Shown in pieces: positions 1-64,000 of a stretch of 64,000 nucleotides of DNA (position 1 is its first letter; the number at the start of each line of letters is the position of its first letter). Under the pieces are notes generated by a model. That model did not search any database. It was not told where the DNA came from and saw only the letters and a list, made by a program, of their open reading frames with translations. The position numbers were made by a program, and so were the translations under genes. Location: contig JAHHIE010000001.1 of the NCBI GenBank assembly GCA_019358945.1, positions 1 to 64,000 on the forward strand. The letters run 5' to 3'. Source of the DNA: Stenomitos rutilans HA7619-LM2 (lineage in GTDB: Bacteria > Cyanobacteriota > Cyanobacteriia > Leptolyngbyales > Leptolyngbyaceae).

Positions 1-251
1 CAGGAGGCAGTAATCATCAATGAACCCAACGGTTGCAACGGATTGTCGTAACTCCATGCAATTTTCAGGTAGAACGCAGCTTCTTCCAGCTTAATTTGCT
101 CTCGTTGAGGTAACAAAAGAGGGATTAACTCAAAACTCAAAACTCTCTCCCTCACCCTCCTTTCCCCTTCCCCTTTCCTCTCCCCGGAACCTTCTAATCT
201 CTTGTCGAGTCTATGAAGCATCTGATGCATGGTTTATGCGGGTGACTCCTT

Positions 252-929
252 ATGGTTAATGTTCGTCAATGGCAGTCGGGCACTGCCTTTGCAATGACTC
301 TAAGTATGGCTACAACCGCGATCGCTCCGTTGGCGATCGCGTCTACTGCAACAGCGGCTCCTTCTCCCTATTTGGTGGCGCAACTTTTTCCATCGCAAAC
401 AGCGCCGCGCCGTCTAGCAATTCCGGCTGGTACACAATTGCCTGTGCGATATGACGGTGCCGAGAAGATTGTCGTTTCGCCTACCGAAACGAGTCCCCTG
501 ACGTTGCTACTGTCCAGAAACATCCGTTCATCCACTGGTGCAATTCTGGTGCGGTCAGGTAGCCAAATTAGAGGCGAGCTGAGACCAGTAGAGGGCGGTT
601 CTCAGTTTTATGCTCAAGAGATTACGTTAGAAAATGGTACTGTTCTACCGATCGACGCCAGGTCTGAAGTGGTGACGAAAACGCAAGAAATTGTTCCGGG
701 TACAAACACAGATGCCGTGCTCAAAGGAGCGGCGATCGGAGCAGGTGCCGCTACCATCATTTCTGGAGTGACGGGTAAAAAGCGCATCACGCTTGGCAAG
801 ATTTTGATTGGTGGTGGTGCGGGTGCTCTGGGTGGTTTAATCTTCGGCAAAAAGCGAGCCGATGTCATTGTGGTTAACCCTAACAAAGATCTTACTCTGA
901 CCTTAAATTCGTCGCTGGCCTTGCCATAG
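252..929 (+). CDS. Secreted or membrane protein with glycine-zipper segments, unknown function
   Basis: A 225-residue protein. Residues 1-36 look like a signal peptide: a basic start, a hydrophobic Ala/Thr-rich core and cleavage near ATAA-P. A compact beta-rich middle follows, containing IPAGTQLPVRYD (about residues 57-68). Two Gly/Ala-rich zipper-like hydrophobic segments lie at about 158-175 and 185-200, separated by GKK basic patches. This points to an envelope protein with weak membrane association. The ATG is preceded by no strong ribosome binding site. I do not recognise a named family. The upstream 250 bases hold only a pyrimidine-rich tract. Confidence 0.75.
   Translation: MVNVRQWQSGTAFAMTLSMATTAIAPLAIASTATAAPSPYLVAQLFPSQTAPRRLAIPAGTQLPVRYDGAEKIVVSPTETSPLTLLLSRNIRSSTGAILVRSGSQIRGELRPVEGGSQFYAQEITLENGTVLPIDARSEVVTKTQEIVPGTNTDAVLKGAAIGAGAATIISGVTGKKRITLGKILIGGGAGALGGLIFGKKRADVIVVNPNKDLTLTLNSSLALP
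318..340. repeat. Two HIP1 octamers
   Basis: GCGATCGC at 318-325 and again at 333-340, inside the first gene. HIP1 recurs across the window (for example 10 or more genes carry it), a marker of cyanobacterial genomes and DNA methylation. Confidence 0.8.
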
Positions 930-1263
930 TGTGAATGCCTCGGAAGGTTGCCTTACAATGATGTGCCTCTACTGTTTGGACTCACTCGCTCAAAAATGGC
1001 TGTGAGTAGGTAGTAAATCATACATTGCCAAGCGATCAAAAAAGCTCGTTAAATGTCTCGTGCGCCCCTTTGCTATGCATTTAGCATTTAGTCCTTCTCT
1101 GTCTTTTGGTGTGAATTAATTGTGCTGACTTATCTCTGAAGAGAGAGAGGTAAACGCGATCGTTCCTAGTAAATTATTGGTGTGCCGAAGGTAATGCAGC
1201 GAACAGATCAGTAGCTTCATCTACCAGACAGCATTTTTCCTAACATCAACTACGGAGAGTATC
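930..1263. other. Intergenic stretch without a gene
   Basis: No coding pattern is visible on either strand. The last 100 bases before the CsbD gene presumably hold its promoter, but I could not pick out convincing -35 and -10 boxes. Confidence 0.4.
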
Positions 1264-1446
1264 ATGAGCTTAGAAGATAGAATTAAGGCGACTGCCAAAA
1301 ACGTAGAGGGCAAAATTCAAGAAGCGGTTGGCGATGTTACTGGCGATCCTCAAGCGAAGGCTGAGGGCCAAGCGAAGCAAGCAGAAGCTTCGGGACGTCA
1401 CACAGTAGAAGATGTGAAAGATAACGTCAAGAGAATGATTGACTAG
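1264..1446 (+). CDS. CsbD family stress protein
   Basis: A small hydrophilic 60-residue protein with the CsbD pattern: AKNVEGKIQEAVGDVTGD near the N-terminus, then an Ala/Gln/Lys-rich helix (AEGQAKQAEA). CsbD-like proteins are abundant general-stress proteins of unknown mechanism, common in cyanobacteria. The start has a good ribosome binding site (GGAGA, 5 nt upstream). It appears monocistronic, followed by a MITE-like element and then a strong terminator-like hairpin at 1665. Confidence 0.9.
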   Translation: MSLEDRIKATAKNVEGKIQEAVGDVTGDPQAKAEGQAKQAEASGRHTVEDVKDNVKRMID

Positions 1447-1483
1447 GGGTGTTCCTCCCAAGAACTTTCACTTCTCTGAAGCT

Positions 1484-1620
1484 AGGGCTTACGCAAATTC
1501 TTGCAAAGCTAGCCCCAAACCCCCTCAATTTTTGGGGAGCAAGAACTCAGAGTCCCCAAAAATTGAGGGGGTTTGGGGCCCTCTGGGCATACCAAAAAAG
1601 AGGGCGACTGCGTAAGCCCT
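1484..1620. mobile_element. MITE-like palindromic element, copy 1
   Basis: A 137-bp element bounded by perfect 12-bp inverted termini, AGGGCTTACGCA and TGCGTAAGCCCT. Inside is a second large inverted repeat: CCCCCTCAATTTTTGGGG on the left mirrors CCCCAAAAATTGAGGGGG on the right. It encodes nothing. A relative with near-identical termini lies at 55369-55480. This is typical of non-autonomous insertion-sequence derivatives in cyanobacteria. Confidence 0.7.
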
Positions 1621-1664
1621 GAAAGCGTGTCTTTGAAGATTCTCTCTCCTTAGAAATCTGGCAT

Positions 1665-1706
1665 AAGAAGGTTTGGACGCAGGCCGTGTTCCAGACCTTC
1701 TTTTTT
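1665..1706 (+). terminator. Rho-independent terminator-like hairpin
   Basis: Arms AAGAAGGTTTGGA (1665-1677) and TCCAGACCTTCTT (1690-1702) pair with one G-T wobble and run directly into a T tract. It probably ends transcripts from the CsbD gene, read through the inserted MITE. Confidence 0.7.
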
Positions 1707-1917
1707 AGTCATAGCAGTCTTTGGCTGGCGATTGGCGATCGATTGGAGCCTGCCTCGCTAAATTTGTCACTGTCTCACACATATTGTTTTTCAAAGCAGT
1801 GGGTTGAAGCCGCAACTTTATGTCAGCTTTTCGCTCTTGGGAGAGAGGCTAGCAAGCGTTGATTGCTACGACAATGTAGATATTCAAGACTATTAAAAAA
1901 GCAGGATAGAGGGATTT

Positions 1918-2139
1918 ATGAAACTACTGCGCATCCTCTCGGCGATCGTTCTACCTCCACTTGGTGTTTTCTTAACTCTGGGCTTTGGGTTTGCTTTTCT
2001 CCTCAACGTGGGGCTGACACTGCTGGGATATGTACCTGGCATTATTCACGCGCTTTGGGTTGTCTTGAAGGAGTACGAGCACGAGGCGGCTGAACGTAAA
2101 GCCTATGAAAGCACGATCGAGCCAAGCCAACCTCTATAG
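1918..2139 (+). CDS. YqaE/Pmp3 family membrane protein
   Basis: A 73-residue protein with two hydrophobic helices (about 4-24 and 27-46) and the Pmp3 signature pattern: AIVLPPLGVFL in helix 1 and LLGYVPGIIHALWVV in helix 2. A charged tail (EYEHEAAERKAYES) follows. Pmp3/YqaE proteins are small membrane proteolipids linked to salt and cold stress and membrane potential. The start has AGAGGG upstream. Another reading frame overlaps it, but only this one matches a family. Confidence 0.88.
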   Translation: MKLLRILSAIVLPPLGVFLTLGFGFAFLLNVGLTLLGYVPGIIHALWVVLKEYEHEAAERKAYESTIEPSQPL

Positions 2140-2235
2140 AAACGCTACAGTGGCAGGCTAGCAAGCTTTCTCAGCAACCGCTCTAGATATGCTCCTCATC
2201 AAGGATCTCAAAAAAGCGGCGCTGAGCTAATGAAC

Positions 2236-2274
2236 AAAGGCGCTAGAGAGCGAAATCAACTCTCTAGCGCCTTT
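2236..2274. terminator. Perfect 15-bp hairpin between convergent genes
   Basis: AAAGGCGCTAGAGAG (2236-2250), a 9-nt loop, then the exact reverse complement (2260-2274). It sits between the plus-strand YqaE gene and the minus-strand gene ending at 2328. Neither side has a long T run, so termination is probable rather than certain. Confidence 0.6.
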
Positions 2275-2327
2275 GCAGGTTTATACCAGAATCAGTTACC
2301 GCAGTCGATGACTTCAAAGAAAAACGC

Positions 2328-2825
2328 TCAAGATGAGGTTTTCACCTGGCGTGCCATATCTAAAAAGGAAGACATGTTTGCACCGGGACGACGGCGACCG
2401 TTTGAACTGCTGGTAGGAGCGAGATATTTAGGGGCAAACGTTGTCACTGTTGGTTGAGGCAAATTTAACGCTGCCTTTGCCGCGGCAGGCTTAGGTTCGG
2501 CCTTTTCAGCAGTAGCTGCTGCCTTTGCCTTAGCGGCTTGCTTTGGTTTCGCCGCCTCTACTTTGGCAGGCTCTGGCTTAGCAGAGTCCTTCACAGCCTG
2601 AGATTTGGCTGCTGCCGCAACAGGTGTTTTAGCGGGTGCCGTAGCACCATTGCCAATGCCCTTAGCCTCATCAAGCTCTAGAAAATACCCAGAGTTCTTG
2701 GCTTTACGGGTCTTTGGCTCAGCCTCCGAGATCGCCGCTTTCGCTTTCTTAGAGCCAAATAGCCCACTTACGAAGGAAAAAAGACCAGAGAATAAATTTT
2801 TGAGAAAATTAACGAAACTGCTCAT
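2328..2825 (-). CDS. Ala/Lys/Pro-rich hypothetical protein with an amphipathic N-terminus
   Basis: The start is set at 2825 because AGGAG lies 7-8 nt upstream; a longer frame to 2876 lacks such a site. The 165-residue product begins with an amphipathic, Phe/Leu-rich segment (MSSFVNFLKNLFSGLFSFVS) that could sit on a membrane. About 80 residues of Ala/Lys/Pro/Glu low complexity follow. The tail (SSSNGRRRPGANMSSFLDMARQVK) is better ordered. Proteins of this layout recur in filamentous cyanobacteria, but I know of no function. Confidence 0.72.
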   Translation of the reverse strand: MSSFVNFLKNLFSGLFSFVSGLFGSKKAKAAISEAEPKTRKAKNSGYFLELDEAKGIGNGATAPAKTPVAAAAKSQAVKDSAKPEPAKVEAAKPKQAAKAKAAATAEKAEPKPAAAKAALNLPQPTVTTFAPKYLAPTSSSNGRRRPGANMSSFLDMARQVKTSS

Positions 2826-3082
2826 TGCAACTGCTCCTGAAATGCATACCGATATGCTCACGCATCGGTTAATCAAAAGGGGATGATGAAGTCAAACTAT
2901 CCGACTCAAATTATCGCGGTTTTATGAGTACAGAAGGGTCAATATTGCGATTTATTAATTATTCCTTCAATACAACTAAACTGAGAAGAGTGTCTTCCTT
3001 TAGCCATTTCTGGAGCTGTCCCAGCCAACTCTAAGGAAAGACCTGGGGTGATTTAGACTCGGAATGTAACAGACTGTAAGCA

Positions 3083-3700
3083 ATGAACACTTTAACCCCA
3101 CGCAACCCAATTCTCCTTCTGCACGGTATCTGGGATACTGGCGCAATTTTCAAGCCGATGGCGCGCTACCTCAACAGCTTGGGTTGGGAAACTCACGACC
3201 TGAATCTCACACCAAATAATGGCGATGGCTGTCTTTCAGGGCTGGCACAGCAAGTTGCAGCCTACGCCGATCGCACCTTTGCTCCCAACACCCCGTTTGA
3301 TTTGCTTGGTTTCAGTATGGGCGGCATTGTGGGGCGTTATTATCTTCAGCGTTTGGGCGGGATTGATCGTGTCCACCGATTTATTACCCTCTCGTCTCCT
3401 CATAGTGGCACCTGGGTTGCCTGTGGGTCTTTGCGATTGGGCTGTATGCAAATGCGTCCTCATCACGCCTTTCTGCAAGATTTGAATCAAGATATTGCGA
3501 TGCTTGAGCGCATCAACTTCACCTCCATCTGGACACCGCTGGATGCGATGATTCTCCCAGCCAGCAGTTCGCAAGTGCCGATCGCGCAAGACGTGAAGGT
3601 GTGGGTACCGCTACATCGAGACATGGTATCGCACCCTCAGAGTCTGCAAGCGGTTGCCACTGCCTTAGCGGAACCTGTTAAGGTTATGAGCCGCTGCTAA
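3083..3700 (+). CDS. Alpha/beta hydrolase, lipase/esterase type
   Basis: 205 residues with the lipase layout: an oxyanion-region motif (LLLHGIWDTG, about 11-20), the nucleophile elbow GFSMGG with Ser78, and ITLSSPHSGT after it, as in triacylglycerol lipases and PGAP1-like esterases. A catalytic His is plausible near the C-terminus (HRDMVSHPQ). No signal peptide is seen, so the protein is probably cytoplasmic. It converges on rppB with a 32-bp gap. The substrate cannot be told from sequence. Confidence 0.85.
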   Translation: MNTLTPRNPILLLHGIWDTGAIFKPMARYLNSLGWETHDLNLTPNNGDGCLSGLAQQVAAYADRTFAPNTPFDLLGFSMGGIVGRYYLQRLGGIDRVHRFITLSSPHSGTWVACGSLRLGCMQMRPHHAFLQDLNQDIAMLERINFTSIWTPLDAMILPASSSQVPIAQDVKVWVPLHRDMVSHPQSLQAVATALAEPVKVMSRC

Positions 3701-3732
3701 AGGTGGTTGCGGTTGCTTACGAAAGGGACTGG

Positions 3733-5016
3733 TTATCCCCTCAGCGGTAACTCGATTTGAATGGTCGATCCTTTTCCCAAGGTGCTGGTGGTGGTGATGC
3801 GGCCTCGATGGGCTTCAATAATCTGTTGCGCGATCGCCAACCCCAAGCCAAAGCCACCTGTTTGACGCGATCGTGCCGTATCGACTCGATAAAAACGCTC
3901 AAAAATGTGTGGCAGATCGGCTGCGGGAATGCCAATGCCGTTGTCCTGGACTTGAATGACAGCATAGCGCGCTGTGGTGGAAAGGCGTAGCTGAACATTG
4001 CCACCTGGCAGCGTGTACTTAAATGCATTGCTGAGCAGGTTGGTCACGGCCTGACGCAGCAAGTCTGGATCGGCGTTTAAGGCGACAGCTTGCTCAGGCA
4101 GTTGGGGCGTGAAGGTTAAGCCCTGTGCCTGTGCTTGTGCGGTCTGATCGTCAATGAGCGATCGCACCAGTACCACCAGATCTATTCGCTGTAACCGAGT
4201 TGGATCAAGCGGGCCTTCCTGGCGGGAGAGAAACAGCAAATTGCCAATAAGCGTACTCATTGACTTTGCCGTCTCAACAATTTTTTCGAGCCGTAGCCGC
4301 TGCTGAGCTGTGTCTTCAGAAGCCATTAGACCGACTTGGGCATTGCTCAGCACGGCTGCCAGAGGTGCTCGCAATTCGTGAGACGCATCGGCTGTAAACC
4401 GCTGGAGCTGGTCGTAAGCTCGGCGGGTGGGTTGAATGGCAACACCGCCCAGAAACCAGCCCGTGACACCAATCAAACCGAGCGTTAGGGGTACGCCTAG
4501 CGCTAAAAATAAGCGCACTCGCTCCAAGCTTTCACGGATGGCGGTGAGGGGTTCTGCAACCTGTAGATAGCCAACCAACTGCTGATTTTGCAGTAAGGGT
4601 AGCGTGACCTGGCGTAACCACTGGCCTGTTGGCTGTGCTCCATTTTGTGGCTCGACCAGCACGATCGTCTGAAACTCTGGTGCAGGTGCTAAGCGCAAGG
4701 GCGCGGACAGGCCAATAAATCTGACTAGGAAGCCCTTTGTGTCATACCAGCGAACGTAAACCAATTCGCTGCTGCGCGATAAGCGATCGCCATTCATCCA
4801 GGGGGCATCTTCCGGCTCAATCTGCCATTGCCCTTGCTGAAAGCGAATCGTGGCACCTGCTGCGATCGCCTTGCTTTTCTTGTACAGCGCCTGATCGAAT
4901 GCGTGAAGCTGCCCTTCCACACTTAAGTAATAGCTCACACCTGTAAACAAGACGAGAATGCCACCCATCGAAAGGGCAAACCAGTAAGCGAGATTGCGAC
5001 GGCTGCGGGTGAACAT
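3733..5016 (-). CDS. rppB: RppB-like sensor histidine kinase
   Basis: A membrane sensor kinase. There is a transmembrane helix at the start (YWFALSMGGILVLFTGVSYYL), a periplasmic sensor of about 130 residues, and a second helix (FLALGVPLTLGLIGVTGWFL). HisKA follows with the H-box SHELRAPLAAVL, then HATPase_c with N-box NLLSNAFKYT, G1 DNGIGIPAADLPHIFERF and G2 GGFGLGLAI. The open frame extends upstream to 5199, overlapping rppA, but that part translates a low-complexity CT-rich tract; the start at 5016 begins just before helix 1. The partner regulator is directly upstream. RppA/RppB (NrsR/NrsS) systems respond to redox state or metals; the signal here is unknown. Confidence 0.82.
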   Translation of the reverse strand: MFTRSRRNLAYWFALSMGGILVLFTGVSYYLSVEGQLHAFDQALYKKSKAIAAGATIRFQQGQWQIEPEDAPWMNGDRLSRSSELVYVRWYDTKGFLVRFIGLSAPLRLAPAPEFQTIVLVEPQNGAQPTGQWLRQVTLPLLQNQQLVGYLQVAEPLTAIRESLERVRLFLALGVPLTLGLIGVTGWFLGGVAIQPTRRAYDQLQRFTADASHELRAPLAAVLSNAQVGLMASEDTAQQRLRLEKIVETAKSMSTLIGNLLFLSRQEGPLDPTRLQRIDLVVLVRSLIDDQTAQAQAQGLTFTPQLPEQAVALNADPDLLRQAVTNLLSNAFKYTLPGGNVQLRLSTTARYAVIQVQDNGIGIPAADLPHIFERFYRVDTARSRQTGGFGLGLAIAQQIIEAHRGRITTTSTLGKGSTIQIELPLRG

Positions 5017-5188
5017 GGAGGGAGGGGATAGGGCGTGGGGAGTGGGAGTGGGGAGGCAGGAGGCAGAGGAAGCAGGGGAGGTAGAGGAAGCAGGAGAAGA
5101 GCGATCGCCGTTACTAACAATTAACAACTGCTTTAACTCAAAACTTCCCCTCTTCTTCCTCTGCTCCCCTAGCCTCCCCATCTGTCTC
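5017..5188. repeat. Pyrimidine-rich low-complexity spacer between rppA and rppB
   Basis: On the plus strand this is a run of GGAG, GGGG and GCAGGAGG units, followed by the recurrent phrase AACTCAAAACTTCCCCTCTT. The same kind of tract recurs near 120-190, 8450, 11740, 17040, 18170 and 20745. Here it sits inside an otherwise tight operon. Confidence 0.6.
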
Positions 5189-5881
5189 TTACGCCTCACT
5201 TCTCATCTTCTCTGGCGACTGCAACCGATAGCCCATACCGTAAATAGTTTCTAGCCAATCTTTGGCATTGACAGCTTGTAGGCGTTGCCGTAGCCGTCGG
5301 ACGAGGGTGGTGACGGCGTTGCTTTCGGGCTCGGTGCCCCAACCCCACAGCGCTTGCTCAATTTGGTTGTGGGACAAGACCTGTCGTGGGTGGCGCATGA
5401 GATATTCCATTAACTGAAATTCGCGGCTTGAGAGTTGGGTGGTCAGGTGATGGCACTCTAGCGTCAGGCTGTTCAGGTGCAATCGTAAAGCACCCAAAGA
5501 AAGGGAGTCGTTTTGCCAGAGAGGCGATCGCCGTCGCAAGGCACGCACTCGCGCTAGCAGTTCGACTACATCGACGGGCTTGACGAGGTAATCATCGGCT
5601 CCAGCATCTAGCCCGGTGACTTTATCGGCGATCGTGTCCTTTGCAGTTAGCATCAACACAGGGGCGGTTTTGCCGGAGCGACGATACTCCTGACAGAGTG
5701 CAACGCCGCTGATGTGGGGCAACATCCAATCGAGAATCAGCAAATCATATTCTTTTTGGGTGATTAACCACTGCGCCGTCTCACTCTCTTCGATCGCATC
5801 GACAATATGTCCGGCTTGTGAGAGTGCTGCCTGTAGTGGCTCTAGTTGGGATGGATCGTCTTCTACCAGTAAAATCAACAT
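5189..5881 (-). CDS. rppA: RppA-like OmpR-family response regulator
   Basis: A 230-residue regulator. The receiver domain spans about 1-118, with acidic pocket D8/D9, phospho-acceptor Asp51 in LLILDWMLP, and the YLVKP lysine near residue 100. A winged-helix DNA-binding domain follows (about 128-222: LSSREFQLMEYLMRHPRQVLS, then VTTLVRRLRQRL). The kinase rppB follows on the same strand. Like its family it should bind DNA as a dimer when phosphorylated; the regulon is unknown. RppA identity rests on overall resemblance and operon partner. Confidence 0.85.
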   Translation of the reverse strand: MLILLVEDDPSQLEPLQAALSQAGHIVDAIEESETAQWLITQKEYDLLILDWMLPHISGVALCQEYRRSGKTAPVLMLTAKDTIADKVTGLDAGADDYLVKPVDVVELLARVRALRRRSPLWQNDSLSLGALRLHLNSLTLECHHLTTQLSSREFQLMEYLMRHPRQVLSHNQIEQALWGWGTEPESNAVTTLVRRLRQRLQAVNAKDWLETIYGMGYRLQSPEKMRSEA

Positions 5882-6089
5882 CGATCGCCGCGAAGTCTAA
5901 CTATGTCCATCCTAACGAGTGGAAGAATGCAGCTTGTGTGCTGGAAATCGCTCTCCTCATCTGGCGATTGGCGTTGGGTAGCCTGCAAAGCAATACGAGT
6001 TTACGACTTATCGTTAGAATGGAAGACTTAAGTGATGATTCACAGCACTGAATCTGCATTGATCCTTTCGCCTTTATCCTTGTCTTCCC

Positions 6090-7448
6090 ATGCCCTTGCC
6101 TATTGTTGCTATTATCGGTCGTCCTAACGTGGGCAAGTCTACGGTGGTCAACCGTTTGTCGGCGTTACAAGATGCCATTGTGTTTGACGAACCGGGCGTG
6201 ACTCGCGATCGCACGTACAAGCCAGCCTTTTGGGGCGATCGAGAGTTTCAAGTTGTTGACACCGGCGGCTTGGTGTTTGACGATGACACTGAATTTTTGC
6301 CGCTGATTCGTGAGCAAGCAATGGCAGCCCTGGCAGAAGCAAGTGCGGCGATCTTTGTGGTCGATGGGCAGATGGGTCTCACCTCTTCTGATGAAGAAAT
6401 TGCGACTTGGCTGCGGCAACAAACCGTGCCTGTCCTGTTAGCAGTGAACAAATGTGAATCGGTGGAGCAGGGCGCAGCGCAGGCAGCCGAGTTTTGGTCG
6501 TTGGGGTTGGGCGAACCGTTTCCCATTTCAGGAATTCATGGCAACGGCACAGGCGAACTACTGGATCAGTTGCTTGAACATTTGCCACCCGCAAATGAGA
6601 TTGAAGCGTCAGACGACATTAAGGTGGCGATCGCGGGACGACCCAATGTGGGTAAATCGAGCTTGCTGAATGCGTTTGTGGGTGAAACCCGGTCGATTGT
6701 CAGCCCCATTTCGGGAACAACACGAGACGCGATCGACATGGTTGTGCAGCACGGCGACCAGACCTATCGCCTCATCGACACGGCGGGGATTCGCAAGAAA
6801 AAACAGGTTGAGTACGGGCCTGAATTTTTTGGCATCAACCGCGCCTTTAAAGCCATCAACCGGGCAGATGTGGTGCTGCTGGTCATTGATGCGCTGGATG
6901 GCGTGACCGAGCAAGACCAGAAGTTGGCAGGACGGATTGCGGATGAGGGCAAAGGCTGTGTCATCGTCGTCAACAAGTGGGATGCGGTTGAAAAAGATTC
7001 TTACACTATCTATGACCATGAAAAGCTAGTGCGCGATCGCCTGCACTTTACGGAATGGGCAGACGTGATCTTCATTAGCGCCAAAACCGGACAGCGCGTC
7101 GAAAAAATCCTCGATATGGTGAACATCGCGGCTGAGCAGCAGAAACGCCGTGTGTCTACTTCTGTCATTAACGAAGTGCTGGAAGAAGCGGTGGGTTGGC
7201 ACTCACCCCCTACCACTCGTCAGGGTCGCCAGGGAAAAATCTACTACGGTACCCAGGTGAGTAGCCGTCCGCCTGCGATCGCCCTGTTCGTGAATGATCC
7301 TGCTCTTTTCAATGACAACTATCGCCGCTACATTGAGGGACAGTTTCGCAAAGCGCTTGGCTTTACGGGCACACCCATCCGTCTTCTGTGGCGTGGCAAA
7401 AAAACCAGAGAAGTCGAGCGCGTTACAGCGAATCGGGCCACAAGGTAA
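6090..7448 (+). CDS. der: Ribosome-assembly GTPase Der (EngA)
   Basis: 452 residues with two tandem G domains and a C-terminal KH-like domain, the hallmark of Der. P-loops are GRPNVGKST at about 10 and GRPNVGKSS at about 183. Switch regions are DTGG and DTAGIRKK. Specificity motifs are NKCE and NKWD; the first departs from NKxD by ending in Glu. Der acts in maturation of the 50S ribosomal subunit. It heads a block with ecfT, pipX, pipY, sepF and proC that is conserved in cyanobacteria. Length is typical. Confidence 0.97.
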
Positions 7449-7456
7449 CTCTGTTC

Positions 7457-8449
7457 ATGGATCTTCTCCGCTCCCTACCATTAGGGCTTTACTTAGAACA
7501 ACCCATTACCTGGCTGCATCGGTTAGATCCACGGCTCAAATTGGCGTGGCTCATGACGTTTTTGGCAGCTCCTTTACTAGCAAACTCGTTTTGGCGAGTG
7601 TTACTAGCTGGGTTATTGATGATCATCACCATCCTGGCTAAAATTCCGCTGCGGGTCTGGCGGCAACAGATGGTCTGGCTGTTGGTGCTTAGTCTTATGG
7701 TCTTTGCGCTCACGATGGTATTGCCCGATGGACTGAAAACACGCCATCAAGCTCGCTTACCAGTTGATGAGCTTGCTTTTGCACAGCAACCCGCCCCGTT
7801 ACCGCCCGCCCCATCGCCTCGTCCCTGGTATAACCCATTTGGTCTTGGCAAACCTGCGATCGCTCCTACCCCTGGCACCGTGCCCCAAGTGTTGCCGCAA
7901 CCGACAGACTACTGCTATGTGCTGTTTAAGGGCGGTTCTATCACGATCACTCAACGATCACTAGACTTGGCAATTCGCTATGGCACGCTGCTCTTTACCC
8001 TGCTCTACAGCACCAACCTCTTTCTACTAGTCACCGCACCCGAAGAAATTACCGCCGCGATCGAAGATTGGATGTCGCCCTTCCGCCGCTTCAACCTGCC
8101 CATTACCGAAATCGCCCTCACGCTCACCCTCTCACTTCGCTTTATTCCGCTGGTACTAGAAGAAGTGCAAAATTTGGTGCGATCGATCAGCACGCGTGCG
8201 ATCAACTGGCGCAAACTCGGTTGGCGACGGGCACTGCAAATCTGGCTCATTGTGGCAGAGCGACTACTCAACAACTTATTGCTGCGGGCAGAACAAATTG
8301 CCAGCGCCATGAAAGTGCGTGGTTTTACCAGCCCAAACGACCATCAAGTGCAGTGGCACCAGTTTCAACTACGGTGGGGCGACTGGTTGGCGATCGTTAC
8401 TTTAATTGGTCTGTGGAGTGCCCGTCTGGCGTGGGGTTGGGAACTTTAA
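7457..8449 (+). CDS. ecfT: ECF transporter transmembrane subunit, EcfT/CbiQ family
   Basis: The start at 7457 is preferred: ATG 8 nt after the der stop, with AAGG upstream; the frame also reads 5' into der. About 330 residues with 5-6 hydrophobic helices. The family coupling motif is present: LLLRAEQIASAMKVRGF near residue 280. A Pro-rich insert (PLPPAPSPRPWYNP, about 110-125) interrupts the early part. EcfT couples ATPase subunits to a vitamin- or metal-binding S subunit. No ATPase or S component is nearby, as is common for the cyanobacterial der-linked gene. Confidence 0.88.
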   Translation: MDLLRSLPLGLYLEQPITWLHRLDPRLKLAWLMTFLAAPLLANSFWRVLLAGLLMIITILAKIPLRVWRQQMVWLLVLSLMVFALTMVLPDGLKTRHQARLPVDELAFAQQPAPLPPAPSPRPWYNPFGLGKPAIAPTPGTVPQVLPQPTDYCYVLFKGGSITITQRSLDLAIRYGTLLFTLLYSTNLFLLVTAPEEITAAIEDWMSPFRRFNLPITEIALTLTLSLRFIPLVLEEVQNLVRSISTRAINWRKLGWRRALQIWLIVAERLLNNLLLRAEQIASAMKVRGFTSPNDHQVQWHQFQLRWGDWLAIVTLIGLWSARLAWGWEL

Positions 8450-8767
8450 AGAGGGGAGTAGGGAGTAGGGAGTGGGGCTAAAGGATGTAGCTTGCTTCCC
8501 GTTGGCGAAGCCTGCCGAAGGCATAGGGGCGGCTAAAGGCTAAAAGCCGACCGCTGACCGCTTGAAGGCTAAAGGCTAAAAGCCGGCCGCTGACTCCTGA
8601 TTCCTATCCGCTCAACCAACTCAAAACTCAAAACTCGACACTCAAAACTCTCCCCCTCCTCCCCCCTCTCCCTACAAAACCTGCTTCAGACGCATCGTTA
8701 TCACGTAAAGTGATGGCATACCGACTTTAAGTTGTACTGTTTTCATCGTCGTGCAGTCTAGACCTGA
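8450..8767. repeat. Repeat-rich spacer upstream of pipX
   Basis: Gene-free. It contains GGGAGTA tandem units (8453-8475), a 58-bp unit at 8478-8535 that recurs inverted at 18101-18158, GGCTAAAAGCCG/CCGCTGACC units (8530-8595), and ACTCAAAACTC units with a C-rich run (8612-8670). The pipX promoter presumably lies in the last 100 bases. Confidence 0.65.
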
Positions 8768-9037
8768 ATGAGCAACGAAAATTATTTGAATCATCCGAAT
8801 TTTGGCTTGCTTTTCAGAGTCTGTCTCATTGATGCAGCGCGTGAGTTATTTACAACGCTCTACGCGCAGCGTCTATTTTTTCTGGTTGCCAATGGAGACG
8901 ACGGGCTGGAATTTGAGCCGATCACCCGGACTGACGCTCGCATCTTGGTCGAGAACCGTCTGCGAGTCTTGCGCCGTCAAGGACAGCAGCAAGACTACAA
9001 TCAGCTTCAGGTGATTTATAAACAAACATTTCAATGA
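8768..9037 (+). CDS. pipX: PipX, co-activator of NtcA and PII-binding protein
   Basis: 89 residues with the PipX pattern: an N-terminal Tudor-like domain (MSNENYLNHPNFGLLFRVC, then RLFFLVA) and two C-terminal helices (ARILVENRLRVLRRQG, NQLQVIYKQTF). PipX swaps between the nitrogen regulator NtcA bound to 2-oxoglutarate and the signal protein PII, linking nitrogen balance to transcription. The last four bases overlap pipY (ATGA), so the two are translationally coupled. It is found only in cyanobacteria. Confidence 0.95.
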   Translation: MSNENYLNHPNFGLLFRVCLIDAARELFTTLYAQRLFFLVANGDDGLEFEPITRTDARILVENRLRVLRRQGQQQDYNQLQVIYKQTFQ

Positions 9038-9723
9038 GAGCGTTTTCTCCGCTTAGCGGTACAATCGCAGAACGAATTGCCCAGATTCGCCAGACAGTGC
9101 CCAATTCGGTGCGGTTGATTGCCGTCACTAAGCAGGTTTCAGTCGAGGCAATGCGGGAAGCATATGCGGCTGGGGTGCGTGATTTTGCGGAGAACCGGGT
9201 GCAGGAGGCCGAAGCTAAACAGGCAAAGCTTAGTGATCTCACGGATGTGACTTGGCATCTAATCGGGCATTTACAAAGCAATAAAGCGCAAAAAGCGTTG
9301 GATTGTTTTCAATGGATTCATTCGATCGACGATTTAAAACTGGCGCAACGATTAAATCGCTTGGCAGCACAGCGATCGCACAAACCACAATCACTGCTTC
9401 AGGTGAAGCTATTGCCCGATCTAAACAAATATGGTTGGTCAGCAACCGATCTTTTACAGGATCTTTCAGCGTTGAGTCAGTGCGAAAATCTCAGAATTCA
9501 AGGGTTGATGACAATTCTTCCGCATGGATTATCGGCTGCAGACGCAACGATGGCGTTTCAAAAGACGGCAGAGTTGGCTAATACGATTCAGCAACAGAAC
9601 CGCCCTCATCTGCAAATGCAAGTTCTATCGATGGGAATGTCTAATGATTATGCTTTGGCCGTGCAGGCGGGCGCGACCATGATTCGTTTAGGGCGCATCC
9701 TGTTTGGCGATCGTTCTACATAG
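9034..9723 (+). CDS. pipY: PipY, YggS/PLPBP-family pyridoxal-phosphate protein
   Basis: 229 residues of the YggS fold. The predicted PLP lysine is Lys33 in LIAVTKQVSVE. Other family motifs are FAENRVQEAEAK, WHLIGHLQSNKAQ and the C-terminal SMGMSNDYALAVQAGATMIRLGR followed by LFG. The protein controls vitamin B6 and amino/keto acid homeostasis and is genetically linked to PipX. The start ATG overlaps the pipX stop. Confidence 0.96.
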   Translation: MRAFSPLSGTIAERIAQIRQTVPNSVRLIAVTKQVSVEAMREAYAAGVRDFAENRVQEAEAKQAKLSDLTDVTWHLIGHLQSNKAQKALDCFQWIHSIDDLKLAQRLNRLAAQRSHKPQSLLQVKLLPDLNKYGWSATDLLQDLSALSQCENLRIQGLMTILPHGLSAADATMAFQKTAELANTIQQQNRPHLQMQVLSMGMSNDYALAVQAGATMIRLGRILFGDRST

Positions 9724-10216
9724 CTGGTTTGAACCCTGGTAAACATCAATTCAATACGTTTTAGATCTTCTGTAAAATTCAGGAAAAAACGAAACAGTTT
9801 CAAATTTCAGACTGGCTGTGGAATTTGAGAAAAAATAAAGCGTTTTCCAAAAGATGGAGTATCTTGAATGCTAGAGTTCCTGCTTGGTTCCCCGATGCAG
9901 CATAAGTCTGTTCACCTGCCTGATCTGTCAATGATTTAAACATCTGATCAAAAAACTTTTGACGACATGTTTGAATTTTGGAATCTAGATGTATACTAAT
10001 CTTTCAATTCGGTTAAGGCGGGCGGGGTGCCTGAGCAAATTGTTTGCGGATACAAGCCTTCATCCATTGGGCTTTCACTCAACGGTTACTCAACGTTTAA
10101 AGAGACGATCCTCTTGCCGACTCTTTCGATATTACAGACTAGATTTAGCGTTATTCCTGATATCTGGTCGCTATACGTCTTTCAATCTAAACCCTGATCG
10201 TGATGGAGCGTGAACA
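9724..10216. other. Intergenic region upstream of sepF
   Basis: No coding pattern. A possible promoter lies at 9971-9997 (TTGAAT, 15 nt, TATACT). The A/T-rich stretch 9770-9850 shows no clear hairpin. Nothing else is recognised. Confidence 0.4.
9971..9997 (+). promoter_or_regulatory. Candidate sigma-70-type promoter for sepF
   Basis: TTGAAT at 9971-9976 and TATACT at 9992-9997 with 15-nt spacing, about 220 bases before the sepF start. The spacing is short and no experiment supports it. Confidence 0.3.
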
Positions 10217-10822
10217 GTGAGCAGCATCTTTAGCAAGTTACGGGACTTTGTGGGATTTAACGAACCTATGGACTACGAATACGAGTACGACGAAATGGAT
10301 GGCGATGAGTACCAGAATCTTTACCAGCAGGAGCATGCTCAACCCGCTGCCCCTCAAGAAGATGCTCGGATGCGTCGCCCTAGCCGCTTGCGTGAGCGCG
10401 CTCCACTGGGTACAGAGGTCGGTGCAATGGGTGCATCACCGATGGGAAACGTCATTGGCATGCCTGGGGTGAATGGTGTTTCTGAAGTGGTCGTGATGGA
10501 GCCCCGCTCTTTTGAAGAAATGCCTCAAGCTATTCAAGCGTTGCGCGAACGCAAGTCTGTTGTTCTGAATCTGACCATCATGGATCCTGATCAGGCGCAG
10601 CGCGCGGTTGATTTTGTGGCTGGTGGTACCTATGCGATCGATGGTCATCAAGAGCGCATCGGCGAAAGCATCTTCCTGTTTACCCCCAGTTGTGTTCAAG
10701 TCAGCACTCAGGGCGCTCCAGGTTACGAAGCGCCTCAGCCTCAGCAACCTCAAGCTCGTCCCACCCGTCAGGCTGCACCCGCTCCTGCTTGGGCAAACGA
10801 GCCAATGAGAATGGCTCAGTAG
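10217..10822 (+). CDS. sepF: Cell division protein SepF (Cdv2)
   Basis: 201 residues. The start is a GTG with TGGAG 8 nt upstream. An N-terminal membrane-binding-type helix ([14 protein letters not shown]) is followed by an acidic, Tyr/Glu-rich linker. The DUF552/SepF domain spans about 92-160 ([24 protein letters not shown]...[19 protein letters not shown]). The tail is Pro/Gln-rich. SepF anchors FtsZ to the membrane at the septum. It is followed by proC, the usual cyanobacterial order. Confidence 0.95.
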
Positions 10823-10838
10823 TTGTTGTTAGTCGTTA

Positions 10839-10886
10839 GTTTTTAGTTGTTAGAAGAGAGAAGATTGGCTTCTAACAACTAAAAAC
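10839..10886 (+). terminator. 18-bp hairpin between sepF and proC
   Basis: The arm at 10839-10856 (GTTTTTAGTTGTTAGAAG) is exactly complementary to 10869-10886 with a 12-nt loop. It is A/T-rich and ends about 30 nt before proC. It could attenuate read-through or be a dispersed TTAGTTGTTAG-type repeat; a related phrase occurs near 17168. Confidence 0.55.
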
Positions 10887-10918
10887 CAAAAACTAATAAC
10901 TCTTTGGAGACAGTTAAA

Positions 10919-11740
10919 TTGAGTATCAAGCTCGGCATGATTGGCGGCGGGGTAATGGGGGAAGCTCTGTTATCCCGCCTTATCGATCGTGGCACTTACC
11001 AGCCGCAAGATATTCTAGTCAGTGATCCGCAAGCAGAACGGCGAGAACTTCTGGTAGCAAATTATGGTGTTCAGGCCACAGAAAACAATCTGCTGCTGAA
11101 AACTGCTGATGTTTTACTCCTGGCAATCAAACCTCAAGTGTTTGATGCGGTAGCGCCGCAAATTATTCACATTGACTCTCCACGACGGTCTGAGGGCGTA
11201 ATCATCTCGATTCTAGCGGGCACACCCTTGAGCAAATTGGAGGGGTCGCTGTTTGATCAGCCAGTAGTACGAGCAATGCCGAACTTTCCCGCTACAGTTG
11301 GTGCAGGCATCACTGCAATCTCCCCCGGTAAACGCGTAAAACCCCATCACCTTGAGCAAGCACGACAGATTTTTGAAGCGGTAGGCGAAGTGGTTGAAGT
11401 TCCCGAAACGGCGATGGATGCGGTGACGGGTTTGTCTGGCTCTGGCCCAGGCTATGTAGCGCTTGTGGTAGAAGCGTTGGCCGATGGTGGGGTAGCCGCC
11501 GGGTTGCCACGGGCGATCGCGCTCCAACTGGCACTGCAAACAGTAAAGGGGACTGCGCAATTGCTCCAGGAGTCGGGGCAACACCCTGGCGTACTGAAAG
11601 ATCAGGTGACCAGCCCTGGTGGAACCACGATCGCAGGCGTTGCAGCTTTAGAGCGGGCTGGGTTGCGCTCAGCCTTGATTGAAGCCGTAATGGCTGCCTA
11701 TGGACGATCGCAAGAATTGGGGCGCGAGGACAAGGTGTGA
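10919..11740 (+). CDS. proC: Pyrroline-5-carboxylate reductase
   Basis: Catalyses the last step of proline synthesis (pyrroline-5-carboxylate to proline, NAD(P)H-dependent). The start is taken as TTG at 10919 with GGAGA 8 nt upstream; an earlier TTG at 10904 would bury that site. The Rossmann motif LGMIGGGVMGEAL is near the N-terminus. The P5CR signature follows: VTGLSGSGPGYVALVVEALADG (in part) and TSPGGTTIAGVAALE near the C-terminus. 273 residues is the normal length. Confidence 0.96.
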   Translation: MSIKLGMIGGGVMGEALLSRLIDRGTYQPQDILVSDPQAERRELLVANYGVQATENNLLLKTADVLLLAIKPQVFDAVAPQIIHIDSPRRSEGVIISILAGTPLSKLEGSLFDQPVVRAMPNFPATVGAGITAISPGKRVKPHHLEQARQIFEAVGEVVEVPETAMDAVTGLSGSGPGYVALVVEALADGGVAAGLPRAIALQLALQTVKGTAQLLQESGQHPGVLKDQVTSPGGTTIAGVAALERAGLRSALIEAVMAAYGRSQELGREDKV

Positions 11741-11852
11741 GAGGGCAGAGGGCAGAAAGGGGAAGAAGGTAAAGGGCAAAAGGCAGAGGGCAGAAGGGGA
11801 AAGGCAAGCTTACATCTCAAGGCTGACCGCTGACCGCTGACCGCTTTTTAAC
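11741..11852. repeat. Short tandem repeat spacer
   Basis: GGCAGAGGGCAGAAAGGGG units are followed by GCTGACCGCTGACCGCTGACC and the recurrent AACTCAAAACTTCTCC phrase. It separates convergent proC and the minus-strand gene ending at 11853. Confidence 0.6.
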
Positions 11853-12413
11853 TCAAAACTTCTCCGCTGATGACTGTAGAGCACTTGCGTTGCGATCGTG
11901 AAAGCCAATTTGCTGTAAGTTCTCTGCCGACCAGTGCTGATAGTAGGCTGTACGCGCCAGTGGTTTGGAAGCGGCTTGTAAGACTGCTAATGATTGAACG
12001 GTGAGATTGATAAATGGCTCCTGTCGAGTATAGACCCCTTGCACATTGAAGGTGTCCTGGGGATGCCCGCCAAAGGCCGTTAGTTCTAGTGGTGCAAGGA
12101 TCTGGTTCAACTGCTCTATAAAGGGTTGCATCTGCGCTACAGATAACGCCTGTTCGTCAGGGCTAATGACGAGCAAGACATCGTGCTGACGACTTGCATG
12201 AAAGGAGGCGATCGCTCGTCTGAGCTGAGAGTCCACGTGTAGCTGCTCCAGTCTTAACGTCAGCACTTGATAGAAAATTTTGTTCTGTAGCCGAGCCTTC
12301 TTAGAAAACGGACAAATGGGCAGTCCCCCAAAAACAGGATGGGGCTGTTCTAACACCGTTTCCAGGTACCGGATCATTGTTTCAATCATGCAAGACTCAC
12401 GGTCAGAACTCAT
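11853..12413 (-). CDS. Conserved hypothetical protein with a CPF motif
   Basis: 186 residues, soluble, with no signal peptide. The sequence PVFGGLPICPFSKKARLQNK (about 23-42) carries a CPF motif reminiscent of DUF1415-type proteins, but I cannot confirm the family. The rest alternates helices and strands (LLVISPDEQALSV, VYTRQEPFINLTVQS). Met1 at 12413 has GAGAAG-like bases upstream; Met9 (12389) is an alternative start. Function unknown. Confidence 0.65.
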   Translation of the reverse strand: MSSDRESCMIETMIRYLETVLEQPHPVFGGLPICPFSKKARLQNKIFYQVLTLRLEQLHVDSQLRRAIASFHASRQHDVLLVISPDEQALSVAQMQPFIEQLNQILAPLELTAFGGHPQDTFNVQGVYTRQEPFINLTVQSLAVLQAASKPLARTAYYQHWSAENLQQIGFHDRNASALQSSAEKF

Positions 12414-12671
12414 GCGTTTCTTCTCTCGTCACAGTGGCTGTCGGTAGGTTACGCGCCTAACGCCAAAGGACTTTGGTTTAGGTGGACGGTTATGAAAGCG
12501 CTCCTTTCTACGCTGTTAGTAAGTCCACTTGATGGTAATCACCAAAAATAAAATCCAGACTGTCCGGTGGAGTTTCTTTATCCCCCGTAAGAAGGTTTAA
12601 AGCTTTGAATCTTGGAGTGGCCTTTCGCTATTCAATCTTTAAACTCTTCTACCCTCGCTCAAGGAGGAGAC

Positions 12672-12968
12672 ATGGATTTGTCTCACATTGCGGTGCAATT
12701 GATTGCTGCGATCGTCTGTGGTTGGATTGCAAACATGCTCATTCCCGGTCAAATTCCCGGTAAATCTCTAGGCTTTGTGCTTACGGGATTGGTCGGAGTG
12801 TGGTTAGGAGAAACGGTTTTCAAATTGCTTAAAGCTCAGCATGGCCTGAACGTTCCGCTCCTTCATTGGACTGTGGGTGGGGTTGCTGTCGTCCCATCAA
12901 TCATTGGTTGCGCCATCATCATTTATGTGGTGACAACGTTTGTGCGTTGGGGGCATTATCACCGATGA
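12672..12968 (+). CDS. GlsB/YeaQ/YmgE family stress-response membrane protein
   Basis: 98 residues from the ATG at 12672, chosen because AAGGAGGAG ends just upstream. Three hydrophobic segments are visible: IAVQLIAAIVCGWIANMLIPG, a GKSLGFVLTGLVGVWLG glycine-rich helix, and VPSIIGCAIIIYVVTTFV. The pattern matches transglycosylase-associated (GlsB-like) proteins, small membrane proteins induced by stress in many bacteria. Their mechanism is unknown. Confidence 0.85.
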   Translation: MDLSHIAVQLIAAIVCGWIANMLIPGQIPGKSLGFVLTGLVGVWLGETVFKLLKAQHGLNVPLLHWTVGGVAVVPSIIGCAIIIYVVTTFVRWGHYHR

Positions 12969-13023
12969 GTCTCTGTGGGTACTCTGAACACAGACGATTA
13001 CCCGCCCTTTCTCATCACGCCTC

Positions 13024-15411
13024 ATGCGAACCAGCGAAAAGACGGTTCTCACTCAACCCTATTTGGAGTTGAGTAAGCAAGGAACGACGCTTCAGCGCTT
13101 TCTCACTCAAGAACAACACTTTTTAGGCCGGGATGCTCAACGTGCTGACCTCGTTTTGCCTGGTGATTGGCAGGTCATTTCTGGCTGTCATGCGTTGCTG
13201 CGGCGATCGGGCGAAGATTACTGTATTTACGATGGTGATGGGCAAAAGCCAAGCACAAATGGCATTTTCCTTAACCGCACGCGCATTACGCCCTCAAAAG
13301 GCTATGTGCTCAAACACGGGGCAGAACTGCGAATTGGGCAAAATCCTCACAACCAGGTGGTGCTGACCTATCGCAATCCCCTGGGTGCAGAGGTGGCAGA
13401 AATGCCAGAGACACGATCGCTCTCGCTCAAAAATCGCTCTGTGCTGCTGGGGCGTGATCCCAAAGCGACGCTGGAACTGGATGCGCCGATCGTCTCTCGT
13501 CGCCACGCCACGATTGAATCGGATGGACACGATCGCTATGTCCTGCGGGATCACAGTACCAATGGTGTGTTTGTGAATGGCACGCGGGTCAACGCTAGCC
13601 TGGTTTTACCCGACGACTGCACGATTCAGATTGGCCCTTTCACATTGGTTTACCAGGGCGATACCTTAGCAGTGGTCGATCGCGGCAACCAGATTCGTCT
13701 GGATGCCTGGGAACTGGTGCGAGAAGTTCCTGGAAGCAAAAAAGGTGCTCACCGTTTGTTGGATGACCTTTCGCTGGCGATCGAGCCAGGACAATTTGTA
13801 GCGCTGGTTGGTGGCAGTGGTGCAGGCAAATCAACTCTAATGCGAACCTTGCTGGGGATCGATCCCACCGATCAAGGAGTGGTTTACCTCAACGGTGTGA
13901 ATTTGCGCCAGAACTTTGGGATTTACCGTGCCCAAATTGGCTATGTGCCGCAAGATGACATTGTGCATCGAGACTTGACCGTTGAGGAAGTGCTAACCTA
14001 CGCTGCCAGGTTACGCCTACCTGCCGATACAGACATCGCTGCTGTGGTCAACCAAACGCTAGAGCAGATCGAAATGAGCGATCGGCGTGAGGTGCTGGTG
14101 GGCAAACTCAGCGGTGGACAACGCAAACGGATTAGCATTGGCGTAGAACTGCTCGCTGATCCCAAACTGTTCTTTTTAGATGAACCTACTTCAGGACTTG
14201 ATCCCGGTCTGGATAAAAAGATGATGCAGCTTTTGCGAAAGCTGGCAGACCAGGGACGCACGGTCATTCTAGTGACCCACGCTACGGCAAATATCAAGCT
14301 GTGCGATCGCCTTGTGTTTGTGGGTCGGGGTGGACGACTTTGCTACTTCGGCCCGCCCAGCAAAGCGCTAGACTTCTTTGAGGTGGAATCGGACGACTTC
14401 GCCGATATTTACAACGAATTGGAAAAAGGCAACACGATCGTGCGCCATTGGGCCGATCGCTTTCGCCACTCAGACGACTACTGGCATTACGTCACCGGGC
14501 ACCTCAGTCCCGGCAATGGGCATAAGCTGCGATCGCACCCAACGCCTAGCAAAGGCATCTCTTTTCTGACCCAACTAATTCTGTTAACGCAGCGCTACTC
14601 TCAACTGGTTTGTCGCGATCCCGTCAATCTGGCACTGTCGCTCGTAACAGCACCGATCGGGATCAGCCTCATCATTCTGGCAGTGGGCGATCAAGATCCC
14701 CTGGTGCTGGCAGAACATCCTGATCCCACCCTGGCTCCATTAGCCTTGCGCGTCCTTTTTGTCTTTACCTGTGCAGCACTCTGGGTGGGCTTTTCCAGTT
14801 CTTTGCAGGAAATCGTTAAGGAGTCTGCCATTTACCTGCGGGAACGGCTCGTCAACCTCGGACTCTTTGCCTACCTGGGATCAAAAATGCTGATTCTTGC
14901 GTCGTTGGCACTTCTGCAAACGCTGCTGATGGTGCTGGTGATTCTAACGGGATTTGCTGCTCCCGACCACTTACTCTTATCCTGGCTTCTAGGTGTTGGC
15001 ATCACGACCTTTCTCACCTTGCTTGCCTGCATGAGCATGGGACTGATGGTGTCGGCGATCGTCCGCAATGGCAGTCAGGCAAACAGCGCGCTGCCCTTAC
15101 TTTTGCTGCCTCAGATCATTTTCTCTGGTGTACTCTTTCGCATGGACGGTCTCACCAGCAAACTGTCATGGCTCATGTTGAGTCGCTGGTCAGTAGGAGC
15201 CTACGGCACGTTGGTTAACATCAACGCGATGGTGCCCGAACCCACGAGGCTTCCTGATGGCAGCACGATTCCTCTCCCATTTGAGAAAACTACTGTCTAC
15301 GATCTCACCTGGCATAACTTGACGCTGAACTGGGGCATGCTTTGCCTTCATGCAGTGGTGTACTTGATCGCCACCTTTTGGGTGCAAAAGCGCAAGGACA
15401 TTTTTAAATAG
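13024..15411 (+). CDS. Tandem-FHA ABC transporter, ATPase fused to ABC2 permease
   Basis: 795 residues. Two FHA domains come first: GRD 35-37, S53-H56, STNG 77-80; then GRD 143-145, SRRH 158-161, STNG 178-181. An ABC ATPase follows with Walker A GGSGAGKST (263-271), signature LSGGQ (362-366) and Walker B LFFLDE (382-387). From about 515 to the end is an ABCG/ABC2-type membrane half with about six helices. FHA domains bind phosphothreonine, so transport is probably gated by a Ser/Thr kinase. It should dimerise like ABCG half-transporters. The ATG lacks a clear ribosome binding site. Substrate unknown. Confidence 0.93.
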   Translation: MRTSEKTVLTQPYLELSKQGTTLQRFLTQEQHFLGRDAQRADLVLPGDWQVISGCHALLRRSGEDYCIYDGDGQKPSTNGIFLNRTRITPSKGYVLKHGAELRIGQNPHNQVVLTYRNPLGAEVAEMPETRSLSLKNRSVLLGRDPKATLELDAPIVSRRHATIESDGHDRYVLRDHSTNGVFVNGTRVNASLVLPDDCTIQIGPFTLVYQGDTLAVVDRGNQIRLDAWELVREVPGSKKGAHRLLDDLSLAIEPGQFVALVGGSGAGKSTLMRTLLGIDPTDQGVVYLNGVNLRQNFGIYRAQIGYVPQDDIVHRDLTVEEVLTYAARLRLPADTDIAAVVNQTLEQIEMSDRREVLVGKLSGGQRKRISIGVELLADPKLFFLDEPTSGLDPGLDKKMMQLLRKLADQGRTVILVTHATANIKLCDRLVFVGRGGRLCYFGPPSKALDFFEVESDDFADIYNELEKGNTIVRHWADRFRHSDDYWHYVTGHLSPGNGHKLRSHPTPSKGISFLTQLILLTQRYSQLVCRDPVNLALSLVTAPIGISLIILAVGDQDPLVLAEHPDPTLAPLALRVLFVFTCAALWVGFSSSLQEIVKESAIYLRERLVNLGLFAYLGSKMLILASLALLQTLLMVLVILTGFAAPDHLLLSWLLGVGITTFLTLLACMSMGLMVSAIVRNGSQANSALPLLLLPQIIFSGVLFRMDGLTSKLSWLMLSRWSVGAYGTLVNINAMVPEPTRLPDGSTIPLPFEKTTVYDLTWHNLTLNWGMLCLHAVVYLIATFWVQKRKDIFK

Positions 15412-15666
15412 CAGATCAGAGTTGGTGTCAGTGGTTGATAGGAGTCAGGGATTAGAAGGAACCCAGTCAATGGCTAACGAAGTTTCTGGCTTTTAGTTCT
15501 TTCGTCCTAAAGATATCTGCGGCATCAGTAAACGGATGGCTTACTGTAAGTGGCAGGATGATGGTTAAATTGAGCGAAAAGCGGATGCTGTGGCTCAATG
15601 AACGCAACAATTCAAGCTGATCTTCGGCAAGAGGGTGTCTTATGCGACAGCAGACACATGGCTACG

Positions 15667-15984
15667 TCACACAATCTTTCCTCGCAGACATGCTGTGCCT
15701 GCTGCAATTAGGAAAATACCGACAAGGGTCAAAGGCGTATAGCTTTCCTTAAAGATGAATAAGCTAAACAGAACAGCACACATGGCTTCCAATCCAAGCA
15801 CCAATATGTACGTAATGCCTAGATGAGCATTGTGGGTGATATAAGTTTGCAAACTAACGCCTACAAGGAAAAACAGATATACCATTCCAGTCGGAATGAG
15901 CTGAGAAAAGCCTGCTGAAAATTTCATGAAAATGCCACCAACAGTGTAGAAAACCGCCGCAGCCACAGCCATTAAGAGATACAT
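15667..15984 (-). CDS. Small multidrug-resistance/EamA-like membrane protein
   Basis: 105 residues from Met at 15984, where AGGA lies about 11 nt upstream; the frame continues 28 codons 5'. Four hydrophobic helices fill the protein (MYLLMAVAAAVFYTVGGIFMKF in part, IPTGMVYLFFLVGVSL, GITYILVLGLEAMCAVLFSLF, PLTLVGIFLIAAGTACL). FKESYTPLTLVGIFLIAAG is typical of the last two SMR/EamA helices. It is probably a dimeric small exporter or a single EamA half. Substrate unknown. Confidence 0.75.
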   Translation of the reverse strand: MYLLMAVAAAVFYTVGGIFMKFSAGFSQLIPTGMVYLFFLVGVSLQTYITHNAHLGITYILVLGLEAMCAVLFSLFIFKESYTPLTLVGIFLIAAGTACLRGKIV

Positions 15985-16446
15985 GAGCGCTATTTTCCTG
16001 GTAATCTTACATGCACGATCTGAGTATTTTGTATTGCGAAAGACGTACTTATATACTGTAGTAGGCACGTTCCATATGCCACCAAATACTTGAACTCACT
16101 CCATATCCAAGTGGTTTTAGAAATATTGTCCAAGTGGTTTTAGAAATATTCTATGTAATACGTAAGATGATGCGTTGCGCAACAATATCTACTTCACTGA
16201 AATTGCTTGCTGTCTTCATGGAGAATTTAAACTATCTTCATTGGCAAACCGAAACTGCTTTTTCAACCTGCGCTTTATTTACTGACTTCAGTCAATCCGC
16301 AATGGTTGTGCCTTTGGTGGTGACGAGTAAATGTATGGCCCGATAAAACGCTTCTCCTGCTCCCTCCGCTTCCGCTGCTCTCTCTACTCCCATCTTTCCT
16401 ATAATGAGATTCTTGCCTCAACTGTTGGACTGGGAGCCTTGTACGA
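15985..16446. other. Intergenic region with a 23-bp tandem repeat
   Basis: Apart from the direct repeat at 16106-16150 I see no supported gene. A 70-codon frame at 16134-16346 has no domain and begins inside the repeat. Confidence 0.4.
16106..16150 (+). repeat. Two tandem copies of a 23-bp unit
   Basis: TCCAAGTGGTTTTAGAAATATT occurs at 16106-16127 and again at 16129-16150, perfectly conserved, one base apart. Only two copies exist, so this is not a CRISPR. Confidence 0.85.
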
Positions 16447-17031
16447 TTGACTGTCCGTTTTGATGTTGCCTCGATCGTCCAGGGGTATACCCAGGGCTAC
16501 TTTCTCATGGCAGATGAAACAGGGGCTTCGCTGGGTTGGTATTCCAGTCGAGAGCGAACGTTGATTCCTCTGGATGAGCGGTTTCGCTACCCTCGATCGC
16601 TCCAGCGAGTGCTTAATCAAGAACGCTTTACAGTCGCAGTCAATCGAGATTTTGAGGCCGTCATCGAAGGGTGTGCCGATCGCGAAACGACCTGGATCTC
16701 AGATGAACTGAAGGATATCTACCGATCGCTCCATGCGGCGGGATGGGCTTACAGCTTTGAAACCTGGCAGGGTGACGAACTCGCAGGTGGCATTTTGGGC
16801 TTGATCATTGGCGGCGCATTTATTGGCGAATCGATGTTCTTTCGCATCCCCGATGGCTCGAAAGTCGCAATGGTGAAGCTGGTAGAACGGCTGCGCGATC
16901 GTCAGTTTGTGCTCTTTGATGCCCAAATGATGAACCCCCATCTAGAGCGGTTTGGTGCTCATATCATCGGCAGTAGACAATACAATACGCTGCTAAAACT
17001 GGCACTCACGCGACAGTGCTCTCTAGAGTAA
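16447..17031 (+). CDS. aat: Leucyl/phenylalanyl-tRNA-protein transferase
   Basis: 194 residues. It transfers Leu or Phe from tRNA to proteins with N-terminal Arg or Lys, marking them for ClpS/ClpAP (N-degron pathway). Family motifs are LGWYSSRERTLIPLDERFRYPRSL in part, ETWISDELKDIYRSLHAAGWAYSFE in part, and the core GGAFIGESMFFR. The most likely start is TTG at 16447 with GGGAG about 10 nt upstream. Length fits the shorter cyanobacterial form. Confidence 0.93.
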   Translation: MTVRFDVASIVQGYTQGYFLMADETGASLGWYSSRERTLIPLDERFRYPRSLQRVLNQERFTVAVNRDFEAVIEGCADRETTWISDELKDIYRSLHAAGWAYSFETWQGDELAGGILGLIIGGAFIGESMFFRIPDGSKVAMVKLVERLRDRQFVLFDAQMMNPHLERFGAHIIGSRQYNTLLKLALTRQCSLE

Positions 17032-17040
17032 TGCTGCTGT

Positions 17041-17224
17041 GTGAAAGGGGCAGGCAGGGAGTGGGAAGTGGGGGGAGAGTTTTGAGTTCTGAATGAATTC
17101 TGTCTTTAAGTTTTGAGCGGTCAGCTATCAGCAGTCAGCTACCAGCCGTCAATCATCCAGCTTCCTTCTAACAACTAAAAACTAATAGCCAGAAACTTCT
17201 TTTGCCTTCTACCCTCTGCCTCGA
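17041..17224. repeat. Short-repeat spacer
   Basis: GGCAGGCAGGGAGTGGGAAG units, a GGTCAGCTATCAGCAGTCAG / CAGCCGTCA array, and an ACAACTAAAAACTAAT phrase related to the one at 10840-10890. Non-coding. Confidence 0.55.
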
Positions 17225-17944
17225 CTACACAAGATACGACGTCCAGCGTTCTAGCAACCCAGGTGATCCATACCAAACTCGATCGCCTCTTGGAGAGTGC
17301 ATCGCGCCATCGAGAATCAGATTTTCGGCTCCGTTTAAATGAGCGGCCTCGATTGGGGTGATGCCGTCCCCCCACGTGTTCCCTTGTCCGCAGGTGAGTT
17401 TATAGCTACTGTATGCCAACCAACTGCGCCAGCGATGCTTTCCAAGAGTTGCTCTGCGATCGCCATAAACTGCTTTTCCTGCCACGCACACATAACGCAC
17501 ATCAGGATAAAACGCACCGGGATAGCTGAGATTCACGAAGTCAAGATTTTTGCGCGTCCAGCGTTCCAGACTAGTATGAGGGGTGCCGAGTGTGATGAGG
17601 GTTGCGACTCGATCGCGGGCAGACCAAACGCAATCATCCGCATCATTAGGATGGATACAGTAAGGCTTTTCGCCCAGATAAATGCGCGACAGCCACCCGC
17701 CAGCAGAATGTCCAATGAGCGTCATTTTGGGAACACCATACTGTTGAATGACTTGCTGCACGGTGATATTCAGGATTCGCAGAATGGGTGCCACAGATCG
17801 CCCCCCGATCGTCGGCACCCAATCTTGCCAGCGAAGCGGTACTGTCACTGTTGGGAACCCAGATGCCCGTAGCGTTTGTTCTAAAGTGCGGTACTCGACA
17901 GCACCCGCAAGATAACCTGGCAAAATGACGATCGGTCGTAACAT
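17225..17944 (-). CDS. Alpha/beta hydrolase, lipase-like
   Basis: 239 residues. IVILPGYLAGAVEY near the N-terminus forms the oxyanion region, and IGHSAGGWLSRIYLG carries the nucleophile Ser at about 98. ATLITLGTPHTSLERW follows the nucleophile as in PGAP1/lipase-class proteins, and a candidate catalytic His lies in DGAMHSPRGDRVWYG near the end. No signal peptide is seen. It resembles conserved cyanobacterial and plastid esterases; the substrate is unknown. Confidence 0.85.
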   Translation of the reverse strand: MLRPIVILPGYLAGAVEYRTLEQTLRASGFPTVTVPLRWQDWVPTIGGRSVAPILRILNITVQQVIQQYGVPKMTLIGHSAGGWLSRIYLGEKPYCIHPNDADDCVWSARDRVATLITLGTPHTSLERWTRKNLDFVNLSYPGAFYPDVRYVCVAGKAVYGDRRATLGKHRWRSWLAYSSYKLTCGQGNTWGDGITPIEAAHLNGAENLILDGAMHSPRGDRVWYGSPGLLERWTSYLV

Positions 17945-18479
17945 GGGTAATTTGAAGATTGAACATTCGTAACTCCCTTAAAATCTAAAGCGTTTTTGCA
18001 CACAATAGGAAGTAGCTATCAGCCGTCAGCCATCAGCGCAGGAGTTTTGAGTTAAGACAGCTATCAGCCGTCAGCCGTCAGCCGTCAGCCGTCAGCTTTT
18101 TAGCCGCTCCTATGCCTTCGGCAGGCTTTGCCAACGGGAAGCAAGCTACATCCTTTAGCCTTCATCCTCCATCCCGCCTCCCCTGCCCCCTCTGCTTCCC
18201 CTGCCTCTCCTGTTCCCCCTTTCCCACTTTTCTCTCCTCACACCTCACTACCCACGGTTTCCAAACTGGCAACAAAGCTCAACCAGTTCAGCCACGAGCG
18301 TTAAGATTTGAGCAGGGCGTTTCTATCGATCACGTTATTCTAAGTAAACGGACACCGTTACACTGAACATGCTGAATGGGCTGAAAGCTGACCGCTGATT
18401 GCTTTGAAAGAGCGTCAGTTTAATTACAGACTTCTACTTAGTTGCCTTACCCAGTGCCCCACGACTGAACCTATCTGCT
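17945..18479. repeat. Repeat-packed intergenic region
   Basis: It holds CAGCCGT tandem heptamers (18012-18035 and 18059-18096), the inverted copy of the 58-bp unit from 8478 (18101-18158), and a C/T-rich run (18165-18240). No gene is supported; an 84-codon frame at 18112 simply translates these repeats. Confidence 0.65.
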
Positions 18480-19565
18480 ATGTCCAATTCTTTTTTGCCC
18501 AAAAAAGCGCCCAATGTTTTGAACCAGGAAACGCTGGAAAGAGCACTGGTGGTACTGCGCCAACCGTTTGCGATTGCCGTTCTCGCATCATTAGGGCTAC
18601 ATGGTCTGCTGTGGGCAGCGTTGCCGAACATTCTGGCTGAGACAGCAAAGGAAGCAGACACGAAGCAACGAGTTCGGACTATAGAGTTGTCGCCGGCCGA
18701 GCAAGGTCAACTGCCATCGCTAGGTCTTACTGCGATACCGCCAACGCTGTTGCCTACCACTCCCACCAAGCCAGCACAGTCAAACACCAAGCTGCCCGAT
18801 CCCAAGCGGTACAACGATCCATCCCTTTACAACTTTCCACTGATTCAACCGCCACCGCCCGACGTTTTTCCCTCGTTTGGGCTACCGCCAACCACGTTTG
18901 ATTTCAATCCACCGACGGTTAAAAAGACACCGAAGTCCTCTCCCAAGCCCACAACCAAGCCCACAACGCCGTCTGCACCACCGAACGAATCGAGAGCCGC
19001 AACGACACCAGATAAAAATTCACCTGGGGAGACGAATACACCCGTTGACCCCAACGCACCTGTCAGGCCAGAAACACTTTCATCTCAGCAGGTTGCTGCG
19101 CTACAGAAAGACGCTGAGCGATCGCGCCAACTAAGAAGCCTCTACGCCTTCAATGGTCCGACCAGTCTCACAGAACGTTCTGAGATCGGAAATCAGAATG
19201 CAACCAAGCTTTTTGAGTCTGCTGATAAATTGTCTGGTGGTAACTACAAGAAAACACATTTTGGAGTTCCATTAGGTAACGTTATCAGCGATCTCTTTCC
19301 AAAAGAAGCATGTCCTTACGTTAAAACAGGAGCGATAGCTTCAGTTGCCGCAATTGTTAAGCCTGATGCCCAACTGGCAGAACCGCCAAGCATTTTAGTG
19401 CCTTCAGGATTCAAAGGGCTTGATGATCTTGCAATCGACTACGTGGCAAAGAAAGATTACACCAAAGCAGAAGGGTTCAGTACCGACGGAAACTATCAAG
19501 TTCTTCGATTCAACTTCTTCTTCGATCCTAAATCAGCTTGCCCTACCTCTGATAATCCTGCTTAA
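18480..19565 (+). CDS. TonB-like single-pass membrane protein with a Pro-rich periplasmic region
   Basis: 361 residues. A cytoplasmic N-terminus precedes one transmembrane helix (AIAVLASLGLHGLLWAALP, about 32-50). Residues 75-205 are Pro/Thr/Lys-rich (LLPTTPTKPAQ, KKTPKSSPKPTTKPTTP), typical of TonB-type periplasm-spanning arms. The C-terminal 130 residues are globular, with two Cys (KEACPYVK, KSACPTSD) that may form a disulfide. A classical TonB C-terminal domain is not obvious. It could be a divergent energy transducer; partner unknown. It is not next to ExbB/ExbD, which lie at 45.3 kb. Confidence 0.72.
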   Translation: MSNSFLPKKAPNVLNQETLERALVVLRQPFAIAVLASLGLHGLLWAALPNILAETAKEADTKQRVRTIELSPAEQGQLPSLGLTAIPPTLLPTTPTKPAQSNTKLPDPKRYNDPSLYNFPLIQPPPPDVFPSFGLPPTTFDFNPPTVKKTPKSSPKPTTKPTTPSAPPNESRAATTPDKNSPGETNTPVDPNAPVRPETLSSQQVAALQKDAERSRQLRSLYAFNGPTSLTERSEIGNQNATKLFESADKLSGGNYKKTHFGVPLGNVISDLFPKEACPYVKTGAIASVAAIVKPDAQLAEPPSILVPSGFKGLDDLAIDYVAKKDYTKAEGFSTDGNYQVLRFNFFFDPKSACPTSDNPA

Positions 19566-19685
19566 ACGACTCAGTTCATCGCAGATATCTACGCAAGCGT
19601 TGTCAGAGTGACGTGTGTGCCCCTAAATACGCTACTCTTGGCTGAGATAAGATGGGTTTCGTTATTTGGCTCCGTGCGATCGTCT

Positions 19686-20744
19686 ATGGTTTTTGATGCG
19701 TCTTTTGCAGATCAGCTTGCAGCATCGGCTGAGCGGCTGTTTTACCTGATCAATCGCTTTCACGAAGCGACCGTTTTAGTGGTGGGCGACCTGACGCTGG
19801 ATGAGTTTCTCACCGGGCAGGTCGAGCGGCTATCGCGTGAAGCACCCGTCCTCATTATTCGCCATGAGACGACGCGACAGGTGCCGGGTGGTGGAGCCAA
19901 TGCCGTCTATAACTTTGCGAAACTGGGCGCGCAGGTGAAAGCGGTAGGGCTGTTGGGCGTTGATGACCAGGGCAAAGCACTGCGGGGCATTTTTGAAGAG
20001 GCAGGTATTGATACGCAAGGCATTTTTCTAGATAGCGATCGTCCCACCGTCACCAAAACACGCATTTCCGGTCATGCACGCCAGTCTGTAACTCAGCAAA
20101 TTGTAAGGGTCGATCGCAAGTCGGATGCACTGCCCAACGAATCGCTTCAGCATCAGCTTGCTGACTACATCCAGCAGAACATTGGGTCGGTTGATGCGGT
20201 CGTTTGTTCTGATTATGGCGATGGTACGCTGACGCAACCCGTGATTGCTGCGGCACTTGCCCATCCGCTCTGCGTTGTGGATGCTCAAACCAGGCTCGAT
20301 CGCTACAAAGGCGCGACGGTCTTCACCCCCAATCTGCCCGAAGCCGAGCAAGCCGTTGGCTATTCCCTGGTTGGCCCATCGGTCAATCCTTTTGACCTGA
20401 CGCAACTTCAGCAAGGTGGACACGATCTCTTGCAATTGACGCAGGCGAAGCAGGCATTGATTACCCGTGGCGAAGCAGGCATGAGTTTGTTCGATCGCAA
20501 TGGCACTCAGCACCACATTCCTGCCTTCAACCGCACCGACGTTTTTGATGTAACGGGTGCGGGGGACACCGTCGTGGCTGGTTTTACGCTAGGGCTAATC
20601 GTTGGAGCATCGGCGTGGGAAGCAACGGTACTCGGTAATCTCGCTGCTAGCATTGTCGTCCGGCAGTTTGGTACGACACCCACAACCCAAACTGAGATGA
20701 AAGCTGCACTGCAAGCGCTTTTAGATAAAGCACAGCAGGCGTAA
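19686..20744 (+). CDS. PfkB-family sugar kinase, heptose-7-phosphate kinase type (HldE/RfaE domain I)
   Basis: Start taken at ATG 19686 (frame open from 19608). 352 residues of ribokinase fold: VLVVGDLTLDEFLTG, then REAPVLIIRHETTRQVPGGGANAVYNFAKLGA in part, and the PfkB signature DVTGAGDTVVAGFTLGL with catalytic Asp. This arrangement is that of HldA/RfaE1, which phosphorylates D-glycero-D-manno-heptose 7-phosphate for lipopolysaccharide or S-layer sugars. No adenylyltransferase domain follows, so it is kinase-only. Exact sugar specificity is inferred. Confidence 0.82.
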   Translation: MVFDASFADQLAASAERLFYLINRFHEATVLVVGDLTLDEFLTGQVERLSREAPVLIIRHETTRQVPGGGANAVYNFAKLGAQVKAVGLLGVDDQGKALRGIFEEAGIDTQGIFLDSDRPTVTKTRISGHARQSVTQQIVRVDRKSDALPNESLQHQLADYIQQNIGSVDAVVCSDYGDGTLTQPVIAAALAHPLCVVDAQTRLDRYKGATVFTPNLPEAEQAVGYSLVGPSVNPFDLTQLQQGGHDLLQLTQAKQALITRGEAGMSLFDRNGTQHHIPAFNRTDVFDVTGAGDTVVAGFTLGLIVGASAWEATVLGNLAASIVVRQFGTTPTTQTEMKAALQALLDKAQQA

Positions 20745-20947
20745 AAGGTAAAAGGCAGAAGAAGGCAGAAAGCAGGAGGCAAAAGACAGAACAACTCAAA
20801 ACTTCTCCGTGCTCCCCTCGCGCCCTTGTCTCCCCCTGCCCCCCCGCCCCCACTCCCTCTTAAAAAAAGGCATTTAGAATTTCTTAATAGTACAAATATA
20901 CTGTTTTGTGTGTAGAATACTCACAGCAGAACATTGAGGAACTTTCG

Positions 20948-21214
20948 ATGCAACCAGCACTCAACTTCTCGCTCGAAATTGTGGATGGCGAACGTCTGGG
21001 CAAGCTCGCTGTGCCCTACGTTCAGATGGCTCGATGGCTGAACTTCTTAACCTCGCCCCATTACGGCGCTGAAATTATCTTCGCTGAGCAAGGTAGAGAT
21101 GGCGTGACTATCTATTTCGATGCTTGCGAGGGCATGTATAGTTATTTGAGCGATCGTATCCACCCTGAAGCTAAAGCTCCACAGCGAGAAGCATCCCTGC
21201 CAATTGCCAGCTAA
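20948..21214 (+). CDS. Small conserved hypothetical protein
   Basis: 88 residues from ATG 20948, with GAGGA 7 nt upstream supporting this start over the longer frame from 20906. Soluble, mixed alpha/beta (FSLEIVDGERLGKLAVPYVQ, then AEIIFAEQGRDGVTIYFDA). The sequence looks coding and cyanobacterial in type, but I cannot name a family. Confidence 0.65.
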   Translation: MQPALNFSLEIVDGERLGKLAVPYVQMARWLNFLTSPHYGAEIIFAEQGRDGVTIYFDACEGMYSYLSDRIHPEAKAPQREASLPIAS

Positions 21215-21238
21215 TGCTCGCCTTCTGATGCATAGTGG

Positions 21239-24025
21239 TTAGGTTTGAGCATTCACGCTGGCGCAAAACTCACGATCTTTAGGATCAGCGCTAGGGTTTG
21301 TGGTCAAGTAGTCGTGTAACCAGGTACAACTCCGTTGAATCAGTGCATCCAGGTTGAGGTTTGCTAAATTCCAGATCACAATTTTTCCGTCATCACTGCC
21401 CGTTGCCAGAGTTTTTCCATCAGGGCTAAAGCTCAAGCCAAAAATGCTGTTGCTGTAGCCTGCTAGGGTAGCCAGCAGCGTACCATCACGTTTCCAAAGC
21501 TTAACAGTGCGATCGTCACTGGCCGAGGCAATGGTCTGTCCATCTGGGCTAAACGTTACTCGGTTAATAATGTCTTTATGACCGCCAAAGGTCGCAATGA
21601 CAGTACCGTCTAGTTTCCAGAGATTGATTATCTGATCAAGACCAGCAGATGCAAGTACTTGTCCATCAGGGCTAAAGGCAATACTGCGAACGCCGGCCGT
21701 AAGCGTCGGGAACGTTTTCAATAGTTTGCCATCGAGGCTCCAGAGCTTAATGGTTTTGTCACTACTGCCAGTGGCGATCGTTTTGCCATCGGGGCTAAAA
21801 CTAACATCATTAACTGTATCTCCATGCCCACACAAGATTGTGGAGAGTGTGCCATCGCGTTGCCAGAGCCGCACTGTCTTGTCTACGCTGGCAGAAGCAA
21901 GTAACTGGCTGTCGGGGCTAATGTTGAGATTAACGATGAGATTCTGCCCCTCAAGGGTTTTGAGGAACATACCATTGCGATTCCATAGTTTTACCGGTTC
22001 CATACCGGCTGAGGCGATGAACTGTCCGTCAGGACTGAGTTGAACGGCAAATACTCTATCGTGATGTCCTTTCAGAGTTGATCGTAGTGTTCCATTGGGC
22101 TTCCAAAGCTTGATGGTTTTGTCACTACTGGCAGAGGCAAGAACTTGTCCGTCGCGGCTGAAACTAAGGCTATTTACAGCTTTCTGATGCCCAACGAGAA
22201 TTGTCATCAGGCTATTGTCTTGCTTCCAAAGCTTGATGGTGCGATCCTGGCTTGCTGTTGCAATAAACTGCCCATCAGGGCTAAAACTGACTCCATTAAC
22301 GAGTGAGCTATGCCCATAGAGTGTGCCGAGCAGTGTACCATCCTGCCTCCAAAGTTTGACCGTTTTGTCGCCGCTGCCGGAAGCAATAATCTGATCGTCT
22401 GGACTAAAAGCAACACCATAAACCGCATCAGTATGCCCACTAAATGTTTTCAGCAGCGTCCCGTCGCGCCTCCAAAGTTTAACGGTATTATCGACACCGG
22501 CTGTCGCGATGACCTGATTGTCATGGCTGAAACTAACTTCACTGACAATGCCACTGTGTCCTACAAGCGTTTTGCTTAATTTACCGTCAGATGTCCAGAG
22601 TTTTACTGTACCGTCATCACTAGCAGTTGCTAAGGTCGTTCCGTCTGAAGTAAACCTAACACTACGGACACGTAGACTATGCGCCCCGAAACGTTTGAGC
22701 AGACGACCATCTCGATTCCATAGAATGACTGTACCGTCTATGTCTCCTGATGCAATCGTCTGACCGTCGGGGCTGAAATCAACCGCCGAAAGTCCACTCT
22801 GGTGCCCGTTGAGCGTTTTCAGTACTTTACCGTCTAATTGCCACAATCTCACGGTTTTATCGTTGCTGGCAGAAGCAATCATCTGACCGTCTGGACTAAA
22901 ACTGATATCTCTTACAACACCTTGATGTCCCTCTAGGGAGGCAATGAGTTGCCCATTCGGTTTCCACAATTTGATTGTTTTATCGCCACTACCCGAAGCA
23001 AGTAGCTGCCCATCAAAGCGAAACCGTACTTGCCCAACCCAATCTTTATGCCCCTCTAAGCGGTTTTGTTCTCTAACTCGGTATACCGCTTGCCCAAACG
23101 TCGTTAACACCTCATTCCGGGTCTCTTGCTGCGCCCAGTTTGCTTGCTTTAGTAGCCTGGCTGTACGTAATCCTTGAATCAGTGCGTCAAACTCCCGATT
23201 TAAGGTAAACATTGCCTCTGATGTGGCACGGAGAGCGTTTATTTCACCAATCACGGCTTGCTTGCGATGATCTTCGGCGATTCGATACTGTTGAAACGCA
23301 ACTAACCCAAGCACTGATGAAACAACTAACCCCAGCGTGACGCTGGCAAGCACTAATTGCTGCCGTCGAGCGTCTGTCTTTTGTCGTGCGGTTTCCGCTA
23401 AGCGGCTCGTGATGACGTACTCTTGCTGTAGTTCGATTGGGTACGGCGCTGTATGCCGCCCATCCGCAAGCCATTGCTCTGCCCGTTCAAGCACATTGCC
23501 TCGCATCAGCCAGCTCTCGTCGCGGTTTTGCTTTTCCCACTCGATCGCCGCTCTTAGCAGACGAGTGTGAAGGCGGACATGCTCCAAATCGGTGTCAAGC
23601 GCTTTTAACAACGTTTGCAAGGCGCTGTCAAAGTCATCACGATCGCGGAAATAGATCCAATTGAGTGCTGATAGGCTTGGGTGAACGTCTTTGGCATCTA
23701 CATCCTTTCGCAAAATGGGCAATAGCCGCTTGTTCAGCTTAATTGCCTGCTCCAATTCGATTCCACATTCAGCGGAGTTAAGCGAGTCAGGGCTAATGAT
23801 GAATAAAAATGTGTCGCCTGCAATAATTCCGTCAGAAATTTCTTGTCGCCATTCTGCATTCGGCGGAATACTGTCCCAATCAACCCAAGCAATTCGATTG
23901 TTAGCTTGAAGGGCTTCCCAAAGCTGTTGGACAAAAGCTTTATCACGGCGCGAGTAAGAGATGAACGCTTCATAGTTCAACTTAGCCGTGTGAGAACTGG
24001 GTTTCGGTGGATTGGGTATAGACAT
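21239..24025 (-). CDS. Membrane-anchored TIR domain protein with 14 WD40 repeats
   Basis: 928 residues. The TIR domain spans about 17-140: YEAFISYSRRDKAFV (box 1), a WVDWDSIPP loop, and SAECGIELEQA with candidate NADase glutamate Glu90. A helical linker (150-220) precedes one transmembrane helix (about 224-245) and another helical segment. From about 323 to the end are 14 WD40 repeats of about 41 residues (GH...V..VSFSPDG..IASAS.DKTVKLW), enough for two seven-bladed propellers. No NACHT or other NTPase lies between. In bacteria TIR domains often deplete NAD+ in immunity; propellers sense ligands. It follows the protease gene at 24131 by 105 bp on the same strand. Confidence 0.92.
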   Translation of the reverse strand: MSIPNPPKPSSHTAKLNYEAFISYSRRDKAFVQQLWEALQANNRIAWVDWDSIPPNAEWRQEISDGIIAGDTFLFIISPDSLNSAECGIELEQAIKLNKRLLPILRKDVDAKDVHPSLSALNWIYFRDRDDFDSALQTLLKALDTDLEHVRLHTRLLRAAIEWEKQNRDESWLMRGNVLERAEQWLADGRHTAPYPIELQQEYVITSRLAETARQKTDARRQQLVLASVTLGLVVSSVLGLVAFQQYRIAEDHRKQAVIGEINALRATSEAMFTLNREFDALIQGLRTARLLKQANWAQQETRNEVLTTFGQAVYRVREQNRLEGHKDWVGQVRFRFDGQLLASGSGDKTIKLWKPNGQLIASLEGHQGVVRDISFSPDGQMIASASNDKTVRLWQLDGKVLKTLNGHQSGLSAVDFSPDGQTIASGDIDGTVILWNRDGRLLKRFGAHSLRVRSVRFTSDGTTLATASDDGTVKLWTSDGKLSKTLVGHSGIVSEVSFSHDNQVIATAGVDNTVKLWRRDGTLLKTFSGHTDAVYGVAFSPDDQIIASGSGDKTVKLWRQDGTLLGTLYGHSSLVNGVSFSPDGQFIATASQDRTIKLWKQDNSLMTILVGHQKAVNSLSFSRDGQVLASASSDKTIKLWKPNGTLRSTLKGHHDRVFAVQLSPDGQFIASAGMEPVKLWNRNGMFLKTLEGQNLIVNLNISPDSQLLASASVDKTVRLWQRDGTLSTILCGHGDTVNDVSFSPDGKTIATGSSDKTIKLWSLDGKLLKTFPTLTAGVRSIAFSPDGQVLASAGLDQIINLWKLDGTVIATFGGHKDIINRVTFSPDGQTIASASDDRTVKLWKRDGTLLATLAGYSNSIFGLSFSPDGKTLATGSDDGKIVIWNLANLNLDALIQRSCTWLHDYLTTNPSADPKDREFCASVNAQT

Positions 24026-24130
24026 GTAGCGTTCTACCTAAGGGAATTGAGAAGCTATAAATTCGTGCTTAAGTTTAGCTTGAAGCAATACGCAAGCTAA
24101 GTTACGACACTTTATGCTGTCTGACGAATA

Positions 24131-27100
24131 TCATCTAGAAGTAATTGTGTCGCCCAAATTTGCTGTCCACGCGTCAGGAGAACTGAGACCAAACTGTTTG
24201 CTCTCAACCCATTCGGACTTGATGAGCGACCACCAATCTCGCGCTAAGCCGTTCAACACGTAGTCGTAGGGAAGCCAGCCGTAGCCGCCTTCGCCCCAGT
24301 TTACGCCCCACGAATTTTTAATCAGCAATGCGCCTGGGTTCGTTGCATTTTTGATTTGCTTATAGTCGTTGTAGCCAACGGCGATCGCGGCATGTCCTCC
24401 TTCCTGCTTATCATCCAGCGTGGGATACGGAATATGTCCCGGTGGATTGGTTTTGTCGCGAATCGAGTCGTAGACCGTAAAGCCAAACATACAGGGAAAC
24501 CCGCCGACCAGGATAGTTTTAATTTGCGCTAACAGCTCTCGCGCAGGCATCGCGGCACCATCCAGGCGAAAGTAGGTAATTGTCTGGTAGTTTTGGGCAA
24601 AGGCGTAGCAAAAGGCAGAGGGGTCATCGTCAAATTTTGCTTCATCGTAGGGGCAATATTCTTCTGGCGGTACACCAAACAACACCATTGCTTTCATGGT
24701 TTCGCGCACCGATGCCCCTGTATCCCCTTCACGGTGCATCAAGTTACGAGTGACTTTGTAGAGAAAGCGGCGGGACGCATCGAGCGCATCTCCAAGGCTC
24801 TTCTTTTCAAAGTATTCAAGTAACGCAACGCCAGCATGAGCAGTACACGCATCAAGTTCGCCTTGATCTTCTACTTCTGAACACCAGATACTGAGATCGA
24901 CCGAATCAGGAAGTATGAGATAAGTGGTGTTGCATTCTTCTGCCTGTTGAGAAAGCGCACGATACATTTTTCCAGTCACCGGAAGCTGTAGTGAGCAGCG
25001 ATCGCAGTTAAGATCGACTCGGATGAAGGTCTGATCTCCTCTGGGTATAGCGTTAATTTCGCTGTTTTTGTTAGTACCAGCTTGTTGAGCTTTTCCTGAT
25101 AGCGTAACATAGCGCTCGGCATTGACAAAAAGCTGCTCTTTAATCCATTTTTTTACTACTTCTACCAATTGAGTGGGTTGGTTTATTTGGCTGATGTCCT
25201 TCTCTACAGACGGAGTAGATTTGTGGAGGGCAGATGTCACCAGCGGTTGTAGTTGTTCAAACATATCTAAGCCCACGCTTGATAGCTCCTGCTGCCTAAA
25301 CTCCGCTTTAAGAATAGCCAGAGTTTCCACCAGGGATTCATACTCTTTCGTGAGTCTGTCAATATCTCCTGAAACATCAACAATTAAGCCGTTTAGAATA
25401 CGACTAATCTCTTGTACTTGTGAAAAATATGCAATCACTCTAAAGCGCCTCAATCCATCTCTAAAGGCTTCTTTAGGCTCATTATATTTACCAATTGGAG
25501 AAATGAGATAGGCGATCGCTTTGGCGATCGGATACAGCGTGAAGCGAAGAATCAATTCAAGGAATTGTCTAGCCAAAGCCTGCTTTTCTTCTATGGTTTT
25601 GCTAGATTCATTAATCTCTTGAGCGATTTTCTTTAAAGCTACCTCGCTGCTAGAGTCTAAAGCATTAACTGGTATCACTGGCTGAACCATCTCAACCCAG
25701 TGCACAGAATTAGGTGGTTTAGAAACGTCCTGAATGCTTAAAACAATTTTGTCGATTGTCTCAAAAATATGAATTTTACTGAAATAGCGAATCAGTCCCT
25801 CAAGTCCACCTAGATCAGCAATCAAGCTGGCAGTGAGATCATCTGGCAATGGCGGCTCCAAATTGACAAACTTCTCTTGGGACATCTTCTGTAACTGCTC
25901 AATGTCAGCTAACTTGAATTTGCCGTCTGGTTCAGGTTCTCCTCTTGCTACCTGAAAACGCTTTACAGCTTCCTGTGTGATTTGCTCATCAAAGTAACCC
26001 GTTGTGGGAGCATCGTAGTATCCCAGTGCTCGCAAGCGCTCTTGAATGTACGTGATGGCTGGTTGAGCCACCCCTGGCTGGTAGCTTGGATAGCGAAAAA
26101 TATTACTGGAAACATATCCTTTTCCCTGCTCTAACCAATCAGCCAGCCGTAAAAGTCGCTTCGACTCAGTGCTCATTCCGTTCTCGCTGTCTGAAGGCTG
26201 ATTGACAATATTAACCAGTGACTTATAGCTAGTTTTAAGCGCCTCTTCTAGAAACTTACTATCAACCGGAAGTGTTTTATCTATACAGGTAGCCAGTTGA
26301 ATCAAAACCTCAATAATCGGTTCAAGACGCTTTTGTAGTTTTTCTTCGATCTCCTTTAGTACAGGTAGTACAGGTTCTTGACCATCAGCTTTTTTACCAC
26401 TTTCATCAAAGAGAAATCGATCGATATCCTCCAAGCCTCCCAACTGGTTAATAATATTAGGAATTCCACCTTCCTCTTCCTTGATTAGTCTAAATATGTA
26501 TTTTTTTAGCTCTTTAAACCGTTTTTTTGGCACTGGAGCAGAAGGTAGTACTCTTCGCAGATCTTCATTTTCATACTTCTTAATTAGCTTTTCCCAAGTT
26601 TCCTGGTCAACAATTGCCTCCTCTCTACTTTTTTCTTTTGAAAATTCTTTTTGAAATTCTTTTTGAAAATCTAGAACAGCCTGAGAGGTCTTAGTACCAA
26701 ACAAACCAAGCGGCTTATCAACTTCAAACGAATTAGGTGGAGCTTCAAGTAGCGCTTGAATATAAATAACACCTGGACCCGACACGCCCGATCGATACTT
26801 GCTGCTGCCTAACTTGCCCACAATTGATATTAAGGCTAATAGCTCTGCTTTGGTGACAGCCGTGTAAATACCCGTTGGGTCAAGCTCTTGATTGATTTGA
26901 AATGCTTTGACCGCTGCCTCAGTTGCTTTACCAAAGTGACCTGGATCATCCGGTTCCAGGAGGTCTTTTTCTTGATCGTCTTGATTACTTGCTTTCGATG
27001 GCTGCTTTAAGCTGTCCAAATCCAACAGATTATTCCTGTAATCAAATTGGTTATTGTCCAATTTCAAATAATGCAACTTTTCGAGGTTATTCTGTAAATC

Positions 27101-27427
27101 CTGTACTGCACTACCTGAACTACCTAAAGATAGAAAACCATCAGTGAATGTGGCAGAAACAAAATGCAACTTAGAGTCAATCTCTTGTGTAAACTCCTCT
27201 TCTAAAATTGACAAGCTATGAGTAATATTGGGATCTACTATTGAGGTGGGGCTCTCTGGTGAGGGTTTCAAAATTTTAATGAGGTCGAGAAATTGTCGAG
27301 CACGATCGACCTCACTACCACCGCTGGACTGCTGGCTCTTCTGAATGTTTCTTACGTTGTCGTGCTTCAGGGTGCAATCTCTCACATCCGGGTAGTCAGG
27401 TACCCAGCCCATGCCTTTTTTACCCAT
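24131..27427 (-). CDS. Multidomain protein: peptidoglycan-binding-like modules plus C-terminal papain-like (C1) protease
   Basis: 1098 residues. It begins GMGWVPDYPDVRDCT, a start typical of bacterial C1A proteases. Peptidoglycan_binding_1-like modules lie at about 93-200, 203-285 and 447-515 (AITYIQERLRALGYYD...TQEAVKRFQ). A long helical region spans 520-780. The protease domain has all papain residues: Gln855 (EDQGELDAC), Cys861, His1012 (GGHAAIAVGY) and Asn1038 (LLIKNSWG). No signal peptide is seen, so it may act inside the cell despite the PG-binding modules. GGAGC 5 nt before the ATG supports the start. It lies just upstream of the TIR-WD40 gene. Confidence 0.88.
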   Translation of the reverse strand: MGKKGMGWVPDYPDVRDCTLKHDNVRNIQKSQQSSGGSEVDRARQFLDLIKILKPSPESPTSIVDPNITHSLSILEEEFTQEIDSKLHFVSATFTDGFLSLGSSGSAVQDLQNNLEKLHYLKLDNNQFDYRNNLLDLDSLKQPSKASNQDDQEKDLLEPDDPGHFGKATEAAVKAFQINQELDPTGIYTAVTKAELLALISIVGKLGSSKYRSGVSGPGVIYIQALLEAPPNSFEVDKPLGLFGTKTSQAVLDFQKEFQKEFSKEKSREEAIVDQETWEKLIKKYENEDLRRVLPSAPVPKKRFKELKKYIFRLIKEEEGGIPNIINQLGGLEDIDRFLFDESGKKADGQEPVLPVLKEIEEKLQKRLEPIIEVLIQLATCIDKTLPVDSKFLEEALKTSYKSLVNIVNQPSDSENGMSTESKRLLRLADWLEQGKGYVSSNIFRYPSYQPGVAQPAITYIQERLRALGYYDAPTTGYFDEQITQEAVKRFQVARGEPEPDGKFKLADIEQLQKMSQEKFVNLEPPLPDDLTASLIADLGGLEGLIRYFSKIHIFETIDKIVLSIQDVSKPPNSVHWVEMVQPVIPVNALDSSSEVALKKIAQEINESSKTIEEKQALARQFLELILRFTLYPIAKAIAYLISPIGKYNEPKEAFRDGLRRFRVIAYFSQVQEISRILNGLIVDVSGDIDRLTKEYESLVETLAILKAEFRQQELSSVGLDMFEQLQPLVTSALHKSTPSVEKDISQINQPTQLVEVVKKWIKEQLFVNAERYVTLSGKAQQAGTNKNSEINAIPRGDQTFIRVDLNCDRCSLQLPVTGKMYRALSQQAEECNTTYLILPDSVDLSIWCSEVEDQGELDACTAHAGVALLEYFEKKSLGDALDASRRFLYKVTRNLMHREGDTGASVRETMKAMVLFGVPPEEYCPYDEAKFDDDPSAFCYAFAQNYQTITYFRLDGAAMPARELLAQIKTILVGGFPCMFGFTVYDSIRDKTNPPGHIPYPTLDDKQEGGHAAIAVGYNDYKQIKNATNPGALLIKNSWGVNWGEGGYGWLPYDYVLNGLARDWWSLIKSEWVESKQFGLSSPDAWTANLGDTITSR

Positions 27428-27547
27428 GCTTGCTCCAGGTTGCGTTGCTCAAAAAAATGAGGCACGATGCAGTGTGCTGCTACTTGTATAACGTGTTCGT
27501 CTAAAATAAAAATGGTTTTCTAACAAAAATTTTGGGTCAAGGAATAA

Positions 27548-28054
27548 ATGGTTGCCACACCCGCAGAGGTGATGTTGCGTTCAGCGACCCCTGATGATGC
27601 GTCTGTTTTGTTCAAATTAATTCAAGCTTTGGCAGACTACGAGCGGTTATCGGTTGCGGTAACGGGTACGCCAGAAGCGCTTAGAGAGCATCTATTTGCT
27701 TCCCGCCCTTATGCAGAAGCGATTCTGGCAGAGGTGGACGGACAAGCTGTGGGCTTCGCGTTGTTCTTCTATAACTATTCAACCTTTTTGACCAAGCCTG
27801 GAATTTACCTGGAAGATTTATTCGTGTTGCCAGAGTATCGACGCTTAGGCATCGGTAAAGCGCTGCTGAACCACTTAGCGCAACGTGCAATCGCCGAAAA
27901 TTGCGGACGGTTAGAATGGAGCGTGCTGGATTGGAATGCACCCGCGATCGCCTTTTACGAAAAAATGGGAGCCACTGTGTTACCCGATTGGCGCATCTGC
28001 CGGGTGACGGGAGGGGGGTTGGCGTTGATGGCTCAAGTAGATGCTGATAGCTGA
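27548..28054 (+). CDS. GNAT family N-acetyltransferase
   Basis: 168 residues with the GNAT core: LRSATPDDASVLFKLIQALA at the start, FALFFYNYSTFLTKPGIYLEDLF in part, and the acetyl-CoA loop LPEYRRLGIGKALLNHLA. C-terminal WSVLDWNAPAIAFYEKMGA resembles the spermidine/diamine acetyltransferase (SSAT) branch. AAGGA 5 nt upstream supports the start. It diverges from the protease gene across a 120-bp gap. The substrate is unproven. Confidence 0.9.
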   Translation: MVATPAEVMLRSATPDDASVLFKLIQALADYERLSVAVTGTPEALREHLFASRPYAEAILAEVDGQAVGFALFFYNYSTFLTKPGIYLEDLFVLPEYRRLGIGKALLNHLAQRAIAENCGRLEWSVLDWNAPAIAFYEKMGATVLPDWRICRVTGGGLALMAQVDADS

Positions 28055-28098
28055 TAACTCAAGCGGCTGCTAGCTGAATCATTGCGTATTGTTCACGG

Positions 28099-28374
28099 AT
28101 GCTTGAGAGCAGTGAGAAAATCCTAGAATTAACAGGCAAATGGGTTCACTCTCAGGAGGACTTGATCGTGTCTATTTGGGTAAACGAACAAATTGATCCA
28201 TCCGGCATCCTGTATTCGTGTATTGCGTGCTGCGATGAAGACCACGCGCAGGATTGTCATCAATCGTTCCAAAACAACTTGACTGATGAACAAATTGCAG
28301 CAGGGTGGATTGCTCGCCTTCGTACCGTTACTTCGTGGGATGACGTGCCTGCAAATGCATTGAAATTAGATTGA
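28099..28374 (+). CDS. Small hypothetical protein
   Basis: 91 residues, acidic and soluble, with three Cys (CIACCDEDHAQDCH, about 41-54). That Cys/His cluster could bind metal but matches no motif I know. The start is weakly supported. It is 45 bp after the GNAT gene and may be co-transcribed. Function unknown. Confidence 0.5.
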   Translation: MLESSEKILELTGKWVHSQEDLIVSIWVNEQIDPSGILYSCIACCDEDHAQDCHQSFQNNLTDEQIAAGWIARLRTVTSWDDVPANALKLD

Positions 28375-28939
28375 TCGCGATTTATCAATTAGCAGCTTAG
28401 CTTAGTAAGAAGCTGATCGCTGATTGAGAGCGCTAGCTGCCTCGTCGCCATACGGGGTGCCGCTTACGCTAGGTCGTTTGGGAGCGCCGTTCTAAAGCGT
28501 TTTGCAGTAGAGTTGGTTTGCTTAAGCATGCTCAATTAAGAAAGATTACTGTTGGTTACAATTGCGTTAGTAAAGAGCCTGATTACTTAATTTGCACGAG
28601 CACCATCCGTGCTTGCTAGAAGGTCTGCTAGGTATGAATCATACAGTTCTTAAGCGCGCACTCTTTTACTTTGATAGAGTTACAAATATTCAATAAGTTT
28701 GTTGTGCCGTATTGGTTGACTTGTACGCGAAAACGATTGGATCGTTTATGTGGCGGTAGGTTTTGGACTGTAAACAATGGTTGCGATCGTGTTAATGAAT
28801 ATTCACTAACAGCGCAGAAAAATCAAAAAGAATCTCAATACTATAGGAGTAGGTAAGAAATACCTAGATAGAGTAGACCTTGCCGAACATTCATTCTTGG
28901 CTACGGATTTTCCTGTAGTTTCTAGCAATCATTACCACT
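28375..28939. promoter_or_regulatory. psbA upstream region
   Basis: 565 bases without a supported gene before psbA. A TTGACT at 28716-28721 is the best -35-like box but has no well-spaced -10. The last 60 bases, probably the untranslated leader, are pyrimidine-rich and lack a strong ribosome binding site, as in other psbA genes. Light-regulated transcription is expected from family knowledge. Confidence 0.4.
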
Positions 28940-30022
28940 ATGACAACAACCATTCAAAGACGCGAAAGCGGAAGCGCATGGGATCGGTTCTGCAACTGGG
29001 TCACCAGCACCGACAACCGCCTGTATGTAGGCTGGTTCGGTGTGTTGATGATCCCCACTTTGCTATCTGCAACCATCTGCTTCATCATCGCCTTCATTGC
29101 AGCCCCTCCTGTAGACATTGATGGCATCCGTGAGCCTGTTGCTGGCTCTTTGATGTACGGCAACAACATCATTTCTGGTGCCGTTGTGCCTTCCAGCAAC
29201 GCGATCGGCTTGCACCTGTACCCCATCTGGGAAGCGGCTTCCTTAGATGAGTGGCTGTACAACGGTGGTCCTTACCAGTTGGTGGTGTTCCACTTCCTGA
29301 TTGGCATCTTCGCCTACATGGGTCGCCAGTGGGAACTGTCCTACCGCCTCGGCATGCGCCCCTGGATCTGCGTCGCTTACTCGGCACCGTTGGCTGCGGC
29401 TACGTCAGTGCTGTTGATCTACCCGATCGGGCAAGGTTCCTTCTCTGACGGGATGCCCCTGGGTATCTCTGGTACCTTCAACTTCATGTTCGTGTTCCAA
29501 GCCGAGCACAACATCCTGATGCATCCTTTCCACATGTTGGGTGTAGCGGGTGTATTCGGTGGCAGCTTGTTCTCCGCGATGCACGGTTCCTTGGTGACCT
29601 CCTCCTTGGTGCGTGAAACCAGCGAGAACGAATCGGCGAACGAAGGCTACAAGTTTGGGCAAGAAGAAGAAACCTACAACATCGTGGCAGCTCACGGCTA
29701 CTTCGGTCGGTTGATCTTCCAATACGCCAGCTTCAACAACTCCCGCTCCCTGCACTTCTTCCTGGGTGCATGGCCCGTTGTGGGTATCTGGCTGACGGCT
29801 CTGGGCATCAGCACGATGGCGTTTAACCTCAATGGGTTTAACTTCAACCAGTCGGTGTTGGATTCTCAAGGTCGTGTGGTAAATACCTGGGCAGATGTGC
29901 TAAACCGCGCCAACCTGGGTATGGAAGTAATGCACGAGCGCAATGCTCACAACTTCCCGCTTGATCTCGCTTCTGGCGACGCAACGCTGGTTTCGATGCA
30001 GGCTCCCGCGATCGACGGCTAA
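28940..30022 (+). CDS. psbA: Photosystem II reaction centre protein D1
   Basis: 360 residues, full length. All key residues are present: Tyr161 (Z), His190, His198 (P680), His215 and His272 (non-haem iron), Ser264 (QB), Asp170, Glu189, His332, Glu333, His337 and Asp342 (Mn cluster), and mature C-terminus Ala344. The 16-residue tail after Ala344 is removed by CtpA. Residue 130 is Gln ([10 protein letters not shown]), the low-light or standard D1:1 type rather than the Glu130 high-light form. It is followed by a terminator; no other photosystem gene is in the window. Confidence 0.99.
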
Positions 30023-30043
30023 TTCCCTCGTCTCTCGCTAACC

Positions 30044-30073
30044 AAAAGCGCTCTCTTTACGGGGGCGCTTTTT
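30044..30073 (+). terminator. Rho-independent terminator of psbA
   Basis: AAAAGCGCTC (30044-30053) pairs with GGGCGCTTTT (30063-30072) and continues into T's, 22 bp after the stop codon. Confidence 0.85.
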
Positions 30074-30174
30074 GCTGTAAATAACGTTGTATTGAACGTG
30101 GTTTCTAACCGATGTCTGCGATTGGTTTGAGGGAACAATTACCTTGGTCATAAAATTTGCCAAGGGTTAGCAGA

Positions 30175-31575
30175 ATGCCACAGATTCAGTTTCTCACTCC
30201 TGAGCAAGAAGCTCTGATTCCCGAATATCAGGAGAAATGGCAACGTATTTATTTGTCAACTGAACCGATCGATCGCATCCGAGCCGCAGCGGCCGTCAAA
30301 GGGGCGTATGCGGTCATGGGAAAAAAAGAACCCGAAGTCATTTTCTGCGCCAGTCCTCGTGAGGCGTTAGAGCGTCTGCAAGAAAATGTTTCACAAGTAG
30401 AAATACCTCAAGACAGCGTGAGGGTTTCTCCAGAAGAGATTCAGAGCAATTTCTTTAAGTTCTTTGTACAAGGAATTTGGGAAACGATCAAGATTCAGCT
30501 TAAACAGCAGCACGCAGGTACAAAACCGATTCACACTTTGCTGAAAGACGTTGCCCATGATGCATCCACGTCTTTGAGAAAGCACGTTGATCACCTTCTG
30601 CCCAAAGATCTGACCACTCAAGAGATTGTTGAGCAGGCGGTTCTCGGCTCATCTCCACTTTTTGAGACGTTGGGCAAACAAATGGCTCATCGTGGAGATG
30701 CTGAATTCGCAACAACGCTTCAGGATAGGCAGCCAGAGGACTGGCAGGAAACTTTTGTTTCAACAGCTTCTGCCGTTGAAAGTCAGTTAGCGTGGCTTCC
30801 AGCTAAAGGGCTGTTCTTTCGCAAGTGGCTGAAGCAGATGTTGCAAAGTACACTGACCGCAAAAATTTGTGGTTTAGAGCATCCTCGCTTTCAAGATCTA
30901 ATTTCCATTTCGTTATCTCTTCCAGAGAAAAAGTTTTTAATCGAAAACCCACCTGTCATCATCTCTGACTTCGCAATTTATTGCACTTGGTCTGACTTTG
31001 CTTTTTCAGTGCTGAATTTTGCACATAGAGCCAAAAAATGGGCAGCTTTACAAGGACTGGTCAAACATTGCGGCTGGATTTTTGCCGTAGATAATCTCTG
31101 TATTGTTTGCGATCGCCCAACAACAATCCTTCTGGATAACGATCATCAACTTCATGGTGAGGGCGAACCTGCACTGCAATTTGCCGATGGGTTTGTTGCC
31201 TACGCCTATCACGGCATTCCTTTACTTGAGAAATATGGCATCGTTCATCCAGGTCAATGGCAAGCTCAGTGGATTTTGGAAGAAAGATATGAAAACTTGC
31301 AGCAAGCCCTAGTTCAAGCGATCGGAGCCGTTCGTTTATGTCAGGAGTTACCTGTTTTAGAACTGGATACACGACAAGACTATACGCTTCTCAAGCTTGA
31401 AAATGTAGAGGTCAGAGATACTCACATTCTGAAACGAATTGATTCTGAGACGGGCGCTATTTATGCTGTGTTTGTGCCCTGGCGCATTAAGACAGTACGA
31501 TCGGCGATCCAATACGTCAATCAAAACCTCTCCCCAGAAGACTTTCCAATGCCTAATGATGATGCTCAAGTATGA
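30175..31575 (+). CDS. DUF6745-like hypothetical protein
   Basis: 466 residues from ATG 30175 (frame also open from a TTG at 30157). N-terminal EYQEKWQRIYLSTEPIDRIR in part and AVKGAYAVMGKKEPEVIFCASPREAL resemble DUF6745-type proteins that often accompany repeat proteins in cyanobacteria. The middle (residues 90-250) is unremarkable. The C-terminal part has WAALQGLVKHCGWIFAVDNLCIVCDRP and CQELPVLELDTRQDYTLLKLENVEV. No membrane segments. Its last 20 bases overlap the HicB-like gene, suggesting coupled expression. Function unknown. Confidence 0.72.
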   Translation: MPQIQFLTPEQEALIPEYQEKWQRIYLSTEPIDRIRAAAAVKGAYAVMGKKEPEVIFCASPREALERLQENVSQVEIPQDSVRVSPEEIQSNFFKFFVQGIWETIKIQLKQQHAGTKPIHTLLKDVAHDASTSLRKHVDHLLPKDLTTQEIVEQAVLGSSPLFETLGKQMAHRGDAEFATTLQDRQPEDWQETFVSTASAVESQLAWLPAKGLFFRKWLKQMLQSTLTAKICGLEHPRFQDLISISLSLPEKKFLIENPPVIISDFAIYCTWSDFAFSVLNFAHRAKKWAALQGLVKHCGWIFAVDNLCIVCDRPTTILLDNDHQLHGEGEPALQFADGFVAYAYHGIPLLEKYGIVHPGQWQAQWILEERYENLQQALVQAIGAVRLCQELPVLELDTRQDYTLLKLENVEVRDTHILKRIDSETGAIYAVFVPWRIKTVRSAIQYVNQNLSPEDFPMPNDDAQV

Positions 31576-31771
31576 ACTAATCCTGTACTGGAGCGACGCT
31601 GATCAAGCGTTTATTGTCGAAGTGCCAGAACTACCTGGTTGCATGGCGGACGGTGAAACGTATCAGGAAGCAGTGCAAAATGCCGAAGTTGTGATCCAAG
31701 CATGGATTCAGACGGCACAAGCGTTGGGGCGATCGCTCCCAGAACCCAAAGGTCGGCTGCTGTTTGTCTGA
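31556..31771 (+). CDS. HicB-like (UPF0150) small protein
   Basis: About 70 residues with the HicB N-terminal fold: LKYELILYWSDADQAFIVEVPELPGCMADGETYQEAV (in part), then helix QNAEVVIQAWIQTAQALG. Three consecutive ATGs (31556, 31559, 31562) overlap the end of the preceding gene. HicB proteins are antitoxins of HicA mRNA interferases, but no HicA is adjacent and the C-terminal DNA-binding domain is missing. It may be an orphan. It converges on a decayed gene 5 bp away. Confidence 0.82.
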   Translation: MMMLKYELILYWSDADQAFIVEVPELPGCMADGETYQEAVQNAEVVIQAWIQTAQALGRSLPEPKGRLLFV

Positions 31772-31776
31772 CGGTT

Positions 31777-32008
31777 TTATTGCCCACGTCCCGGCTTGCA
31801 ATCTGCAAACCCTAATGCCTCTGTATCGAGAAAACTGGCGATTCTCTTACAGAAACACTACGTGAACGCCATTTCAATGACCACTTCAATGGGATACTCA
31901 ATTTCAGCCGCACGAGCAATGAGAGCCTCTCGAATGCGCTCAGGCAAGCGACCCAAAATGACTTCAGCATCAGTTAGAGAAAGTTGCTCCTGAAGGTTGG
32001 CTTGCATC
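31777..32008 (-). pseudogene. Broken small gene with frameshift and in-frame insertion
   Basis: From an ATG at 32008 the frame reads MQANLQEQL, then shifts by one base in a run of four T's. After that it reads LTDAEVILGRLPERIREALIARAA... through EYPIEVVIEMA. A segment of about 24 bases carrying TAG (31858-31860) interrupts it, and IASFLDTEALGFADCKPGRGQ resumes in the same frame to TAA at 31777-31779. Reassembled, it is a protein of about 70 residues of a type I recall from other cyanobacteria, without known function. A short GTG-initiated frame (32016-31858) could still be translated. Confidence 0.6.
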
Positions 32009-32129
32009 GCTTCACCGCTCGGCTGGATTTGCGTATTCTAAGGACTCGATCGCGTTCGCATAAAAGCAAAAGGATGATGGCAGAGAAATTCCTATGGATC
32101 GTAGATTAAATAACACCGGAAACTCAAGC

Positions 32130-32201
32130 GTAAGGGTTTAGCATTCGGCAGGTGCGCCCTTGGTCATAGCAAAGATTGTTGCCCGAATGCTAAACCCCTA
32201 C
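32130..32201. repeat. Palindromic element with 19-bp arms
   Basis: The arm at 32130-32148 (GTAAGGGTTTAGCATTCGG) mirrors 32183-32201 with one mismatch around a 34-nt centre. It matches the GTAGGGG(T/C)TTAGCATT-type interspersed repeats of cyanobacterial genomes as I recall them. Non-coding, between the pseudogene and aroC. Confidence 0.65.
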
Positions 32202-32344
32202 AGATTATTGGTTCTATTGATGAGTTCTCGCTCCGGTAGATTCTCCTACGCCCTTTGCTGACAATGGTTTCATCTTCGCGATCGCAGCGGTCGATCGCCG
32301 TTTTCCGCTACGATCGCAATCTCACAATTACTCCATCACGCATC

Positions 32345-33433
32345 ATGGGCAACACTTTTGGACATCTCTTTCGCATTACCACCTTTGGCGAATCGCATGG
32401 CGGCGGGGTGGGTGTTGTCATTGATGGGTGTCCGCCTAGGCTAGAGATCTCGGTTGAGGAAATTCAGGCAGAGTTGAATCGGCGCAGGCCGGGGCAGAGC
32501 AAGATTACCACGCCGCGCAATGAAGCCGATCAGTGCGAAATTCTCTCTGGCATGGTTGACGGCAAAACGACAGGTACGCCGATCGCCCTCCTCGTTCGCA
32601 ACAAAGACCAGCGATCGCAGGACTATGACGAGATGGCAGTGAAGTATCGCCCCTCTCATGCCGATGCCACCTATGACGCTAAGTACGGCATTCGCAACTG
32701 GCAGGGTGGAGGACGATCGTCTGCACGAGAAACCATTGGCAGAGTGGCAGCAGGGGCGATCGCCAAAAAAATTCTTCAGCAGGTTGCAGGGGTTGAAATT
32801 ATTGGCTACGTCAAGCGCATCAAAGATCTGGAAGGCGTGGTTGACCCCGAAACCGTGACGCTGGAGCAGGTGGAGAGCAACATTGTGCGCTGTCCCGATC
32901 AGGATGCCGCCGACCGCATGATTGACCGTATTGAGCAGGTGCGGAAGGAAGGCGATTCGATCGGGGGCGTAGTGGAATGCGTGGCCCGTCGCGTTCCCAA
33001 AAGCCTGGGCATGCCTGTTTTCGACAAGTTAGAAGCCGATCTGGCGAAAGGGGTGATGTCCCTTCCAGCCAGTAAAGGCTTTGAAATTGGCTCTGGCTTT
33101 GCGGGGACGCTGTTGACGGGCAGTGAGCACAACGACGAGTTTTACACCGATGAGCAGGGCACCATTCGCACCGTGACGAATCGATCGGGCGGCGTGCAGG
33201 GCGGCATCTCCAATGGCGAGAACATTATTATTCGGGTTGCCTTTAAGCCTACTGCGACGATTCGCAAAGAGCAGCGCACTGTGACAAAGACAGGCGAGGA
33301 AGTAACCTTGGCTGCCAAAGGTCGCCACGATCCGTGTGTGCTTCCTCGTGCTGTGCCAATGGTTGAGGCAATGGTTGCCCTGGTGCTCTGTGATCATTTA
33401 CTGCGTCAACAAGGGCAGTGTGGCGTGTTGTAG
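32345..33433 (+). CDS. aroC: Chorismate synthase
   Basis: Forms chorismate from 5-enolpyruvylshikimate 3-phosphate with reduced FMN, the last shared step of aromatic amino-acid synthesis. 362 residues from ATG 32345; a 30-codon 5' extension to 32255 is not family-like. Signatures: [20 protein letters not shown] in part, [43 protein letters not shown] and [17 protein letters not shown]. Complete and typical in length. Confidence 0.97.
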
Positions 33434-33521
33434 CCAACGTGATCGTTAAACACCCTCTGATTCGGGAACACTAGGCATGGCTTACCGCCGCTTTTGTTTT
33501 CATAGGGAGTGTTTGGCACAC

Positions 33522-36401
33522 ATGCAGTCCACCGATCTGAGCCTGGAGTCAAACGGGGAGGCAATCAATCAAACGGCGCGCGATCGTGAACAGGCAGAAT
33601 TAGAAGGCGATCGCTTCTTTATGCTGAGTGCAGATATATTCTGCATTGTGGACTTCGACGGAGTTTTTAGGCGTGTTAATCCGGCCTTTGAGCAAATTCT
33701 AGGCTATACGCCTGATGAGTTGGTGACAAAGCCCTTCATCGACTTTGTGCATATGGACGATCGCGAGGCCTCGATCGCAGAAGCCATCAAGCTTAGCCAG
33801 GGAGCTAAAACCGTCGCTTTCGAGAATCGCTACTACTGCAAAGATGGTTCCTATCGATGGCTCTCCTGGACTGCTGCTCCCTATCAGGAAGAACGCCTTA
33901 TCTATGCCATTGCCCGCGACATCACTGAATCTCGGCAAGCAGAGAAAGAGCTACAAGCATCCAAACAGCTCCTACAGCTGGTGTTTGACCTGTTGCCTCA
34001 GCGGATTTTCTGGAAAGATCAGCATTTTCGCTATCTGGGGTGCAACAACCTGTTTGCTCAGGATGCACAACTAGAGTCACCAAAGCAAATTGTTGGAAAA
34101 GACGACTTTGAGCTTGTCTGGCGAGAGTCAGCCGATCGCTTTCGCGCGAATGATACGGCAGTCATACAAGACAATCGTCCCCGCCTGAACTACGAAGAAT
34201 CGTGGCTCAAAGACGATGGCACCCTGCTCTGGATGAGAACCAGCAAAATGCCGATACATGATGAAACGGGCGCGATCGTCGGGGTTTTTGGCACCTACGA
34301 AGACATCACTGACTATAAACAGGCACAAATTGCCCTTGCCGAAAGTGAAGCCAAGTTTCGTCGCCTCGTCGAAGATGCCAGCGACTATATTTTTGCGTTC
34401 TCCGCAGCAGGCACCTTTACCTACATTTCCCCTCAATTTACGCAGCTTTTTGGCTACGACCCGGCAGACTTTTTAGGCAAGCCTTTCGCCCCACTGGTAC
34501 ATCCCGACGATTTAGCGATTTGTGGGGCAGCTTACGATCGCCTCATCAACACGGGGAAAAATGAGACGGGACTTGAGTTTCGGCACCGTTGCCAAGACGA
34601 TCGCTGGTGCTGGGTATCGTGCAATTTGTCGCCCATTAAAAATGCCGAAGGCGGTGTCATTGGCTATCAGGGTGTGATGGAAGATATTAGCGATCGCAAA
34701 GAAGCCGAAGCTGCTTTGCAAAAAGAGCAACAATTCCTCAAAACCATTTTGGACAATTTGGCAGACGGCATTGTTGCCTGCGATGAAACGGGACGCCTGA
34801 CCCTCTTTAACCGTGCCACACGAGAGTTTCACGGTTTACCCGAAGCTCCCTTGCCTCCTGATGAATGGGCACCTTATTTCGACCTGTACCATGCTGATGG
34901 CAAAACCCTCATGCAAACACAGAATATCCCGCTGTTTCGGGCGTTTCAAGGCGAAATTGTTCATCATGCCGAGATGGTGATTGCACCCAAGCAAGGTAAG
35001 ACGCGTATCATATTGGCGAGTGGGCAAGCATTTTTTGATCATAATGGCAACAAATTAGGTGCTGTTGCTGCAATGCAAGACATCACAGCGCAACGCGAAC
35101 GCGAGAAGGCCGAAGCTCAATTGCAAGAGCAAGAGCAGTTTTTACGCAGTATTTATGACGGCGTTGGCTGCTCCATTTTTGTGGTCGATGTGCTTGAAAA
35201 TGGTGTCTTTCACTACGCTAACCACAACCACGTATCAGAACGCCTTACGGGATATAGCAGTGCTGCAATCGCAGGTAAGACAGCAGCCGAGTTGTTTGGT
35301 GCCACAGAAGGAGCCGCCATTGATCAACTCCTCCGCGAGTGCTCCAACAGGAGAACGACACTGATAGCCACCGAACATCTAACCTTTAATGGCAACCTGG
35401 CCTGGGTGATGACGACATTTAACCCGTTGATCAATGCAGATGGTAGGGTGCATCGCATTGTGGGTACCAGCTTTAATATCACCGATTTAAAGCAGGCAGA
35501 GGCTCAGTTGCAACAACAGGCAGCAGATCTAGAAGCGGCTCTGCAAGAGCTACAGCGTACTCAAACACAGATGGTGCAGAGCGAGAAAATGTCGAGCTTA
35601 GGGCAACTAGTCGCGGGTGTCGCGCACGAAATTAACAACCCAGTGAATTTTATCTATGGCAACTTAAATCACGCGAATGAATATACGCAAGATCTACTCA
35701 GGCTGCTTTCACTCTACGAAGAACATTATCCCGATCCAGTCGGTGCGATTAAAGTTGAGGCCGAGGCGATCGACCTGGACTTTTTAATGACCGATCTCCC
35801 CAAACTGTTAGGCTCCTTGAAGGTGGGAGCCGATCGCATTCAAAAAATTGTGGCATCCCTACGTTCGTTCTCGCGGTTAGACGAAGCGGAAGTGAAAGAT
35901 GTGGATCTGCACGAAGGCATCGACAGTACGCTGATGATTTTACACAATCGGCTGAAGTCGCGCTCCGAGTATCCCGCCATCCAGATTGTGAAAGACTACG
36001 GCCCCTTGCCCCATATTGAATGCTATGCGGGACAGCTCAACCAGGTGTTTATGAATATCTTGAGCAACGCGATCGATGCGCTAGATGAGCAAAACCAACA
36101 GCGATCGCCCGCTGAAGTGAAGGAACAGCCGAGTGTGATTACAATTCAGACCAAGGTTGTGGGTGGCGATCGCGTGGCGATTCACATTACGGATAACGGA
36201 CCTGGCATCCCTGAAGCTGTGCAAAAGCGCCTCTTTGACCCGTTTTTCACGACCAAGGCTGTGGGCAAAGGGACGGGGATGGGAATGTCTATCAGCCATC
36301 AAGTGATTACCGAACGACACAAAGGTCAGTTGACGTGTCATTCTGCACCAGGACAGGGCGCAACGTTTGTCATCGAAATTCCGACACGACAAACTGCATA
36401 A
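33522..36401 (+). CDS. Multi-PAS sensor histidine kinase
   Basis: 959 residues from ATG 33522 (AGGGAG upstream; ATG 33477 is the alternative). No transmembrane helix. Five PAS-type domains at roughly 30-145, 150-270, 275-395, 400-525 and 535-655, each closed by a DIT/DIS-type PAC end. A short coiled coil ([20 protein letters not shown]) precedes HisKA with [20 protein letters not shown]; the His is in VAHEINNP. HATPase_c follows ([45 protein letters not shown]). A soluble sensor of unknown signal; no response regulator is adjacent. Confidence 0.93.
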
Positions 36402-36460
36402 TTGGGTAAGGCGGCTGCAAAAACCTGTTTCATCGATTCTTTGAAAACGTTTGGTAGACC

Positions 36461-36862
36461 TCATCTCACTTTGATTGAAAGCTCTGTGCCACCCTTCAAG
36501 GCCAAAGTGCTTGAACGATAGCCATTCTCAGGCTTTTGCAGAAACTCAACGTAAGGTCTCAAATCGTCTTTGAAGGTGCCAACGTTATCTGACACAAGCA
36601 TACCTCCAGTTCTGAGATGTGGGTTGAGCAATTTCAATACCTCGATCTGATCTAACGCCGATTTGAATTTGCCTGCTTGAATTTGCTTGGCAACATCCGG
36701 ATAGGCCATTAGATAAATATCTGCGTTAAAGCCAGCCACCTGTGCGGTTTGAGCAGCAGCAGGCATAAGAGTCGCTTGCTTTGAGATGGATAAAGTGGAG
36801 ATGCAAATACCTGCGATCGCACCACTTACGATTGACAAAGCACCGAAGAGAGTTGTTTTCAT
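36461..36862 (-). pseudogene. Chimera: secreted YPDV-protein N-terminus joined to O-methyltransferase C-terminus
   Basis: 133 residues, open frame with a good ribosome binding site (GGAGC). Residues 1-40 form a signal peptide; 43-70 read FNADIYLMAYPDVAKQIQAG-KFKSALDQ, closely like FDESLYLFANPDVKKLIKQG-KYKSGLEH in the intact lipoprotein at 43202. From about 71 it turns into the end of a SAM-dependent O-methyltransferase: LLNPHLRTGGMLVSDNVG and YRSSTLALKGGTELSIK. An internal deletion between two neighbouring ancestral genes is the simplest origin. It may still be expressed but cannot be a working methyltransferase. Confidence 0.7.
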
Positions 36863-36911
36863 TTTAATAGCTCCAAATGAATGAGTTAGGAAAGCCTGTT
36901 TTTTGGGTTTC

Positions 36912-37080
36912 TTAAACCAGCTGCAGCGCTGATTCTCGCCATGTGTTAATCGCTCGCCTCCGTCGCCAGTTCACTATCCCCGTGATGAATAAAACCCGTG
37001 AGGCTGCTCACAACCAGCAATAATTTCATCACAATGCCAATCAAACCGTGTAGCTTTAAGACCAAATTGCGAACTTTCAT
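36912..37080 (-). pseudogene. PepSY-TM protein reduced to its two ends
   Basis: From ATG 37080 the frame reads MKVRNLVLKLHGLIGIVMKL and LLVVSSLTG, matching the first helix of the intact PepSY proteins at 38139 and 41892. After a one-base shift it reads ITGIVNWRRRRAINTWRESA-LQLV and stops at 36912-36914, matching their last residues (ITGLVNWRRR...RDAALQL). About 300 central residues are gone. Confidence 0.75.
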
Positions 37081-37217
37081 GCAGCGTTGTCCTTCAAATT
37101 CACAGGTGTTGAGCGATCGCTTCCAAAGTATTTTTGGGCTTAATTGTAAGTCGTATTAGATTTCTCTATTTGATGATAGAACGTATGCTCTCACGGTTGA
37201 AATCCGATCGTGCGTCC

Positions 37218-37850
37218 TTAAAACTCTACGGAAATAGTGCCGATTACACTCAATGGGGCACCGGGTGCGTTACCAAAGTTGCGAGAATTGTTAGTACTGC
37301 TGATGTAGCTCACATCAAACAGATTGTTCATGTTTAATCCTAAGCGCCAATTATTTCGCTGATAGAAGAGAGCCAAATTGGTGAGAAAATAGTCACCCAC
37401 TTCAAACGTATTGGCTAAATCACCAAAACGATTACTCACATAGTTGATGCCTAAACCAAAGCCCAACCCCTACAAATCACCCCGCTGAATTCTGTAAGTT
37501 GTCCAAAACCCAGCGCTGTGGCGAGGCGCATTAAACAGGCGGTTCCCTACAGGAATATCATTGTCTTCAGTGATTCTGGCATCGGTATAAGCATAGTTGG
37601 CAATGATGCTCCAACCGGGTAAAATCTCTCCCGCGATGTCAAGTTCAACCCCCTGGCTGCGTTGTTCCCCCGCAGTAATTGTGAAAAAGGGATTGTTTGG
37701 ATCGGTCGTCGCTACATTCTGCTTGGTGATGTCAAAGTAAGCCAGAGTGACAAACAGCCTGCCATCCAGAAATTCAGCTTTGGCACCCGCTTCTAACCCC
37801 CTCGCTTTTTCTGGTTCTGGCGGATTGCCCTCTGCGTCTCTCGAAAAGCT
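37218..37850 (-). pseudogene. C-terminal remnant of a TonB-dependent siderophore receptor
   Basis: Reads about 210 residues of beta-barrel end: AKAEFLDGRLFVTLAYFDIT, ITAGEQRSQGVELDIAGEIL, NRLFNAPRHSAGFWTTYRIQ, then TAG at 37470-37472, then GLGFGLGINYVSNRF to SVIGTISVEF at the stop (37218). The intact receptor at 39320 has SLKGLGFG where this has L-amber-GLGFG, so one AAG to TAG change would explain the stop. The 5' part is missing, ending in the tandem repeats at 37860-38100. Confidence 0.85.
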
Positions 37851-37892
37851 TGGCTACGTGATCTACTGAAAGGAGAAAGCAAACCGCAGAAT

Positions 37893-38100
37893 GAGAAAGC
37901 AAATTGCCATTTTGCTTGCGAAAAACACTAAAATGAGTGCGCGATCCACCGAAATAAGAAAACAATTGGTTAAAACAAGAAAGCAAATTGCCATTCTGCT
38001 TACGGAACCTACTGAAATGAGTAAGCAAAGGGTCAAAACAAGAGAGCAAATCGCCATTTTGCTCATTGAATCTCTGAAAAAGAGTATGTGTCCCTGATAG
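37893..38100. repeat. Degenerate tandem repeat, periods 84 and 63 bp
   Basis: Copies of GAAAGCAAATTGCCATTTTGCTT start at 37895, 37979 and 38042 (GAGAGCAAATCGCCATTTTGCTC), each followed by AAATGAGTAAGCAAAGGGTCAAAA-like sequence. Both spacings are multiples of 21. Each unit has a small inverted repeat (AGCAAA...TTTGCT). On the minus strand it stays open and reads repeated KMAICFLVLT/LLISV phrases, but I regard that as a by-product of the 21-bp periodicity. Confidence 0.7.
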
Positions 38101-38138
38101 TGCAATGAAGCAGCACACCCAGCGTTCAGCGTTCAGCT

Positions 38139-39290
38139 TCAAAAATGCTTCGTGATGACTTGCGGTGTTTCTTCAAAGTCAGGCTGCTTTTTACGTTTGC
38201 GATACCACCACATCACAAAGCCTGTCGTAAATAAAATGAGTGGTGTCAGCCCTACAAAGACATAGAAAATACGCGTTGGTAGACCGCCAAACGTGCCGTA
38301 ATGGAGGGGAACAAAGGCATTGAGGACGCGATCGCCCAGGGGCAGTTTCAACCCATGATCTACACGCAAAACCACACCGCTATATTGATCGAGATACACA
38401 TTGCTCTCTCCATAGCTCACTGATTCTTGGGGCAGCTTAAAGCGAAACCTTAATGCGTCTTCAGGCTTTGCAGGAAAATAGATTCTTCGCAGTGCCGCAT
38501 CTGGTAAAGCCGCCTGGGCCGTTTGTAGTTGATCTGCAAGTCTGAGCGGAGCTTGCTTAGCAACAACTTGAGACACTGGTTCTGTTTTTGAGGGGCTGAG
38601 CGTCACAACTCGAATAAAAGGCTCACTGAACTCATAGAAATTCCAGCAGAAGCCTGTGAAAAAGGTGAAGAACAGAAAGGCCACCGCAATCATTCCCACC
38701 ACTTTATGCAAGTCAAAATTTACCCGCTTGGGATGGGCATTCCATTTAATTGTGAAACCTGCTATGAGCTTTCTCCACCCAGGCCAAAGCATGGCACCTG
38801 TGAGCGTCAGAATGCACATGAGCAAACCAACAATGCCCGCAATTTTGATGCCGATGTCACCTGCTAACAGTGAGTAGTGCAATTTATAAGCTGTGCTGAA
38901 AAAATGCTCTGTTGCATTGGGCTTGAGCGTGTTACCGAGAACGGCTCCAGTGTAGGGATGCACGTAGTTCTCGATCCAATCGTTTGCTTTCGTAGCATAA
39001 ACCACACGAAACGGCGCATTCGGCTTTGTGGGTGCATCAAGCACCTGGAGCACTGCATCCGATCGATTGGCATAGATGGGTTTTACCGCGTTGATGATGG
39101 TTTCAATGGGTAACGGTCGCCCTTGAGGCGTAATGGTTCCAATTTGGTGATGTTGTTGCAACTCACTGATCTCTGTGTGGAAGACCAGCAGGCTACCTGT
39201 TAAACCAATGACGATCGCAATCAGTCCAACCATTAAGCCAAGATAGCGATGTAGAACGAATAGCCAATTTCGGAATACTTTAGCGTTCAT
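38139..39290 (-). CDS. PepSY-associated transmembrane protein (second copy)
   Basis: 383 residues with four main helices: WLFVLHRYLGLMVGLIAIVI in part, IAGIVGLLMCILTLTGAMLWPGW in part, VVGMIAVAFLFFTFFTGFCW, and VFVGLTPLILFTTGFVMWWYRKRKK. PepSY-TM motifs include an N-terminal LH..LG and periplasmic HPYTGAVLG. Such proteins accompany siderophore receptors and are thought to be inner-membrane ferric reductases or transport helpers. It lies 29 bp after the receptor gene. Confidence 0.88.
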   Translation of the reverse strand: MNAKVFRNWLFVLHRYLGLMVGLIAIVIGLTGSLLVFHTEISELQQHHQIGTITPQGRPLPIETIINAVKPIYANRSDAVLQVLDAPTKPNAPFRVVYATKANDWIENYVHPYTGAVLGNTLKPNATEHFFSTAYKLHYSLLAGDIGIKIAGIVGLLMCILTLTGAMLWPGWRKLIAGFTIKWNAHPKRVNFDLHKVVGMIAVAFLFFTFFTGFCWNFYEFSEPFIRVVTLSPSKTEPVSQVVAKQAPLRLADQLQTAQAALPDAALRRIYFPAKPEDALRFRFKLPQESVSYGESNVYLDQYSGVVLRVDHGLKLPLGDRVLNAFVPLHYGTFGGLPTRIFYVFVGLTPLILFTTGFVMWWYRKRKKQPDFEETPQVITKHF

Positions 39291-39319
39291 AGCAATGGAT
39301 CAAAAGAGTTAATGCAAGG

Positions 39320-41854
39320 TCAAAAAGTCACAGAAACGCTGCCCAAAACGCTGAATGGCGCACCAGGACGAAGATAGTAACCTTGAGATTCGTAATATTG
39401 GGTACTGGTGAGATTCTTGAAATTGAGTCCCACTTTCCAGCGATCGCGCTTGTAATAAATGGCGGCATCGGCACGAACATAGGATGGAATCTCAAAGGTG
39501 TTGGGCAGTTCAGCTTCACGATCGCCCACAAAAAAGACACCCGCACCAAACCCTAAACCTTTAAGACTGCCTCGTTGAATCTCATAGGTTGTCCACAAGC
39601 TGGCTCCCTGGCTGGGTGCATTCACTAAGCGATCGCCCACAGGCAAACTGTTGTCCTGGTTCACAAACGCATCATTGACAAAGGCAGAGGCAATCACATT
39701 CCAACCAGGTAGGATCTCTCCTACCACGTCAAATTCAACCCCCCGACTTTTAACTTCCCCCGCTGCGATCGAGAAGTCAGTATTGTTGGCATCAACAGTC
39801 GCGACATTCGCTTTGGTAATTTGATAGGCAGAAAGGGTTGCCGAAAGCTTGCCATTTGAGGTTTCTGCCCGAACACCAACCTCGTACTGGGTACCGCGTT
39901 CTGGTGGTAAGAGACTGCCATCCACGGTGCGCGAAGAACTGGGATTAAACGATCGACTGTAGCTGGCGTATAGTGAAATCGGTGGAATCGGCTGATAAAC
40001 AATGCCAACGCGCGGTGAAAAGGCTCCATTGTAAAGCCGATCCACGGTGGCATCATCAATCGGATCTCTGCCCGTAGCGTCTAGCGGCTGCGAACTATTT
40101 TTGCGGTGGATAAAGTCATATCTACCACCCACTAACAGTTTCAGGTTGGGTAGCAATGTGATTTGATCTTGGGCATAAATTCCGATCGTGTTGCGATCGT
40201 AGCGATCGCGCTGTGACCCCTCATCAAACTCCGGTGGGCGAGAGGCACCATATACCGGGTTGAATAAATCAATGCTGGGAGTCAGGTCAACCGACCCTCG
40301 GAGATAATCATAGCCGTAGGTATATTTATTCCACTCCAGACCTAGCAACAACTGGTGTTGAATAGAACCCGTATTGAAGTTGCTGATCAGATCATTTTGG
40401 AGAGCATAGTTGCGGTAGTAGCCAGGACCCGCCGCATACCTTCGCAAGACGGTACGACCATCGTCAGCAATGCTGTTGGGTCGAAACTCTGCCTCTTCCG
40501 TGTCATAAAGCGCAGTGGTAAAGGCACTCCGGAGCCGCAGATTTTCACTAAAGCGATGGTTGAAGGTTAAAAAGATCGTATGGGTCTGGATTTTATAGCG
40601 ATCGTCCGCTTCTCCTAAAAACCGACTGATCGGTGCTTTGAAAACAATTGGGTCAGGTGGCAACCCATCATAGTAGGTGCGATCGGCTTTAAGGTATTCA
40701 TATTGCAACGTCAACGTAGTCGCATCACCAATTTTATAGGTCAGTGATGGTGCAATGCTGAATTGCTTTTGGTCAATAAAGTCAATAAAACTACCAGAGC
40801 TTTCATAGGCAGTATTCAAACGATAGAGCAAGGTTTTATCGACGTTGAGCGGGCCAGAAAGATCGATCGAGGGACGGTAGGTATCAAAGCTTCCAGCTGT
40901 AAATTCAGCCGCATAATACGGTTCACTCAGCGGTTTTTTAGTGACATAATTCACGACACCTCCCGGTTCAAACTGCCCATACAGCACCGAAGCAGGCCCT
41001 TTAAGCACTTCAACTCGCTCGATGTTCGTTGGGTTTATCAAGTTATCCTGAGCGTAGTAACCATCCCTCAAGTTGTCGTAGGTGGTAAAGCCCCGGATGT
41101 TGTAATTGTCTGTCAGCCCTGCATACCCTCCCTGAGGAACCACACCACTCACATTCCGAACCGCATCCGAGATCCGAAAAAGCTTCTGATCATCAATTAC
41201 CTGTCGAGGTACAACCTGAATGGATTGCGGAGTATCACGCAGTGGCGTATCCGTTCGTGTTGCAGTGGTCGCATCCGGAACTCGATAGCCACTCTGCCTT
41301 TCACCCGTCACTACGAGTTCTTCTTCCGGCGTTTCTCCTTCTGGGCTGAGGCTATATGCAAGTGCTCCCGTTTTCAGCGTCACTTCTTCGGTGGGCAGTG
41401 CTTTGCTACCCGTCACGCTCACCCGAATATTGGCCGCATCGCTTTGAGTGACGCGAACAGTGGCAATGTCCCCGGTTGGATTATCAGCACTGAATGTCTG
41501 AGTATTCGGGAGTGCCAGGACTGCATTGGGAATGTCTGCAATCAGACTGTTGCCTTCTGTTCTAAATTTTGTAGCATCCACCTGCAACGGCTTGCCATCG
41601 GCAGTTTGCAGGATAATGTCTAAGCCTACTTCGGTACGTTCGAGCGTTACCCCTGTTACCGTTACCGTAGCAGCTTCCACCTGTGCCAACCAGTCTTTAA
41701 CGGTTTTGGCAGGCCGTTTCACGTCACCCAGTTGTATCAGCTTTGCTTCAGGTTGAACCAGGGTTGAAGCTTCGTTTGACTGCGCGGCTTGAGTTCCCAG
41801 TAGAGAAAGGATACTCAATAAACACAGGGAATGAATCAGTTGAGATGGTTGCAC
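39320..41854 (-). CDS. TonB-dependent siderophore receptor with N-terminal AMIN domain
   Basis: 844 residues. Start set at GTG 41854 because AAAGGA lies 6 nt upstream and a signal peptide follows at once (IHSLCLLSILSLLGTQAAQS); a longer frame to 41956 would overlap the upstream gene. An AMIN domain occupies about 45-165 (VKDWLAQVEAATVTVTGV...). Next are the plug (RDTPQSIQVVPRQVIDDQ, NIERVEVLKGPASVLYGQ) and a 22-strand-type barrel ending GSVSVTF. It imports ferric siderophores across the outer membrane, powered by TonB-ExbB-ExbD (45.3-47.6 kb). AMIN fusion is a cyanobacterial habit. Ligand unknown. Confidence 0.94.
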   Translation of the reverse strand: MQPSQLIHSLCLLSILSLLGTQAAQSNEASTLVQPEAKLIQLGDVKRPAKTVKDWLAQVEAATVTVTGVTLERTEVGLDIILQTADGKPLQVDATKFRTEGNSLIADIPNAVLALPNTQTFSADNPTGDIATVRVTQSDAANIRVSVTGSKALPTEEVTLKTGALAYSLSPEGETPEEELVVTGERQSGYRVPDATTATRTDTPLRDTPQSIQVVPRQVIDDQKLFRISDAVRNVSGVVPQGGYAGLTDNYNIRGFTTYDNLRDGYYAQDNLINPTNIERVEVLKGPASVLYGQFEPGGVVNYVTKKPLSEPYYAAEFTAGSFDTYRPSIDLSGPLNVDKTLLYRLNTAYESSGSFIDFIDQKQFSIAPSLTYKIGDATTLTLQYEYLKADRTYYDGLPPDPIVFKAPISRFLGEADDRYKIQTHTIFLTFNHRFSENLRLRSAFTTALYDTEEAEFRPNSIADDGRTVLRRYAAGPGYYRNYALQNDLISNFNTGSIQHQLLLGLEWNKYTYGYDYLRGSVDLTPSIDLFNPVYGASRPPEFDEGSQRDRYDRNTIGIYAQDQITLLPNLKLLVGGRYDFIHRKNSSQPLDATGRDPIDDATVDRLYNGAFSPRVGIVYQPIPPISLYASYSRSFNPSSSRTVDGSLLPPERGTQYEVGVRAETSNGKLSATLSAYQITKANVATVDANNTDFSIAAGEVKSRGVEFDVVGEILPGWNVIASAFVNDAFVNQDNSLPVGDRLVNAPSQGASLWTTYEIQRGSLKGLGFGAGVFFVGDREAELPNTFEIPSYVRADAAIYYKRDRWKVGLNFKNLTSTQYYESQGYYLRPGAPFSVLGSVSVTF

Positions 41855-41891
41855 AATGAATCCTTTAATACGATTAATCAAATGAGTGGTG

Positions 41892-43010
41892 CTAGATAGA
41901 CTTGTTTGCCTGGGTTTCTTGCGCCAATTGCAACGCAGCATCTCGTCGGGTTCCAAGCATCTGTCTGCGTCGCCAATTTACCAATCCTGTGATGAAAAGT
42001 ACGGCGGGCATGATGCCAACAAAGACATATAAAATGCGAGTGGGAAGTCCACCAAAGGTGCCGAAGTGGAGATCGGCGATCGTCACAATAAACTTGAACA
42101 ATCCTTCCGCTTTTTCCACTTTGGTTGCCTGTAAAACGCTGCCACTCACGCGATCGAGTTCCACCACACTGAGATCAAACCGTCCTGTTGTTTGATTGGG
42201 TAATTTTTTGCGGACCGCCATTTTTTGCGGACCGGTTTCGGGTAATTCAATAAAGGTCGTTTTACCGTCTGGAATGGCAGCATCGGCTTTTTGCAGCAGC
42301 GTGCTGAGTGCAACAGTTGGCGTATTAAGGGCAAGCTTCGCTTCCGGCGCTTGGTTGAACATTGGCAAAAGGTGAAGGATGACAATCACCACACCTGTAA
42401 CAGCAGTAATGGTTAAAAAGAGATTAGAGATAATGCCGCTAACCTGGTGCAGGTCGTAACTCAAGAGCGGCAGCGGCGCATGCCACCGAATTTTGAACCC
42501 TGCTGCCAGCTTGCGCCAACCCGTCCACAGCAGTACGCCAGTGATTGACATCAGCAGCAATAAGCCACCGACCACACCCACAATTATTTGACCAACCTTG
42601 CCCGCAAATAAATCGTGGTGCAGCGTATAGAGAAAGCCAATGCAAGAATATTCCCAAATACGAGACCCCAAAACCTGCCCAGTATAGGGATTAACAAAGG
42701 TTTGTAAGCGTCGATCGTCTTGCGTCGTCTGATTGAAAACATAGCTTTCTTCAACCGTTTTGGGCGCTTGAATGTAGCTCACAGTTAAAGTAGGATGAGC
42801 GCTTTGCACAGAGGTCATCATGTCATCCAGTGACACTGGTTCAGCCTGGGGGATGACGTGCCAGAGCGATCGGTTCAGCCCATGATCTAGCTCTTCTTGA
42901 AAGACAATGCCAGCCCCAGACAGGCTAATCACGACCAGCAATAGTCCCATCCCAATGCCGATCGCACCATGTAACATCAATACCCATTTACGGATACGGT
43001 TCGCACTCAT
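41892..43010 (-). CDS. PepSY-associated transmembrane protein (first copy)
   Basis: 372 residues with helices at MLHGAIGIGMGLLLVVISLSG, IIVGVVGGLLLLMSITGVLLW, GIISNLFLTITAVTGVVIVIL in part, and VFVGIMPAVLFITGLVNWRRR. The periplasmic PepSY-like segment has NPYTGQVLGS. Paralogue of 38139-39290 and of the remnant at 36912. Start ATG overlaps the end of a short frame at 43007-43153. Probable inner-membrane partner of the receptor that follows 37 bp downstream; a role in ferric reduction is inferred from family context. Confidence 0.88.
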   Translation of the reverse strand: MSANRIRKWVLMLHGAIGIGMGLLLVVISLSGAGIVFQEELDHGLNRSLWHVIPQAEPVSLDDMMTSVQSAHPTLTVSYIQAPKTVEESYVFNQTTQDDRRLQTFVNPYTGQVLGSRIWEYSCIGFLYTLHHDLFAGKVGQIIVGVVGGLLLLMSITGVLLWTGWRKLAAGFKIRWHAPLPLLSYDLHQVSGIISNLFLTITAVTGVVIVILHLLPMFNQAPEAKLALNTPTVALSTLLQKADAAIPDGKTTFIELPETGPQKMAVRKKLPNQTTGRFDLSVVELDRVSGSVLQATKVEKAEGLFKFIVTIADLHFGTFGGLPTRILYVFVGIMPAVLFITGLVNWRRRQMLGTRRDAALQLAQETQANKSI

Positions 43011-43153
43011 AAAAACGGCTCCTGATTAGTACTTGGGTCAATAGTGCAGCAGTGAGCCAAACTGGCGATCGACTTCACGTGTAATCGATCTAGAACAGAC
43101 TGCACCTGACGATCGTTGAGTGGGCTGAATGGCATGATTTCTGGCATTGTCAT
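43007..43153 (-). pseudogene. Possible O-methyltransferase N-terminal fragment
   Basis: An ATG-initiated 48-codon frame ending in TGA within the PepSY start. It reads MPFSPLNDRQVQSVLDRLH, which resembles the first residues of small SAM-dependent O-methyltransferases (S-L-D-x-R-V-x-x-V-L-x-R-L-H pattern), and then loses similarity. It lies just after the lipoprotein gene, where the chimera at 36461 implies a methyltransferase once followed. No ribosome binding site is seen. Confidence 0.4.
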
Positions 43154-43201
43154 TAAGGATAGATTGCTTCAATGACAGTGCTTCAATGATTGCAACTCAC
43201 C

Positions 43202-43957
43202 CTATTTCATTGTGAAGATGCCGTACTGTTTAACGACATCACCCACAGTGAGCGTTTCAATACCCTCCACGATCGCGACCAAATCGCCTTTTACCGTTGC
43301 AATATGCAAGTTTCCCGCAACGGGCTTAAATGTATATTGCTTCGGTTCCCCCGCCAGCATCACCAGATCTTTGGTTGGGGTGAAGTTTTGAATGCGAGCA
43401 TAATCGGCATCGCCATTGCCGATATAGAATGGCTCGGCTTTGGGGTTTACAGACGTCACAAAGCTACCCAAAAGAAATTCATTGCCACCGTCCTGGGTAC
43501 CTACTAAAACATCCACTTCGCCCTTACCCAGACTTTTGGGACGCAATGGCAGCGGATCATTCTTTTTAGAGGCAATTTCAAAGCCAATACCTGCAAAGTG
43601 GGCGTGCTTGCCTTTACCAAAGCCTTGAATGGTATCGCTTCCATCTGTGCCTGTGAAGAAGCTCTCATAGTCTTCTCCATCCGCTTTCTTAGCCGTTTGT
43701 CCAACTTTCTCGTAATGTTCTAGCCCCGATTTATATTTGCCCTGTTTGATCAGTTTTTTGACATCAGGGTTGGCAAAGAGGTACAGTGACTCATCAAAAC
43801 TACTCTCTGGAGAACTGGCAGTCGTCTTCGCAGCGATTGTGGCGGCTGACTCGCCAGAAACAGGCACGTTTGCAGTGGGTGGATTGGAGGATGGTTGGCA
43901 GGCAATCGCGATCGTGCCGCTCACTATCAACACCGTACCGAACAGCATTTTTTTCAT
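43202..43957 (-). CDS. Lipoprotein with YxxxNPDV motif and RTX-like sequence
   Basis: Start at 43957: AGGAG sits 6 nt upstream. 251 residues. The signal sequence ends in a lipobox-like AIAC at about residue 20. SLYLFANPDVKKLIKQGKYK with SGLEHYEKVGQ (about 56-85) is a module seen in calcium-binding secreted proteins. TGTDGSDTIQGFGKG (about 98-112) resembles a single RTX nonapeptide. The rest is beta-rich (NEFLLGSFVTSVNPKAEPFYIGNGDADY in part). Its place inside the siderophore cluster suggests a surface or periplasmic role there, but function is unknown. Confidence 0.78.
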   Translation of the reverse strand: MKKMLFGTVLIVSGTIAIACQPSSNPPTANVPVSGESAATIAAKTTASSPESSFDESLYLFANPDVKKLIKQGKYKSGLEHYEKVGQTAKKADGEDYESFFTGTDGSDTIQGFGKGKHAHFAGIGFEIASKKNDPLPLRPKSLGKGEVDVLVGTQDGGNEFLLGSFVTSVNPKAEPFYIGNGDADYARIQNFTPTKDLVMLAGEPKQYTFKPVAGNLHIATVKGDLVAIVEGIETLTVGDVVKQYGIFTMK

Positions 43958-44079
43958 AATCATCTCCTGATTGATAGACTTTGCAAAAAACAAGATATTC
44001 ATTGCAAGCGGTTCACCTCAAGGCAGCGATAAAATTCTGGTTGCCAGTGTGAGTTTGGTTGAAGCTTCACAAAATGGAT

Positions 44080-44811
44080 TTAAAACTGCACCGAAATTGA
44101 ACCAATCAGAGTCAACGGTTCACCGGGTTCAATACCGCCCTCATTGCCCGTCAGCGCTTGAATGTAGTTAGCGTTGGGCACGCGGTAGCCCCGCTCTTCT
44201 TCGCCCGTCACCACCAGTTCTTCTTCCGGGGTTTTCCCTTCCGGGTTGAGGCTGTATGCCAATCCTCCGGTTTTCAAGGTTACGTCTGAGGTTAATAAGG
44301 TATTGTTGCCCGTCACCCGCACTTGAATCGTTGCAGCATCGGTTTGAGTGACGCGAATGTTAGCAATGTCTGCCGTTGGATTATCTACACTAAATTCTCG
44401 CGCCTGTGGCAATGCCATCACCGCATTAGGAATACCTGCAATCAGACTATTGCCTTCGCTTTTAAACTGTGTGGCATCAATTTGCAGCGGTTTGCCGTCT
44501 TGAGTATCCAGGACAATTTCCAACCCTATCTCTGTGCGATCGAGCTGTACTCGTGTCACCTGCGCAGTGGCGGCCTCTACCTGAGCCATCCACTCTTTAA
44601 GGGTCATAGCAGGGCGATGCAAATCTTTTACACGTAGCCCTGTTTCCTGCCACCGAGTTTCCAGTGCCGCTGGTTTTTCAACTTGAGGCTCCCTCGCTTC
44701 GCCTGCCGCATGGGCAATGCCGACTGACTGACCGACTGATAGTAGAGACGCGATCGTGCTTCGTGTGACGAAGTCATTCGCCACCTTTGGCCCTAAACGC
44801 AACTGACTCAC
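44080..44811 (-). pseudogene. AMIN/TonB-dependent receptor with the whole barrel deleted in frame
   Basis: 243 residues. Signal-like start, then an AMIN domain (about 55-180: LKEWMAQVEAATAQVTRVQL) and PEEELVVTGEEERGYRVPNA, exactly parallel to the intact receptor at 39320. Directly after this comes the last 29 residues of a receptor (NYIQALTGNEGG... ending TLIGSISVQF). About 600 residues of plug and barrel are missing, yet the frame is kept. The product could be an exported AMIN-only protein, but cannot be a transporter. Confidence 0.85.
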
Positions 44812-45321
44812 AATACTTCCTCACAGGTGAATGAAACTATTTGCAACAGAAATTGCCTATCCTCGGTGGACAGGTAGCTGCACTTTTCCAACAGGATAGA
44901 ACTGCTGGTTTAGCTTATTGCGAATAAGTTCTAGTAATGATCAAGAAGTTATGATGCCTGGTGCCCAAAGTCAAGCCTTCCATTATTAGAAAACTGTTTG
45001 ATGCAACTCATTTATAAAACGATGTGATCCTTGCACGTAAGTCATTTTAGAGGTTTTAGAGTTGAGAAATATCGTTGAGCAGTAATAATTTTTCATGGTT
45101 GCTTGTCTTGAATACTTGAGAATTCTGTCGATCGCTGGTTAGTTGATAAAGCTAGTTTTGCTAGGAGAGATCGATCACCTTGATCGCAAAGGGTAAAATT
45201 AATTTGCTTTTCTACTTGATATATCTTCTCATTAAGTTCTATAGTTCACTTGAAAGACTTTCTCAGTCGCGAGCCATGAGCCGTGAGTGCTGGCTACTGT
45301 TTACCCTTCGTAGAGGAGTTC
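44812..45321. other. Divergent intergenic region of the iron island
   Basis: Separates the minus-strand receptor cluster from plus-strand exbB. No gene is supported. It contains the Fur-box-like sequence at 44914-44939 and A/T-rich stretches near 45060-45110 and 45220. Confidence 0.45.
44914..44939. promoter_or_regulatory. Candidate Fur box
   Basis: CTTATTGCGAATAAGTTCTA (44914-44933) resembles iron boxes upstream of cyanobacterial siderophore receptors (an AGAAxxTATTCGCAATAAG form on the other strand). It lies about 100 bp before the minus-strand receptor start and could repress both directions when iron is plentiful. Judged by eye only. Confidence 0.4.
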
Positions 45322-45966
45322 ATGCAGAGACTTAACGAACTATTTGCAGCGGGCGGCATCATCATGCTGCCGCTGATTGGGTTTTCGATCGCTGTCCTTG
45401 CTCTGGCAGTCGAGCGCTTTGTTTTCTGGTATCGCGTCAAACGTCGTCAGCATAAAGTCATTCAGGAGGTGCTGAAGCTTTATGCGTATGACAATGAGCT
45501 GGCGATCGAAAAACTCAAACGCAATCTTGATCTTCCCGCTGCCCGCATTTTCTTAGAAGCGCTTTCGCTCAAAGAGGCCAACCCTGAAGAATTTCGCTTG
45601 GCGTTAGACGGTGCGATTCAGGCAGAATTGCCTCTCCTAAAACGATTTGCGCCCATTTTTGAAACGGTTGTGGGCCTTGCGCCGTTGCTCGGATTGCTGG
45701 GCACCATCATGGGTTTGATTCGTTCTTTTAGTTCACTTAACTTAGGCGAAATTGGTGGCACAAAGACGTTAGGTGTCACCGCTGGCATCAGTGAAGCCCT
45801 GATTGCAACGGCAACTGGCCTGGTCGTGGCCGTCATTGCTCTGTTACTTGCCAACACGTTTCGAGCCTTTTATCAGCGTCAACTTGGCTTAATTGAAGAA
45901 TATAGTGTGCAGCTAGAGTTGCTCCACCGTCGTGCTCACAGGGGCGTGGAGCCATCCTATGCGTAG
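45322..45966 (+). CDS. exbB: ExbB/TolQ-family proton channel protein
   Basis: 214 residues from ATG 45322 (AGAGGAG upstream; frame open from GTG 45283). Three helices: GGIIMLPLIGFSIAVLALAVE near the N-terminus, FETVVGLAPLLGLLGTIMGLI, and ISEALIATATGLVVAVIALLLANTF. The GLLGTVxGMI-like and EALIATATGL motifs define MotA/TolQ/ExbB channels. With ExbD it uses proton flow to energise TonB. Overlaps exbD by 8 bp. Confidence 0.94.
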   Translation: MQRLNELFAAGGIIMLPLIGFSIAVLALAVERFVFWYRVKRRQHKVIQEVLKLYAYDNELAIEKLKRNLDLPAARIFLEALSLKEANPEEFRLALDGAIQAELPLLKRFAPIFETVVGLAPLLGLLGTIMGLIRSFSSLNLGEIGGTKTLGVTAGISEALIATATGLVVAVIALLLANTFRAFYQRQLGLIEEYSVQLELLHRRAHRGVEPSYA

Positions 45967-46366
45967 GCAACTGGCTGAAGAAATGGAGCGCCCTACAGAA
46001 ATTAACGTCGTGCCTCTCATCGACGTGCTGTTTGCGCTGCTGACCTTTTTCATCCTCTCGACGCTGTTTCTAGTGCGCTCTGAAGGACTCCCAGTCAATC
46101 TGCCGAAAGCTACCACTGCCAAACCACAAGCAGCCAGTCGATCGACGGTCAGCATTGATCCAGCAGGAAACGTTTTCCTAAACAAAGCACCCATTCAAGT
46201 TGATAACCTGGCAAACACCATTAAAACGCAACTCAGCCCTGGTCAAGAACTGGTTGTAGTGCTCAACGCAGATGGCTCTGTGACGCACAACCATGTCATC
46301 GAAGTGATGGATCAACTGCGCCAGGTGCCAGGAGCAAAACTAGCCATTGCCACCCAACGGAAGTGA
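45959..46366 (+). CDS. exbD: ExbD/TolR-family biopolymer transport protein
   Basis: 135 residues from ATG 45959, overlapping the exbB stop. One N-terminal helix (INVVPLIDVLFALLTFFILS) with the conserved proton-carrying Asp in PLIDVLF. The periplasmic domain follows (VSIDPAGNVFLNKAPIQVDN, ELVVVLNADGSVTHNHVIEVMDQLR). Part of exbB-exbD-tonB. Confidence 0.94.
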   Translation: MRRQLAEEMERPTEINVVPLIDVLFALLTFFILSTLFLVRSEGLPVNLPKATTAKPQAASRSTVSIDPAGNVFLNKAPIQVDNLANTIKTQLSPGQELVVVLNADGSVTHNHVIEVMDQLRQVPGAKLAIATQRK

Positions 46367-46368
46367 TT

Positions 46369-47556
46369 ATGCATGCCTCAGACTTAACCACTGCCCAACG
46401 CACAAAAGAAGGAAAGGCAATCAACACCTTTCTGCTCTGGAGCTTTTTAGGATCGGCGGCTTTCCACACGATCGCAATGGCAGCGACACCCACTGCTTTT
46501 TGGAACAGCCTACCCGAAGCCGAAGAAGACACGATCGAAGTCGTGGCAGAGCCCGAAACGCCGATCGAGCCAGAAAAACCTGAAGAGCAGGCGATCGAGC
46601 AGAAGGTAGAACCGCCCCCACCCGAAGTTGCCTCTGAAGTTGCGTTTGCGCCACCCCCACCGCTAGCACCCGATAGTCAGGCTCCACAAGCGACGGGTGA
46701 AGATGCTCCCAGCAATCTACCGCCCTCTCGCTCCTCGGAAGCGGTGAACCCCATGACCAGCAAAACGGGTGAGGACAGTGGGCTAAGGGTTGGCGGCGGC
46801 CCCATTTTTAGCCCCTTCGGCACCGGGTCTGGGTTTGGCAATGCCAGCCGACCCACTGGCTTTGATCCCTTAGGCCGACCCGATGGCGATGCTAAAGGTA
46901 CGCCGGGTGGCACACCTGGTGGTACACCCGGCAGCACTGCAACCCGCACGACAGCGCCGCCCATTCCGGCTCCAAATCAACCTGCCTGCTTAAGCTGCCC
47001 CAAACCAAAATATCGGGGATCGGAAGGTAGCCCCCGTGTGGATATGACCGTTCGACCCGACGGCAGTGTAGAAGTACGACTGCGAAAATCCAGTGGTAAT
47101 CCTGAGACCGATCGCGAAACGCTGGAAACCATGAGCAAATGGCGATTCGACCCCAAAACGATTCCCGAAGGCGGCCTTAAAAAACGGGTGCGAGTCGAGT
47201 ATGAGCAAGAGGGCTCCAGTCGGCAGCGCCAAAACGAGGAGCGTCGCAGACAGGAGTCTGAACGTCAGCAAGTCGCAGAGCAGGAGCGGCAGCGGCGGGA
47301 AGCTCAGGAACGTCAGCGTCAACAACCAACCACGGCTGTAGAAACACCCGCAAAACCACCTGCGACACCGTCTGCAGTTCCGTCCCCGGTACAGGCTTCT
47401 CCGGTTGAACCCATCGCCCCCCAACCCGAAGCCGTCCCTACTCCAGCGGCACCGGAACCCGCACCTGTGGAAGCGGCTCCTCCTGCACCCGCGCCTGCTC
47501 CAGCAGCACCCGAAGTGGCACCTGTAGAAACAGCCCCTTCAACCCCTGCACCCTAA
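46369..47556 (+). CDS. tonB: TonB-family energy transducer with C-terminal extension
   Basis: 395 residues from ATG 46369, 2 bp after exbD. An N-terminal helix (LLWSFLGSAAFHTIAMAA) is followed by a Glu/Pro-rich arm (70-110) and a Gly-rich stretch with GGTPGGTPG. The TonB C-terminal-type domain lies in the interior, about 220-285 (VDMTVRPDGSVEVRLRKS...ETMSKWRFDPKTIPEGG). After it come an Arg/Gln/Glu helix (about 285-325) and a 75-residue Pro/Ala tail. TonB normally ends with its receptor-contacting domain, so this tail is odd but seen in some cyanobacteria. Confidence 0.88.
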   Translation: MHASDLTTAQRTKEGKAINTFLLWSFLGSAAFHTIAMAATPTAFWNSLPEAEEDTIEVVAEPETPIEPEKPEEQAIEQKVEPPPPEVASEVAFAPPPPLAPDSQAPQATGEDAPSNLPPSRSSEAVNPMTSKTGEDSGLRVGGGPIFSPFGTGSGFGNASRPTGFDPLGRPDGDAKGTPGGTPGGTPGSTATRTTAPPIPAPNQPACLSCPKPKYRGSEGSPRVDMTVRPDGSVEVRLRKSSGNPETDRETLETMSKWRFDPKTIPEGGLKKRVRVEYEQEGSSRQRQNEERRRQESERQQVAEQERQRREAQERQRQQPTTAVETPAKPPATPSAVPSPVQASPVEPIAPQPEAVPTPAAPEPAPVEAAPPAPAPAPAAPEVAPVETAPSTPAP

Positions 47557-47630
47557 AGCAGCGACCTGCTTTAACCCATTACATCGATCGAAGAGCTGGA
47601 GGCAACGATGGTTGATTGCACCTGAATGAA

Positions 47631-48167
47631 CTAATTCAACACTACCAGTGTGTCATGCGCCAGGAAGTGACCGATGTGGTAGGCTCGCTCCTCAGTTTTG
47701 AGCAAGATCTGCTCATACAGATAGCGAGTGGCCCGATCGCCCAGGCTTTCTGCCTGTGCCGCCTGACGACGAAGCACACCAATAATGGCTTGCTCTGCCG
47801 CCAAGTCATTCTCTAGCATCTGACGACAGCGGTAAATACCATCGGCTTCGGGTGTCACGCAACTCAGCTCTGCCAGCTTTGTAAAGCTAGCGGCGGGCAC
47901 CCCTCCCAACCCATCTAACCGTTCACCAATTTCATGGACATGCTCTTGAACCGCTTCATAACTTTCGCTAAAGAATTCGTGCAGCGAATAAAATTCTGCG
48001 CCCTCAACAACAAAATGGTGCTTTTGGTACTGCAAATACAGAGCCTGAAAGCTTGCCAGAAGGATGTTCAAGCCTTCGCAAACTGGCTCAGTCGTCGATC
48101 GCTCCAGCAAGATAGGGTTGTCTGCAACCTGACCGAATGAGCGAATCAATGTTTGAACTTCAGACAT
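47631..48167 (-). CDS. dps: Dps-family ferritin-like DNA protection protein
   Basis: 178 residues from the second ATG at 48167; the first, at 48170, is only 2 nt from the AGGAGG. Ferritin-like four-helix bundle with the Dps ferroxidase pattern: [20 protein letters not shown], then [22 protein letters not shown]. Dps oxidises and stores iron using peroxide and protects DNA. Its position convergent to tonB fits an iron and oxidative-stress island. Confidence 0.94.
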
Positions 48168-48402
48168 CATGTCCTCCTTAAATGGCTAATACCCTGACGG
48201 CAACTCAAATCTACTATTCGTCACCTGACGCTATGACAGACATAATCATCAGATTCAACACTCATAAAGCGTATCAGATTTTTTAAAGTTCCTTATTCAC
48301 CTTTTGGTTACTTTCTAACAAGAACTGAGAGTTTTTATCATCTGGTTTAACTTAAACCCTGTATGTAATTCTTTTGATCCAATAGCGCTGCACAGTGAAT
48401 GT

Positions 48403-48780
48403 ATGAAATGTCCTCGCTGCAATTCAACCAAAATTAATAAAAACGGACATCACCACGGCAAGCAAAATTACATCTGCAAGCAGTGTAGCCGCCAGTTTGT
48501 AGAGTTCTACAGCTCTAGGGGCTACTCCGAAGATGCTAGACAGATTTGTCTGCATATGTATGCGTCTGGCATAGGGCTTCGTGCGATCGAACGTGCTACT
48601 GGCATTAGTCATAACACCGTTATCAACTGGCTTAGACAAGCAAGTGCTGTTTTACCGGAAGCCACTGAAGCTGAAGAAAATTCAGATTCCGGCTCAAGCG
48701 TGGCTCATCTCAAACCGCTACAACCCATAAAAAAATTCAGCGAAAAAGGTAACGTTGCGTTTAGCCTGGATGCCTATTGA
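48403..48780 (+). CDS. IS1-family InsA-like protein, solitary
   Basis: 125 residues. An N-terminal zinc ribbon (MKCPRCNSTKINKNG with CKQCSRQF) is followed by a helix-turn-helix (GYSEDARQICLHMYASGIGL, RAIERATGISHNTVINWLRQ). That is the InsA layout of IS1 elements. InsA is normally about 90 residues and followed by InsB by frameshift; here the frame runs 35 residues further and no DDE domain follows. It is either a truncated IS1 or a host protein of InsA origin. No terminal inverted repeats were seen. Confidence 0.8.
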   Translation: MKCPRCNSTKINKNGHHHGKQNYICKQCSRQFVEFYSSRGYSEDARQICLHMYASGIGLRAIERATGISHNTVINWLRQASAVLPEATEAEENSDSGSSVAHLKPLQPIKKFSEKGNVAFSLDAY

Positions 48781-48919
48781 TTGTTTTAATACAGCCACGA
48801 ACGAGTTGTTCTAAAGGTTGAAATCATGACTGCATTGTGCAAACCCTTCTGAGCTTCCTATGCTTGTTTAAGCTAATCAGGAATTAGTTTTAATAAGGTA
48901 CAACAAACAATTTTGTGGA

Positions 48920-49195
48920 ATGATTAACATGGATTTAAACAATCTAAATTCTCAAGTAAATGAAATCATTCAGATTCAGTGCCAGGATCGTTGGCAGGTT
49001 TATCATCGGTTGCAAGAGTTGGAGATTGCCTGTTGGTGTAGCGGGTATCAGCCCTTAAGAGTGCAGGTTACAAGTGCTACAAAAGCCATTCAGGTCTGGA
49101 GTGTCGCACAGCATGCAACCCTATCCCGACACGCTCTGATACCGTGGCTAGAAGCCTGCTGGCAAGTGTGCAGTGCTTCCGAAACAGACGTGTAA
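48920..49195 (+). CDS. Asr1405/Asl0597-type small protein
   Basis: 91 residues. The pattern IQCQDRWQVYHRLQELEIAC-WCSGYQPLRVQV followed by AIQVWSVAQHATLSRHALIPWLEACW is that of small cyanobacterial proteins named after Anabaena Asr1405 and Asl0597. Function unknown. Met4 (48929) is an alternative start. No clear ribosome binding site. Confidence 0.75.
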   Translation: MINMDLNNLNSQVNEIIQIQCQDRWQVYHRLQELEIACWCSGYQPLRVQVTSATKAIQVWSVAQHATLSRHALIPWLEACWQVCSASETDV

Positions 49196-49490
49196 CGGCA
49201 ATCATACCGTCTACCAATCTTTCGATTTGGTTATAGCGGCTTGTTGCTGTTGTTTGCAGAGCGTTCTTCCTAAGCTGTAGACCTGGTGTAATGGCTGTTT
49301 TGTAAAGAAACGTATCGGCTCTGCCCATTGGATGAGTTTGAGCGTTGGACGATCGCACTGCTCTGCTCAAGCTGCTTAGGAAAATGCCTTAAAAACGAGA
49401 AGCAAGCTACAGTTTACGAGTTTTCGTGGTCTACGAGGATTGTTGACCGCACGCCCCTATGCGAGACGATCGCAACATCTCAAACATCCT

Positions 49491-50981
49491 CTAAAAGTCA
49501 AAGTAAATGTAAGGTAGCGACCCCTTGGGTGCCAAAATCCAAACAGCAAACAGGCAGAGCGGCACCAGCATCAGCTTGACATGCCAATTGAGTTGGAGCT
49601 TGAGAGCACGATCGAACACATAGGCTGCACCCATACAGACCATCAGCACCCAAAGCAACAGCGCGATTTGCAGTAGCCCCAGACCGATCGCTTCTAAATA
49701 AACCTTTTGGGCAAACTGAGCATCGGCAGTATGCCCCCATAAACGCTGCACCACCAACCAGGATTCTTTGACATCCGGCAGGCGAAAGAAAATCCAGGTC
49801 GTGAACACCATGCTTTGAGTCAAAGCCCATGCGAGTACGACACCTGGTAGACTTTGCCATGCCCCTTCCAGCCAGGAAACCTGCTTTGAGAGCGCCTCAG
49901 TCAACCGATGCACAACCAGCGCTATGCCGTGTAGCACACCCCAGACAATGAAGCCCCAGGCTGCCCCATGCCAGATGCCCGCGATCGTCATGATAATCAG
50001 CAAGTTCAAGCAGGTACGCAGTAAGCCCTGCCGTGAGCCACCTAACGGAAAGTACAGATAATTGCGTAACCAGTCACCCAGCGTCATGTGCCAGCGTCGC
50101 CAAAAGTCTGCAATGCTGGTGCTGAAGTAGGGAAAATCAAAATTCTGCGGTAGGTCAAAGCCCAGCAGTATGGCGCTTCCTCGTGCCATATCCACGTAGC
50201 CGCTGAAATCGAGGTAAAGCTGTAGCCCATACGCGATCGTCGCCAGCCACAGATCGGCACTGCCTGCCCGCTGGAGGTTTTGAAAGCTAAGGTCAACCAA
50301 AACGCCGAGGTTATCTGCCAGCAACCCTTTTTTGACTGCGCCACAGGCAATGAGCCACACCCCTTCGACCCAGCGATCGACTGTCGGAAAGGTCTGTGTT
50401 TGCACCTGTGCTGCCAGCGGATGGTAGCGAGTGATCGGGCCGCTAATCAGCTTGGCAAAAAACAACTTGTACGCAGAGAAGTTAAGAAACTGATGGGCTG
50501 CGGGTGCCCCACGGTAAACATCCACCAGATACGCAATGCACTCAAAGCAAAAAAAGCTCAATCCTAAAGGCGCGATGAGATTCGATCGCGTCCACGTTGC
50601 ATTGGCTTGCAGTGCTGTGTTGCCAGCTAGCGCTCCTATCGTAGACAGCACAAAAGGAACGTACTTAAAGCCCAGCAGCAGCAGCACATTGACTGCAATG
50701 CCCAACCAGAGCAATCGAAAGCGTTGCCGCTGCCAATCTTGCTGGGCAAACTGCCAGTCGTCATTGCGCCAGTCAGGCGGAACGGCGATCGCCTGTCCCA
50801 GTTGAAATGTTACCCATGTCCCAGCCAGCAGCAGTGGAATGTACTGCACCTGAAACGATGAGTAGAACACAATGCTGGCGGCTAGCAAGGCCCACATGCG
50901 GAGCCACTGCTGCTGCACCGACCAGTAAATGCCAATCACACTCAGCAGAAACAGTCCGTAGGCGATGGAAATGAAGGTCAT
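49491..50981 (-). CDS. MBOAT-family O-acyltransferase (AlgI-like)
   Basis: 496 residues from ATG 50981 (frame open to 51035). About eleven hydrophobic helices; LIAPLGLSFFCFECIAYLVD, FPYFSTSIADFWRRWHMTLGDWLRNYLYFPLGGSR in part, and catalytic His in IAGIWHGAAWGFIVWGVLHG. AlgI-type MBOATs move acetyl groups across the membrane onto polysaccharides, usually with a periplasmic AlgJ/AlgX-type partner. No such partner is adjacent, so the polysaccharide target is unknown. Confidence 0.92.
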   Translation of the reverse strand: MTFISIAYGLFLLSVIGIYWSVQQQWLRMWALLAASIVFYSSFQVQYIPLLLAGTWVTFQLGQAIAVPPDWRNDDWQFAQQDWQRQRFRLLWLGIAVNVLLLLGFKYVPFVLSTIGALAGNTALQANATWTRSNLIAPLGLSFFCFECIAYLVDVYRGAPAAHQFLNFSAYKLFFAKLISGPITRYHPLAAQVQTQTFPTVDRWVEGVWLIACGAVKKGLLADNLGVLVDLSFQNLQRAGSADLWLATIAYGLQLYLDFSGYVDMARGSAILLGFDLPQNFDFPYFSTSIADFWRRWHMTLGDWLRNYLYFPLGGSRQGLLRTCLNLLIIMTIAGIWHGAAWGFIVWGVLHGIALVVHRLTEALSKQVSWLEGAWQSLPGVVLAWALTQSMVFTTWIFFRLPDVKESWLVVQRLWGHTADAQFAQKVYLEAIGLGLLQIALLLWVLMVCMGAAYVFDRALKLQLNWHVKLMLVPLCLFAVWILAPKGSLPYIYFDF

Positions 50982-51266
50982 GTGCGGGAAAAACGTGACG
51001 ACAGTCGAAGCAAAAACGGCACAAAGAACAGGCAATGGCGTTGATTATAGTGAAGGTTTGTCCATTCGCACAGATTCCTTATCTAGCAGTCTTAAATCAT
51101 GCGTGAAAAGCATGCTGTTCTCTCTTTCCAGGATTGACACAAAGTTTTGCAAAACCCAACGAATCCTCGTCGTTCAGCACACGCATCGCTTTGGTCATCG
51201 CTAAAATTTAATTAAGAGTGAATGTGGCCGTCCTGTTATGTTAGGATCTATAGCCATGGGAGAAGT

Positions 51267-51348
51267 GGGTCGATGCCCGAGTGGTTAATGGGGGCGGACT
51301 GTAAATCCGCTGGCTATGCCTACGCTGGTTCAAATCCAGCTCGGCCCA
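51267..51348 (+). tRNA. tRNA-Tyr (GTA)
   Basis: 82 nt. Acceptor stem GGGTCGA/TCGGCCC (one G-T pair), discriminator A, D-arm GCCCGAGTGGTTAATGGG, anticodon GTA in GGACTGTAAATCC, a long variable arm typical of bacterial tRNA-Tyr, and T-loop GGTTCAAATCC. The CCA is not encoded. tRNA-Thr follows 100 bp downstream. Confidence 0.97.
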
Positions 51349-51448
51349 TCCACGAACAAAGTTTTGGGCTTTGAGTTCTCAGTTTTGAGTTAACAAAGCA
51401 CGTAGCTTTAACTCAACATTCAAAACTCGCAACTCAAAACTAAAGGTT

Positions 51449-51520
51449 GCCCGTGTGGCTCAGTGGTAGAGCACACCCTTGGTAAGGGTGAGGTCACGAG
51501 TTCAATCCTCGTCACGGGCT
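51449..51520 (+). tRNA. tRNA-Thr (GGT)
   Basis: 72 nt. Acceptor stem GCCCGTG/CACGGGC, discriminator T, D-loop GGCTCAGTGGTAGAGC, anticodon GGT in CTTGGTAAG, T-loop GAGTTCAATCCTC. The spacer from tRNA-Tyr carries a TTTTGAGTTAA...TTAACTC inverted repeat. Confidence 0.96.
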
Positions 51521-51621
51521 TAGGAACAGAAAGAAAAACGTCGTCTTGAGCGGAGAAGCTGCCTAAAAGCTTAGGCCAGATTGTTGTGGCGGTGAGACGA
51601 ACGAGACTGTTCCAAGTCAGC

Positions 51622-51676
51622 TTGGAACCAGCGTAGGTGTAGCCAATGGCTTTACAGTCCGCCCCCATTTGACCCA
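51622..51676 (-). pseudogene. Inverted tRNA-Tyr remnant
   Basis: Read on the minus strand it gives TGGGTC, then (after loss of the D-arm) AATGGGGGCGGACTGTAAA, then GGCTACACCTACGCTGGTTC, matching tRNA-Tyr at 51267-51348 through the anticodon stem, variable arm and start of the T arm with a few changes. It cannot fold as a tRNA. It lies about 100 bp from the tRNA-Thr gene, in opposite orientation to its source. Confidence 0.8.
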
Positions 51677-51798
51677 CAGTGTTAGAGGGTTGATGCAAGG
51701 GATACTGCCAAGTAAATAACTATTGGTTGATGCGGTGGTCGATACCAGAAACTAAAGTAGTAGAGTGACTAATCGATCGGATCGACGCTTAAACCAAT

Positions 51799-52011
51799 AT
51801 GGGCGACTTTCTACAGGCACTTGAAGCCAGCAGTAATAAGTACAGCCAAAAACTTGATGCTCTTTTGGAAGAGTGCAAGGGCTTAACCTGTCGAGGGGAC
51901 TATGACGAAAAGCAAATGGCGTTGAATGCTTCTCTCGCTCTAGAGTTTGAAGCGATCATTGTTGACTACGAGACTTTAATCTCCAAATACAAGGAATTAC
52001 ACCAGCCGTGA
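51799..52011 (+). CDS. Small helical hypothetical protein
   Basis: 70 residues, acidic and predicted fully helical (LQALEASSNKYSQKLDALLE, then LEFEAIIVDYETLISKYKEL), with one Cys pair (ECKGLTCRG). No family recognised. The start is weakly supported, but base composition and sequence look coding. Confidence 0.5.
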   Translation: MGDFLQALEASSNKYSQKLDALLEECKGLTCRGDYDEKQMALNASLALEFEAIIVDYETLISKYKELHQP

Positions 52012-52228
52012 TGTGTTTTGCAAGGCATCTCTTCTACACGGTCTAAACGATCAAGTGGTTGGTCATGGTCGGATGCAACTGGTAGCGATCGATTGCTAAA
52101 TTGCTGTATATGACAAGCTGTAATAAATCAATCTGTCATGCTGCTTCTGACCGTACTATATATTTTATGAGCAAAGGTCACCCACTTCTGATTAGACTCC
52201 TGTTAACAAAGAAAACTGAGAGGGCATT

Positions 52229-52387
52229 ATGTCTTTAGGGACAATATTAATCATTATTCTGGTACTCGCTCTTTTAGGCGTTCTACCAATCTTCCCTCAC
52301 AGCCGCAGTTGGGGCTATTATCCTAGTGGAGGGCTTGGTACAATTCTCGTCATTGTTATAATCCTCCTGCTACTGCGGGTGATTTGA
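52229..52387 (+). CDS. DUF3309-family small membrane protein
   Basis: 52 residues. LGTILIIILVLALLGVLPIF, then PHSRSWGYYPSGGLG and a second hydrophobic helix (TILVIVIILLLLRVI). This two-helix layout with the WGYYPSGGLG loop is that of DUF3309 proteins. GAGAGG lies upstream of the ATG. Function unknown; such proteins are often stress-linked. Confidence 0.82.
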   Translation: MSLGTILIIILVLALLGVLPIFPHSRSWGYYPSGGLGTILVIVIILLLLRVI

Positions 52388-52566
52388 AGTCGAACAACCT
52401 CCACTTTTTTCTTCCTCATCCAGCTATCAACCCGGCAGTAAAAGATCTAACAGCACCCTACACAATCAGAGCAGAATGCCAAACGATGTAGGGACAAACA
52501 TTGCCGAGTTAATAAGTAGGAAGAGGCTCTAGTGATTGAGGCATAGTCACACACCTTGACAGACTA

Positions 52567-52964
52567 ATGCTAACAACCTTGCTCTATGCAGCGATCTTTG
52601 GTTTGATGTTTGGTCGCGCTTAGCTTTCGTATCGTCTTGCTTGGGAGGCATTTGAAAGTAGTGATTGGAGATGATGATCAGCCTACACTGGCAAGAGCGG
52701 TACGTATTCAGCAAACTTTGCTGAATACGTACCGCTCTCACTCATACTGCTCTACCTCTTAGAAAGTCGCGTGGAGACAGGCATGTGAATGCATGAGCTT
52801 TGCAGTGCCCTGCTCCTAGGGCGCATCCTACACGCTTTCGGTGTCAGTCAAGTGAGAGAAACCATCAGTTACCGCGCGTTGCTGGCATGGTGCTCACTTT
52901 GACAGTAATGATGCTTGCGTCAGTAGGGCTTTTAGTCAGCTACACCTTCCAGGTTGGCGCTTAG
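52567..52964 (+). pseudogene. MAPEG-family membrane protein gene with several frameshifts
   Basis: Reading across frames gives MLTTLLYAAIFGLMF, (extra base) VALSFRIVLLGRHLKVVIGD and DDQPTLARAVRIQ, (missing base) NFAEYVPLSLILLYLLES, a TGA, then SALLLGRILHAFGVSQ, (missing base) GMVLTLTVMMLASVGLLVSY and a stop at 52964. NFAEYVPL and LLLGRILHAFG are hallmarks of the MAPEG (YecN-like) family. At least three frameshifts and one stop show it is dead, or that the assembly is poor here. A perfect 45-bp palindrome covers the second frameshift. Confidence 0.8.
52694..52738. repeat. Perfect palindrome, 22-bp arms, 1-nt centre
   Basis: AGAGCGGTACGTATTCAGCAAA (arms of 22, given here as 52694-52715) is the exact reverse complement of 52717-52738, with one C between. 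It lies within the MAPEG pseudogene where RAVRIQ should continue to NFAEYVPL. Confidence 0.95.
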
Positions 52965-52974
52965 CATCTGAGCT

Positions 52975-53235
52975 TCAAGCCGCGATCGCGCTTCTCCCTT
53001 TACCTTGATCAGCCAGCCGACGAAACTCTCGCTGCAAGCGATGCTCGAGCTTCGATGACCACTTAGGCACATCCGTGCGCTTGTGCCGCACGAGTAAGTA
53101 GGTCAATTGAAGGCTGAGCAAGCTTGGTACGGTTTCCACATGGACAGCATTGCCAGACTCATCTGCCAAAGCAAGGGCAATCTTGCCTGCCTTTCGATTA
53201 ACGTCGATGACCTTGGTAATATATGGCGTTAACAT
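52975..53235 (-). CDS. Hypothetical protein
   Basis: 86 residues, basic, soluble. The N-terminal part looks like beta strands (MLTPYITKVIDVNRKAGKIA) and the C-terminal half is an Arg/Lys-rich helix (LEHRLQREFRRLADQGKG). AGAGGT lies upstream of the ATG. No family recognised. Converges on the MAPEG pseudogene with a 10-bp gap. Confidence 0.6.
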   Translation of the reverse strand: MLTPYITKVIDVNRKAGKIALALADESGNAVHVETVPSLLSLQLTYLLVRHKRTDVPKWSSKLEHRLQREFRRLADQGKGRSAIAA

Positions 53236-53550
53236 TGTCTACCTCTGATGCCCTAACCTTCACTCAATGATATTTAGTTGACGTGGTTGTACCTCTGCCA
53301 CAGGGGGAAACGTTCACCCGTCCATAGGCTGAGTCAATCACCGCAGTCGTTCCTGCTTTGTGCTGACAAGTTTACCGATTTAAAGAATGACGGCTACAGA
53401 TCAATCAGTGGGTAGGGGCAAGGCATTGCCTTGCCCCTACAGGATGTGTCGCATTTTCAATTCAAATTGGCATTACTTCAGCCGATGCGATCGCGCAAAA
53501 TGAGCTGCCGAATGGGATGATTGTGGAGGATACAAAGCGAGAGATTTAAG
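53236..53550. other. Intergenic region with a palindromic repeat
   Basis: Holds the perfect palindrome at 53412-53440 and otherwise nothing I can identify. Confidence 0.4.
53412..53440. repeat. Perfect 14-bp-arm palindrome of the GTAGGGGC type
   Basis: GTAGGGGCAAGGCA (53412-53425), one T, then its exact reverse complement. GTAGGGGC...GCCCCTAC palindromes are interspersed widely in filamentous cyanobacteria; the element at 32130 shares the GTAGGGG-type end. Confidence 0.8.
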
Positions 53551-53892
53551 ATGGCTTGGAATGTGCAGGTTTTAGAAATTACTGATGAACATGGTCATGG
53601 TATTGATAAATATCGAAAAGTCGCTAACTCAGATGATGAAGGTGAGCTACATCCGCTTTGTGAGCATCAGCATGACTCCATCGACGAGGCTAATCACTGT
53701 CCTGAAGCTTTAGCGAAAACGGTAGAAATTACGGGCATCCCAGACGGTAGCAACGCTGATCGTGCTGCCATGCTGGAAGCAGAAGCAGAACAAATGCTAA
53801 CTGAAGCGGCGCAATTGAAGGATCAACACAAAGCCTCAAATACCTGGAACCGAGACACCGATAGTAGTGCGATCGCTCCGTCACTTTGGTAA
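53551..53892 (+). CDS. Acidic hypothetical protein
   Basis: 113 residues from ATG 53551 (GAGA upstream; the longer frame from 53521 is less likely). Begins MAWNVQVLEITDEHGHGIDK, with an acidic middle (SDDEGELHPLCEHQHDSIDEANHCP, in part) holding two Cys and several His that might bind metal. The helix after it is Ala/Glu-rich. No family recognised. A strong shared terminator lies downstream. Confidence 0.62.
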   Translation: MAWNVQVLEITDEHGHGIDKYRKVANSDDEGELHPLCEHQHDSIDEANHCPEALAKTVEITGIPDGSNADRAAMLEAEAEQMLTEAAQLKDQHKASNTWNRDTDSSAIAPSLW

Positions 53893-53958
53893 CGAAATTT
53901 TTGAAACGCTAGAGAAAAAACAGTCAATTTCAGGTCAGAAATAATTTCTGATTTGCCC

Positions 53959-54005
53959 TCCATTCAAGAGCGATCGATTAAGTCAGTCGATCGCTCTTGA
54001 ATGGA
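53959..54005. terminator. Bidirectional terminator hairpin
   Basis: A perfect 19-bp stem (53959-53977 with 53987-54005; arm begins TCCATTCAAGAGCGATCGA) and a 9-nt loop, followed by GCTTTT. It lies between convergent genes ending at 53892 and 54050. Confidence 0.75.
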
Positions 54006-54049
54006 GCTTTTATGCCGATTACTACGGCACTCTGCTATAAATACCGAAC

Positions 54050-55123
54050 CTACTGCTGTTTTAACACCAAGCGTCCTTCATTAGTTTGAGCACCTTTACT
54101 TGCTTTCAAGCTGACTTCATACTGGGTTCCTGGCACAGCAAGGGTTGGCTTAAAGGAAACGCTAAAGTTTCCTTGAGCATCTGTCTGTACGTCTTGATTG
54201 AAAATGCTGCGATTTAAGCCCACTATCCCTACTACGGATGTTACCGCTTGGACACTCACATTGACCGTTGCACCTGGGGCGCTGCGTCCTTTTAGTTCCA
54301 CAGAACCCTGCACTCGACTGTTATTTTGCGGGCTAATGATCTCCAGTGGTAGTTGGCTTGTACTCGTATCGCTGCCATTATTAGCTGTCAACGTTGAGTC
54401 AAGCTTGGCACGCACTGATTCTTGACCCAATTGTAACCTAGCCGTAACACTTGCATTGGAAGTCGGGAAGACATCTTGACGACGAATCACGTATCTGCCC
54501 TGATAGGTGCCAGGAGAAACTTCGTTTAAGGCTTGATTGTTCGTTACGCCTTCAATCGAGAACGTCGCTTTGGCACTAGGAGTGCCCACCAACGTAAAAG
54601 TCAACTCCGTGCCTGGGTCAAGCTGTTGCACAGGTTGGGCTGTAAAACTCTCAATCGCCACCGTTTGACCGGTACTGCTACCCGATGTTGGGTTTGTTGC
54701 AGTGGTTGAGACCAGAGGTTGTTGTAAGCGAATACTGCTAACACGACTATCCATCGCTAAATTTGCTCGCACAGTCGTGCTGTTAGAGAGGCTATCCTGA
54801 CTGCGAATCGTGTAGCGTCCTTCGTAGATACCTGGCTGAACCTCTTGCATCGGTAGATTTCTCACCGTGCTACCGATCGTCAAGGTTGCTTTGGCATTTG
54901 GTGTGCCTTGTAATGTAAACACAAGCTCAGTTCCCGGCGATAGTTGCTTAACCGAATTAACCGAAAAATCATCGATCTGCGGGGTGCCAGTCTGTTGAGC
55001 AACTTGAAACGGAGCGGCAGACTGGGCTTGTACAACCTCTGGTAAAACCGCGATCGTACTCAGTAATGCCACTGCTACAGTGGTTGGGAAAATATTCAGC
55101 TTCATAGAGCTTCTCATTCTCAT
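54050..55123 (-). CDS. Secreted protein with two internal repeats and an Ig-like C-terminal domain
   Basis: 357 residues. Start at 55123 (AGGA 8 nt upstream); ATG 55105 is also possible. Signal peptide with cleavage near VVQAQS. Two repeats of about 90 residues follow: IDDFSVNSVKQLSPGTELVF...TLQGTPNAKATLTI and IESFTAQPVQQLDPGTELTF...TLVGTPSAKATFSI, each ending PGxYxGRYxIRxQD. The C-terminal 100 residues (ISPQNNSRVQGSVELKGRSA) look like a bacterial Ig-like beta-sandwich. Probably periplasmic or cell-surface. Function unknown. Confidence 0.8.
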   Translation of the reverse strand: MRMRSSMKLNIFPTTVAVALLSTIAVLPEVVQAQSAAPFQVAQQTGTPQIDDFSVNSVKQLSPGTELVFTLQGTPNAKATLTIGSTVRNLPMQEVQPGIYEGRYTIRSQDSLSNSTTVRANLAMDSRVSSIRLQQPLVSTTATNPTSGSSTGQTVAIESFTAQPVQQLDPGTELTFTLVGTPSAKATFSIEGVTNNQALNEVSPGTYQGRYVIRRQDVFPTSNASVTARLQLGQESVRAKLDSTLTANNGSDTSTSQLPLEIISPQNNSRVQGSVELKGRSAPGATVNVSVQAVTSVVGIVGLNRSIFNQDVQTDAQGNFSVSFKPTLAVPGTQYEVSLKASKGAQTNEGRLVLKQQ

Positions 55124-55604
55124 TGGGTTTTTCCTCTGAGCGTTTTTGCTTTCTTCGCTCTAAACCCTAGACGAAATGATTGACACATGCGGTCTATCGT
55201 ATGTTACAGACTGTGATCTCTCAAAAGAATGATTAATTGAAACGGATTGATATGTTTCTGTTGCCGTCAAGTGGTGCTGGCAATGAAGATAGTGCCAATC
55301 CCTAAGATAAAGACAACCTGTAACAGCCTTATTCACCACGATTGCCGAAAGCGACATTCCTATACATACAGGACTTACGCAGTTGCCCCCTAAATTCCCC
55401 AATTCGGGGGGACTTTAAGTGCTTGCTCTCCCAAAGTTGGGGGCTGAGGGGCAGTTTTGCAAGAATTTGCGTAAGTCCTGACCCTGTGATCGCTACTCGC
55501 ATCATTAGCTACGATCTTTACTCTAGCAACTCTGCTTTACCGCTTCGAGCAATGCTTTTGGTTCACCCTCACGCGATCGCGCACTAACCCAACTATAAAT
55601 GTCA
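55124..55604. other. Intergenic region with a MITE
   Basis: No gene supported. The MITE-like copy 2 occupies 55369-55480; the rest shows nothing recognisable. Confidence 0.4.
55369..55480. mobile_element. MITE-like palindromic element, copy 2
   Basis: 112 bp with perfect 13-bp inverted termini CAGGACTTACGCA and TGCGTAAGTCCTG, one base different from the termini of the element at 1484-1620. The interior has CCCCCTAAATTCCCC and GGGGGCTGAGGGGC stretches and no gene. Shares TTGCAAGAATTTGCGTAAG with the other copy in inverse position. Confidence 0.75.
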
Positions 55605-57362
55605 TTAGGACGCAGCGAGTTCTGGGGTGCTGGTGAGGTTGGCGAGAATTTGGCGCATTTCGGCGATCGCTTGGCCTTGTGAGTCTCCTGTTTCCTGAAA
55701 TTGAGCCATTGAGCCTGCAATGCCTTCCAAGCGTTGACGCAAGCCGTCTACATTATCTTGAATCGGCTGGAGTAGTTCCTGGTAGAGGTTGACGCGTCCC
55801 CAGGTTTCAGCGGCAGCAGAGCGACGATCGAGCAGGGTTTGCTCTAGCTGCTTCAGTTCGTTGCGCTTGTTTTCCTGCTCTGCGGCCTGGTTGTTGACCA
55901 TGCCTTGCGCCTGGTCGATCGCGCCGCGCATTTGCTCAATCTGGCTTTCCAGCTTTTGCAATTCGTCGGCTTGCTGCTGTCGTTGGGCTTCAATCTGGCT
56001 TAAGATCGGCCCTAGATCGATGTCGTTTTCCGGCGGGCTGGCATCGGCATTACCCTGACGGCGCAACAGAACGTTACGGTGCTGGCTCAGTAGTCCTTCG
56101 CGTTCTCGCAGGTTACGTCGCTGACCTACCAGGGTTTCGTTCAGCATCTGGTAGCCGTCACGTTCGTCAGCCAGTTCGTTTTCCAGGTTGAGGCGATCGT
56201 ACTCGTTGGCAGCCTGAATTTTTGCCTGTAATTCATCGATTTCTTGCTGCTTATAGCGCAATTCCTCTTCCTGGCTTTCGACAAACTGCGACAGTTTTTG
56301 CAAATCACGCTCCAGATCGCTAACCAGCTTTTGCAGGTCGTCGATCGAGAGCTTCTCCAACGCCTCAACATCGACCTTTTGACCAACGTTGACTTTATCG
56401 GAACTGTCTGCAAGCCCATAAAGCTGCTGGTGCAAATCCTCCTGGTTTTGAATCTGCACACCCAGCATGCGGGCGTACTCCTGCCGCACGTTTAGCGATG
56501 TTTGCTGCACCTTAAGTTCTGCGCGTCCTTGCTCCAAAGATTCTTGCGCTTGGTTCCAGTCTTGCCAGCGTTGTTCGATCTCTTGCGTCTGGCGATCGGC
56601 ATCTCCCTGTAGCTCTTGAGCGGTAGAACGTTGCTGCTCTAAGTTCTGCCACTGCTGGTTCAGAGTATTTTGTTGCTGAGCGAGAATGTCTAATGAGGCG
56701 TTCAACTGCTCTCGCACGGCGTCGGTGGGTGGTACGGCACCGGCTAAACGGTTCAACAACTCATGGATCGTGCGTGCCTGTTCGTCATCCAGAAAGGCGG
56801 TTTGCTGAAATTCTGCCTGCCGTTCTTCTAGCCGACGCATTTCGCCGCGTAGATGATCCCACGCCCCTTCGAGTTCTTGCCGATTGCGTTCAAACTCGTC
56901 TCGCTGTTGAGTAAACTCATCCCGCAGCGTTTCTACTTCCTGGCGCTGCTGCTCTAGCTGCTCAAAGTCATCTTCCATCTGCTGGAGCTGTTCGCGCCGG
57001 GCTTCCATCTCCATTTCCCGACGGTTCAGTTCCTGACTCTGGTAGGTCAGCGATTGCTTCCACTGCTCAATTTCTTCTTCTTGCGTTTTAAACTTTTCTT
57101 GCAGTCGTGAAAAGTTTTGCAGAATGCTAACCAACTGTCGCCCTGCTTCCTGGACGCGTTGCACTTGCTTGTTTGCTGTTAGATCGACCAGTACCAGCGC
57201 GCCGCCATTGTAGTTGTTTGCTTCTTCGCAGCCAACAATTTCTTCACCAGGCACAGCGCTCCAGCTTTGTTCAGATCGCTGGCAGGCGAGCAGCTTTAGC
57301 TCTGCTTTGCCACCGCCCAGCAAGCCACCACTTTTCTTTTGTACTTCTGCGAGATACAGCAC
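55605..57362 (-). CDS. hmpF: HmpF-like coiled-coil pilus motility protein
   Basis: 585 residues. The conserved N-terminus (MLYLAEVQKKSGGLLGGGKA, then ELKLLACQRSEQSWSAVPGEE) is that of cyanobacterial HmpF. From about 75 to 560 it is almost unbroken coiled coil, rich in Gln/Glu/Arg. HmpF is needed for type IV pilus motility and hormogonium movement in Nostoc and localises at cell poles. Here it diverges from the hmpA-D-like operon across 1.2 kb, supporting the call. Confidence 0.85.
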   Translation of the reverse strand: MLYLAEVQKKSGGLLGGGKAELKLLACQRSEQSWSAVPGEEIVGCEEANNYNGGALVLVDLTANKQVQRVQEAGRQLVSILQNFSRLQEKFKTQEEEIEQWKQSLTYQSQELNRREMEMEARREQLQQMEDDFEQLEQQRQEVETLRDEFTQQRDEFERNRQELEGAWDHLRGEMRRLEERQAEFQQTAFLDDEQARTIHELLNRLAGAVPPTDAVREQLNASLDILAQQQNTLNQQWQNLEQQRSTAQELQGDADRQTQEIEQRWQDWNQAQESLEQGRAELKVQQTSLNVRQEYARMLGVQIQNQEDLHQQLYGLADSSDKVNVGQKVDVEALEKLSIDDLQKLVSDLERDLQKLSQFVESQEEELRYKQQEIDELQAKIQAANEYDRLNLENELADERDGYQMLNETLVGQRRNLREREGLLSQHRNVLLRRQGNADASPPENDIDLGPILSQIEAQRQQQADELQKLESQIEQMRGAIDQAQGMVNNQAAEQENKRNELKQLEQTLLDRRSAAAETWGRVNLYQELLQPIQDNVDGLRQRLEGIAGSMAQFQETGDSQGQAIAEMRQILANLTSTPELAAS

Positions 57363-58559
57363 GCTGATAATCCTCTTCTGTGTCTGTGCCTAAGCTTGAT
57401 CGCGTTTACGGTCTTCAATTAACGGTCTGTTCAAAACTCGTTAGACCTAGTGTAGTGAGACAACCCCAGCAAGACAATCCTTGCGGCAAATTGCGATCGT
57501 ACACACCTGTTTAGTTACCGTTTTATCGACGCCTTAACGTCAGCGTCTTGACAGCTTCGTATTTTGACTGCCGCAACCACTCCAGCGCTTGATTCGGGTG
57601 CTACTTCATTCCGCAACTACGGGAAGCACTCTGACGAGCGGTATCAATTTATAGTTCCATATCAAGACACTTAACGCTCAACCAAACACTACCGTTACTG
57701 AACCTGTTCGCCTGCCTCTGCGGGTTACTGCGCCTAACCTGGTTGAAGTCATGATGTCCGCCTGTGCTGCAAACGCTGCTGGCAGGTCGTCATCTTCCAA
57801 AGCTCACGCTAGAGTCGCTAAGAACCCCCTGAATGTAAGCATAGAATTGAGCAACAGAACGCACATCGAGAATAGCACTGCGCTTCAGGCAGAACGCCCA
57901 CATTCACCCTGCTATTCTAAGCCAGACTCCTGGTTCAGTCTGCTAACCTTCTTTAAAACTTGCCCAAATTGAACATCGATCGCACCCCTTAACAAAATTA
58001 AACCGAGTGTGATAGAACCTGGCAACGGCAGCGCGCTGTCAATGTCAGCCAGCGACAACATACTGAGTTAAGCCCTAAGCAGAGACTTAATCAGAGAGCT
58101 AAAGCTGGTTCGATCGCGGCTTCTTACCTGATGCTGATCGCGTCCGCGCTCAGACCACGCTGGCTGAGACACTTCAATCGGTTTGGCATTTGCTGGATTC
58201 TAATCTAGCACTGCTGTAAGCAATGACGTAAAGAAATGTAAAGCGATTCGCATGCGTGCGGCGTGGTTGTCAAGCCAGGTTGCTTTTGTACCATTGTGTA
58301 GGAAACCTACGCCGCCACGAGAGGCTGCCCTAAACCTTTAAGCGCGATCGTGCAGGAAGAGATTTCAACCACAGAATAAACTGAGAGATTCTATTGATAA
58401 ACGTGTCAGGGGGAGTATAAAAGTTGTATCAGCCAGCGCATACTGGCACATCAGAAAAGGCTGGCACATCAGAAATTCTTTGCCAAGCAACCACTGCTTT
58501 ATAGAAGATGCCTGAAGCGAGACGGGTTTTCAAGCGTTTGAGGAGAAGGCTGGAGTTTC
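57363..58559. promoter_or_regulatory. Long divergent regulatory region between hmpF and the hmp operon
   Basis: 1.2 kb with no convincing gene; a 73-codon frame at 57751-57972 shows no domain. In Nostoc the hmp genes have long leaders and sigma-J-type control, so a long leader is plausible, but I found no certain boxes. A direct repeat GGCACATCAGAAA occurs near 58445 and 58463. Confidence 0.45.
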
Positions 58560-59891
58560 ATGCAGGGTAAGTTGAATGAAATTGACATTCGCAGCATTCT
58601 GCAACTCATTGAGTTGGGGCAGCGGACGGGTGAACTTTTTGTCGAAGCCTACCCGTCGCAGCCGAGTGGAATGGGAAACCCTGGTGTCGTGTATGTGCAG
58701 GATGTCCGCACGTCCAAAGCCCTGGCAGAACAATATTGGTTTGTCTTTTTTCTCAATGGGCAGATTGTCTATGCGACCGATCGCTCGACCAGCCTGTCGC
58801 GGCTGTCAGATTACCTGCGCCGTTACAAAGCAGAGGCAACGCTCAACAACCTGGTAGTGCCGTCTGCTAATACAAATGCGTTGGAGTATGGCTACTTGTG
58901 GGCACTGCTTGAAAAGCATACGCTGACCCCCGCTCAAGGGCGCAACATCATTCAGAACATGGTGCATGAAACGCTGTTTGACCTGCTGAGCTTGCATCAA
59001 GGGTCGTTTATTTTTGAACTGGGACCAGCTTTGTCACCGCAGCTAACGACGCTAGAAATCACGCCGCAGTTGGCAAAGATCATGACGCAGGTGCAGGAAT
59101 GGAAACAGTTTCATCCGCACATTCAGTCCCCTGACCAATGCCCCGCGATCGCAGACGTTAGCACCCTTCAGGAAGCCCTTTCTAAGCGCACTCTGGCAAC
59201 CTTAGATCGCTATGCAGACGGTAAAACATCCATTCGCCAAATTGCGCGCTATCTCAATCGAGATAGTTTGACTGTCGCACGGGCAATCTATCCTTATGTG
59301 CAGAAAGGCGTGATTCAACTGATTTATGCTGCTGCCAACGAAAACGAGGCTAGTGGCTTTAAGCTAGTGCGTTCCAAGGAGTTTAGTGTGCCTGCGTCAC
59401 CTAGACCGTTGCGGGTGGTTTGCATTGACGATGGTGTGACCGTCCGTGAGACTGTAGAGCACATTCTGCAACATCATGGCTACGAAGCAACGGTGATCGG
59501 CAACCCCTTAGATGCTTTGAGTCTCGTCTTCCAACTCAAACCAGACTTGATTCTTTGCGATATTGCCATGCCAGAGCTAGATGGCTATGAGATCTGCGCC
59601 ATGCTGCGGCAATCGACCGCCTTTCGCCAACTGCCGATCGTCATGTTAACGGGGAAAGATGGATTTATCGATCGTGTCAAAGCCAAAATGGTTGGTGCTA
59701 CAGACTACTTAACCAAGCCCTTTGGTGAAAGTGAGCTTTTGATGTTAGTCGAAAAATATATTGGTGTTGGTATGCCGCAAGGTGACTCACTCCATCCTCC
59801 ACAAGCGAGTCGGGCACTGGCGAAGACAGGAGAGGATGGGTTAAAAAATGAGATGACTGATGCCGATTCGACTTCATCCGCATCCATTTAG
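58560..59891 (+). CDS. hmpA: PatA/PilG-like response regulator with DUF4388 domain
   Basis: 443 residues. N-terminal DUF4388/PATAN-type domain (MQGKLNEIDIRSILQLIELG at 1-20, QRTGELFVEA next), a helical middle (about 130-270), and a C-terminal receiver (about 280-400) with acceptor Asp in LILCDIAMPELDGYE and Lys in YLTKPFGE. GGAG precedes the start. PatA-type regulators work in pilus chemotaxis systems (PixG, HmpA). First gene of the operon; the hmpA symbol is by order and domain. Confidence 0.85.
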   Translation: MQGKLNEIDIRSILQLIELGQRTGELFVEAYPSQPSGMGNPGVVYVQDVRTSKALAEQYWFVFFLNGQIVYATDRSTSLSRLSDYLRRYKAEATLNNLVVPSANTNALEYGYLWALLEKHTLTPAQGRNIIQNMVHETLFDLLSLHQGSFIFELGPALSPQLTTLEITPQLAKIMTQVQEWKQFHPHIQSPDQCPAIADVSTLQEALSKRTLATLDRYADGKTSIRQIARYLNRDSLTVARAIYPYVQKGVIQLIYAAANENEASGFKLVRSKEFSVPASPRPLRVVCIDDGVTVRETVEHILQHHGYEATVIGNPLDALSLVFQLKPDLILCDIAMPELDGYEICAMLRQSTAFRQLPIVMLTGKDGFIDRVKAKMVGATDYLTKPFGESELLMLVEKYIGVGMPQGDSLHPPQASRALAKTGEDGLKNEMTDADSTSSASI

Positions 59892-60021
59892 TGACAGATT
59901 GACGATACTTTAGCAGCAGATCGGGGATACTTTATGGATTACACGTTTTAGGGTGAATACTAAAGGTGAGTGGCGTTGGGTCTTCCCGTGAACGGTTCAG
60001 TCGGCAAGCAGGGAAAGGAAT

Positions 60022-60387
60022 ATGAGTACAGTCTTGGTCGTAGAAGATAGTGTGACTCAACGAGAGATGATTACCGATCTCTTAAAGGGGAGTGGCTTGA
60101 GTGTAACCGTCGCGGGTGATGGCGTTGAAGCTCTAGAGCAAATTCAGGGACATCGCCCTGATTTAGTTGTGTTAGACATTGTGATGCCACGAATGAATGG
60201 GTATGAAGTGTGCCGCCGTCTCAAAGCCGATCCAAAGACTCAGGATGTACCCGTGGTGATGTGCTCGTCAAAAGGGGAAGAATTTGATCGCTACTGGGGC
60301 ATGAAACAAGGAGCGGATGCTTACATCGCCAAACCATTTCAGCCAACAGAATTAGTGGGAACGGTCAAGCAATTGTTACGGGGTTGA
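60022..60387 (+). CDS. hmpB: CheY/PilH-like single-domain response regulator
   Basis: 121 residues, receiver only. VLVVEDSVTQREMITDLLKG, acceptor Asp in LVVLDIVMPRMNGYEVCRRL, and the switch Thr/Ser in VVMCSSKGEEFDRYWGMKQGA in part, with Lys in AYIAKPFQ. Second gene of the chemotaxis operon. AAAGGAA precedes the start. Probably phosphorylated by a CheA-like kinase further right, outside the window. Confidence 0.9.
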   Translation: MSTVLVVEDSVTQREMITDLLKGSGLSVTVAGDGVEALEQIQGHRPDLVVLDIVMPRMNGYEVCRRLKADPKTQDVPVVMCSSKGEEFDRYWGMKQGADAYIAKPFQPTELVGTVKQLLRG

Positions 60388-60398
60388 AGCAAGGGACT

Positions 60399-60929
60399 AT
60401 GGTAGGTAATCCAGATTTCTTAACTGGCAGAGGGCAAGATCAAGCGCCCGAATTTCAAGAGCTAGAAAGCCCTGAAGGTGAGCTGCACTTACGGTTCTAT
60501 ATCACCTCAGGCAATGAATTCGCGCTGCCTGCCACGGGAATTCGGGAAGTCCTATCGCCATCGCCCGATCGAATCACACCTGTGCCTAACGTTTCACCGC
60601 TGCTTTTGGGTACGCTTAATGTACGAGGGCGTGTGGTTTGGGTCGCGGATTTGGGTCAATTTCTCGGTGATCCAACGCCGTTGAACACTGATAAGCCAGA
60701 AGTCCAGGTCATTGCCGTGGAAGATCAGGACATTATGTTAGGGCTGGCGGTCGATCGCATCGTGGGGATGGATTGGCTGGATATTGAGGAGGTGCAGATG
60801 TCTACGAATGTTCCTGATAGCGTCGCTCCCTTCCTGCGGGGTGAGTGGGTTCTAGATGCTCAGTCGAATAAATTTCTGCGACTGCTGGATCAGATTGCGA
60901 TTCTGCGATCCGCTCGATGGGCAGCTTAG
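60399..60929 (+). CDS. hmpC: CheW-like adaptor protein
   Basis: 176 residues from ATG 60399 (the frame starts at TTG 60384, overlapping the regulator stop; AAGG lies 4 nt before this ATG). CheW domain: FYITSGNEFALPATGIREVL, VSPLLLGTLNVRGRVVWVAD, then LGLAVDRIVGMDWLDIEEV. It bridges the MCP and the CheA kinase. Confidence 0.9.
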   Translation: MVGNPDFLTGRGQDQAPEFQELESPEGELHLRFYITSGNEFALPATGIREVLSPSPDRITPVPNVSPLLLGTLNVRGRVVWVADLGQFLGDPTPLNTDKPEVQVIAVEDQDIMLGLAVDRIVGMDWLDIEEVQMSTNVPDSVAPFLRGEWVLDAQSNKFLRLLDQIAILRSARWAA

Positions 60930-61084
60930 GAGAGAAATTGACGTGAAAAAAATGAGAACTCGCAGTAAAACTGAGGAACACGTTACGCGGATTGAATGCG
61001 GTGTCGGTTGCAACCGTTCCGAACGTCGCAACCCCTCCGCTCTGCCTAAGCTACAGCACTCAATACGCAACTGGGAGGAGGCAA

Positions 61085-64000
61085 ATGGCATCCGGTACTG
61101 AATACGCACAGGAATATCAACAGGCGCAGAAAGCCTACGTGCAGGGCAACTATGAGGAGGCTGCCGAGATTGTCGATCGCCTCGTCAAAGAATTCCCTGA
61201 AGACCCCAGCGCCTCCTTGCTGCGCGGTCACGTTTACTGCTATGGGCTACAGCAGTTCGCGGTCGCTAGAGAGCAGTACCAGTCAGTGTTGGGGCTGACT
61301 GCCGATCAAGAATTTATCAACTACGCCAACGATGGCTTGGCTTATATCACCAGCCAGTCTGGCAGTGTTGGTGACGGTAGTGGAGAACACTTTGGTGCGG
61401 CCAGCGAGCCTGAGGCATTCGCGCCAGCGGACGCTGACTATGCCTCGGCAAACAATTGGCAGAATGGCGATGTGTTGGGATTAGACAACGAATTTGACAA
61501 TGCCTTCGGCTCTGACCCGCTTGATTTTGACTCCAACTTTGATCCCAACTTCAATGCGGTGGCGAATGAGTACGGAGACCCTAACTTCAGCGCGGTGGCG
61601 AATGAGTATGGAACCGCCAGCGAGTTTGACGAAGTGAATGCTTTCGAGCAAAGCTTTACAGCGCCCGACGATTTCGCACCTTCCGGCTCTGAGTCATTTG
61701 CTAGCCCGTTTGATCACGGCACTCATCTGCAAGAAGCCTCTGATCTAAACTCCGAGCCTTCAGAGTTGGTAGACAGCCTCGACGCTTTCTCTGACCCCTT
61801 CTCAGTGGATGCGGCAGAACTGTCTTCTCTCCCAGAAGACTCCTTTTTACAGGAGCCTCTAGCAGAACCCTTACTGTCTCCGGAAGAAGCTATCCAACCC
61901 TTTGACTATGGAACAGTGGAGGCTGGTACGAGCGCGAATCCGAATGATCAGTTTGCCTCGGCCTTGGATGATTTTGACGATGCCTTTGCGCCTCTCGATT
62001 TGCCGGAAGTCTCACCTCTGGAGCAAGCACCGTACACCCTGGAAAGCGATAGTCTGATGAGCGATCGCTTCACCGAGCCGCCTTCGGCCCGCCACAGTTC
62101 TCCTCGCATTAGTGAAGATGAAACTCTGTTCATGGGTAACACTGGCGTTTATGAGGGTGACCAAACGTTCGGAGCGGCCAATTTCACTCAAGAGCCAGTA
62201 GACAGTGCGTATAGCGATCGGGCTTACAGCGAAACTGGAACCCCCGGGCAGGCCAGTGCCGATTTCCTGGATGAGTTTGATGAATTTGACGATCTGGGTA
62301 ACCTGGCTGATTTTGATCTTTCCGAAAATTCGGCAGGCTTTACCAGTCCTGCGGTGGGCACGGGCTTTGACATGCCTGGTGGAGCCGCTGTGGTGGGAGG
62401 TGCGGCCTTAGCTGGTGGAGCCGCTTTCGCCGGGAGGCCAACCACGCGTGACTTCGATTCGATGGATTTCAGCAATGGCGGTACTCATTCCACCATTTCG
62501 GATGATGAAGTCTTCAGCATCTCCAGCACGTCAGATCAGGTGCCGACGTTTACTCAGGGGGATCAGCAGACGCTGGAACCCACTCCCAGCGTGGAGCAAG
62601 GAGCGCTGGCGTTTCTAGAGAATGCTCCGATCGAGCGAAAGCAATTTTACACGGCGATTACAGCAGGCATCTTCTCAGCGGTCGCTGTCGCGGTCGTCAA
62701 CCTTATCTCCACCAGCACCCTTCCGGGCACGTCTGCCAATGCGACCCCGCAAGAAAAAGAACTCTCCAGTGCTGTCATCTCGCGGCTACAAGGCACGGGT
62801 TGGGCAATGGCGCTAGTTGGGGGCCTGTCTGGCGGTATGGCGGCCTTCGCGGTGGGGCAATTTACCGCTAAGAAAATTCGACAGTCTACGGATGACCTGC
62901 AAGCTCAGTTCACGTCGGTTTCGCAAGGTAACCTGAACGCTCGTGCAACGGTCTACACCGAAGATGAATTTGGTCACTTGTCCACTGGCTTCAACCAGAT
63001 GGCGCGTGTCATTCTCACCACCACCAGCGAAGCACAGCGCAAGGCAGAAGAGCAAGAGCAGGCTAAGGAAGACCTCCAGCGTCAGGTGATCCGTCTGCTA
63101 GATGATGTGGAAGGTGCGGCTCGTGGTGACTTGACGGTGCAAGCGGAAGTGACTGCCGACGTGCTGGGCGCGGTTGCTGACTCGTTTAACCTGACCATTC
63201 AAAACCTGCGTGAAATTGTGCAGCAGGTAAAAGTCGCTGCACGGCAGGTCAGCAAAGGCTCCACTGACAACGAAATGTTTGCCCGCAGCTTGTCATCGGA
63301 TGCACTCCGTCAGGCAGAAGAGCTTGCCGTCACGCTGAACTCGGTGCAGGTGATGACCGACTCGATTCAACGGGTGGCAGAAAGTGCGCGTGAAGCAGAG
63401 GAAGTGGCACGATCGGCATCGGCAACTGCCCTTAAAGGGGGCGAAGCGGTAGAGCGCACCGTAGCAGGGATTCTCGAAATCCGCGAAACGGTGGCAGAAA
63501 CCACTCGCAAGGTGAAGCGTCTGGCAGAATCGTCGCAAGAGATTTCCAAGATTGTGGCATTGATTTCGCAGATCGCTTCCCGTACCAACTTGCTGGCACT
63601 CAACGCCAGTATTGAGGCGGCACGGGCAGGAGAAGCGGGTCGTGGGTTCGCGATCGTGGCAGACGAGGTGCGACAGTTGGCGGATCGTGCCGCAAAAGCA
63701 TCGAAGGAAATCGAGCAAATCGTACTGCAAATTCAGGGTGAAACGGGTTCTGTGATGACCGCAATGGAAGAAGGTACCCAGCAGGTCATTGAGGGGACAC
63801 GACTAGCGGAGCAAGCGAAGCGATCGCTGGAAGACATCATTCAGGTATCCAACCGGATTGATGTGCTGGTGCGATCGATTACGGCAGATACCGTCGAGCA
63901 AACCGAAACGTCACGTGCCGTCGCGCAGGTGATGCAATCGGTTGAGTTAACCGCTCAAGAAACCTCCCAGGAAGCGCAACGAGTGTCTGGCTCACTGCAA
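61085..64000 (+). CDS. hmpD: Methyl-accepting chemotaxis protein with N-terminal TPR (PilJ/HmpD-like), cut by window end
   Basis: Partial: 972 codons are visible with no stop before the window edge. GGAGGAGG precedes the ATG. Residues 1-90 form TPR-like helices ([20 protein letters not shown]). From about 95 to 510 is an acidic, Asp/Phe/Ser-rich disordered stretch with repeated FDxxF and ANEYG phrases. Helices at about 520-540 ([20 protein letters not shown]) and 570-595 flank a short loop. HAMP segments follow, then the MCP signalling core ([40 protein letters not shown]). It transmits signals to pili. Confidence 0.93.

Follow-up and report, generated by a model that had tools for sequence, protein, structure and literature searches.

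Type IV Thoeris consists of a TIR gene and a gene for a caspase-like cysteine protease, and Rousset and colleagues are said to have found in 2025 that the TIR product activates the protease. The pair of genes described here likewise joins a TIR gene to a cysteine protease partner; however, the Thoeris enzyme is soluble and has a caspase fold, whereas the partner here has a papain fold. The TIR/STAND/caspase conflict systems of multicellular bacteria (Kaur et al. 2020, PMC7159879; Kaur et al. 2021, PMC8195603), in the portions of these papers available to us, share TIR, caspase and STAND heads, WD40 repeats, protease partners and a presence in cyanobacteria with our locus. The peptidases given in those portions are of trypsin, caspase and transglutaminase type, and papain-like members are represented there by a peptidoglycan peptidase and a BTLCP domain, with no mention of C1A proteases accompanying WD40 sensors or of an outward-facing propeller such as we propose below. 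The nuclease-protease pairs acquired by Hachiman and AVAST (PMC12799240) also show a single protease lineage serving different immune sensors, but they combine a trypsin-like protease with a nuclease proenzyme and, unlike the module here, are not paired with a receptor. Our literature search, which covered mostly papers outside subscription, turned up no paper describing a C1A protease next to a WD40 or TIR receptor.

The window analyzed comprises 64,000 nucleotides of Stenomitos rutilans HA7619-LM2 (GCA_019358945.1, contig JAHHIE010000001.1, positions 1-64,000, forward strand). Both open reading frames were found as given in a preliminary description, with the lengths, shared strand and spacing listed in Table 1, and are probably co-transcribed. 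Pfam and hydropathy likewise bore out the receptor composition of a TIR_2 domain, one hydrophobic helix and 14 WD40 repeats, which are expected to form two propellers; the three PG_binding_1 stretches and Peptidase_C1 domain of the protease were recovered by Pfam, and Glu90, Gln855, Cys861, His1012 and Asn1038 all occupy the positions claimed for them.

Table 1. Features of the receptor-protease locus and its flanks; positions are those of the window.
Feature	Position	Strand	Basis
TIR - membrane helix - stalk - 14 WD40 receptor P0001, 928 aa	21239..24025	-	ORF, translation, Pfam
Receptor TIR_2 domain, residues 21-140; Glu90 codon 23756-23758	23606..23965	-	Pfam E 4e-24, Cat1 alignment, AF2 model
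Receptor membrane helix, residues about 224-242	23300..23356	-	hydropathy 2.42; K+R bias
Receptor helical stalk	23054..23314	-	HMM matches across TIR-, nSTAND1- and, weakly, caspase-headed sensors
Receptor 14 WD40 repeats, probably extracytoplasmic	21356..23077	-	Pfam; cysteine depletion
Receptor C-terminal tail, cysteine pair C900 / C921 (CxWLxDYL...DRxxC)	21263..21328	-	conserved cysteines
Intergenic spacer, 105 bp	24026..24130	-	sequence
Xylellain-type C1A (papain-like) protease P0002, long N-terminal extension, 1098 aa	24131..27427	-	ORF, Pfam, profile similarity
Protease N-terminal motif GWVPDYPDVRD	27377..27409	-	kept, slightly altered, in most extended relatives
Best of three PG_binding_1-like modules in protease extension, residues 456-503	25919..26062	-	Pfam
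C1A peptidase domain, residues 840-1051; Gln855, Cys861, His1012, Asn1038	24275..24910	-	Pfam Peptidase_C1, E 9e-9
Conserved small gene, left flank of empty site, outside module	20906..21214	+	adjoins GNAT gene in G002-G006
GNAT-like acetyltransferase gene, right flank of empty site, outside module	27548..28054	+	named by sequence inspection

The locus was compared with catalogued systems. PADLOC and NCBIfam gave only weak matches to the TIR domain, those of the ThsB/ThcB4 models lying far below cut-off, and the protease matched no system and no PADLOC model. Where Thoeris places a ThsA effector (SIR2-SLOG, membrane or caspase type) beside the ThsB TIR, the partner here is a C1A protease. The pair stands alone between the flanks of the empty site, with none of the MoxR AAA+ and vWA genes of a MoxR-vWA/VMAP system, and Pfam identified no NTPase family, as a STAND protein would carry, in the first 275 residues of the receptor. 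We rate the module as a variant of bacterial TIR/STAND conflict systems that belongs to no catalogued one.

Across cyanobacterial families the two genes are repeatedly found side by side, with either one leading, and same-strand gaps are -47 to 325 bp in unbroken relatives. Among 57 distinct cyanobacterial proteases compared, excluding that of the window, a WD40 gene mostly carrying a TIR or nSTAND1 head adjoins 29 of the 30 extended forms (extended forms versus the rest, Fisher p 1e-18; within cyanobacteria, 3e-7). The lone exception, L131 (405 aa), clusters in the tree with the short, unpaired L024; because of this grouping and the absence of the GWxPDYPD motif at its usual place, the start codon or the extension may be misassigned, and it was still counted as an exception. 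Pairing of short C1A proteases in the same manner was considered and rejected, since none of 61 forms outside cyanobacteria lies beside such a sensor and 18 of the 27 short cyanobacterial proteases are unpaired. A single branch separates the sensor-associated proteases from the others (39 vs 26, SH-aLRT 94); a second tree was computed without the divergent matches L140 and L144 (400-423 aa), which form a very long branch. Protease and partner distances correlate for TIR sensors (r 0.53, n=15) and for nSTAND1 sensors (r 0.86, n=16), with 0 of 5000 permutations as high in each case. The species' shared descent is partly reflected in this tree congruence.

In five other Stenomitos genomes the genes flanking the pair touch, lying 24-265 bp apart, which indicates that the pair was gained or lost as a unit. 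The concern, raised beforehand, that the two genes might rarely be neighbors elsewhere was thus not borne out. Because the pair comes and goes together and the close relatives of the protease in other cyanobacteria nearly always lie beside such a receptor, it looks like a real, so far undescribed signaling, immunity or cell-death module.

The protease belongs to the xylellain-type C1A peptidases and carries an N-terminal extension of 800 residues. Its catalytic tetrad follows the C1A order Gln/Cys/His/Asn and is invariant in 39 of 39 sensor-associated proteases, and the solved structure closest to the peptidase domain is 3ois, of xylellain type (profile E 3e-42 over 235 positions). Xylellain and the short bacterial C1A peptidases (3ois; PMC10380794) belong to the same subfamily, but they are about 300 aa long and have neither extension nor sensor partners. 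The N-terminal motif listed in Table 1 is kept with small changes in most extended relatives. Paired proteases show no hydrophobic N-terminal signal, and their cysteine content of 1.1% suits the cytoplasm, which together point to a cytoplasmic enzyme. The PG-binding modules fit poorly with a protease that has no signal peptide. An AF2 model of the full protease, built from 14 sequences, was too poor to use (mean pLDDT 43).

In the TIR domain, Glu90 is kept in all 15 paired domains and, together with D49, S84, R26 and Y24, is invariant in the 22 domains aligned overall. Cat1 is the closest solved TIR by sequence (E 5e-8), and S23, D49, S84 and E90 align with the identical residues S7, D33, S68 and E74, so that four of the seven same-chain active-site residues listed for Cat1 (PMC12162218) are shared. 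The E74A mutant of Cat1 is defective in growth arrest (PMC12162218). Cat1 itself differs in being soluble, having a CARF sensor and forming filaments on cA4, with no membrane helix, propeller or protease (PMC12162218). The AF2 model of the TIR domain resembles solved TIR structures including AbTir, SARM1, SPARTA and Cat1; the adaptor TIR of MyD88, in contrast, has no catalytic Glu. By fold and active-site residues, the receptor TIR is of the NAD-cutting kind and a putative NADase.

The protease is not confined to TIR sensors. Its relatives pair at least as often with nSTAND1-TM-WD40 proteins as with TIR sensors, and specificity of the pair to TIR was rejected on this ground; nSTAND1 occurs in about half of the related modules, and caspase-nSTAND1-WD40 proteins also adjoin protease relatives, in convergent layout. 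TIR and nSTAND1 partners interleave on the protease tree, and they have been exchanged within the sensor-associated branch. The absence of an NTPase between TIR and WD40, put forward earlier as a difference from STAND proteins, thus marks one variant of a wider module. An HMM of the stalk of TIR-headed sensors matches nSTAND1-headed sensors (E 1e-28 to 1e-14) and, weakly, four caspase-headed ones (E 1e-7 to 2e-5). Head exchange with retention of the stalk is no more than suggestive, since across heads stalk and protease correlate weakly (r 0.40, a value reached in 136 of 5000 permutations). TIR-TM-WD40 proteins are common and mostly have no neighboring protease, so the protease is dispensable for the receptor class as a whole. 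This genome contains 15 TIR matches, one of them paired with the protease, and the coexistence of paired and unpaired receptors makes the role of the protease directly testable. The interpretation given in the preliminary description is supported in part, by the recurrent linkage and the conserved TIR active site, and needs correcting on two points, the protease not being specific to TIR and most TIR-TM-WD40 proteins having no protease beside them.

The orientation of the receptor was approached through cysteines and charges. The propeller half is nearly cysteine-free across sensors (9 Cys in 20,443 residues, not independent per residue because the repeats arise by duplication), and the TIR/NTPase side holds 146 Cys in 16,713 residues. 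Exactly two cysteines stand in the final 70 residues of every sensor compared (35 of 35), and such a cysteine pair also occurs in 9 of 10 sensors that have no protease partner. Over 37 sensors, K+R number 189 before vs 86 after the membrane helix, placing the positive charge on the TIR side. From these two patterns, which agree, we infer with good support that the propeller, with one disulfide, faces outward and that the TIR lies in the cytosol, a Toll-like topology that lends weight to the earlier proposal of a propeller sensor coupled to a membrane-tethered TIR effector. Animal Toll-like receptors would share this layout of outside ligand domain, single membrane helix and cytosolic TIR, but they carry LRRs in place of WD40 propellers, and the receptor here has the reversed N/C order and a TIR with NADase-type residues; the resemblance is one of layout, not descent. 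These distributions of charge and cysteine point to an outward-facing transmembrane design for a large class of cyanobacterial WD40 sensors. If so, many receptors in cyanobacterial cells have a Toll-like layout, and their ligands are to be sought outside the cytoplasm.

We propose a receptor that crosses the membrane once, the WD40 part lying in the periplasm or lumen, closed by the C-terminal disulfide, and the TIR lying on the cytoplasmic side. A ligand that binds to the propellers, or leaves them, would cluster the TIR domains via the shared stalk, and the clustered domains would cleave NAD+. The cytoplasmic protease may be kept inactive or positioned by its long extension, and would most likely be switched on by the receptor complex and not by the TIR product, because one protease lineage serves TIR, nSTAND1 and caspase-nSTAND1 heads, in sensors that have nothing but the membrane-stalk-WD40 half in common. 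The active protease would then cut either cell proteins or the effector head, which would thereby leave the membrane, and growth arrest or cell death would be the most likely output. NAD+ cleavage, receptor-driven activation and the immune or death role are all presumed activities, and we give the whole chain, from ligand through TIR clustering and protease to arrest or death, an even chance. More tentatively, cyanobacterial single-pass receptors of Toll-like layout, with extracytoplasmic WD40 and a cytosolic TIR NADase, joined by a papain-like protease clade as dedicated and exchangeable partner whatever the head, may form a prokaryotic receptor-to-cysteine-protease death pathway. Such a pathway would bring C1A, the cathepsin/papain family, into bacterial conflict systems, constantly paired with WD40 receptors whose heads can be exchanged.

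The conserved TIR active-site positions, the invariant protease tetrad and the adjoining genes also suit a scheme analogous to type IV Thoeris, in which the TIR makes an NAD+-derived signal that activates the protease as executioner. We regard this as unlikely, as the same protease clade pairs with TIR-less nSTAND1-WD40 or caspase-nSTAND1-WD40 sensors and no nucleotide-binding domain was recognized in the protease extensions. Somewhat less probable still is a wall-directed module, whose protease, guided by its PG-binding modules, would attack wall or envelope substrates while the receptor reports on envelope lysis, remodeling or stress and not on phage. PG_binding_1 modules occur in 15 of 30 extended relatives (Pfam) and a phage-lysozyme domain in one, the propeller probably faces outward, and lysozyme and a papain-like peptidoglycan peptidase are effectors of NucA-trypsin systems in the part of Kaur et al. 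2020 available to us (PMC7159879). Half of the extensions, however, have no PG-binding match, and the paired proteases have no hydrophobic signal peptide and a cysteine content that suits the cytoplasm. C1A enzymes are, moreover, protein endopeptidases, unlike NlpC/P60 or CHAP.

The protease could instead be a guardian and not an effector, acting as a brake or in turnover by clearing receptor once activated or by resetting the system. Its presence beside only a minority of receptors, and its gain and loss with the receptor, would suit such a role, and nothing specific speaks against it; both gene orders occur, so there is no fixed antitoxin-like order. We consider this guardian role improbable. 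That the two genes are ordinary neighbors with no common function, which a shared strand and a 105-bp gap would by themselves permit, is very improbable and contradicted by recurrent pairing in many families, the one-sided tree position, the empty sites and partner exchange. Mobile origin was also rejected: the matches in phages, and the plasmid matches listed, cover the C1A domain alone, with the extension absent. A point against the main proposal is that no defence island is apparent around the pair; by eye, the wider surroundings are housekeeping-like, with psbA-like, aroC-like and sugar-kinase-like genes.

Both genes were found as the preliminary description had them. Two ORFs lie on one strand of the 7.28-Mb Stenomitos genome, whose nearest full-length relative is in Stenomitos frigidus ULC18, with a 105-bp spacer; the receptor comprises a TIR_2 domain, a single membrane helix and 14 WD40 repeats, and the protease three PG_binding_1 modules and a complete C1A tetrad. 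The tetrad (Gln855, Cys861, His1012 and Asn1038) was invariant in all 39 paired proteases. The closest solved structure was the cysteine protease 3ois, xylellain of Xylella. A gapless alignment across the relevant stretch of the TIR domain placed S23, D49, S84 and E90 at S7, D33, S68 and E74 of the CRISPR-associated TIR NADase Cat1. These residues line the Cat1 NADase site, and replacing D33, S68 or E74 by alanine impairs growth arrest (PMC12162218). E90, D49 and S84 were invariant among 22 TIR domains, and the receptor TIR is predicted to be an active NADase.

The proposed two-gene module recurs elsewhere. An initial search across 58 related genomes showed a TIR-WD40 gene adjoining the protease in S. 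frigidus and two more distant genomes, and a second protease copy adjoining an nSTAND1-WD40 gene in the window's own genome. C1A relatives were gathered from GTDB contigs and cyanobacterial genomes and the neighbours of each were scored, with 57 distinct cyanobacterial relatives besides the window. A sensor gene lay at most two genes away, nearly always next, in 29 of the 30 long forms (more than 150 residues ahead of the peptidase domain). Pairing was seen in 9 of the 27 short forms: six had a caspase-nSTAND1 sensor encoded on the other strand, two were broken long forms (L044 and L081) and one (L128) was cut by a contig end. None of the 61 non-cyanobacterial forms had a sensor neighbour. Pairing followed form (Fisher p 1e-18 overall, 3e-7 inside cyanobacteria) in loci chosen by protease similarity, with partner profiles seeded from loci of the same set, so that as yet unseen kinds of sensor would escape detection, which would only lower the pairing rate.

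At the Stenomitos site, the pair was gained or lost as a unit. Five other Stenomitos genomes have the flanking genes next to each other at a distance of 24 to 265 bp, and the window and S. frigidus carry exactly the pair, about 6.3 kb, between them; both genes occur here in two genomes and neither in five. A search for the protease extension in the five empty-site genomes returned isolated PG-binding-like stretches only.

Partners were of three kinds: TIR-TM-WD40, in some cases with three or four TIR domains in series; nSTAND1-TM-WD40, where a CHAT gene, a caspase gene or a small 172-176-aa gene sometimes comes first; and caspase-nSTAND1-WD40, convergent with the protease. Among unbroken relatives, same-strand spacing ranged from a 47-bp overlap to 325 bp, in either gene order. 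The small gene had no Pfam match in L046 or L094, where its product and the N-terminal end of the nSTAND1 protein have in common an Asn/Gly/Gln-rich stretch reminiscent of amyloid-type signalling motifs. In the window's own genome the receptor head has about 15 TIR matches, and about 10 nSTAND1 loci exceed the cut-off; most of these lack an adjoining protease, and together they make up a large sensor repertoire.

Selected features of the window and of loci with C1A protease relatives (coordinates locus-internal outside the window)
Locus	Position	Feature
Window	21239-24025 (-)	TIR-TM-WD40 receptor, 928 aa
Window	24131-27427 (-)	C1A protease, 1098 aa
L042	4087-8100	Tandem-TIR sensor, three or four TIR matches before membrane helix, adjoining C1A protease
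L043	3458-7618	Tandem-TIR sensor, as in L042
L149	10300-14415	Tandem-TIR sensor, as in L042
L153	3744-7925	Tandem-TIR sensor, as in L042
L127	5806-15086	TIR-WD40 genes on either side of one protease, same strand
L046	3810-4328	172-176-aa gene (MPKYxVxxVLEII...) ahead of nSTAND1-WD40 gene
L094	3424-3954	172-176-aa gene, as in L046
L047	3242-4384	CHAT protease gene, then nSTAND1-WD40 and C1A genes (three-gene version of module)
L151	1602-2627	Three-gene version, as in L047
L044	8255-10840	C1A gene in two ORFs, through a frameshift, decay or a sequencing error
L081	ORFs before 7799	C1A gene in two ORFs, as in L044
L024	2976-8134	Short C1A protease sharing locus with ~1080-aa gene, putative LanM-type lanthipeptide synthetase (by eye)
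L131		Short C1A protease and LanM-like gene, as in L024

On the peptidase-domain tree, the 39 sensor-associated proteases (window included) and 26 unpaired ones fell on opposite sides of one branch (SH-aLRT 94, slightly under the starred level). TIR and nSTAND1 partners were interleaved, and starred branches require at least three changes of TIR label and at least two of nSTAND1 label. Protease and partner distances were correlated (r 0.53 for TIR, 0.86 for nSTAND1; 0 of 5000 permutations), with a contribution from common species descent.

Around the membrane helix of 37 sensors, the 15 preceding residues held 189 Lys/Arg and the 15 following ones 86. Across 35 complete sensors, the head side contained 146 Cys in 16,713 residues and the WD40 body 9 in 20,443; repeat duplication inflates this residue count, and the sounder number is the pair of Cys, exactly two, in the last 70 residues of all 35 (a CxWLxDYL...C-type tail). 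The tail pair was present in 9 of 10 unpaired TIR-TM-WD40 proteins, and three larger WD40 proteins of different build at the same loci had 14 to 27 Cys. From these sequence features, we infer an extracytoplasmic propeller half that holds one disulfide, and a cytoplasmic head. The paired proteases, with about 1.1% Cys and no hydrophobic N-terminal signal found, suit the cytoplasm.

A profile of the stalk, made from the TIR-headed sensors, matched those with an nSTAND1 head at E 1e-28 to 1e-14 and, weakly, those with a caspase head: what stays constant beside the protease is the membrane-stalk-WD40 half and not the head. Such constancy favours activation of the protease by the receptor complex over activation by a TIR product. 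The activated protease might then free the effector head, kill by itself or act as a brake. A wall-directed role of the protease is a less likely alternative, kept in play by the PG-binding modules that half the extensions carry and by the phage-lysozyme domain of a single extension.

Cyanobacterial caspase-WD40 proteins have long been known (PMC2853523), and relatives of the module parts appear in the portions consulted of two bacterial conflict-system surveys (PMC7159879, PMC8195603) and a DGR-sensor paper (PMC10907252); a C1A protease tied to WD40 receptors was not found in those portions. The pair was absent from defence catalogues. Other members of the C1A family may process peptides, given the LanM-like gene at the L024 and L131 loci.

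Follow-up and report, generated by a model that had tools for sequence, protein, structure and literature searches.

A perfect 45-bp palindrome in a cyanobacterial MAPEG pseudogene as the probable product of quasi-palindrome correction by template switching

A MAPEG pseudogene of Stenomitos rutilans HA7619-LM2 contained a perfect palindrome of 45 bp at the second of its three frameshifts, and we consider it highly probable, judging from the sequences compared here, that this palindrome was produced by one quasi-palindrome correction through a template switch in the MAPEG gene. The pseudogene was found within the window, that is, the whole stretch of 64,000 nt that was analyzed. Its features and those of the palindrome are as follows (all on the + strand).

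52567 to 52964, + strand: MAPEG pseudogene, from ATG (52567-52569) to TAG (52962-52964), with three frameshifts and one nonsense codon.
52612 to 52613, + strand: GG where relatives have one G; slippage-like +1 frameshift, from the alignment to six relatives.
52694 to 52715, + strand: left palindrome arm, the probable recipient; Val codon changed to an Ile codon, His-codon base missing after 52710; exact reverse complement of the right arm.
Between 52710 and 52711, + strand: missing base; -1 frameshift inside the palindrome, from the alignment to six relatives.
52711 to 52721, + strand: GCAAACTTTGC core, the putative fold-back priming stem; the same 11 bases are found in the intact relative L003.
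52717 to 52738, + strand: right palindrome arm, the probable template; retains the FAEYVPLS coding of the relatives.
52786 to 52788, + strand: TGA nonsense codon; Trp in five of six relatives, Cys in L038.
52873 to 52878, + strand: CGCGCG run, two bases shorter in relatives; +2 frameshift resembling dinucleotide slippage, from the alignment.

The original prediction had described a dead MAPEG gene whose three frames together spell a full protein, interrupted by at least three frameshifts and one stop, and had proposed alignment to intact MAPEG genes as the check. When aligned end to end with six intact MAPEG relatives of 129-131 residues, positions 52567-52964 bore this out: the three frames jointly encoded one MAPEG protein, and the lesions (+1, -1 and +2 frameshifts and the TGA codon) were confirmed. 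The first frameshift also put a TAG in frame at 52621-52623. The read-through of the pseudogene, with X at each break, matched PF01124 with 39.6 bits (cut-off, 23.4 bits), and the intact relatives L038 and L003 matched it with 61.6 and 65.2 bits. Having no complete open frame, the pseudogene is not a working member of the family and no whole protein can be made from it. A raw six-frame search listed only two other MAPEG loci in the genome, on contigs C15 and C5, each with an open frame; because the dead protein had no match to either of them at E 1e-6, they are regarded as distant paralogues. Counted where the other six sequences all agree, private changes of the pseudogene numbered 2/40, 3/65 and 2/5 at codon positions 1, 2 and 3, respectively. 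Since these counts were within the span seen among intact genes (0/38 to 9/47 at position 1 and 0/62 to 12/74 at position 2), the gene died late on its branch, and the absence of flaws in the arms fits a recent event.

The palindrome predicted at the second frameshift, with arms of 22 bp, was located exactly at 52694-52738, its arms being 100% complementary and separated by a single base. It was the longest perfect palindrome in the window, where the runner-up had 14-bp arms (loops 0-8), and also across 464 kb of the contig that contains the window, where the runner-up had 16-bp arms (loops 0-6). This second longest palindrome of the 464 kb, a perfect one of 33 bp, was located on contig C39 of genome G000 at 401525-401557. 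Folding of the 45-bp palindrome as single-stranded DNA gave -25.5 kcal/mol, compared with -2.7, -4.4 and -3.7 kcal/mol for the same stretch in three intact relatives. That the motif stretches of the relatives themselves fold poorly is a consideration against a switch.

Arm pairing was compared in a register of 17 left-arm positions, the skipped base and five further positions, one central base and 22 right-arm positions. The close relatives paired at 13 (L038), 12 (L003), 14 (L039, equal to L056), 14 (L057), 12 (L041) and 10 (L040) of 22 positions, and this register ranked 1, 4, 1, 1, 3 and 10 among the 341-347 registers of each relative's own gene. An imperfect inverted repeat was thus present at the same place in the relatives, as quasi-palindrome correction requires of the ancestor. 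One of the refuting observations named beforehand, a perfect palindrome already present in relatives with a working gene, was not made: over 106 relative rows the maximum was 15/22 pairs (mean 9.3), against 22/22 in the pseudogene, and this candidate was rejected. The left arm was changed at one of the 12 columns invariant in the six relatives (the first base of the Val codon), in addition to the deletion, and the right arm at none of 13; the remaining left-arm differences lay in variable columns. Because all 22 left-arm positions equalled the reverse complement of the right arm and only the left arm had departed from the conserved protein, the right arm is taken as the template and the left arm as the copy.

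The relatives were drawn from matches to the dead protein, the own genome included, in 8 of 58 relatives (E 1e-6), 23 of 388 class genomes (E 1e-12) and five of 42 order genomes (E 1e-20), together with the best 80 of 426 loci from a scan of named genomes. After removal of the window's own L004, L011, L013, L014 and L019, the motif set comprised 106 rows with 99 distinct motif sequences (some genes being present twice). This set is skewed to intact motifs because NFAEYVPL was one of the six peptides that seeded the scan and because the best 80 of its 426 loci were retained. Within a set so biased, all 111 matching loci, including five overlapping pieces of the window itself, spanned the motif, and no relative frameshifted at the same site was found. 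One of the cyanobacterial MAPEG relatives, L045 (genome G103), showed one TGA in its match, which spanned the motif, and may be a second pseudogene or a short frame.

All six closest relatives had V and H ahead of NFAEYVP, and the residue between H and NFAEYVP was A in five (RVHAN) and S in L041. In the 99 distinct motif sequences, the Val position was occupied by V (80), A (17) or T (2) and never by Ile, the His position by H (76), Q (19), N (3) or F (1), and the residue after His by A (46), G (28), S (24) or T (1). Ile at the Val position was found in YecN of E. coli, a more distant MAPEG protein, which has RIH. The ancestral RIQ-A-NFAEYVPL that had been proposed was therefore rejected in favor of the RVHA of the relatives. 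Because the relatives read R-V-H-A-N, the missing base falls in the His codon and the change from Val to Ile in the same copied tract. The base that is missing was nevertheless the extra base of the near-palindrome, as had been predicted: it corresponds to the bulge of the relatives' quasi-palindrome. It is conceivable that the ancestor instead had CAG-GCA and lost one G from the run, given Gln at the His position in 19 of the 99 sequences, yet His was found in all six close relatives. As these had approximately 60% protein identity to the pseudogene, we infer the immediate ancestor of the arms rather than observe it.

The partial palindrome of the relatives, the restriction of change to the left arm and the loss of the bulge base support the mechanism named in the original prediction, quasi-palindrome correction by template switching. 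In the ancestor, the sequence coding for RVHANFAEYVP would have folded into an imperfect hairpin centered on the core GCAAA-C-TTTGC, containing a few mismatches and a one-base bulge in the His codon. Minus-strand synthesis would have copied the right arm first; after GCAAA, the new end would have folded back on the GCAAACTTTGC core, been extended on its own right-arm sequence and then rejoined the original template at the outer homology AGAGCGG. The left arm would in this way have been overwritten by the reverse complement of the right arm, turning the Val codon into Ile, removing one base from the His codon and matching the third positions, with a -1 frameshift as the result. An alternative event between strands, using the nascent plus strand, would give an identical product that is indistinguishable here. 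We infer that there was a single event, as well as its strand and the fold-back step. The template switch would explain one of the four lesions. The indels at the G pair and in the CG run are of a kind typical of slippage and would require no template switch; together with the nonsense codon, they would represent separate slippage-like or point events.

An artefact of assembly, amplification or sequencing, either an in vitro polymerase fold-back at the quasi-palindrome or indel errors in the reads, is improbable. Fold-back errors by polymerases can arise in vitro as well as in the cell, the assembly is a draft in 119 contigs, and the pseudogene combines three indels and a stop with otherwise little decay. 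Against such an origin, full-length matches to curated models were obtained for other genes of the window (PsbA, 360/360; Der, 1-431/432; TonB-siderophore receptor, 1-649/649; HmpF, 1-552/553), which disfavors an indel-rich read set, though a local error could still have occurred. In addition, the completeness of the genome is listed as 99.9, and a consensus of many reads should presumably drop rare in vitro switches.

The perfecting of the palindrome by chance, through independent point mutations in a decaying gene and an ordinary one-base deletion, was evaluated under a GTR+G model on the gene tree with the window arms masked, assuming site independence and one gene tree. The branch leading to the window was 0.62 substitutions per site in this tree. 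Given the six relatives, the observed left arm had a log10 P of -7.06 and the right arm of -4.18 (deletion not counted). When the arms were allowed to evolve independently, 10.2 pairs were expected and full pairing had a log10 P of -9.62 (deletion at the bulge not counted). Other stretches of 22 sites gave a mean log10 P of -8.22 (range -12.5 to -4.6). The left arm was thus no more diverged than other stretches, so what speaks for a switch is only its match to the right arm. Chance would also be helped by a motif that was partly palindromic from the outset and by a gene that is dead and carries other indels. It is nonetheless very unlikely to have been the cause: the substitutions alone had a probability of approximately 10^-7; when the window branch was simulated 20,000 times with three random indels, no palindrome arm in any part of the gene was longer than 13, a length attained once (loops 0-5); and private changes were few at the first and second codon positions that are otherwise invariant (5/105), which left little neutral decay to draw on.

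A functional or mobile element (a terminator, a protein site or a MITE-like repeat) inserted or selected within the gene is scarcely credible as an account of the palindrome, even though dispersed palindromic repeats are common in the genome and two repeats flank the gene: both arms aligned at every base with the relatives' coding sequence, with no insertion, the next bases were CACTC with no T run, the arm occurred once per strand in 464 kb (its own two arms), and the 23-base core, searched as a degenerate pattern, had one match in the whole genome and none in any other of 388 genomes. A mobile or dispersed repeat was rejected on these single occurrences.

The upstream flanking repeat (52447-52517) was a MITE-like repeat of approximately 70 bp with 76-82% matches in G010 (15 listed), weaker matches in G014 (3) and G003 (1), and further matches in its own genome on contigs C105 and C114. 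The other (53412-53440) was a near-perfect palindrome of 29 bp with 14-bp arms, GTAGGGGCAAGGCATTGCCTTGCCCCTAC, dispersed genome-wide: with up to three mismatches, it had 100 forward and 101 reverse matches in the genome and its backwards control had none, which corresponds to approximately 100 copies because both strands read nearly alike. The pseudogene was located in a gene-poor stretch (51221-53520) together with two tRNA genes, for Tyr (51266-51352) and Thr (51449-51520). When two pieces of its flanks were searched in seven genomes of the genus, its own included, the six others gave no match.

What is new at this locus is that the amino acids of RVHANFAEYVP by themselves make the coding sequence partly palindromic and that the bulge lies within the His codon. 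The 39 relatives with exactly this motif had a mean of 10.4/22 pairs, compared with 10.3 expected from the amino acids and 5.9 in the rest of the gene. In 102 distinct relatives, the mean was 9.2/22, compared with 8.9 expected when synonymous codons are drawn at random for the same amino acids and 5.75 in the rest of the gene. As the means of the register were close to the amino-acid expectation, the excess of pairing is attributed to the protein and not to codon choice. A pull of synonymous sites toward the palindrome in working genes was rejected (mean z of 0.16, s.e. 0.10, relative to synonymous redraws in the 102 relatives). The palindromic effect was moderate in most relatives: the register ranked first in seven of the 102 and fifth or better in 19, with a median rank of 28.5 of approximately 318. 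When the motif was encoded 200,000 times with uniformly drawn synonymous codons, the best pairing was 19/22, and because the bulge sits in the His codon, this register cannot hold a perfect palindrome without loss of the reading frame.

It is possible, though unlikely, that coding for RVHANFAEYVP amounts to an unavoidable quasi-palindrome in which full correction by template switching takes away or inserts one base, that a frameshift hotspot is therefore inherent in MAPEG genes of this type, and that some of their losses in bacteria are repeats of the same event. A search for a second corrected copy with the degenerate core pattern in the 388 class genomes matched only the own genome, and the backwards control gave one match (G017). 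The motif of E. coli yecN had no quasi-palindrome (5/22 pairs, rank 206 of 351). The yecN gene was present in 5,374 of 5,426 genomes, with at least 80% of the gene in 5,373, and was full length in 59 of 60 among the matches listed; owing to its motif, it is uninformative on the hotspot. From the finding that an amino-acid motif alone can make its gene partly palindromic, it is predicted that some protein motifs hold a mutational hotspot, which the choice of codons could weaken but perhaps not abolish.

The mechanism of mutation is already known, and this locus is a clean natural example of it. The quasi-palindrome correction model is credited to Ripley (1982) in PMC7202029, where Dutra and Lovett (2006) is also cited, and is backed there by the E. 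coli thyA hotspot and by lacZ reporters; work in E. coli, phage T4 and yeast has established the mechanism (PMC7202029, PMC8604942). As in thyA and the lacZ reporters QP5 and QP6, an imperfect repeat would have been perfected in one step, with a frameshift from a bulge indel and with one arm as template for the other (PMC7202029). In the lacZ reporters the quasi-palindrome is 18 bp (PMC7202029); the present case is a fossil in a cyanobacterial pseudogene, formed under no laboratory selection, and its perfect product is longer, with 22-bp arms. The homogenization of inverted-repeat arms described in Saccharomyces cerevisiae similarly involves clustered coding changes and template switching from arm to arm, recognized from phylogeny; those cases are substitutions in working genes of close strains, whereas here substitutions and a frameshift were found in a dead gene compared with distant relatives (PMC8604942). 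Perfect inverted repeats over coding sequence, for which template switching is likewise proposed, are reported in the mitochondria of Nematomorpha, but those are numerous, reach 284 bp and lie in working genes, whereas the single one found here broke its gene (PMC6649704). Among the titles and abstract openings searched, no description of this locus or of a quasi-palindrome in MAPEG was found.

The cyanobacterial MAPEG protein Sll1147 is described as dispensable in standard growth and required under heat, cold and lipid peroxidation (PMC6798054); the pseudogene belongs to the same family and, unlike Sll1147, can make no whole protein. Bacterial genes such as this one, in which the template arm, the copied arm, the frameshift and the ancestral state can all be read, may serve as anchors for estimating how often genes are inactivated by quasi-palindrome correction.
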